In this document: positions 1 to 29,498 of the stretch, piece by piece | Position numbering within the stretch: the stretch's first letter is position 1 | How the letters are laid out: every line of letters starts with the position of its first letter | From: a virus | Direction: 5' to 3' (one strand) | IMG/VR virus record: IMGVR_UViG_3300042691_032639 | Location: 1-29,498 of that record | DNA length: 29,498 nucleotides | Program-made: the position numbers and the translations under genes | Notes under the pieces: model-generated | The model's input: only the letters and a program-made list of their open reading frames with translations | What the model was told of the DNA's origin: nothing | Databases searched by the model: none

Positions 1-26
1 ACGCTTTCTTCTTTCTTTTTAGCCAT
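1..26 (-). CDS. Start of an unidentified gene (partial, runs off left edge)
   Basis: An ATG at 26-24 is preceded by AGGAG (plus-strand CTCCT, 33-37) at six-base spacing. The visible product begins MAKKKEES. It follows the terminator of the ssDNA-binding protein gene, so it is probably a separate transcription unit or is reached by read-through. Too little is visible to assign a function. Confidence 0.7.
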
Positions 27-40
27 ATTATTCTCCTAAG

Positions 41-72
41 TAAAAGAGCCACAGACTTTTGATCTGTGGCTC
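41..72 (-). terminator. Intrinsic terminator after the gp32-like gene
   Basis: There is a perfect 10-bp stem (gagccacaga at 46-55 with tctgtggctc at 63-72) and a 7-base loop. On the minus strand it is followed by TTTTA. It lies just downstream of the ssDNA-binding protein stop and upstream of the next gene's RBS, so it would terminate leftward transcription. Confidence 0.85.
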
Positions 73-97
73 AGTCTACATCATAACTAATTTAGTG

Positions 98-892
98 TTA
101 AGCGTCTAAATCCATATCTTCAAAGGCTTGTTCAAATTCAGATTTAGCCTTTACAGACTTTTTAGCTTGTACTGGCGTTGCTCCAAACTTTTTAAGTTCT
201 GTAGAGGTTTTTTCTACTTCTTCTTCTGATTGATCAGAAGCTAGGAATGTTACTACGATTTTCTCTACTTCTTCTGAAGTCTTACGAGCAAATAGAGTGT
301 TGAAGTCTGGAATTTGCTTTAATAGCTCCGCAGCCTTAGCTGGTCCTTCATCTGTTAGCTTTGATGAATTACGGGCAGCTGTAACATTTGTATCGGCGTA
401 CTGCTTACCGTTAGCTTGTTCTTTTAGAAGGAACATATCTACGCCCTTATCTGGGTCTGTGATATCTCCATACTCCTCGTCAAGAACATATTGTAGAAAA
501 GCCTTGTACACAGTTTGGCTATAACCAAATACTCTAACACCTTCAGTTTCTTCGCCTCTTACATAGATAGCAGAGTAGAAGCGTTCCTTGGCACCGATGT
601 CCTTAGCCATCTTCTTACCATCTTCTGATTTCTCTCTATAAAGCTTTGCAACTAGATCACAAGCTTCACAGTGTTCGCCATAGTTCTTCTTTGGGCACAG
701 AAAACCCTTAGCGTCAATTTGGTAGTGAAAGTAGAACTTCTTGAATGGATCACCATCCTCTGGACAAAGAACGCGAATCTTTGTCTTTACTCCATCCTTA
801 AGCGAGAAAAACTTGTTATTCTTATCGCTTGGTAGGTTCTTCTTTTGGGCTTCGTCTTGCTTCTGTTGCATCTTTTTCATATCAATAGCCAT
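98..892 (-). CDS. 32: Single-stranded DNA-binding protein, T4 gp32-like
   Basis: The 264-aa product is a T4 gp32-type ssDNA-binding protein, which coats single-stranded DNA in replication, recombination and repair. The sequence shows a basic N-terminal segment (about residues 1-20). It has a zinc-ligand pattern H56-x9-C66-x8-C75-x2-C78, close to the H/C/C/C set of T4 gp32. An acidic C-terminal tail ends EQAFEDMDLDA, the region used by gp32 to recruit partner proteins. Length is slightly below T4 gp32 (301 aa). The ATG at 892 has a strong AAGGAG RBS (900-905). The gene is flanked by a hairpin-containing leader and its own terminator, which suits high and independently controlled expression. 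It uses more AAG, GAC and CTT-type codons than the AT-rich structural genes, as does the capsid gene. Confidence 0.9.
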   Translation of the reverse strand: MAIDMKKMQQKQDEAQKKNLPSDKNNKFFSLKDGVKTKIRVLCPEDGDPFKKFYFHYQIDAKGFLCPKKNYGEHCEACDLVAKLYREKSEDGKKMAKDIGAKERFYSAIYVRGEETEGVRVFGYSQTVYKAFLQYVLDEEYGDITDPDKGVDMFLLKEQANGKQYADTNVTAARNSSKLTDEGPAKAAELLKQIPDFNTLFARKTSEEVEKIVVTFLASDQSEEEVEKTSTELKKFGATPVQAKKSVKAKSEFEQAFEDMDLDA

Positions 893-899
893 TTGTATT

Positions 900-905
900 C
901 TCCTT
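900..905 (-). promoter_or_regulatory. Strong ribosome binding site of the gp32-like gene
   Basis: The minus strand reads AAGGAG seven bases before the ATG at 892, directly after a leader hairpin stem (906-927). Occlusion of this site by RNA structure or bound protein would be an obvious control point. Confidence 0.75.
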
Positions 906-961
906 GTCGGTCAGTGTCCCTGCCGACTGTTGTAAGACTCTAGCACGGTCTGCGCTAGAGT
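906..961 (-). promoter_or_regulatory. Structured 5' leader of the gp32-like gene (two hairpins)
   Basis: The roughly 68-base gap between the 84-aa gene and the gp32-like ATG can form two stems. One is ACTCTAGC/GCTAGAGT (937-944 with 954-961, 8 bp). The other is GTCGG/CCGAC (906-910 with 923-927), which abuts the RBS. The first stem is not followed by a U-tract, so it is not a typical terminator. T4 gene 32 is autoregulated through structured leader RNA; a similar role here is inference. Confidence 0.5.
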
Positions 962-1215
962 TAAAGCACAAATTTTTTAGTTTCTTTTTTTACTTCACCT
1001 AAAACAGTTTTCCAATTAAAAATTCTTATTTCTTGACTTTCTAAATCCCAAACTCTTTCTAAACCATCTTGTAACGGGTAAGTTTTTTTACCAGTGAGTT
1101 TGCTCTCTAGAAATAGCTTAGGCATTTCTGCTAATTTTACAAATTTCATTTTTCTCAGAGATCCATCTTGCTTCTTGAACACGCCTTCGTAAACATCTAA
1201 TTCAACCTCTGTCAT
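961..1215 (-). CDS. 84-aa hypothetical protein
   Basis: This small protein is rich in Lys and Glu and has alternating hydrophobic positions suggestive of beta strands (VELDVYEGVF, EIRIFNWKTVLGEV). Its ATG overlaps the TGA of the tubulin-like gene (ATGA at 1212-1215), so the two are probably translationally coupled. It precedes the structured leader of the gp32-like gene. No family was recognised. The genomic context suggests a role with the polymerase/tubulin-like/gp32 block, but no biochemical function can be read from the sequence. Confidence 0.8.
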   Translation of the reverse strand: MTEVELDVYEGVFKKQDGSLRKMKFVKLAEMPKLFLESKLTGKKTYPLQDGLERVWDLESQEIRIFNWKTVLGEVKKETKKFVL

Positions 1216-2036
1216 TCTTGAATCCTTTGACTAAAAGCGTGTATAAAACAATAATCTTGCTCTTGCTTTGTAGAGTATATTGTAAAGCTTACTTTGCAAT
1301 TGTCAACTGCTTTTGCAGTAACTAATGATTTAATATTTTTTAGAATAGAACCATCAGTTTTTAATTTTTCTTCGTTAAACACAAAATAAAAATATTTATC
1401 ACTTATATTTTGTAAGTTATATAAATAGTTCTCTACATTATTTTTTATATCGTAAACACCAACCGTACATATCCTTGCTATATCTTTTGGTGTTGCTATG
1501 TTCCCAAATATACCATCAGTTGTTTCGTTTGTTAAGATAAAATTTAAACAATTAAATATGTATTCGTTTATTTTTTGATAATATCCTATAACTGGTAGGT
1601 CGCCTAATATGTTTTCTACATTTGGGTTACTAACTAAATATATTTTCTTAAATATACCAGATCTAGCATATTCCTGTAAGACATTAAAAGTAAGTTTTTC
1701 CTGTAATAAATTATTACCAGCTAGAGAATTAGTCTGTGGTCTTATGTAGATTATATTTAATTCTCTCTCTTTTAACTGCTGAAGTATACGCAGTGATGCT
1801 CCAGATATCATTCCAGAGCCTCCTACTATCAGGAACGCTCTATCTCCAATTTTATCTAAATAATTTGATAGGCTTGGAGCATTTTTTTCATAGTCTTCGG
1901 GTGTTTTTTGTTCCTTAACAGGAATACAGTTTTCACCCTCAATATTTTTATCTATCAAAATAACATTATATTTCTCATCACCTTCAAATAATTCAGCGAT
2001 GTTGCAACCAGCGTTTCCAAGTCCAATTATAGTCAT
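1212..2036 (-). CDS. Divergent FtsZ/tubulin-superfamily GTPase-like protein
   Basis: The 274-aa product has the layout of an FtsZ/tubulin GTPase domain. A first strand and glycine loop, MTIIGLGNAGCNIAELF (residues 1-17), resemble the FtsZ N-terminal VIGVGGGGGN. A second strand follows (NVILID, 24-29). Residues 69-81 (LIVGGSGMISGAS) sit where the tubulin signature GGGTGTG lies, with one extra residue and substitutions. Next come a helix and strand (QQLKERELNIIYIRP), a strand ending in SNPN (132-139, like the FtsZ IPND segment), a long helix (150-168), and a T7-like loop around GNIATPKDIARI (178-189). A reduced C-terminal beta domain (214-274) completes it. It is shorter than bacterial FtsZ and has no long C-terminal tail. 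It starts one base after the polymerase stop (TAATATG). Phage tubulins (PhuZ, TubZ-like) form filaments that position or segregate DNA; filament formation and GTPase activity here are inference. A different Rossmann-type nucleotide-binding protein is the main alternative. Confidence 0.7.
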   Translation of the reverse strand: MTIIGLGNAGCNIAELFEGDEKYNVILIDKNIEGENCIPVKEQKTPEDYEKNAPSLSNYLDKIGDRAFLIVGGSGMISGASLRILQQLKERELNIIYIRPQTNSLAGNNLLQEKLTFNVLQEYARSGIFKKIYLVSNPNVENILGDLPVIGYYQKINEYIFNCLNFILTNETTDGIFGNIATPKDIARICTVGVYDIKNNVENYLYNLQNISDKYFYFVFNEEKLKTDGSILKNIKSLVTAKAVDNCKVSFTIYSTKQEQDYCFIHAFSQRIQE

Positions 2037-2037
2037 A

Positions 2038-3240
2038 TTATACCTTTAGTTTTATTTTCTTCATTTCACCGTAATTCTTTCCAATCTTAACATTAGCTAG
2101 AAATTTACCGTATTTAGTATCTTGCACAATTTTTAGAATCTCTAAAACGTCATTTTTTTCATCATCTGCTAGGTCCAAGACAAATTCATCGTGTAGAAGA
2201 AAAGAAATAAATGTCTTCTTACCTTTTAGATAGTCGTCTACCTTTAATATTTGCCTGTGATACAAATCAATAAAAGTGCTTTGATTTAGATAAGGAATAG
2301 CATGATGTTCATCGCTTTCAATCTTACGTCCAAAAGGAGTATGAACATAGCCATCTACCCAATACAATGTCTTCAAAGAGTTTTTATCAAAAAGAGCATC
2401 TAGTTTTGGAGCATACTTCTGATAAACTGGGTTGCTTGAATTATAAAGCCATTCTGTGACAATTTTTTTCGTGTCTGTTCTATTCAAGCCTCCTAAAATG
2501 TCTCTGCCAATCCATTCGTACATATCTTCTTGTGGTTGCTCTTTGTTTAAGAGGGCTAAAGATGTTCTGAATTCAGCCGCGTTGACATCAATTGATACAA
2601 ACCAATCATTTTGAGGTTTTAGCGCACCTCTATAGGCTTTTTGAAAGTTTTGAATAGGAAAACTATTTTGCTTAGTTGAGAGCCGACCGGTGATTGATCC
2701 ATAAAGATTATAATTTACATATTTTTTAGCATCGCGGATACGATGAAAATAGGATAAATCTCTTTCGGTAATAATATTATTTTTTAGCACATCAAGATCA
2801 ATGTTTAATTCTCTGAATTTGATATCTGTTAAAAGCTCGTTGAAACGTCTGAAAAATTCGTACTCCTGTGGTTTAGGGTATGTCTTTAAAACATGTTCTG
2901 TTATTTCATTTTTTAAAAAACAATATTCCAACAGAAATTTTTTTGGCACCAAATCGTAAAAACAATTTTCTCTCAATGAGACTTTTGCTTCTTTGAAAGA
3001 TGCAAGAAAAGCTTTTAACTTGTAATTAATGAAATCCCAATTTTCTTTCAAATTATCAGGGCACACTTCTCCAAGAGATTTACCCTCACAATAAAGTTGT
3101 GCATAGTCAATATTTCTACCTTTTAGGAAGGCAGAATATGACCAACTTTTAGTTAAATTTTCTGGAATTTCTTTTATTAGATCATTCTCAATATAAATAG
3201 CAACACAATTTTCTTTATCATCCAGAGCTTGAAAGATCAT
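2038..3240 (-). CDS. Minimal family-A DNA polymerase (palm/fingers, no exonuclease domain)
   Basis: The 400-aa product carries the PolA polymerase motifs in order. These are YGSITGRLSTKQNSFPIQN (180-198, like TGRLSS...NLQN), motif A with D218, E223 and R225 (SIDVNAAEFR), and motif B with R254, K258 and Y266 (RTDTKKIVTEWLYN). They are followed by GYVHTPFGR (297-305) and motif C HDE (350-352). Both catalytic aspartates (D218, D351) and the motif B Arg and Lys are present; the usual Phe/Tyr of motif B is Thr262. The N-terminal ~165 residues are too short for a 3'-5' exonuclease domain and no DxE exonuclease motif was seen, so any proofreading would come from another protein. The gene sits 7 bases after a structural-region gene and 1 base before the tubulin-like gene. 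T4 itself uses a family-B polymerase, so this is a departure from T4. Expected role: template-directed DNA synthesis, either as the main replicase or as an accessory polymerase. Confidence 0.88.
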   Translation of the reverse strand: MIFQALDDKENCVAIYIENDLIKEIPENLTKSWSYSAFLKGRNIDYAQLYCEGKSLGEVCPDNLKENWDFINYKLKAFLASFKEAKVSLRENCFYDLVPKKFLLEYCFLKNEITEHVLKTYPKPQEYEFFRRFNELLTDIKFRELNIDLDVLKNNIITERDLSYFHRIRDAKKYVNYNLYGSITGRLSTKQNSFPIQNFQKAYRGALKPQNDWFVSIDVNAAEFRTSLALLNKEQPQEDMYEWIGRDILGGLNRTDTKKIVTEWLYNSSNPVYQKYAPKLDALFDKNSLKTLYWVDGYVHTPFGRKIESDEHHAIPYLNQSTFIDLYHRQILKVDDYLKGKKTFISFLLHDEFVLDLADDEKNDVLEILKIVQDTKYGKFLANVKIGKNYGEMKKIKLKV

Positions 3241-3247
3241 TTTTCAC

Positions 3248-4537
3248 CTAAAATTTGAATTCATCTTGCATGAAGATTGCTTTGTTGATCATCTTCTCTC
3301 TATCTATAGCACGCCTGTCTGTTCTGTCAACATCAAACAAATTAGAAGTTATGTTATTTATATAATCTACGGATGACCTGATGTTATAGGTTTTATTATA
3401 GGCTAATGCTCCTCTATAATATTTATCAAATTCAAGTTGATTCCATTTTTGTCTTGTTTCTAGCGCTCTAAAATATAGTAGAAGTCTTATCCAATGTTCA
3501 GTAGGAAATATATCATTTATAATTTCTATGTTTAGTATTTCTCTGGTTGTTTTACCAACAAATATTTCTCTTGTTTTAACAGATTCTTTACCGCTAATAA
3601 CTTCTGTATTTGGAAAAATAAAAGTATTATAAAACTGCAAAAACATAAACTTTAATAATTCTAATTCTGTAGTTTCTTCATACTTTTTACCAATCATTGC
3701 TTTGACATATCTTTTATTATAAAAAGATTCTTCGCTATCTATACCATTTCTGGCAAAATATCCATCCTGTATTTGATACCCGCAAAGATCAATTAAACCA
3801 GTTTGGTTAAGCATAGATTGTTTTGTATTGAATATTAATCTCCAAGGAGCGTTCTTGTCAACTAAAAATCCAAATCTATTTGCTGATTCTAGATAGAATT
3901 CAAAATTTTTATCTTTTATGTATTCATCATGTTTTATCTGATCGTTGTTAAAAGAGTTGCTTCTAAGATCTACTATAAGTCCAGATACATATGGGCTACA
4001 ATATATGCTTTGCAAAAAAGCGGTTCTAGTGAAGGGAATTTGTTGTATTTTAATAAATTTAGAAATTATGTCAATAAAAATCTGTGAAAAATCTTTAACA
4101 TTGTTTATTTTATTATTTTGTTCTTTGGTTATAAATAAAGCAAAATCATCGTAAACAGATTCAATATAATTTTGATATTCTAAGTGAAAGGAAACATAGG
4201 CTTTTACAGGAAAAAGATTAGTAAAAACGCTATCTGGAGCGATTTTACCAAGACCAGCTCTGAAGTATTTTTGAAGATCAACATACGCTTGAGCCGGTAT
4301 ATCCAAAAGCATTAGATCGGCATTTGATAAAATGGGTGATAAAAAATTAGTATCTATGAAAATAGAACTGTTTTTATTATCAATTCTACCATAAAAACGA
4401 TCATTAAATTCTAGTGTACTTATTTTTTTGGTTTCTCTATTCAAAAAAATTGTGTCATATGTATCTTTTTTTCTAAAAAAATCTGCTAAAGATTCTTTTT
4501 CTTCAACATTTAAAATAAAATTATTTTGTAATGGCAT
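3248..4537 (-). CDS. Hypothetical protein of the baseplate/structural region
   Basis: The 429-aa product has no recognised domain. It is rich in Phe, Tyr, Ile and Asn, without a signal peptide or clear membrane helices, and appears mixed alpha/beta. The C-terminal half is predominantly helical and Arg-rich near the end. Its ATG is 2 bases after the stop of the hub-like gene and its stop is 7 bases before the polymerase ATG, so it belongs to the same leftward operon. Position suggests a baseplate or other virion component, but a link to the polymerase downstream is equally possible. Confidence 0.75.
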   Translation of the reverse strand: MPLQNNFILNVEEKESLADFFRKKDTYDTIFLNRETKKISTLEFNDRFYGRIDNKNSSIFIDTNFLSPILSNADLMLLDIPAQAYVDLQKYFRAGLGKIAPDSVFTNLFPVKAYVSFHLEYQNYIESVYDDFALFITKEQNNKINNVKDFSQIFIDIISKFIKIQQIPFTRTAFLQSIYCSPYVSGLIVDLRSNSFNNDQIKHDEYIKDKNFEFYLESANRFGFLVDKNAPWRLIFNTKQSMLNQTGLIDLCGYQIQDGYFARNGIDSEESFYNKRYVKAMIGKKYEETTELELLKFMFLQFYNTFIFPNTEVISGKESVKTREIFVGKTTREILNIEIINDIFPTEHWIRLLLYFRALETRQKWNQLEFDKYYRGALAYNKTYNIRSSVDYINNITSNLFDVDRTDRRAIDREKMINKAIFMQDEFKF

Positions 4538-4539
4538 TA

Positions 4540-7158
4540 TTATTTACCGTCAATTGGTGGTTTTCTTTCTTCTATCTGTTTAATCTGTGCGGATCTATCT
4601 TGTACTGCTTGCGATGTAGTATCTTTTTGTTTAGCAGAACCAGCAGCATTCTGATCTCTTCCGTCCATTGAATAAAGTAGAGTAACTGATATTTTTGTCG
4701 AAAAAGAACCCGGTTCTATAGAGTGATAAACTTTATTTACGTTATAAATACCGCCAACACCAAATTGCACTACTTCATCGCGTCTTGCGTCTGGTGCGCT
4801 CAATAAAAATGTAGGGTCTACGAAAACTTTAGAACCAGCAAAGAACAATGTATTACCGAACATTTCTATATCACCATTAAAAAGGCCAGATCTAACAAAT
4901 GGATTTCCTCTAGATAGATCTCTATTGTTTTGAACAGCTATAACTGCTAATTGAGATGATATTTGAGACTTAGAAAAATTAACTTTTTTAAATAAGCCTT
5001 TTTCTGCGCCTATTTGTACGTCTATTATACCGCTTGTGTCTCTTGTGCCATAATCAAGAATCTTTCCTGTTATATTATCCATTTGCCTAGTAGTAATATA
5101 ATAATAATTTATTAGATAGCTTTTATTTGCCAATTCTTGTCGGAATAAAATATCGGCTTCAACACTTTTTAAGACAAATGGCAAAAGATGTCTTTTTCTT
5201 TCCATAAGTTCTTGATATGGAACTCTAGAAAAAAACTCTACTTCTGTTTGTTTATCGTCAGATGGTACAGTTCTGGCGCTGCAACTGCCTATTGTAATGT
5301 CGCCAAAATGTTTTTTCATTTGAGTACCAAATACATTACCAACCATCGAATCAAAAACTAATTCTTTAAACAGTTTTTCTATAAAGAATTGTAATTGTAT
5401 TACTTTTACTTTTTTATTTATGAAATGCTCAAATAGAAATTTTTTAAATCTTTCTAAAGAGATTGGTAAATCTGCTAGATTTGCTACATTTGGAGGTCCA
5501 TATTCAAAAACTTCCACACCATCTTTATTTTTTACTTTTTTAACATTTGAATAAGTAAAATTTCCAAGTAAAGGAACAGTTGAAGCCAAATCTTTATCAT
5601 TTGTCAGGCAACCAAACGCATATTCAAGAATATCTCCTAAGAAAACGAATGTAATAATTTTATCAGTCTTGGAGTCAAATAATGAGCTTGTCTCTTTTTG
5701 TTCTTTTTGTTTTGCGGCACTATCTTTTTTCTTATTTTTTGATAGGTCTTTTTTAACAAATGCTTGATCATTTTCTACAGGGGGTACTGGTCCTACTTTT
5801 GTTATCTCTGGTGCGTCTAAACTAACAGCCCCTTCTATCGATAGGACTTTTGTATCAGATTCTATATTTTTTTCAAAATGAGTTTTTAAATTATCAAGAG
5901 TTTGTTTTTTAATTTTAAGAGTGTGTAACTTTGAATTACTAAATAAATCTTTTAAAAATTCTTTATAAATCGTATTTTCTTCTTGGGCAACTTTTTCTTG
6001 TAATCTTTTTATTGCTTCGTCTTTTTGTTTTTTAATTTCTAATTCTTTTTTTAAGAATTGCGCTTCCATACGAGTTAATTTCTTTTTAGTATTAATTTTA
6101 GTAGTAATAACGTTAGAGGTTTCAGGTATTTTCTCTATCTCTGCGATTTTATCATTATATGGAGCTATTCTTTTTAATATATCAAAATGATTTATAATTT
6201 TTCCATCATCGGTTTTGTAATATAAAACACTTGCTTCTGTTGAACTTAAATCAGTTATTGCTGCACCTAGATAATTTGCTGTTATGCCAATTTTACCTTC
6301 AGAATTAACATCTATTTCAAAATCTCTATGTCCTAAATAATAAGTGTATGAAGACCTTTCTAAAGCATATCTTATTTCTTGTATATCTGTTTCTTTTAAA
6401 TCAGTTGAGCCATAATTTATTCTTCTTAGGGTTTTTTCATCATACGACCAACCTATTTCTAATTTTATTCTAAAAGAATTAGTATCTGACATTTCAGCTA
6501 CCGTACCATCACCCTCTTTTGCAATAGCTGCATCTCTATTAAAGAAATCTTTGAAACAAACTTCTGCAAAAACATTCTCATCTTCCTCGGAACGAACAAG
6601 GAATTTTTTAAAGAGTATATTAAAGTCAGTAAAAAAATACTTTATTGAAGTAGTAAGAAAGGCTGGAACTATTTTTGAGGTTTGATCATCGATAGTTACG
6701 CTTTGTATGCCTGCACCATATGCCTTACCGTATTCTTTTAATAGAATTTCTTCTCCTTTGGTCGGCATGGATAATACATCTTCAAAAGGAGCTAAGAAAG
6801 TATAACTACTTCTATTAAGTTCTTTAGTTGTTATTAATTGTGGATTAAGAATTTTTTTTCTTAAATCTCCTTTATCAAAAACCCTTGTTTGAATAACTTT
6901 ATAAAGCCTAACTTTAGGCATTATAGTGCTAAAAAAAACTGGTGTCGTGTTGACAAATTTATTAACTTTTTTTGGTCCAAATAAAAGATTCACAAAATAT
7001 GAATTATCATCTGCATTTTGAGCGTCAATTCTTATAAAGTTTTTATAGAATGTTGCTTGCTCTAAAGTTTTTTTAAATTTTACAATATGGTCCAAATAAA
7101 GCAAAAGACCGCCTTGATCCTCTATCGTATAACCAGTTTTTGTTTCTTTATTAGCCAT
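4540..7158 (-). CDS. Large baseplate hub-like structural protein
   Basis: The 872-aa protein has an N-terminal beta-rich region (about 1-340) containing NTTPVFFSTIMPKVRLYKV, of a type seen in large virion proteins of marine T4-like phages. A Lys/Glu-rich helical region likely forms a coiled coil (about 355-430), followed by a charged low-complexity linker (455-500). The C-terminal domain (about 690-840) includes NPFVRSGLFNGDIEMFGN and GVGGIYNVNKVYHSIEPGSF. That C-terminal pattern resembles hub proteins of contractile tails, where a beta domain caps the tube (T4 gp27-type). It follows the gp53-like and tube-fold genes, which supports a baseplate role. The exact equivalent (hub or another central baseplate protein) is uncertain. 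Confidence 0.6.
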   Translation of the reverse strand: MANKETKTGYTIEDQGGLLLYLDHIVKFKKTLEQATFYKNFIRIDAQNADDNSYFVNLLFGPKKVNKFVNTTPVFFSTIMPKVRLYKVIQTRVFDKGDLRKKILNPQLITTKELNRSSYTFLAPFEDVLSMPTKGEEILLKEYGKAYGAGIQSVTIDDQTSKIVPAFLTTSIKYFFTDFNILFKKFLVRSEEDENVFAEVCFKDFFNRDAAIAKEGDGTVAEMSDTNSFRIKLEIGWSYDEKTLRRINYGSTDLKETDIQEIRYALERSSYTYYLGHRDFEIDVNSEGKIGITANYLGAAITDLSSTEASVLYYKTDDGKIINHFDILKRIAPYNDKIAEIEKIPETSNVITTKINTKKKLTRMEAQFLKKELEIKKQKDEAIKRLQEKVAQEENTIYKEFLKDLFSNSKLHTLKIKKQTLDNLKTHFEKNIESDTKVLSIEGAVSLDAPEITKVGPVPPVENDQAFVKKDLSKNKKKDSAAKQKEQKETSSLFDSKTDKIITFVFLGDILEYAFGCLTNDKDLASTVPLLGNFTYSNVKKVKNKDGVEVFEYGPPNVANLADLPISLERFKKFLFEHFINKKVKVIQLQFFIEKLFKELVFDSMVGNVFGTQMKKHFGDITIGSCSARTVPSDDKQTEVEFFSRVPYQELMERKRHLLPFVLKSVEADILFRQELANKSYLINYYYITTRQMDNITGKILDYGTRDTSGIIDVQIGAEKGLFKKVNFSKSQISSQLAVIAVQNNRDLSRGNPFVRSGLFNGDIEMFGNTLFFAGSKVFVDPTFLLSAPDARRDEVVQFGVGGIYNVNKVYHSIEPGSFSTKISVTLLYSMDGRDQNAAGSAKQKDTTSQAVQDRSAQIKQIEERKPPIDGK

Positions 7159-7160
7159 AT

Positions 7161-7502
7161 TTAACCACCGTAGTAATAGCCTAAAGCTTTTTGTAGCGGT
7201 AATGGTATATAAATAACATCACCAATTGAATTATGCTGTTCTGTTGGTCTGGAATTGAACCAAGCTATAAGCCACCAGTATCTAAAATCATCATAATGTT
7301 TTTGCGACAAAACATAATATTTATCACCCGATGCCCACACATGAGGCGCTTTTATTAAGTTTATCTTCATACTATCAGTAACCTCTGTGATAGTTTGTGT
7401 ACCATATTGATTTATAAATAATCTATTTCTATTTTCAAATGTTTTTTTATATTGCTCAGTAGCATTTTCAAAAACTCTACTATAGTCATATCTAGTAGCC
7501 AT
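7161..7502 (-). CDS. 53: Baseplate wedge protein, gp53-like (LysM-type)
   Basis: The 113-aa product contains the pattern HYDDFRYWWLIAWFNS (about 68-83) followed by SIGDVIYIPLPLQ (about 91-103). This is characteristic of gp53/LysM-like wedge proteins (…WWAI…N……GxxLxIP). In T4, gp53 joins the wedges around the hub. It lies between the tube-fold baseplate gene and the hub-like gene with gaps of only a few bases, consistent with a baseplate operon. It is shorter than T4 gp53 (196 aa), so it is nearly reduced to the LysM-like core. Confidence 0.7.
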   Translation of the reverse strand: MATRYDYSRVFENATEQYKKTFENRNRLFINQYGTQTITEVTDSMKINLIKAPHVWASGDKYYVLSQKHYDDFRYWWLIAWFNSRPTEQHNSIGDVIYIPLPLQKALGYYYGG

Positions 7503-7506
7503 TTAT

Positions 7507-8163
7507 TTATACTCCATATGGGAAATTTCTTGTTCTTGGAACAATTCTATCATTATCACCTTTTTCCCAACCAAGTGCATCTGTGTGCATGATATCAAGA
7601 TTTAAATCTAGTTTATAAATCATTGAATATAAATTTCCATTTTTTGAAAAATAACCAGATTCAGTGTCGGTTTCATAACTTACACTATCCATTTTACAAA
7701 TTAATTTACCGCTTTGATTATTTGATCTGGCTAGGTTTGCAAATTTAACCCCTAAAATTGGCGGTGTAGAGAGTAATAAGGCATTTCCTGTAATTATGCT
7801 TGCCGGTGTTGATTGACCAATTATTGTCGTTACATCCTGCGTAGTTGTAGGATTAAACTTAGATCTTTGATAAACAGGATATGAGAATTTTATTAATTTA
7901 GAGATTTTTCTAAAATTTAATTCGCCTTCTGCTGTATCTTCCGATGGGATATCAATCGCAATAGACATTTTTCTTTTTGTATTTTTATACAAATAAATTG
8001 GGTCCATTCTACCATATACGCTTTCACTAGACCATTCTTGTGAGTAGTTATCTGAAAATTTTGTTAAGTAGGCAGAAAAACTAACTGTTTCATTTGATGG
8101 CAAATGAGTTATTGATATAGAAAAATTTACATCTAATGCGTCCTGAACTGCTCTTGTAGACAT
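7507..8163 (-). CDS. Baseplate tube-initiator-like protein (tail-tube fold, gp54/gp48-type by position)
   Basis: The 218-aa beta-rich protein has ISITHLPSNETVSFSAYLTK near the N-terminus and YGRMDPIYLYKNTKRKMSIA (about 45-64). That combination is typical of tube-fold proteins in myovirus baseplates: a domain that is placed in the particle and refers to an orienting GRxDPI loop. In T4, gp48 and gp54 are tube-fold proteins that start tube polymerisation. It follows the tape measure gene by 2 bases and precedes the gp53-like gene, as expected for a tube initiator. Which of gp48 or gp54 it matches cannot be decided here. Confidence 0.6.
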   Translation of the reverse strand: MSTRAVQDALDVNFSISITHLPSNETVSFSAYLTKFSDNYSQEWSSESVYGRMDPIYLYKNTKRKMSIAIDIPSEDTAEGELNFRKISKLIKFSYPVYQRSKFNPTTTQDVTTIIGQSTPASIITGNALLLSTPPILGVKFANLARSNNQSGKLICKMDSVSYETDTESGYFSKNGNLYSMIYKLDLNLDIMHTDALGWEKGDNDRIVPRTRNFPYGV

Positions 8164-8165
8164 TA

Positions 8166-10697
8166 CTATCCTCCTTTAGCTACTTCTTTAACAGCCTTAC
8201 CAACATGTTGTCCAACTATATCGCCTATTTTTGCAGCATCTAGTGAAACATTTATATTACCAGCCGCGAATGCACTTGCCATTTTACCCATAACATCAAT
8301 TATTTTTTGTTGTTCGTTTTGCAATCTTTGTGTTTTTTCTACAGCATCTGCATATTCTTTTATAGCGTCTGCCATAGCTTTAACAGCAGTTGTTTGTTTT
8401 GGATCTATTTTTATTTTACTTAATTTAGGCTCTATAGCGTCCAAAGCTCTTCCTAAGTCATTAATAGAAGTAGCCAAATCTCCAGTCATAGCTTGCGTAT
8501 TAGTTAATGCTAACTGACGATTTATATTAACAACACCATTTGCGTTTTGTGATGCAGCTTGCACAGAATTAGTAAATGCTGGCGCTCCTAAAGCAGTGGC
8601 ACCAGCTATAGCCATACCAGTCAAAGGGTCTACTGCGCCAGCTACTACGGGAGCAGCAACAGGAGCAAGAGTCGCAGGAACACTTCCTGCATTCAATACA
8701 GATGTAACACCGGCAGCTACGGTTCCAGCAAGTGGACCTATTTTTTTAGCCTTTTCTTCAAGTATTGTTTTAAGATCTTCAAGTTGTTTTGCCCAATTAG
8801 TAGGCAATAAATCAAAAAAAGCATTAAGCTCTATCTTTGACGCATTAATTAAACTTTTTACATATTGAATAGTGTCTGGAGCTAGCTTTTGGTAGCTTTG
8901 TTTAATTCTTTCAATTGTGCTATCAAACCCAGCACCAAAACCAGCTGTTTCTGCCTCCATTACCTCTGTTAAAAGTGCTCTTTGGGTTTCTCTACCTTTA
9001 TATCTTTCACGAATTTTAGCAAAATCTGCTGTTGTTTTCTTAACAAAATCCTCATAGCCTATTTCTAAAGCTTGTGCCCCTTCAATAAAAATTTGACCGG
9101 GTGCTGCTCTAAGCTTTCTTTCTGATTCTAATGCTGCTTGTATATTTTCTTCTGGTAGGGCTAGTAGTTCTAGCTGACCCCTTCTGACGCCTTGAACAAC
9201 TGACCTATATGTAGTAAAGCTATCTTGTATTTTTTGAGAATCTTGTTCTGAAAAGCCTATAATGTCACCTAATTTTTGACCATTTATTTGAAAATTTAAT
9301 AATTGTTTCGCGCCGTCCTCTGTATAGAGTAATAAACTCTCAAATCCTTGTCCAAAAGCACCACCCACTTTTCTAAACGCTTCACCTATTGGTCCCGGCA
9401 TATCTGTAAATATATTTTGTATGCTGTTCGCGGTTTGTGCTAAACGGTTTTCCGTCATAACAGAATCTGCTGCTGCCTGTGTCATAATAGAAGAAACCAT
9501 AGACCTAACACCTTCATTTTTTTGAGCAACTGCATCAAGTGTTTTTGCCATAAGTTCAATCTTATTAACGTTAGCCTCTAGAGCCTTATTCAAATCTATA
9601 TATTTTAAACCAAGCGCGTCTATTTGATCTTTTTTTGCCCCCATACGTTCTGTGACTGTTGTGGCAGCTGCGGCGGCTTGTTTAATTCCAGTTATAGCAT
9701 CTCCTTTTGCTTCTATACTTAATTGTCCTTCTTTGAGAGCCTTTCTGTCTTCTTCAGACATTGTAGTTATTTTTCTAAAAGTCTCTAAATCAATATTAGC
9801 TGATTTCGCAACCAACATTTGTTCGCGGGCTGAAAGGTCTGTAAACCCCTTGCCAGTTGTCTCTTTCATTTTCTCAAAACGGTCTACAAATAACTGCAAT
9901 CTTTCAATAGGATCACTTATTAGCAAATCTTCTGTTGAGAAAAAACCACCTTTTAATACGGTGTTTAACTTACCAGCAGAATCAGCAGCTTCTTCAAAAG
10001 TATCAAATTGTGAAAATTGAGTAATAAGCTGCTCAGTACTTATTTTTAATTTAGTAGCAACCGCTTCCGTTTGTGCAAAGATCCTCATAGAATCTTTACC
10101 AAATTGAATCAATTTTGGCATTGCTGCTGCAAAATCTTTCATAATAACGCTTGGCGGTTGTTTTAAGCCTTGTGCTAATTTAAACATTGATGCATTAAGT
10201 TTTAAAGCCTCAGTATTATTGAAACCAAGGGTTTTTGTCATTAATGTAATGTTTTTAGCATTAGTAGAATAATCTAAGCCAAGCTTATTTAACATGGCAG
10301 ACTGTACTGCCATAGTAGTTTGCATTTCTTCTTTTAAATTTAAGAAATTTGGTATTCCTTCTGTTAAGCTTTTGAATGCCTCTGCTGATTCTCTATAGTC
10401 TATACCAAGACCTCTAACGGCAGATGAAAATTTTCTTAAGACTGGCACTCCTTCATTAGCTAAACCAGTAAACGCAGAAAAAGAACCTCTTGCTTCATCT
10501 ATTTTTTCATAGACGCGCATTGCATTTTCTGCAAGTTCTTTTAAACCAGCATTAAAATCATCTATTTGTTTAGCATCATTACCGCTTCCAACGCTAGTAT
10601 CACGGCTTTGAGAGCCACCGTCGCTGCGACCACCTGCTCTAATAGCTTTTTCAAGTATTTCTTGAAGATCTCTTTTTTGGTCTTTATCAAATGGCAT
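8166..10697 (-). CDS. 29: Tail tape measure protein
   Basis: The 843-aa, mainly alpha-helical protein is rich in Ala, Lys, Gln and Thr. The long helical N-terminal two thirds (about 40-560) is followed by a hydrophobic Ala/Gly/Val-rich stretch (about 655-715), then another helical end. This composition, the length and the position directly after tail tube and putative assembly-chaperone genes identify a tape measure (functional equivalent of T4 gp29). It spans the tail tube, sets its length, and is ejected with DNA. At ~1.5 angstrom per residue the tail would be roughly 125 nm, an inference from length only. It is preceded by a terminator and the ATACTATTTAT-type motif, so it may start a transcription unit. 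Confidence 0.8.
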   Translation of the reverse strand: MPFDKDQKRDLQEILEKAIRAGGRSDGGSQSRDTSVGSGNDAKQIDDFNAGLKELAENAMRVYEKIDEARGSFSAFTGLANEGVPVLRKFSSAVRGLGIDYRESAEAFKSLTEGIPNFLNLKEEMQTTMAVQSAMLNKLGLDYSTNAKNITLMTKTLGFNNTEALKLNASMFKLAQGLKQPPSVIMKDFAAAMPKLIQFGKDSMRIFAQTEAVATKLKISTEQLITQFSQFDTFEEAADSAGKLNTVLKGGFFSTEDLLISDPIERLQLFVDRFEKMKETTGKGFTDLSAREQMLVAKSANIDLETFRKITTMSEEDRKALKEGQLSIEAKGDAITGIKQAAAAATTVTERMGAKKDQIDALGLKYIDLNKALEANVNKIELMAKTLDAVAQKNEGVRSMVSSIMTQAAADSVMTENRLAQTANSIQNIFTDMPGPIGEAFRKVGGAFGQGFESLLLYTEDGAKQLLNFQINGQKLGDIIGFSEQDSQKIQDSFTTYRSVVQGVRRGQLELLALPEENIQAALESERKLRAAPGQIFIEGAQALEIGYEDFVKKTTADFAKIRERYKGRETQRALLTEVMEAETAGFGAGFDSTIERIKQSYQKLAPDTIQYVKSLINASKIELNAFFDLLPTNWAKQLEDLKTILEEKAKKIGPLAGTVAAGVTSVLNAGSVPATLAPVAAPVVAGAVDPLTGMAIAGATALGAPAFTNSVQAASQNANGVVNINRQLALTNTQAMTGDLATSINDLGRALDAIEPKLSKIKIDPKQTTAVKAMADAIKEYADAVEKTQRLQNEQQKIIDVMGKMASAFAAGNINVSLDAAKIGDIVGQHVGKAVKEVAKGG

Positions 10698-10720
10698 ATT
10701 TTATTTCCTCAACAGATAAA

Positions 10721-10731
10721 ATAAATAGTAA
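10721..10731 (-). promoter_or_regulatory. Candidate late promoter motif upstream of the tape measure gene
   Basis: The sense strand reads TTACTATTTAT, 23 bases before the tape measure ATG and just downstream of a terminator (10738-10765). It is one of six related intergenic sites in the window. The plus strand reads AATAAATAGTAA. Confidence 0.5.
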
Positions 10732-10737
10732 ACAAAT

Positions 10738-10765
10738 AAAAAACGAAACCTATTACTAGGTTTCG
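10738..10765 (-). terminator. Intrinsic terminator before the tape measure gene
   Basis: A perfect 9-bp stem CGAAACCTA/TAGGTTTCG (10744-10752 with 10757-10765) has a 4-base loop and is followed by TTTTTTATTTG on the minus strand. It follows the 74-aa ORF stop at 10773. Confidence 0.9.
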
Positions 10766-10772
10766 CCCTTTA

Positions 10773-10997
10773 TTATTTAGCGTTTTTTATTTGTTCTGCT
10801 TCTTCTTGAAAGTGCCTAATCAGTCTTTTAAAAAACCAGTTTCTTAAACCAACCGGTAAATTGTAAAGCTCTATCAAGCTCCAGCCACCTCTATGTTTCA
10901 TTATAAAAAACTGCTCATAGACAGTTTCCATATACCTACTGTTGAGGCCAAAAAAACTCCAAAGTAATTGGAGCCTCCAATTCTTCGGAATGACCAC
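10773..10997 (-). CDS. Small gp51-like/T-like ORF; possibly the second half of a frameshifted tail assembly chaperone
   Basis: This frame encodes 74 residues from a GTG at 10997, or 52 residues from an ATG at 10931 with AGTAGG upstream. It overlaps the 3' end of the gp26-like gene by 62 bases in another frame. The product includes YEQFFIMKHRGGWSLIELYN and LPVGLRNWFFKRL, resembling small proteins encoded beside T4_baseplate/gp26-like proteins in contractile-tail clusters. The overlap contains seven T residues (10956-10950). There, a +1 (or -2) shift on TTT-T would fuse residues 17-74 of this frame to residue 268 of the upstream protein, giving about 326 aa. Its position between tube and tape measure genes matches the siphophage G/GT chaperone locus. 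Independent translation from 10931 is the alternative. Confidence 0.6.
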   Translation of the reverse strand: MVIPKNWRLQLLWSFFGLNSRYMETVYEQFFIMKHRGGWSLIELYNLPVGLRNWFFKRLIRHFQEEAEQIKNAK

Positions 10998-11754
10998 ATT
11001 TATTACATTCCATCTTATAAGGGAAAGTTACAGTTGGCATAAATTCCTTATATTTTACCCTTAAAAATTTAGAATCCTTAACCGGCAAAGACTCTAAAAC
11101 TTGCTTGATTTGTTCTTTATCTGTTATTGAAGAAATAGAAGAAACCATCATTGATAATTGCGATGTGATTAAGGAATCGGCGCTACTTGCTCTATCAAAT
11201 AGCGATGCTTCATCTTTTCCAATAACGGATTTTAATTCTACCGGTAAACCGCTTGCAGGTAGAGTTAATTTAATAGTGCCGTTTTCTGAAATCTCTATTT
11301 CTTCTTTTAGCCCATTTACTCTTGGAGATTTTGTTAAGTCATAAGAATAACTTTTCTTAGTTTTACATTCTCTACATGAAACATCCACAGAGTATTCTGA
11401 GCCATAAGCTGATATTCTTGCAGCTAAGAATATTGCTGCTCTATCAGAAGATACTAGATCTGTTGATTTTATTGATTTATCAACAATAATAGAATCTAGG
11501 AGCTTTTCTAAAACAATACCGTTTTTGATAAAATTTTCAGAGGTGAGAATATCTTCCTCTTTTGCAGTCATTTGTTTTATTTCTATTGTTGTTTTGTCTC
11601 TTAAAGGATGACCAACGGGGTAAAGCTTACCTTTTGATGGTAACTCTACCAATTCCGTTGGCATCACAAAATCTAGTACATTTTTTGTCCCCGCTGGGGT
11701 TGTTACATTTTCTGCTTGATTATTAAATAAGTTTGATAAATCATTATTACGCAA
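10936..11754 (-). CDS. Baseplate/tail assembly protein, T4 gp26 (T4_baseplate family)-like
   Basis: The 272-aa protein contains two CxxC pairs (C127/C130 and C250/C253) that could bind one metal ion, an FVMPTELVELPSKGKLYP start to its conserved domain (29-46), and ends LEFFWPQQ. This layout fits the T4_baseplate (gp26-like) family, thought to help hub and tape-measure assembly. The start is TTG at 11754, supported by GAGG six bases upstream (11761-11764); no in-frame ATG occurs until residue 31. The 3' end overlaps the small ORF described separately and carries the T7 run that could allow frameshifting. Confidence 0.7.
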   Translation of the reverse strand: MRNNDLSNLFNNQAENVTTPAGTKNVLDFVMPTELVELPSKGKLYPVGHPLRDKTTIEIKQMTAKEEDILTSENFIKNGIVLEKLLDSIIVDKSIKSTDLVSSDRAAIFLAARISAYGSEYSVDVSCRECKTKKSYSYDLTKSPRVNGLKEEIEISENGTIKLTLPASGLPVELKSVIGKDEASLFDRASSADSLITSQLSMMVSSISSITDKEQIKQVLESLPVKDSKFLRVKYKEFMPTVTFPYKMECNKCGHSEELEAPITLEFFWPQQ

Positions 11755-11771
11755 TTATAGCCTCTTTTCTT

Positions 11772-12428
11772 TTATAGCCCAGTTGGTAGATAAGTATTGC
11801 CACCAGCACCAGTGGTATTCCAAATTTTGGCATAATCATATCTGATTGTTAAATCTACTGTTGAAAAATCTTCATTATCATAAGTTAATTGAGAAAAATC
11901 AACGCTTCCAAACATAGAATTATATAATGTCCATTCTTCTATAACATCTTTACCTAATACTGGCTCACCTGTAGCAACTTCTGGCGCTAACACTTTTATT
12001 TGTATTTGTCCAACGTGTTGTGCCATAGTAGCCTTTGAAAGCGTTTTTAGATTAGTCTGGGGGTCAACTGGAACGGCATACCCGCTCTTATCTAAGCCAT
12101 TCATCATTAATTTTGCTATATCAAGCACAGGTCCGGTACTAATTTTTGCGGCTTTAGGATCTGATTGATTTATATAATCGCCACCAGATCCACCAGCATC
12201 AACAAATTTCATTTTTACTTCTTTCCACTTAACTCTACCGGGATAGTTAAATTGATGATTTAAGTATTGAAATTCTTTAAAGCTTACTTCAAATGATGGT
12301 CTATCTACTGATGTAGCAAACATAGATAACTGACCAGCTTGTGGGAATTCGCTAAACGTGCCTCCAAATGTTACTAAATATCTAAAACTTCTTTTAGGCT
12401 CTATAGTTAATTGATTCCAAAATGCCAT
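11772..12428 (-). CDS. 19: Tail tube protein, gp19-like
   Basis: The 218-aa product has the MAFWNQLTIEPKRSFRYLVT start and the FATSVDRPSFEVSFKEFQYL segment (32-51) typical of myovirus tail tube proteins. A WTLYNSMFGSVDFSQLTYD strand region (166-184) and a final VDLTIRYDYAKIWN strand complete the fold. Tube hexamers form the inner tail conduit around the tape measure. The gene lies 17 bases downstream of the sheath gene, the usual 18-19 order. Length is close to T4 gp19 (163 aa) plus a modest extension. Confidence 0.85.
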   Translation of the reverse strand: MAFWNQLTIEPKRSFRYLVTFGGTFSEFPQAGQLSMFATSVDRPSFEVSFKEFQYLNHQFNYPGRVKWKEVKMKFVDAGGSGGDYINQSDPKAAKISTGPVLDIAKLMMNGLDKSGYAVPVDPQTNLKTLSKATMAQHVGQIQIKVLAPEVATGEPVLGKDVIEEWTLYNSMFGSVDFSQLTYDNEDFSTVDLTIRYDYAKIWNTTGAGGNTYLPTGL

Positions 12429-12445
12429 CTTTTTATTCTCCTAGA

Positions 12446-15424
12446 TTAGTCTGTAAATGAAGCACCGCTTCTTGTAATTATAAAATCAACAGCTATAAAT
12501 TCAATTGCTCTAGCTGGCTTTAAGTAAATTTTAGCATACAAGATATTTCTATCTATTAAATCATCTGTTGTTGTAGTGCTATCCAAAACAACTTTATAAT
12601 CTGTTAGCCCTAGATTTGATTTTATGCCAGATAAAAATGTTTCTGCTGCGCTTCTAAATCTTGCCCAAGTTACTTCTACGTTTTGATCAAACAAGATGCC
12701 TGATGCAATCAATGAAATTCTCTTTTTAGCAAAGATTAATAATCTGCGAACATTAATTCTGTCAAGTGCAGAAGGAATTATTTGTAGTGTTTTTTGACCA
12801 AACACAACTATGCCTTCATTAACAAAGTTTGCAATTGGATTAATATTTGCTTCATACAAATCATCGCGTTGTTTTGCAGTTAAGTGAAGGGCGGTATCGG
12901 TAACTTTAAAACCAGCAGCAAATTTAGTTCTTGAATCTGGCTCTTTTAGCCCACCACGATTAAACCCTGCTGGAGCAAACCATACAGCATTGCTTTTCTT
13001 TTCTGAACTTGCTAAAGTTCCGACAGCAACAACTGATGGTGGAACCCAAACGCCCAATGTAGGACCAGATGATTGCGGTACGGACATTTTAACCCAAGGG
13101 AAATATGTAGCACCGTAGCTTGAATTTAAAACTCTTGATCTTAGATTGCTAACCGCAGTTCTTACGTTTGTAGGTTTAACGCTTTCATGACCTGATACGT
13201 TTTCATGTGCTGGTCTATAATCACCAGTTAAATCAATGATGGCTAATGCATCGCCTCTTGTTTGGCAATTGTCAACAACTAATTTTGTTAATGATTCATT
13301 TGTCAAGCCGGGAACTGCCATTAGGTTCATATTAACTCTTTCTGGGTCTTTTACCGTGTTAATAGCAACCTTATAGCTATTATAGACATAAGAATTTTTA
13401 TCAGTTGAACTACCATTCATAGCCGCGTTTTTAAATGCTTCTCTTTCAGTAACATCTAAGCCGTCAAAACCACCATGTAAAGCTACTGCAAATTGGTTTA
13501 TAACAACTGGTGTATCGCCAAGGAATGCATTTGACCCTGTTGGAAGAACACCGTTTCCATTAACTGCTGTATAAGATGTACCTGCATACCTTGAACCAGT
13601 TGCCCAAGTTGCTGTTGACGCTGCTCCCGCTGGAGTGTTTACGCTGGCCGAAACGTCGTCTAAAGTAAATACAAACGAGTATTCAAACGAGCTACCAGTT
13701 GGAACATAAAACTCAGATCTGCCTAAAGGTCTTAGAGCATCAACGTGGAACATATCATTAGGCGCGTTAACATAGGCATTTATACCTTTTGCAATACCAA
13801 AAAAGTTTGATGTTGAATCATCTTTTGCCCCGGCAACTGAGGCTACAGTTGACATCTTTGGAAACACCAAAGAGTGTGTTGTCTGCACTGCACTTCCAGT
13901 ATAGCCAAATATAACAGCACCGTTATCGTTTACTGTGCCAGCGTATCTACCATAATAGCTTGAGCTTAGAAGATAAGATGTAGAACTAAATGTTGATGCT
14001 GGTTTTAATTCTATTTTCTTTGGTCTTGGTGGGCCAAAGAAACCGAATGGCAATAAGCCTTCACCATAAACTTTATTAGCGATACCTTCTGCTAATTCTA
14101 CTCTTATGATTGAAGATTGATTATCAAATTCTCCATACTCAATCAATCTTTCTTCTGTATAATTCCATTCAACATATTTATCGCCAATTTTACGACCAAT
14201 GAAATTTTCTGAAGAGGCGTCTAAGCTACAACCTGTAAACTCTTCAACGATCACCAATTTAGAATCGGTTGAGTTAATTTTGCAAACAGTTACATCGAAA
14301 GAGCCATATTTTTCTAAACTAGAGTTTGGCCCTTTAATATTGCTAATGTTAATTTTATAATTTTCTTGTTCAAATTCACCTTTGCTAATTGATACAAATC
14401 TAAACAAATTTTTTGTACCAAGATCTACTTTATTAACGGTAGAATCAGAACTTAAATATTCTGTTTCGGTTTGTGCGAAAGATCCTGTTGACTCTTGATG
14501 CTGTGAAAAGATCCAACCGGATTTAGCGTATTGGCAACCAAATTCAAAACTCTTTGGATCTAGATCATCTATAGCCTTCAAAGGAATTATAGCTGCGGCT
14601 AAATTATTAACTGTACCGGCATCTGCTGTTAAATTTTCATTTAAAAACTTTTCATAAGTTTCGCCAAGCCAATAATTTTTAACGTCTGAAACGCATTCAG
14701 AATTTGTAGAAGTTGGGTTTACATTAAAATTCTTTCTGATAAACAAAGGACTTTCTGGGTTCATATTAAATTGAACTCTAGAAGATGCACCAGATTTAGA
14801 AAAAACTACTGCTGTAAAGCCTTTATTGACTGTATCGCTTGACTTAACCCAAACGGAGGAACCAGAGATAATGCCAGATCCAGTTAAAGGAGCGCCTTCT
14901 AACAAGATACCACCGCCATCTGCAACGTAAAATATACCAGCTACAAATGAATTTTCTTTAAACCCGTCAAAATCAGTACCAAGAGACTCTGTTAGCTCTG
15001 CAACAACTAAAGCATAAGCACCAGCATTTGAACTAATGGAGGAAGCGGGAGAACCAACTTTCCAACCAGCTTTACCATCTACCGTCGCTTCAGAATGTTG
15101 AGCACCAAGCATACGTACAACCGTAATCGCGGAAACATCAGCATCTAAATGTGCTTCTGCTGCGATTGATGCATAAGATGGAGCTAATTTTGAATTTCCT
15201 TCTCTCCAAACATCGCCAACTGATTCTTCGCCTGTTATTTTTGCGCCAAATACATCTTCAAGTTCTTTTTTGCTTTGTATAATGGTAGGTATAAATGCTG
15301 GTCCTTTAGAAAATTTACCAACAATGACAGGGCCTATCTCAGTTGTGGTTGGTGCTAAAACGCTTCTATCAATCTCCTTTACTTGCACGCCGGGAGATAC
15401 GAATTTATAGTCTTTAATTGGCAT
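12446..15424 (-). CDS. 18: Tail sheath protein, gp18-like, unusually large
   Basis: The 992-aa product has classic sheath ends. The N-terminal part is FVSPGVQVKEIDRSVLAPTT (8-27), then FSKGPAFIP and a VVRMLG strand. The C-terminal part is RINVRRLLIFAKKRISLIAS, then NVEVTWARFRSAAETFLSGI and a YLKPARAIEFIAVDFIITR end. These terminal domains interlock in all contractile sheaths. It is about 330 residues longer than T4 gp18 (659 aa); the extra length is in the middle (about 110-640), a Ser/Thr/Gly-rich beta region that should form surface-exposed domains. The gene is directly followed by the tube gene. A variant of the intergenic motif lies upstream at 15461-15475. Confidence 0.93.
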   Translation of the reverse strand: MPIKDYKFVSPGVQVKEIDRSVLAPTTTEIGPVIVGKFSKGPAFIPTIIQSKKELEDVFGAKITGEESVGDVWREGNSKLAPSYASIAAEAHLDADVSAITVVRMLGAQHSEATVDGKAGWKVGSPASSISSNAGAYALVVAELTESLGTDFDGFKENSFVAGIFYVADGGGILLEGAPLTGSGIISGSSVWVKSSDTVNKGFTAVVFSKSGASSRVQFNMNPESPLFIRKNFNVNPTSTNSECVSDVKNYWLGETYEKFLNENLTADAGTVNNLAAAIIPLKAIDDLDPKSFEFGCQYAKSGWIFSQHQESTGSFAQTETEYLSSDSTVNKVDLGTKNLFRFVSISKGEFEQENYKINISNIKGPNSSLEKYGSFDVTVCKINSTDSKLVIVEEFTGCSLDASSENFIGRKIGDKYVEWNYTEERLIEYGEFDNQSSIIRVELAEGIANKVYGEGLLPFGFFGPPRPKKIELKPASTFSSTSYLLSSSYYGRYAGTVNDNGAVIFGYTGSAVQTTHSLVFPKMSTVASVAGAKDDSTSNFFGIAKGINAYVNAPNDMFHVDALRPLGRSEFYVPTGSSFEYSFVFTLDDVSASVNTPAGAASTATWATGSRYAGTSYTAVNGNGVLPTGSNAFLGDTPVVINQFAVALHGGFDGLDVTEREAFKNAAMNGSSTDKNSYVYNSYKVAINTVKDPERVNMNLMAVPGLTNESLTKLVVDNCQTRGDALAIIDLTGDYRPAHENVSGHESVKPTNVRTAVSNLRSRVLNSSYGATYFPWVKMSVPQSSGPTLGVWVPPSVVAVGTLASSEKKSNAVWFAPAGFNRGGLKEPDSRTKFAAGFKVTDTALHLTAKQRDDLYEANINPIANFVNEGIVVFGQKTLQIIPSALDRINVRRLLIFAKKRISLIASGILFDQNVEVTWARFRSAAETFLSGIKSNLGLTDYKVVLDSTTTTDDLIDRNILYAKIYLKPARAIEFIAVDFIITRSGASFTD

Positions 15425-15460
15425 ATCTTTTAGTCTCCTTAAAACTTAAAGCAATGAATT

Positions 15461-15475
15461 ATAAATAATTAGTAT
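15461..15475 (-). promoter_or_regulatory. Variant late promoter-like motif upstream of tail sheath
   Basis: The sense strand reads ATACTAATTATTTAT, the common motif ATACTATTTAT with four extra bases, 36 bases upstream of the sheath ATG. The plus strand contains TATAAATA (15460-15467), the T4 late-promoter octamer in the opposite orientation. Confidence 0.35.
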
Positions 15476-15501
15476 TATCTCTTTCCAAAGTCAAATTAAT
15501 A

Positions 15502-16776
15502 TTATGTTATTGAATAGCTGCTAGTATTTTCATTCACCGCTATTAATCTAAAGCCTGTATTTGGTGCCGCAGCTGCGCTTATTGTTACCCAAACTGCCGA
15601 TGAACTTACTTCCATGTCTACAGCGACTAAATCATTTATCCATCTACCATTTTCATCAATCATAACGTCAGCCGTAATATAGTTGAAATCTGCTGTTGGA
15701 AAAGCTGTTTTACCGCTTTCTTGAGTCAGCGGTAAAGAACCAGACCATTCGCCATTCACATCAAGAGTACCACTATATTGAAATCTTAAAGCCTTATACG
15801 CACTTTGAACTGAAGCTGCTGATAGTCCTGCGTTTGTTAAGGCGGTATCAATTGCATGTAGGGCAGTGTCTAAATTAACAACATTATAAGTTACACCCTC
15901 TACAGTAACATTACTTGGTGTAAGTGAAATATTTGTAAAACTAGCAGAGGTGTGCAGAGAAGCAGTAGCAGCAATGGTTAGACTAGAATTAACTGCAACA
16001 CCAGCTGAACCGCTAATTAATACTGGCTTTAATTTATTAACAACTAGATCTGCCGAAGATGGTGTTCCGCCTATTGTTTTTTGAAATTGCCAATCGCTAC
16101 TTGAACTTACCCACAGCAATGAGGCAGTTTCGTAATTACCTCGATTTACATAAAGACCACCAGTAGCCGAATCATAAGCGGCTTCACTTCCGCTTACTTT
16201 ATTTACAACTATAATATTATCTTTGACTTCTAATACTTCTGTATTTATAATAGTTGGTGTTCCTCGCACAGTCATGTTACCCTGTACGTCTAAATCACCT
16301 ATAATTATGGCATCGCCACCTACAGTTAAATCGCCACCAGCCTGCAAAGCAGAAGAACCGCTGATACTGCCGCCTGTTACTGATAAAGAACCGTTCCCGC
16401 CAACTGTTATAGAACCACTAGTTGTGGTAGAACCGGTGAGTTGAGTGCTAACTCTTGATCTAAGAGCGCCGACATTGTTCGCACCAGCGACAAGATCGCC
16501 TGTTATGCTTGCTCCACCACTGTTAACAGTAATACCATTAGAATTAACAACTAAACCAGTGTTATTGTTAATAGTTACGCCACCATTATTAACAATTAAA
16601 CCAGAAGCACCAGTAACTGCAATTGCGGATGCACTTAAAGGAACGTTTATAGTTACTTTACCTGTTGCCAATGATCCTGACGCTTCAAAAATTACATCAT
16701 TACCATCAACTTTTTGTAAATTTTGTTTTGCGTTTAAATCAGTTAAAGACCTAACTTTTCTTCTAGTAGTAGCCAT
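15502..16776 (-). CDS. Fibre/whisker-type virion protein, paralogue 3 (424 aa)
   Basis: The N-terminus carries a KVRSLTDLN motif and a DGNDVIFEASGSLATGKVTI segment shared with the 177-aa neighbour. A central repeat region (about 55-200) is rich in Gly, Ser, Thr, Asn and Val in short beta repeats such as GGVTINNNTGLVV and GDLDVQGNMTVRGTPTII. The last type is common in T4-like structural proteins of aquatic phages. The C-terminal ~98 residues (YKALRFQYSGTLD to RLIAVNENTSSYS) match the end of the 177-aa protein and, more weakly, the 394-aa protein. It is probably a trimeric beta-solenoid fibre of the neck or tail. Position alone does not tell where it attaches. Confidence 0.75.
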   Translation of the reverse strand: MATTRRKVRSLTDLNAKQNLQKVDGNDVIFEASGSLATGKVTINVPLSASAIAVTGASGLIVNNGGVTINNNTGLVVNSNGITVNSGGASITGDLVAGANNVGALRSRVSTQLTGSTTTSGSITVGGNGSLSVTGGSISGSSALQAGGDLTVGGDAIIIGDLDVQGNMTVRGTPTIINTEVLEVKDNIIVVNKVSGSEAAYDSATGGLYVNRGNYETASLLWVSSSSDWQFQKTIGGTPSSADLVVNKLKPVLISGSAGVAVNSSLTIAATASLHTSASFTNISLTPSNVTVEGVTYNVVNLDTALHAIDTALTNAGLSAASVQSAYKALRFQYSGTLDVNGEWSGSLPLTQESGKTAFPTADFNYITADVMIDENGRWINDLVAVDMEVSSSAVWVTISAAAAPNTGFRLIAVNENTSSYSIT

Positions 16777-16798
16777 ATTTTATTCCTCTGTTATTTTT

Positions 16799-16809
16799 AT
16801 AAATAGTAT
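16799..16809 (-). promoter_or_regulatory. Candidate late promoter motif upstream of the 424-aa fibre gene
   Basis: The sense strand reads ATACTATTTAT, 22 bases before the ATG at 16776, just overlapping the stop codon of the preceding gene. The plus strand has TATAAATA at 16798-16805. Confidence 0.5.
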
Positions 16810-17342
16810 TAAGAAACATCATAAGCAGTTGGATTTTCGTTGATCGCCAATAATTTATAAGAACCAGATGTTGCTATATCTGGGGCGTACATACCAACAT
16901 ATACTTGTGATGCGCTAGTAAATAATTCATATGCTATGATATCATTAGCCCAATTTGCAGAACCACTTTCTTTAACCATCAAATTAATAATAAAATAATC
17001 TTGATCTGCAACAGGAAATGATGCACTCCCGTATTGTGTTAATGGTAAGGCTTCTTCAGCGTATCCTTCTGCGTCGAAAGTTCCAGTAACTTTATATCTT
17101 AATTTTTTATAATTTGCATTAACAACAGAAGTGCTTGCGCCGCCACCAGATGAAGCGGATATATTAGTTAAATATCTACCGTCACCAACAAAAAAAGAAG
17201 CAGTTATTGGAAGAGAAGAACTAACAGTACCATTATTTAAAGTTCCTGATATTCTAAAAAGAATATTACCATCAAGATCTTGTTTAATGACTTGTTTTCT
17301 AGTTAAGAGATCCGTAAGAACTTTTACAGGCTTAACTGCCAT
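16809..17342 (-). CDS. Short fibre-type virion protein, paralogue 2 (177 aa)
   Basis: The protein consists of an N-terminal module (VKVLTDLLTRKQ, then DGNILFRISGTLNNGTV and a FVGDGRYLTNISA motif common in phage fibres). This is joined through a Gly/Ser-rich link (about 64-75) to the ~95-residue C-terminal domain shared with the 424-aa protein (YKKLRYKVTGTFD to YKLLAINENPTAYD). The long beta-repeat shaft of its neighbours is missing, so it looks like the two end modules alone. It could be a cap, a chaperone-like partner or a short spike. It starts 3 bases after the stop of the small helical gene. Confidence 0.75.
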   Translation of the reverse strand: MAVKPVKVLTDLLTRKQVIKQDLDGNILFRISGTLNNGTVSSSLPITASFFVGDGRYLTNISASSGGGASTSVVNANYKKLRYKVTGTFDAEGYAEEALPLTQYGSASFPVADQDYFIINLMVKESGSANWANDIIAYELFTSASQVYVGMYAPDIATSGSYKLLAINENPTAYDVS

Positions 17343-17345
17343 TAA

Positions 17346-17600
17346 TTATTCCTCTATACCGTATTGCCTCTTTATTTCTTTAAGATTTTTAAGAAATTCT
17401 GGCTGTATGCCTTGCAAACGAGCTTTTTTATTTAATATATCTTTAATTAGTTCCAATTGATGTTTTTGGGAATTTAAAATGTATAAAGCTTCTTCTTTGG
17501 AAATTTTTTCTTTATCTATTCTAACTCGAAATTCTTTTAATTTTGTTCTCAACAAGTAAACCCAATTTGCAACTTGTATGAAATTAAAACTAGACTTCAT
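17346..17600 (-). CDS. 84-aa helical hypothetical protein
   Basis: The frame is open from a TTG at 17624, but the ATG at 17600 is preferred, giving MKSSFNFIQVANWVY... and an 11-base overlap with the upstream 67-aa gene (ATGAAGTCTAG). A GAAGAAG sequence precedes this ATG. The protein is basic and almost wholly alpha-helical, with no signal peptide. It sits within the fibre paralogue cluster and may be an assembly factor, but no family was recognised. Confidence 0.7.
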   Translation of the reverse strand: MKSSFNFIQVANWVYLLRTKLKEFRVRIDKEKISKEEALYILNSQKHQLELIKDILNKKARLQGIQPEFLKNLKEIKRQYGIEE

Positions 17601-17793
17601 ATTCTTCTTCGCTTTCTGCCTCAATTTCTGCTATAATTTTGTCATATTTTTTATACATTTTATCTACTTCATCTAATATTTCCTGTTTATTTTTCATCAG
17701 GATTGATTGAGATTTTATGTCTTTAACGTGTGATAAAATTAACTTTGTCATTTCGTCAAAATCTTTTAATAAATATGTAATTTTACGTTTCAT
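17590..17793 (-). CDS. 67-aa helical hypothetical protein
   Basis: This is a small, highly charged helical protein (MKRKITYLLKDFDEM…) with an acidic end (ESEEEYEV). It is the first gene after a terminator and motif pair (17808-17851). Its stop overlaps the start of the 84-aa gene, suggesting coupled translation of two partner proteins. No family recognised. Confidence 0.7.
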   Translation of the reverse strand: MKRKITYLLKDFDEMTKLILSHVKDIKSQSILMKNKQEILDEVDKMYKKYDKIIAEIEAESEEEYEV

Positions 17794-17807
17794 AAATACC
17801 TCAAAAT

Positions 17808-17818
17808 ATAAATAGTAT
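17808..17818 (-). promoter_or_regulatory. Candidate late promoter motif after terminator, before the small helical genes
   Basis: The sense strand reads ATACTATTTAT, 14 bases before the ATG at 17793, directly abutting the U-tract of the terminator at 17819-17851. The plus strand contains TATAAATA (17807-17814). Confidence 0.5.
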
Positions 17819-17851
17819 AAAAAAAACAGGGTGGCACTTTAAGCCACCCTG
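17819..17851 (-). terminator. Intrinsic terminator after the 394-aa fibre gene
   Basis: A 9-bp stem CAGGGTGGC/GCCACCCTG (17827-17835 with 17843-17851) has a 7-base loop and is followed on the minus strand by TTTTTTTT. It lies 25 bases after the stop codon at 17877. Confidence 0.92.
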
Positions 17852-17876
17852 CTAAAATAAATTTTAAATTATTTTA

Positions 17877-19061
17877 TTATTCAAATGGCTTTTCGTTAAC
17901 AACAATTAAACGAATTTCTGTGTTTGTTGAGGCTGCTGGAGCGTCAATCACGATATATGGATACCATGCAGTATCACCACCTGCGCCTTGTGAAGCAGTT
18001 ATTTTAACGCTTGTTAGGTCATTAAGCCAACCGTCGTCGCTACGAACGGCAACATCAATTGAAAGATATCTTGCTTCGTTAATAACTGTGCTTGCCGTGG
18101 CATTGGAAATTTGAACATAACCACCAGTAACGTATGCCGTGCTCATAGAGCCAGCATCAAGATTACCAGAAAGAATAACTCTAATACCGTCTTGTCCTGA
18201 TGTCTTTACACCCTGCACGGCAGAACGTCTGTTGTTATATGTTTCTGTTGATACACCGCTATTTACTTGTCCCTCTAAGCCTTCAATCTCGCCACCAAGA
18301 GCAATTAGCGATTGCGTGAGGTCAAATAAAGAACCAGTAGTAAGACCAAACCTTCCATATTGCGTATTTGATTTTATTAATACAGTTCCGCTAAGGCTTG
18401 TTGAACCGCTGACTACTAAGCCAGTAAGATGACCAACGCTTGTTAGCGACGATCCTACAACATTAGATCCTAGTGCAGTCGCGGATAGAACTTCTGTACC
18501 ACTAATTTTAAATATCTTACCGCTTGCAAGATCTAAGTTTTCACTCGATTTAAATGCGGTTGAAGCATGATTATATTGAAATCTTGCTAATCCATCGCTT
18601 CCTGAACCGACAGAAAAACCTGCACCGTTAGCATCAGATAGGGTGGTGCTACCACTTGCTAATGCAAGCGATAAATCTCCAATATTAACTGTTGAAGAAT
18701 CAACGCTTGTGGTAGTGCCTTTAACTCTAAGATTCCCAACAACAGTTAAATCGCCGCCGATTGAAGCAGCATTTGTAACGTCTAACGAACTTGCGCTAAC
18801 TTGAACTGCGCTAGCGTTTAAAGCAGCACCAGTTACCGTTACGCCATTAGCAGCGGTAACTAAACCACCGGCTTTTACTTCACCGGAGCTACTAAGTGCG
18901 CTACCTGTAATTGCAAAATCAGTACTACCAATTTGCGTAGAGGTAATCGCGGTATTACCACCAATACTTAAACTACCATTACCGCCTACAGATAATGAGC
19001 CGCTTGTGCCTAACGCGCCAGATACTTGTAGATCAGTTAAAATTTTTAATGGATTTGCCAT
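17877..19061 (-). CDS. Fibre/whisker-type virion protein, paralogue 1 (394 aa)
   Basis: It begins MANPLKILTDLQVSGALGTS, sharing the (K)xLTDL start of its paralogues. A Gly/Ser/Thr/Ala-rich repeat shaft (about 10-240) includes IGGDLTVVGNLRVKGTTTSV, a beta-solenoid repeat widespread in aquatic T4-like structural proteins. The C-terminal part has WLNDLTSVKI and IRLIVVNE, which align with WINDLVAV/RLIAVNE and WANDIIAY/KLLAINE of the two neighbours. The gene has its own terminator and an upstream motif, and codon use is somewhat more GC-rich, suggesting strong expression. It could be a neck whisker, head fibre or tail fibre. Confidence 0.78.
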   Translation of the reverse strand: MANPLKILTDLQVSGALGTSGSLSVGGNGSLSIGGNTAITSTQIGSTDFAITGSALSSSGEVKAGGLVTAANGVTVTGAALNASAVQVSASSLDVTNAASIGGDLTVVGNLRVKGTTTSVDSSTVNIGDLSLALASGSTTLSDANGAGFSVGSGSDGLARFQYNHASTAFKSSENLDLASGKIFKISGTEVLSATALGSNVVGSSLTSVGHLTGLVVSGSTSLSGTVLIKSNTQYGRFGLTTGSLFDLTQSLIALGGEIEGLEGQVNSGVSTETYNNRRSAVQGVKTSGQDGIRVILSGNLDAGSMSTAYVTGGYVQISNATASTVINEARYLSIDVAVRSDDGWLNDLTSVKITASQGAGGDTAWYPYIVIDAPAASTNTEIRLIVVNEKPFE

Positions 19062-19105
19062 TTCTATTTTCCTCGGTCAAAGACCAACTATGTTTATTTC
19101 TTTTA

Positions 19106-19116
19106 ATAAATAGTAT
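19106..19116 (-). promoter_or_regulatory. Candidate late promoter motif upstream of the 394-aa fibre gene
   Basis: The sense strand reads ATACTATTTAT, 44 bases before the ATG at 19061, in the short gap after the gp15-like gene. A small hairpin (TTGGTC/GACCGA, 19073-19087) lies between motif and start. Confidence 0.5.
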
Positions 19117-19128
19117 TTTATTTTTACA

Positions 19129-20223
19129 TTAACCAATTATTGTTACAACATATTTAACGCCGATATTTAATGGGTCTGGAGGATCACCAGTATCTATAGT
19201 AATCGTATTTAAATCAGTAAAACTAATACCAACCTCAAGTTTTTCGTAATCGTCAGCTGCGCTATTGGATCTAACGGATACGTACATATCTCTTGTATTC
19301 AAGTTATGTTGAATTACATATGTATTTTCTGTAGAATTGCCTATAAAAAATGTTTTTTTAATTGCAGTTACAGATTCGCCAACAATATTAGATTCTGATG
19401 GTTGTCTTTTTCTTGGCTCCGCTTTTCTTGTCTCTAAGATTATATTTTCTTTGGGTAATTTGACAGAAACAGCATTTTCACTGGTTATAACGTTAGGCTC
19501 ATTTTGAGATTTTCCATCACCGATCAGATACCCAGTTACTTTAACTGTTAGTTTTGTAACATATTGTCTCTCTTCGGATTCTAGCGATACAGCACCCTCT
19601 TCTATTTCAAAATTACCACCCATAAATGATTCAAACCGATAGCCATCATGTTCTATTAAAAAATGCTTTACTGCCCTTGTAGTAGAAATAAAAGGGTGTA
19701 TAATATCATTCATTTGCTGTAAATAATTTGTTTTTATAGATATTGTATAGTCAACATTAACATAAACAGGCAATCTAATTGATTTTGTTTGATAGACAAT
19801 TTGTGGAGTTTTTGTTAAAGCATAATTTAATTTTTTTGTACCCTTATACGCAGCATTATTTGCGTATTTTGATGTTTTTTCTTGATTGATTACTTGAGAG
19901 AAACCTATTCTATCAAATCCCGGTATATTGGCTTGAAATGCGCCCTTAACGCTTGCAGGATCTTTTTCTATACCTCCTCTCTCTACAGAAATAAAAGGCG
20001 CTATGAGAGTTCCATCCTGATCTCGTAAATCTTTATAATTTTTTATCTGAAATGCTCTTTCGGCAGAGGCCCATATAACAGGTACTTTTCTAAAACCTTC
20101 ATTTGTTGTTACTCTTGGATCAATTTTTTTATCCACCCAATTAAACAAAGCAAAATCAATTGTTTCTAAAGTACATGGTTTTATGTTATCTATAAATTTT
20201 TCTTCTGGTGTGTTACTTTGCAT
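19129..20223 (-). CDS. 15: Tail completion and sheath stabiliser, gp15-like, with extra C-terminal beta domain
   Basis: The 364-aa product has the gp15-type hallmark FRKVPVIWASAERAFQIKN (44-62), comparable to RVPITYASKEHF in T4 gp15. RLPVYVNVDYTISIKTNYLQ (150-169) and a KLTVKVTGYLIGD strand (224-236) follow. T4 gp15 forms a hexameric ring that ends the tail and joins it to the neck. Residues about 290-364 (IGNSTENTYVIQHNLNTRDM and following strands to TIIG) look like a separate fibre-type beta domain absent from T4 gp15 (272 aa). The ATG at 20223 overlaps the stop of the gp14-like gene by 11 bases. Confidence 0.72.
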   Translation of the reverse strand: MQSNTPEEKFIDNIKPCTLETIDFALFNWVDKKIDPRVTTNEGFRKVPVIWASAERAFQIKNYKDLRDQDGTLIAPFISVERGGIEKDPASVKGAFQANIPGFDRIGFSQVINQEKTSKYANNAAYKGTKKLNYALTKTPQIVYQTKSIRLPVYVNVDYTISIKTNYLQQMNDIIHPFISTTRAVKHFLIEHDGYRFESFMGGNFEIEEGAVSLESEERQYVTKLTVKVTGYLIGDGKSQNEPNVITSENAVSVKLPKENIILETRKAEPRKRQPSESNIVGESVTAIKKTFFIGNSTENTYVIQHNLNTRDMYVSVRSNSAADDYEKLEVGISFTDLNTITIDTGDPPDPLNIGVKYVVTIIG

Positions 20224-20713
20224 TAAATACTCCTTCGCGTGCTTTCACACATTCTGCTTCTATTTCAAATTTATGGTCTGTTTGACCAAATAATTGCTTT
20301 GGTTCATTTAAGGTAACTATTTCATAAAAAGAGTCACCATATCTTATAAAATCGCCTTCTCTTACAAATAAATTCTGATCTTCTGTGAGCCTTCTTTTGT
20401 GAAAGTGAATTTTTATAGATGGTCTTTTATCAATGCCAAATTTAGTTGTAGTTGTTTTTATACCTTCCCATTCAATTAAAACATTGATTTTTATTGGAGA
20501 TAGGAACGTTTTACGCAACGATTCTCCATATAAAGGATGATAATTGGTTGTTTCAAGATCTATTGGATAGTAAACAATTGTCTGTCCAATAACTCTTTCA
20601 ATTAATTCATCATTTATTTGTTTAACAAAGTCTCGTTCTTTTTTACCCGTAAATAAAGGTGGTGGTGGAGCATCAACTTGCTGAATTATATCTTCTTTCT
20701 TTTTTCTAGGCAT
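20213..20713 (-). CDS. Probable neck/head-closure protein (gp14 position)
   Basis: The 166-aa protein has a Lys-rich start (MPRKKKEDI), a Pro-run (DAPPPPLF) and then a beta-rich body with IGQTIVYYPIDLETTNYHPL and EGDFIRYGDSFYEIVTLNEP. The latter pattern (a strand pair around RYGDxxYEI) is seen in head-closure proteins. It lies between the probable gp13 and the gp15-like genes, matching the T4 13-14-15 order. T4 gp14 is 256 aa, so this is a reduced or non-orthologous version. Assignment rests mainly on synteny. Confidence 0.55.
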   Translation of the reverse strand: MPRKKKEDIIQQVDAPPPPLFTGKKERDFVKQINDELIERVIGQTIVYYPIDLETTNYHPLYGESLRKTFLSPIKINVLIEWEGIKTTTTKFGIDKRPSIKIHFHKRRLTEDQNLFVREGDFIRYGDSFYEIVTLNEPKQLFGQTDHKFEIEAECVKAREGVFNAK

Positions 20714-20719
20714 ATTTTA

Positions 20720-22006
20720 TTATCCAACAAATATTAATGTGGGTATGAATGTCTGAGCTTTTGTAGCATCTTCAAGAATCTTTGCATTTTCTTCGCCAAG
20801 CTTTGAGTAGACCATTTCTGCTAATGTTGTTTTTAATTCTTCCCTTAAATCCTTTTGCTCGCCCTGTCCCTGTGTTATTAGATCATTGCCATTCAATTGA
20901 ACTGTTTCGCCGGGGATTGGAATACTGCCGAATTTGCTTCTAACGTAGCCTAACATTTCTTTGCTTAATGCAAGAGCATATCTGCGAATCCATTGTTTAC
21001 CAATAGAATTGATTTTATCGTATGGTATATTTTGAAATGGTATTGTATTCATATTGTTAATACCATCAACTCCCGTTTTTCCTCTGGTTCCTTCATCCCA
21101 AGCATCAGTTGCAATAACAAATTCAACATACATATTATCAGGACTCATTATGTTAGGAGTTGGAAATATTCTTAAATAATTATCTTTAATTTGGTATGAA
21201 TAATCAGATACTCTTGTTTTAATCGCATCTTCATAAGCCATAGCTTGTAATTTATTTTGCCAAGCTGGAATTATCTCAAACGTGCTATCATCAGCATATT
21301 GACCATAAGTACTTAAATTACCTACAACGTTAAGGCCACCGAAATAACCATAGAAATTCCATGATGCACCGGGGGTTTTATAATAAACTTTTTTAATCAA
21401 TATTCTTTTATTTTGTATTTTATTATAAAAATCTTTATCGGCATTTAATGAAGAGCTATAAATTATTGTTTGCAAATCATAGTCTTGAACATCTATTTGA
21501 GGAGTAAAAGAAGCTGAATAAATAGGAGTCGTGCCACCAAGACCTATTTCGGTTGCTACAGAATTTGCTATTTTCTTTAAGTAAGAGAATGTAAAATTTG
21601 GAAATTTCAAACTAAGATGAGTGCTGCCCGTGATATCAGATCCAGTTAATTGACCTTTAGAATCAAAAGTTCCTGTTGATTGTCCTAATATAAATGGTAA
21701 TACGTTTTTACTCTGATGAGTGTTGACAATATAGGAATACTCTAATACTGATTCTTCATACGCTGCGTATACTTGTTGCTCTGTAATTTCTAGGTCAAGG
21801 ACATCACCGCCTAGCTTTTTATATACATAACTAACCTGCTCGACTGCACCTTGTTTAAACGCATTTATTTGCTCGCTTGACCAATATGTTGGTGAGACAT
21901 ACACACCAAATGGTAATGATGAAGAAACAACATTACCAGTTGAGCCTGTTACTGGTAGAATAACTTTGCTCATTTGCGATGTTGGAGTTAAAATTGGTAG
22001 CGACAT
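20720..22006 (-). CDS. Probable neck protein (gp13 position)
   Basis: The 428-aa protein has a mixed alpha/beta body. Features include INAFKQGAVEQVSYVYKKLG (43-62), GDVLDLEITEQQVYAAYEES (63-82) and a C-terminal helical region with IRRYALALSKEMLGYVRSKF. The helical adaptor-like body and its place directly after the capsid gene and before gp14/gp15-like genes suggest the T4 gp13-type neck protein that binds below the portal. T4 gp13 is 309 aa. It starts a new unit after the capsid terminator; the 96-base gap upstream holds an AT-rich stretch without a clear copy of the ATACTATTTAT motif. Confidence 0.55.
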   Translation of the reverse strand: MSLPILTPTSQMSKVILPVTGSTGNVVSSSLPFGVYVSPTYWSSEQINAFKQGAVEQVSYVYKKLGGDVLDLEITEQQVYAAYEESVLEYSYIVNTHQSKNVLPFILGQSTGTFDSKGQLTGSDITGSTHLSLKFPNFTFSYLKKIANSVATEIGLGGTTPIYSASFTPQIDVQDYDLQTIIYSSSLNADKDFYNKIQNKRILIKKVYYKTPGASWNFYGYFGGLNVVGNLSTYGQYADDSTFEIIPAWQNKLQAMAYEDAIKTRVSDYSYQIKDNYLRIFPTPNIMSPDNMYVEFVIATDAWDEGTRGKTGVDGINNMNTIPFQNIPYDKINSIGKQWIRRYALALSKEMLGYVRSKFGSIPIPGETVQLNGNDLITQGQGEQKDLREELKTTLAEMVYSKLGEENAKILEDATKAQTFIPTLIFVG

Positions 22007-22102
22007 TTATTATCCTCTTATAAAATATCTAAAATTTTGCTTTTCTTCTTATCTATGCTCAATAATATAGATTAATTAGTTTTCTTTTAAGTTTAAAGCA
22101 AT

Positions 22103-22131
22103 AAAAAACCCCGCTTCTTTTGGAAGCGGGG
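22103..22131 (-). terminator. Strong intrinsic terminator after the major capsid gene
   Basis: A 9-bp GC-rich stem CCCCGCTTC/GAAGCGGGG (22109-22117 with 22123-22131) has a 5-base loop and is followed by TTTTTTATTG on the minus strand. It separates capsid expression from the neck genes. Confidence 0.95.
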
Positions 22132-22156
22132 AGCTTTTCAGCTTTTAATTTTTACT

Positions 22157-24049
22157 TTAGCCTTCTAGATCGCGGACAACAACTAGACCGTACATATCTG
22201 GTCTAACCATCGCTTTGCCGTAACGAGTCATAACAGCTTTGCGTGGTACGAAGGTTGAAGGATCGAAGATGGTTGGTGTGGTTTGTAGTGGGACATAAGG
22301 AGCGTAAACATAACCGCTCTCTAGGAATGAGCCACCTTTACGACCAACTAGGATTACGTTGCGTAGGAAGTATGGATCTACGATAACATCCCACTTCTTT
22401 GATAGTTCACCGACCTTAACTGCGCCAACTGAACCTTTTTCAGCTTCGTGAGTTACTGAAGCGCGGAAGCCAGCGGTGAATTCAAGGATGTTTGCAACTT
22501 CTGGTGAGACAACGAGGAAGTTTGCACCGCCGCGTAATGTCTTACGATAGATAGCTGCTGATACATCGTTGATTGTTTCAACTAGGGTTTCATACCACAT
22601 TGAAACGTTACCGGTGAAATCAGGAGGAGCAGCATAATCTGTTGATGCTGCGCTTGAACCTAGAACGTCAGTACCAGTCTTACGGTTCAAGAATTTACCG
22701 GGACGGCGTGACCAGTATAGAGTACCTGCGGTTGAACCCTTGACTAGATCGTTTAGAATTTCTTGGTCAATTTCAAGACCAATTTGTTCTGATAGAATGC
22801 TGGTCAATTCAACTTCGGCGTCGAGGTTGTGATAAGCATTCAAATCTTGACCTAATTCTGGGGTCCAGCTTGCCTTGAGCTTGCGTGATTGAGCAGTGAT
22901 TGAGAAGCTGTCAACCTTTAATTCTAGTTCTGGTAGATTTGCAGAACCTTCAAGAACCATACCTTGATTGCTGTTATCACCTTTCAAGATACCAAGTTGA
23001 TCTTGTGCTGTACCAACGGTGCTGATACGATCTTTAACTGGGAATTGTAGAACGATATTGCCAGCTGGACTTGAAGCGCGTGCTGAACCACCAACTAGTG
23101 TGCTACCTTCTGTTTTTGCAGCAGAAGCTAAACCAGAAGTTGTACCAACTAGAACAAATTCTAGATATTTTGTACCAGCGGTATCATTAGTGACACCCGA
23201 TCTACCCTTACCTTCAACGATACGGCTCAAACGACGAACAACGTTGACAGCACCAGAGCTACCTGATAGTGTAAGAGCAGCATTTGAAGAGACGGAACCA
23301 GTAACGATTGAGAGCGAAACTAAATCATTGACTGCAACTAACTCAAATGAAGCATCCGCCGCAGCTAATGTCGCAACTGGAGCGCGAACAACAAGTGCTG
23401 TTTTTGTTGTTTCACTTAGCAAGTCTGGGTCAAAACGAATGTATGAACCACCCGATTCAAGCGAAGATGATGAGCCTAGATCGACAACTTTAGTGATTGC
23501 AAAAGAAGTACCGTCACCGAATGATGCTGACGCACGGGCACGACCATAACCGCTCATTAATGAGTAGAAACCAGCTTCTACTAATTCTTTGCCAGCTGAA
23601 TCACGGCCATCTAAACGAACACCGCCTGTTAATTGGACACCAAGGCGATCACCGAAAACAGATGAATTTTGTGCCATAACTTCATCGTTAGCAAAACCTA
23701 GTCTTTCACCTCTTCTGAAGTCGAGGAAGAATACTAGACCTGATGGTAAGCTCATTGGTTGGACTGAAACTAGATCGTTAGCAATCAAACCAGCGAATAC
23801 ACGGCGAACGATGGGGAATGCTACAGCGGCGAAACCTTGTACGTCACCACCACCCATTGAGTTAGCTTCTTTCAATAGTTCTTGTGCTTGGTTCTCAAGC
23901 AAACGTGCCATAGTGCTTTTCTTGTGTTCTGTGTTCAAGCCTTCTAATAGACCTGATTTTTCCCATTTGCCAACGAGGGCTTGGGTTTCCTTTAGTACGT
24001 TGCGTTCAACAACGCCTTCAGTTAGTGTTTCTAAAATATTTTTTGACAT
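22157..24049 (-). CDS. 23: Major capsid protein, gp23-like
   Basis: The reading frame is open from 24061, but the ATG at 24049 is chosen because GGAG (24056-24059) lies six bases before it; this gives 630 aa. The hallmark is QSRKLKASWTPELGQDLNAY followed by LDAEVELTSILSEQIGLEID, the gp23 core seen in T4-like phages. A propeptide of ~61 residues ends LLKE, followed by ANSMGGGD. This matches the (L/I)xE rule of the T4 prohead protease and the position of T4 gp23 cleavage (65/66). FAAVAFPIVRRVFAGLIAND and SVQPMSLPSGLVFFLDF follow, as in gp23. The protein is ~110 aa longer than T4 gp23, with a Ser/Ala/Val-rich central region (about 150-330) that may form an inserted surface domain. Codon use is more GC-rich than in the neighbours, fitting very high expression. 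Confidence 0.95.
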   Translation of the reverse strand: MSKNILETLTEGVVERNVLKETQALVGKWEKSGLLEGLNTEHKKSTMARLLENQAQELLKEANSMGGGDVQGFAAVAFPIVRRVFAGLIANDLVSVQPMSLPSGLVFFLDFRRGERLGFANDEVMAQNSSVFGDRLGVQLTGGVRLDGRDSAGKELVEAGFYSLMSGYGRARASASFGDGTSFAITKVVDLGSSSSLESGGSYIRFDPDLLSETTKTALVVRAPVATLAAADASFELVAVNDLVSLSIVTGSVSSNAALTLSGSSGAVNVVRRLSRIVEGKGRSGVTNDTAGTKYLEFVLVGTTSGLASAAKTEGSTLVGGSARASSPAGNIVLQFPVKDRISTVGTAQDQLGILKGDNSNQGMVLEGSANLPELELKVDSFSITAQSRKLKASWTPELGQDLNAYHNLDAEVELTSILSEQIGLEIDQEILNDLVKGSTAGTLYWSRRPGKFLNRKTGTDVLGSSAASTDYAAPPDFTGNVSMWYETLVETINDVSAAIYRKTLRGGANFLVVSPEVANILEFTAGFRASVTHEAEKGSVGAVKVGELSKKWDVIVDPYFLRNVILVGRKGGSFLESGYVYAPYVPLQTTPTIFDPSTFVPRKAVMTRYGKAMVRPDMYGLVVVRDLEG

Positions 24050-24055
24050 TTTATT

Positions 24056-24059
24056 CTCC
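24056..24059 (-). promoter_or_regulatory. RBS fixing the capsid start
   Basis: The minus strand GGAG is six bases upstream of the ATG at 24049. The upstream in-frame ATG at 24061 overlaps this RBS and has no RBS of its own at normal spacing. Confidence 0.7.
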
Positions 24060-24082
24060 ATAAACCTTTATAGGTTGTAATT

Positions 24083-25522
24083 TTATTTTTTGTTAATACC
24101 TGCTAAAATCTTCATACGTTCTGATTGCGGACTTGCTTCTTGACTTGTTCTTGAACGAACCAAGAACGGACTTGCACCTGATCGTGAAACTGCTTCGTTT
24201 AGTGATTTCGGTGCTTTAACTTCGATCTTAGCACCTTCCACCGCACTTTGAAGTGTTTCAAAAGCGATTTTGGCTGTTTCAACCGTTTCTGTTTTAGCAA
24301 TAGATTCGACAATCATCTTTTTTTGTCGCTCATTCAAGGAGATATTTTCTAAAACACGGTTTGTATATAGTAATTTAGCATTTGAAAGATTCATTCTTTC
24401 AATATGTTCCTTAAGGGAACCAAGCATGTTTTTCAAATCTAAATTTTCTTTCTTTAATTCTTCGTTTCTTTTTTTTGTTTTTGCAATTTGCTTATCGCTT
24501 TCTTCAACTGCGTCTTGCAAATGTTTTAATTCTTCTTTATATTTATCATCTTTACGGTGAGCTAATTCATTTGCTACCGCTTCTCTTGTTTCTTTTGTTG
24601 TGACACCACGATGACCAGTTGGAACATTTTTTGTATCCACTTCTACTGTTGTTTCTTCTTCTAATTCACCATATTGTGGTTCCATACTTACTTCGTCTTG
24701 TTCTTCTTCACCAAAATTGACCATCATATCTTCGTCTTGTTCTTCGCCTTCTTCGTCCATAGATACCAATAAGTCTTCGCTTACATCTGCGTCCGGTTCT
24801 GGATCAACAGCGCCATCATTCATTAAAGCTGCTAAATTTTCATCATATTCTTCTTGCCCTTCTTCATATCCAGCAGGTTCAATAAATTCTGGACCTTCGC
24901 CAAAACCGGCACCAGCTTCATCTAGATCTTTTTCATAAAATTCAAACATTTCATCTTCATCTAGAGCTTCTGGCGAATAATAGCCTTCACCTTCTTCTAA
25001 ATCTTGATCGCCTTCATCTGCGTTTTCGTCTTCGTCAACATCATAAGACATTGATTCTGCTAATGCTGGTGCTGCGGGTGTTGGGATACCAGTTGGTGCT
25101 GCCCCCATAGCTGGCATGCTTGTCATTGGAAGCATACCACCACCAGTTTGCATAGCTGGCTCTTCTTCTTGTTCAATTTCTGGTGTTTGTTTCTTAAGTT
25201 CTGAAAAATCTATTTCGATCATTTGCTTATCGTCATCTGTCATATAGGAATCAGGTGTTTTTTCAACTAAATCCTTTTCTATACGAGATTTTTCTTTTTT
25301 TGACGATAAATCTGATGGAGTATTTTCTAAAGCACTAGCTGCATCCATTGGATCTTCTTTTGGCTCAACAGGTTCGGCTTGTTCTTCTTGTTCTAATAAT
25401 TTATCTACTGCTTCTTTGATTTGATGAGAGTATTTTTCGACCAAATCCTTTTCAGCACTTTTGATAGCCGCTTGTCTAAGGGCGGTTGCGTCAACGATGG
25501 CTTGTTCCAATAGTGATGACAT
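24083..25522 (-). CDS. 22: Prohead core scaffolding protein, gp22-like
   Basis: The start at ATG 25522 (MSSLLEQAIVDATALRQAAI) is supported by GGAG at 25529-25532; a TTG at 25534 would only extend into the RBS. The 479-aa protein has a helical N-terminus, a long, very acidic low-complexity middle (about 145-290, many D/E runs), and a coiled coil (about 325-375). It then has SNAKLLYTNRVLENISLNER (about 377-396), IVESIAKTETVETAK and FETLQSAV. This NAKLLYTNRVL…LNERQK…ETLQ block is characteristic of prohead core proteins in aquatic T4-like phages. The C-terminal SLNEAVSRSGAS to ERMKILAGI tail is also typical. It directly precedes the capsid gene, as in T4 22-23. It shapes the prohead and is then degraded by the prohead protease. 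Confidence 0.9.
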   Translation of the reverse strand: MSSLLEQAIVDATALRQAAIKSAEKDLVEKYSHQIKEAVDKLLEQEEQAEPVEPKEDPMDAASALENTPSDLSSKKEKSRIEKDLVEKTPDSYMTDDDKQMIEIDFSELKKQTPEIEQEEEPAMQTGGGMLPMTSMPAMGAAPTGIPTPAAPALAESMSYDVDEDENADEGDQDLEEGEGYYSPEALDEDEMFEFYEKDLDEAGAGFGEGPEFIEPAGYEEGQEEYDENLAALMNDGAVDPEPDADVSEDLLVSMDEEGEEQDEDMMVNFGEEEQDEVSMEPQYGELEEETTVEVDTKNVPTGHRGVTTKETREAVANELAHRKDDKYKEELKHLQDAVEESDKQIAKTKKRNEELKKENLDLKNMLGSLKEHIERMNLSNAKLLYTNRVLENISLNERQKKMIVESIAKTETVETAKIAFETLQSAVEGAKIEVKAPKSLNEAVSRSGASPFLVRSRTSQEASPQSERMKILAGINKK

Positions 25523-25528
25523 TAATTT

Positions 25529-25532
25529 CTCC
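25529..25532 (-). promoter_or_regulatory. RBS fixing the scaffold start
   Basis: The minus strand GGAG is six bases before the ATG at 25522, the same arrangement as the capsid gene. Confidence 0.65.
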
Positions 25533-25551
25533 AAAACGCATTAATATTTTA

Positions 25552-25562
25552 ATTAAATAGTG
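25552..25562 (-). promoter_or_regulatory. Candidate late promoter motif upstream of scaffold and capsid
   Basis: The sense strand reads CACTATTTAAT, a close variant of ATACTATTTAT, 29 bases before the scaffold ATG and in the 59-base gap after the bS21-like gene. It would drive the scaffold-capsid unit that ends at the 22103 terminator. Confidence 0.4.
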
Positions 25563-25581
25563 TACAATAATTCTAAATGAC

Positions 25582-25884
25582 TTAATCTGTTATATTTTTT
25601 GGTCGTGCTGTATTCTTTCTTTTCTTTTTTGGTGCCTCAATTGCTTCTTTATTCATTTCTTCATTGTATTTTTTAGAATTTCTAAGGCGATTGATTCTTT
25701 TTTGTCTTTCTTTAATTGATTTTTTTGTAAATCTTCTTGACATTGCAGAATTTTCATATAAATAATATACTAAAGAGTCCTTACTACATTCTTTTAAGAA
25801 TCTTTTAATCAAATTTTCTGTTGATTCTGCTGAAGGTCTAACTCCCGGTGGTAAACTAACTGATAATAGTGCTGCTCTCGACAT
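25582..25884 (-). CDS. Ribosomal protein bS21-like protein
   Basis: The 100-aa product aligns by eye with bacterial small-subunit protein bS21. VRPSAESTENLIKRFLKECS (15-34) matches the bS21 pattern V…E…ESxExALRRFKRxC. This is followed by YYLYENSAMSRRFTKKSIKE (40-59), matching the (R)xxEFYEKPTxxRKRK segment. A very basic tail (RQKRINRLRNSKK, then KKKRKN) ends it. Residues 1-14 and the last ~25 extend beyond usual bS21 (about 70 aa). Phage-encoded bS21 homologues are known from several marine and large phages; they are thought to enter host ribosomes and influence initiation, where bS21 contacts the anti-SD region. The position in the capsid operon, 9 bases after a small helical gene, implies late expression. 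A DNA- or RNA-binding capsid-assembly role is the alternative. Confidence 0.7.
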   Translation of the reverse strand: MSRAALLSVSLPPGVRPSAESTENLIKRFLKECSKDSLVYYLYENSAMSRRFTKKSIKERQKRINRLRNSKKYNEEMNKEAIEAPKKKRKNTARPKNITD

Positions 25885-25892
25885 TTTATGCT

Positions 25893-26285
25893 CTACTTTC
25901 TGCCATTCATGGCATTTAAAATTTTATTCCATTGACCAGCGCTTTCGCTGATCATATCTTTTACTTTAACTTCTCTTTGAGTCTCCGGTACTTTAACTTC
26001 ATTAATTGGTGTTGTTCCGTCAAATGGGTTAAAGCCTGTTCCTCCCATATCAAAACCAAGTTTTTTGTTTTTTTCTACAACTTCTTTTTTAAATACTTTA
26101 TTATAATCTACTTTTTGTTTTAATTTTGGTTTCTGCTCAGATTCTTGTCTTTTTTGAACAATTTTTTCTTCTTTGACAAGTTCTTGAGAGTCTGTTAAAG
26201 TTTTTAAACCTTCTTCTAAAAGAACTTCACGAATACATTCTTTAATTAGCGGTTTAATTATTTTTTTTAATTCTTGTTTATCCAT
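25893..26285 (-). CDS. Small helical protein of the head operon (possible prohead core component)
   Basis: The 130-aa protein starts MDKQELKKIIKPLIKECIRE, an amphipathic helix. A Lys/Glu/Gln-rich low-complexity region (about 40-75), a Gly/Pro/Asn-containing loop (GGTGFNPFDG) and a short C-terminal helix follow. It lies immediately before the bS21-like and scaffold genes, the place where T4 keeps the small prohead core genes 67 and 68. No sequence family is certain, so the core-protein role is inference from context and composition. Confidence 0.65.
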   Translation of the reverse strand: MDKQELKKIIKPLIKECIREVLLEEGLKTLTDSQELVKEEKIVQKRQESEQKPKLKQKVDYNKVFKKEVVEKNKKLGFDMGGTGFNPFDGTTPINEVKVPETQREVKVKDMISESAGQWNKILNAMNGRK

Positions 26286-26315
26286 ATTAACCTCGTAAAA
26301 TATTATTATACTACT

Positions 26316-29288
26316 TTATATAAACCACCACCAAAGATCTGTTGCGTTTATAAACATAGCAATAGCTGTAAAAAAAGTATACCATGTTATACCAGAGCTA
26401 CTGCTTACTGCATGAAATGCTTCATATCCATTGCCTGCAATAGTGTGCGTGGCTAAAGAATTATTTATTTTTTGACCAGCTGCTGCATGAATAGTGGCAT
26501 TAGTATTTTTTAAATTTTTCATATATATCATAATACCATCAATATTTGTTATGCTCGGTAAACCATAATCAGCGTTATTGCCATTATCTAAGTATACCAT
26601 AGAAGAAACGGCAGAAGCAGATTGACCACTTGCGGTTAAGAATAAATATGAATGTGCGATATTTGAGGCTAAGATATTTGTTAATTGTGAACCATTACCA
26701 ATAAATGAACCAGTTCCAACTAGTTTAACACCACCAGCAGAAATATCTAGGTTGCCGCTATTATTGCTAATTGTTGTTGCGGCGACACCAGCAGTTGGTG
26801 AAGCAATAGAAATAGATCCGCTGCCTACAAATATTTCTTTAAATGGTTTATCGCTTGAGCCAAGTGAATAAGAAGAGGAAGAATTTGGAACTATACTTCC
26901 GCCAACTTGGATACCGTTAGAAGCAGTTAACTGTCCTGTTACCGTTGTTGTATCTGTTGATTGATCGCCTAATTGAACATTTCCGCTGACAATTAATGTA
27001 CCTTGTGAAGTTAATGATGTTAAGGTGAGATTTGGGTTTACAGTAATCTCTAATTCGTTTGTTTGTTGAACTACATTTATGGTTGATGTGCTTTTTAAAC
27101 TACGTAAATAACCAGTTCCATTATTAACATCTCTTACAAGAGACTCGCCAGACCCAGTAGATTCTAACGAAGTTATAGGAGATCCGCCACCGCCGCCTTG
27201 AACAGCTGAAATAATTTCTTGTAAAGAAATAAAACCATCAGGTGAAAAAAAATCTATTCCATCGTTCCATATACTTATACCTGAAGAGCTGTTAAATAAA
27301 TCAATTATGTCGTTATCTCTATTATATGTGCTGCTTGAGAGATGCCCAATAATTATTTCAGCGTTTGATACGCCAAAAGAGTCTTTAAACAAAGAACCAG
27401 ATTCATAACTTCCATTACCGTATCCATTAGAAGAAAGATCGTATTCTGCTTCACCAACAACAAGATTGCCATTGACTTTATAACCATTATTAGATGTAAT
27501 AGAATCTAAAACTGTTACATCTTCTGCAAAGAATGGAATTTTTGTCTCGGTTTTAATATTGTAATATATTTCTCTATTGTCAAGTAAAGATCCTTGTTGA
27601 TTAACAATAGGTAAATCAGTATATTTATAACCTGTTACATCGTCTAATTGAATATCATATGGAACATAGTTTGAAGAGGTTATAGAAGCGGTTATTGGCA
27701 AAACGTGCGTATAGGCAACCGTTGAATTATAAACATAAAAAGGAGGATATGCTCCGCTAATATATACATTACTTAAATCTAACTGGCTTTGAACTTTTAG
27801 ATATGAATTTTGATTTATTATGAAAAACTTATCAGCTTCTAAACTACCAGAAAAATAGTGACTGCCGGTTGGAGGACCGTCACCGCGATAATAAAAATCT
27901 ATATTGCTTTCGTACGCATCAATAATTCTACTAAAAGGACCAACAAAATATGAATCAGGATAATAAGTTATCGAGCTATCGTACGAAATTATATAGCCAC
28001 TTTTACAAACAAAATTTGGGGAGAAACTAAGGCCAACATTGCTAACTACTAAATAATCTCCAATAGAACTATAATAAAACTTTTTTGGTCCAATACAAGC
28101 ATTTATGTTGCTTAATGTACCGTTTACGTCTTTAAAAGTAGAATACTCAAAACTTAAATTTTTATAACCAATTAAAGATAAACGAGCGTTATTAAAAAAA
28201 CATCCTAGAAAATTTAACTTATCCGCCTGAGCAAAATTTGTTATATTTAGCGTACCGCTTGCTCCATAGATATAACCATTCACAAATTGCATATACGGAG
28301 GTGTTATAAAGTTTACCGTTCCGCTATTAACGATTTGGCAGTTATAAGCAAAAATCTCATCTCTTGATACTGAAACATATTTTTGGTTTGATAAATATTC
28401 AAGATTGTTTGGAGGGCCAGAAAAACCACCAAAACCAAGACAACTTTCTCCATTATCAAATGCTAATATACGAATCGTATCGTATGCTATCGCACCATTG
28501 ATACCGGCAGTGCGAAAGAAGCCTTTTACTTCTGTTGCTGGTTTGACAATATCAACTGTTTGGTTTATATCGTTATTTCCAAATCCAACCGAGCTTATAT
28601 AAAAATTACTACCAGAGTGTGAAGTGATTACTGCTGTTCTATAGCCATCATTGGATATAAGAAAGCAGCCAGTTAATGAATTTTCTGTTGGTTGTGAACC
28701 TGTAAATGTTAATTTAATTCCGCACTGAACACCATTATTAATTCCAACATCTGGATCGATAGTCAATGCCCCGGTAGTTGGTACATTAGAATATAATGTT
28801 TCTCTTTCGCCAATAAATTTAACTAAAAGATTACTATCACTTTTGCCTATACCTTTGTTAACAAGATTAACAGTTTCTTCGTACGAACCGCTTGCTATGT
28901 TTATTGTTACATGAAAGACTTCTCTATCATTTGTTGTTGCGTTTAACGTAGCTAATTTGTCAACCGCTGCTTGAATTGTTAACAAGGCAGAACCACTTGT
29001 TAAACCAGTATTATTATTTGAACCATTTTTTGAAACATAAACATTTGTTGTGCTGTTGTTAACAAAAGCAGCACCAGACAAATTTAATGTTCCTGCATTT
29101 ATTGTAACAGTATCTATTGAACTGCTGCCTAAAATAACGTTATTATGAAAATAAGCATTAGCATGAACATCTAGTGTATCTACATTACCATCATTATTTT
29201 CTAATGGTGTACCAATAGTAAAGGTATCTTTGGCTGTTGAAGCCATATTAAGACCACCAGAAACCGTTAATGTAGTTAATACTTTCAT
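26316..29288 (-). CDS. Large beta-helical fibre or spike protein
   Basis: The ATG at 29288, one base after the upstream stop (TAAAATG), gives 990 aa; a GTG at 29306 would add six residues overlapping that gene. The N-terminus MKVLTTLTVSGGLN resembles the starts of the three paralogues at 15502-19061. Residues about 95-160 (NVYVSKNGSNNNTGLTSGSA, then LTIQAAVDKL and VTINIASGSYEETVNL) are typical of right-handed parallel beta-helix (pectate-lyase-like) spikes. The region up to ~560 looks like a continuing solenoid. Later come VQLGDQSTDTTTVTGQLTAS, YSLGSSDKPFKEIFVGSGSI and FIGNGSQLTNILA, common fibre motifs. The C-terminal domain (about 880-975) has the ATIHAAAGQKINNSLATHTI pattern, and the protein ends in a run of aromatic residues (DLWWWFI). 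Function: receptor-binding or glycan-degrading spike. No catalytic residues were identified. Confidence 0.75.
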   Translation of the reverse strand: MKVLTTLTVSGGLNMASTAKDTFTIGTPLENNDGNVDTLDVHANAYFHNNVILGSSSIDTVTINAGTLNLSGAAFVNNSTTNVYVSKNGSNNNTGLTSGSALLTIQAAVDKLATLNATTNDREVFHVTINIASGSYEETVNLVNKGIGKSDSNLLVKFIGERETLYSNVPTTGALTIDPDVGINNGVQCGIKLTFTGSQPTENSLTGCFLISNDGYRTAVITSHSGSNFYISSVGFGNNDINQTVDIVKPATEVKGFFRTAGINGAIAYDTIRILAFDNGESCLGFGGFSGPPNNLEYLSNQKYVSVSRDEIFAYNCQIVNSGTVNFITPPYMQFVNGYIYGASGTLNITNFAQADKLNFLGCFFNNARLSLIGYKNLSFEYSTFKDVNGTLSNINACIGPKKFYYSSIGDYLVVSNVGLSFSPNFVCKSGYIISYDSSITYYPDSYFVGPFSRIIDAYESNIDFYYRGDGPPTGSHYFSGSLEADKFFIINQNSYLKVQSQLDLSNVYISGAYPPFYVYNSTVAYTHVLPITASITSSNYVPYDIQLDDVTGYKYTDLPIVNQQGSLLDNREIYYNIKTETKIPFFAEDVTVLDSITSNNGYKVNGNLVVGEAEYDLSSNGYGNGSYESGSLFKDSFGVSNAEIIIGHLSSSTYNRDNDIIDLFNSSSGISIWNDGIDFFSPDGFISLQEIISAVQGGGGGSPITSLESTGSGESLVRDVNNGTGYLRSLKSTSTINVVQQTNELEITVNPNLTLTSLTSQGTLIVSGNVQLGDQSTDTTTVTGQLTASNGIQVGGSIVPNSSSSYSLGSSDKPFKEIFVGSGSISIASPTAGVAATTISNNSGNLDISAGGVKLVGTGSFIGNGSQLTNILASNIAHSYLFLTASGQSASAVSSMVYLDNGNNADYGLPSITNIDGIMIYMKNLKNTNATIHAAAGQKINNSLATHTIAGNGYEAFHAVSSSSGITWYTFFTAIAMFINATDLWWWFI

Positions 29289-29289
29289 T

Positions 29290-29498
29290 TTAGCCGATAC
29301 CTGCACTACCGCTGTAGGCTACAGTTAAATCTGCATGTTGAATGCCAGTTAATTCCGCTACAACATATACTCCAGTTGTATTGTTGCCAGAGTCTGCACC
29401 TAATAAATATATTTTATCTGTTTTCACACGCATTTCTACGCTATAAATATTTTTTCCAGATGTATCTTGATTTTGTAGTAGAAAATGTTGATTATTTT
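29290..29498 (-). CDS. C-terminal end of an upstream virion-type protein (partial)
   Basis: An open frame runs in from the right edge and ends at TAA 29292-29290, giving about 69 residues. It contains IYSVEMRVKTDKIYLLGADS and ends VAYSGSAGIG. It is beta-rich and low in charge, like a small domain of a structural or fibre protein. The stop is one base before the ATG of the large fibre gene, so the two are in the same operon and probably coupled. Confidence 0.7.
   Translation of the reverse strand, partial: NNQHFLLQNQDTSGKNIYSVEMRVKTDKIYLLGADSGNNTTGVYVVAELTGIQHADLTVAYSGSAGIG

Follow-up and report, generated by a model that had tools for sequence, protein, structure and literature searches.

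TubZ is the partition tubulin of plasmids and phages, and its partition systems include an adjacent DNA-binding adaptor and centromere repeats. In both TubZ and PhuZ, a C-terminal helix, H11, follows the last strand. The phage tubulins we know of belong to nucleus-forming jumbo phages (PhuZ) and to partition-type elements (TubZ). The Asn after strand S6 (N165 in FtsZ), together with the aromatic residue and the Asn of helix H7, presumably contacts the guanine in FtsZ and tubulin. The GGGTG[T/S]G signature and the NxDxx[D/E] hydrolysis motif of the T7 loop are described as conserved in FtsZ (PMC12583498), and two distinct tubulin representatives are described for jumbo phages (PMC7824862). In the present study, we analyzed a window consisting of the 29,498-base virus record IMGVR_UViG_3300042691_032639 (34.6% G+C), of which bases 1-29458 also occur unchanged within an IMG/VR record of 85,591 bases (G001). 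The window encoded P0001, a protein of 274 aa at 1212..2036 on the minus strand, which was assigned as a predicted minimal tubulin/FtsZ-superfamily protein from its open reading frame, a structure model, and a profile alignment. Homologues with 35-61% identity to P0001 occurred in the same gene order, and dN was well below dS in five pairs of family members (0.16-0.47 versus 1.1-3.8, with dS near saturation in some). Judged from these comparisons, P0001 is a real gene.

On the minus strand of the window, T4-type structural genes were followed by a DNA polymerase, P0001, an 84-aa protein, and gp32. The structural genes encoded a capsid protein (phrog_138, E 1e-69), a sheath, a tube, and a baseplate hub. 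The gp23-type capsid, the sheath, and gp32 were in agreement with the T4-like contractile-tail phage proposed in an initial annotation of this DNA. The tail sheath (12446-15424; 992 aa) and the major capsid protein (22157-24061; 634 aa) were long, and their best PHROG matches lay mainly over the C-terminal parts. The same annotation had placed P0001 beside a DNA polymerase, and a short family A polymerase of 400 aa was indeed found directly upstream (2038..3240, minus strand), with its last base 1 nt before P0001. It was identified by Pfam and by profile: the DNA_pol_A match covered residues 308-391 (E 1.8e-7) at 30.9 bits, below the cut-off of 34.3, and a profile of the polymerase homologues matched the annotated family A polymerase of Flavobacterium phage immuto (E 9.2e-19). 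The gene for the 84-aa protein (961..1215, minus strand), which was found in 26 of 84 loci, overlapped the end of P0001 by 4 nt, and its product showed a weak WYL_2 match (PF10902, E 7.9e-5, below the cut-off). The gp32-type single-stranded DNA-binding protein was encoded at 98..892 on the minus strand (PF08804, E 3.2e-12).

Gene order was counted over these 84 loci, which comprised 68 distinct proteins and included both L009 and L023 from one record; the near-identical L012-L015 were outside the set. A family A polymerase lay upstream of the P0001-family gene in 77 of the 84 loci, and in the other seven the sequence began no more than 376 nt ahead of the tubulin gene. For 62 of the 77 loci, the polymerase and the tubulin gene were separated by -13 to +2 nt; two loci had gaps of 24 or 33 nt, ten had gaps of 304-310 nt, and three had gaps of 527-810 nt. 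The loci with gaps of 304-310 nt, which included L043, L044, L065, and seven others, may contain an extra small gene. Downstream, gp32 was present in 83 of the 84 loci at a distance of 14 to 785 nt, with the single exception (L047) at a contig end. This fixed place between two DNA-copying genes suggested that the tubulin-like protein is used in phage DNA copying, and as a sign of a replication role the operon position is only suggestive. Polymerases related to that of the window (E 9.2e-19 and 5.5e-14; 441 and 408 aa) were also located near gp32 (E 3.7e-53 and 4.2e-57) in immuto and Microcystis phage Mel-JY01. The complete records of immuto, Mel-JY01, LR756508, and RM378 yielded no P0001-family member in a search run without a positive control. 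A model of the same kind recovered the window gene at E 2.2e-120 and, in the parts of the immuto, Mel-JY01, and RM378 records that were covered, had no match below E 0.13. Since immuto and Mel-JY01 combine the polymerase and gp32 with no family member found, such a module can work without the P0001 family.

The structure of P0001 was predicted by AlphaFold2 from a 54-row alignment of the family, with a pLDDT of 93.6 and a pTM of 0.91 (92.5-93.6 over the five models). A Foldseek search of the PDB with this model returned 524 chains at E <= 0.001; among the best 50 of the 524, TubZ was at the top (E 4.5e-14) and was followed by FtsZ (about 1e-13). Among the VIA-align matches listed, CetZ 3zid_B gave a Z of 24.2 (253 aligned, 2.8 Å), TubZ 4ei7_B a Z of 22.9 (270 aligned, 3.4 Å), and FtsZ 2r6r a Z of 22.0 (264 aligned, 3.6 Å), with eukaryotic tubulins next (Z about 21). 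The matches to TubZ, FtsZ, and CetZ spanned the whole chain, covering two domains joined by the central helix H7 (helices H7, H8, H9, and H11 are named by their order along the chain). The initial annotation had called for a structure comparison that might reveal a Rossmann dehydrogenase or a ThiF-like fold in place of tubulin; the 50 Foldseek and 50 VIA rows listed were all tubulin, FtsZ, TubZ, or CetZ, with no Rossmann or ThiF protein. When viral models were searched, the best match (E 5.1e-13) was to a protein annotated as FtsZ from an uncultured phage, and other phage tubulins followed, including the PhuZ of Noxifer (E 5.4e-8).

The relationship to FtsZ was also detected by hhalign. The FtsZ set comprised 27 sequences, namely E. 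coli FtsZ and 26 of 30 FtsZ loci, each retained if its ORF showed GGG[TS]G[TS]G; the signature was thus present in 27/27 by construction. The 54-row alignment (A2) matched this set with a score of 37.7 and a P of 2.4e-4, at a probability of only 43.6%, and the alignment was in register over residues 3-167, through helix H7. No control reached this score: the 30 column shuffles averaged 15.7 and peaked at 21.8, four other phage families scored 12.4-18.3, and the reversed profiles scored 13.7 and 17.4. When the 113 family sequences were supplied, of which hhalign used 101, the score was 39.7 and the probability was 54.9%. In global mode the alignment was meaningless (score 4.6), and the C-terminal half of P0001 was unaligned by the profile. 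Collectively, the model, its whole-chain matches, and the hhalign score above the controls supported the tubulin/FtsZ fold claimed at the outset. We regard this predicted fold as secure and practically certain, with the structure model as its main basis.

The sequence elements listed in the initial annotation for the 274-aa ORF at 1212-2036 (GLGNAGCN, GGSGMISG, SNPN, and a long helix) were all located as claimed, with GGSGMISG at residues 72-79 and SNPN at residues 136-139. The T1-type loop GLGNAGCN (residues 5-12; 2001..2024, minus strand) was set on GVGGGGGN of FtsZ by hhalign. Conservation was evaluated over 113 homologues, obtained by reducing 130 distinct sequences to those at under 90% identity. 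In this set, G7 was invariant (113/113), and G10 and D29 were each kept in 110/113. N137 (1626..1628, minus strand), which was aligned with N165 in the IPND stretch of FtsZ, was Asn in 107/113, N157 was Asn in 109/113, and both were Asn in 107/113. According to DSSP of the model, the central helix H7 comprised residues 152-170 (1527..1583, minus strand) and carried Y153 and N157, which were set on F182 and N186 of FtsZ (E. coli positions); residue 153 was Y, F, H, or W in 97/113. In terms of sequence, guanine-nucleotide binding by P0001 is probable, and GTP or GDP would be bound through a tubulin-type pocket.

The altered T4 signature GSGMISG (residues 73-79; 1800..1820, minus strand) occupied the position of GGGTGTG in the FtsZ alignment. 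The canonical GGGTG[TS]G was found in 0/113 homologues, in which the commonest residues at 73-79 were G, S/A/G, G, any residue, I/V, S/T, and G/A, with the I or V at the position of the fifth glycine of the FtsZ signature. The divergent signature and the possible new branch that had been proposed were borne out. One detail was corrected, in that the signature was said to contain an extra residue; GSGMISG fitted GGGTGTG without a gap, and the gap introduced by hhalign corresponded to two residues missing from the query. The I or V at the fifth glycine could also mean that the signature is so altered that nucleotide binding itself is lost. Other residues were strongly kept, including Q121 and S126 (both 113/113), R125 (112), G193 (112), T191 (111), and R188 (104), and the conservation of Q121, R125, S126, T191, and G193 could reflect another activity.

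At the position of T7 and H8, the model showed a loop with no predicted helix (residues 171-188; 1473..1526, minus strand). The chain ran from the long helix (152-170) through this loop to a strand at 189-196 with no H8, no H9 followed, and the model ended 5 residues past the last strand without an H11 helix. The stretch 170-188 had a length of 19 residues in 112/113 homologues, and NxDxx[DE] between residues 160 and 195 was found in 0/113. Within the loop that follows the long helix, residue 185 (D185 in P0001) was acidic in 77/113 homologues and is a candidate for the remaining acid of the T7 region. The T7-like loop with D185 described in the initial annotation was thus only partly right: the acid was widely kept, whereas the hydrolysis motif was absent and no H8 helix was predicted. 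A complete loss of the T7 region was also considered, and this reading was weakened by the acid at residue 185. Because NxDxx[DE] and H8 are missing, P0001 would be incapable of the usual trans-activated hydrolysis.

Compared with TubZ (4ei7, 2xka), the top Foldseek row, P0001 had a similar predicted fold, and both occur in mobile elements. However, the identity was 15-16%, and P0001 lacked the canonical signature, the T7 motif, and the predicted H8, H9, and H11. P0001 was also placed in a replication operon, its neighbors being the polymerase, the 84-aa WYL_2-like protein, and gp32. FtsZ shared the fold, the profile register to residue 167, and the aligned guanine-site Asn, whereas P0001 was a phage gene product of 274 aa without the C-terminal tail, and both motifs were absent in 113/113 homologues. 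The archaeal CetZ (3zid, 4b45) gave the highest VIA Z among the matches listed, although its identity to P0001 was 12-17% and P0001 was a phage gene with rebuilt motifs. PhuZ of nucleus-forming jumbo phages is likewise a phage tubulin. Its Foldseek match was weaker than those of TubZ and FtsZ, which came from a different library, and PhuZ was absent among the VIA rows listed. In contrast to PhuZ, P0001 belonged to a T4-like phage with gp23- and gp32-type genes, and its model had no H11.

We propose, at about an even chance, that P0001 is a minimal tubulin of the replication module that binds guanine nucleotide, lacks a canonical filament GTPase, and forms a scaffold or oligomer where replication takes place. 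In this mechanism, P0001 would be made together with the polymerase, given the abutting or overlapping frames of most loci, and would work where the phage replicates its DNA. Its most likely form there would be a nucleotide-gated scaffold or oligomer by which replication proteins are held or positioned. For the separate parts of this proposal, a role in replication is moderately favored, and self-assembly into oligomers or filaments is possible with the balance slightly against it. The main rival is that P0001 is a monomer that senses GTP as an accessory subunit of the neighboring polymerase or of gp32 and forms no polymer. The adjoining polymerase, with frames abutting or overlapping in 62/77 loci, would suit such a subunit, as would the absence of the filament-GTPase motifs in 113/113 homologues and of H8, H9, and a C-terminal H11 in the model. 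However, we know of no tubulin-superfamily protein that serves as an accessory subunit of a polymerase or gp32, and we consider this explanation rather unlikely. A lower likelihood was assigned to P0001 as a cap or poison of host FtsZ, which would offer its nucleotide face, stop the filament, and block division. The one-sided anatomy of P0001, in which the guanine-site residues are kept and the T7 motif and H8 are missing, is what such a cap would need, but the constant location beside replication genes fits this poorly, and conservation over 130 distinct sequences exceeds the expectation for a host inhibitor; the cap therefore appears distinctly unlikely. It is less likely still that P0001 forms a conventional dynamic GTPase filament of the PhuZ or TubZ type that centers or segregates phage DNA. 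The fold, the phage setting, and the structural matches, including those to PhuZ and TubZ, are shared with such filaments, whereas the absence of GGGTG[TS]G and NxDxx[DE] in 113/113 homologues argues against this type of filament, as does the model without a C-terminal H11.

The extent of the family was determined from IMG/VR. With the neighboring polymerase as the query, nine loci were recovered, including one in G001, and P0001 matches adjoined the polymerase in 9/9. An alignment of five members then matched 493 IMG/VR stretches, and an alignment seeded with a divergent member matched at least 579; these are counts of stretches and not of loci, and each search contributed its 80 best loci. 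The 84 proteins were reduced to 82 by removal of L009 and L023, the single record with an in-frame stop, and 80 more came from the second search, with records partly overlapping. The family thus comprised at least 130 distinct sequences among 162 extracted proteins. Its members came from phages under many IMG metagenome numbers. In the open PMC literature, as represented by titles and the beginnings of abstracts and exclusive of subscription papers and preprints, no such family was described. The P0001 family is apparently a large and undescribed family of uncultured phages.

Conventional searches scarcely detected this family. As a single sequence, P0001 had no believable relative in Pfam, PHROGs, or the PDB. 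A tblastn search of 50,697 phage records gave no match for three members including P0001, with records very near the window possibly excluded. The best PHROGs row among 54 family members was at E 0.0051, and NCBIfam gave nothing above the cut-off for five members. For TIGR00065, P0001 had no row at E <= 0.1, and L016 alone of five members had one (E 0.052). When the PDB was searched by hmmsearch with the family profile A2, a single row was returned (E 0.82). PF00091 was absent from the Pfam matches of P0001 at E <= 10, and a search of the window with PF00091 gave no match; in three long records, the family genes gave weak PF00091 rows (E 0.0068 to 0.87). Among the 54 members, the most frequent weak Pfam match was Tubulin (11/54, best E 0.01), and TrkA_N, a Rossmann domain, was matched by 10/54 with the best single E-value in the family (0.0002, versus 0.01 for Tubulin). 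These TrkA_N matches and the N-terminal GxGxxG would be expected from a Rossmann dehydrogenase or ThiF-like enzyme merely resembling tubulin, a reading that is already contradicted by the predicted model, its whole-chain tubulin match without a dehydrogenase among the 50 rows listed per structure search, and the more frequent Tubulin match, and that we consider extremely improbable.

A second phage tubulin was found in the PF00091 search. P0008, a protein of 364 aa, was encoded in the 165.9-kb record G005 (L103:1027-2121, minus strand) and carried GGGGGTGS and an FDSKDLE stretch. Its family had 107 matching IMG/VR stretches, which are not distinct loci, and 80 loci were retained, 79 of which gave proteins of 300 aa or more. 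GGGTG[TS] was present in 79/79 of these proteins and a [FY]Dx[KR][DE]L stretch in 78/79. PF00091 was matched at E <= 0.01 by 28/28 aligned members, and the P0008 profile matched CetZ (E 2.6e-10) and FtsZ (E 4e-10) in the PDB. The P0008 model (pLDDT 90.7) gave a VIA Z of 32.8 to TubZ and contained helices 250-257 and 278-288 at the H8 and H9 positions. Both families thus belong to the tubulin superfamily, but only the P0008 family has the canonical signature and helices at the H8 and H9 positions. The hhalign comparison of the two families (E 0.07) was only suggestive of kinship. A tblastn search of the phage records with one member found no match for the P0008 family. A small gene and a sigma-like gene each lay beside P0008 in 5/80 loci.

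The co-occurrence of the two families was counted in 27 long P0008 records (of the 80 loci) and 18 P0001-family records, picked mainly by length. A P0001-family gene was also present in 7 of the 27. Conversely, among the 18 P0001-family virus records, which include partial ones and so cannot show absence, P0008 was found in G005 alone, and it was not found in G001. Within these records, the two are therefore no obligate pair, and the two subunit types of two-tubulin viruses may or may not interact. More tentatively, a tubulin may have become a core component of the replication module in a large group of uncultured T4-like phages, with a rebuilt phosphate loop that would bind guanine nucleotide, with the filament-GTPase motifs gone, and with a function alongside the polymerase and gp32; part of the group would then have two tubulins, one GTPase-competent and one GTPase-altered subunit type. 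The P0001 family adds a further family to the phage tubulins, with a smaller body and neither defining motif, kept between the polymerase and gp32. It probes which elements of the tubulin fold nucleotide binding and assembly require, and it bears on whether T4-like phages organize replication with a cytoskeletal protein. Because some relatives also carry the canonical second tubulin, a two-tubulin system of phages can be tested directly.

Three further loci showed irregularities. In L017 (L017:8001-9132), the polymerase appeared as two overlapping ORFs in different frames, which may reflect an error or a real split. The P0001 homologue of L009 (IMGVR_UViG_3300032291_003696) had an in-frame TAA at codon 186 (L009:9761-9763), and the frame was alignable beyond it, so that the stop is either a sequencing error or the mark of a broken gene. 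In L099 (CP070664.1), a segment with polymerase, tubulin, gp32, and RecA-like genes was located inside the 'chromosome' of a WOR-3 MAG. Since this segment reads as phage genes beside N runs, it looks like a piece of phage DNA in what is probably a mis-joined contig.
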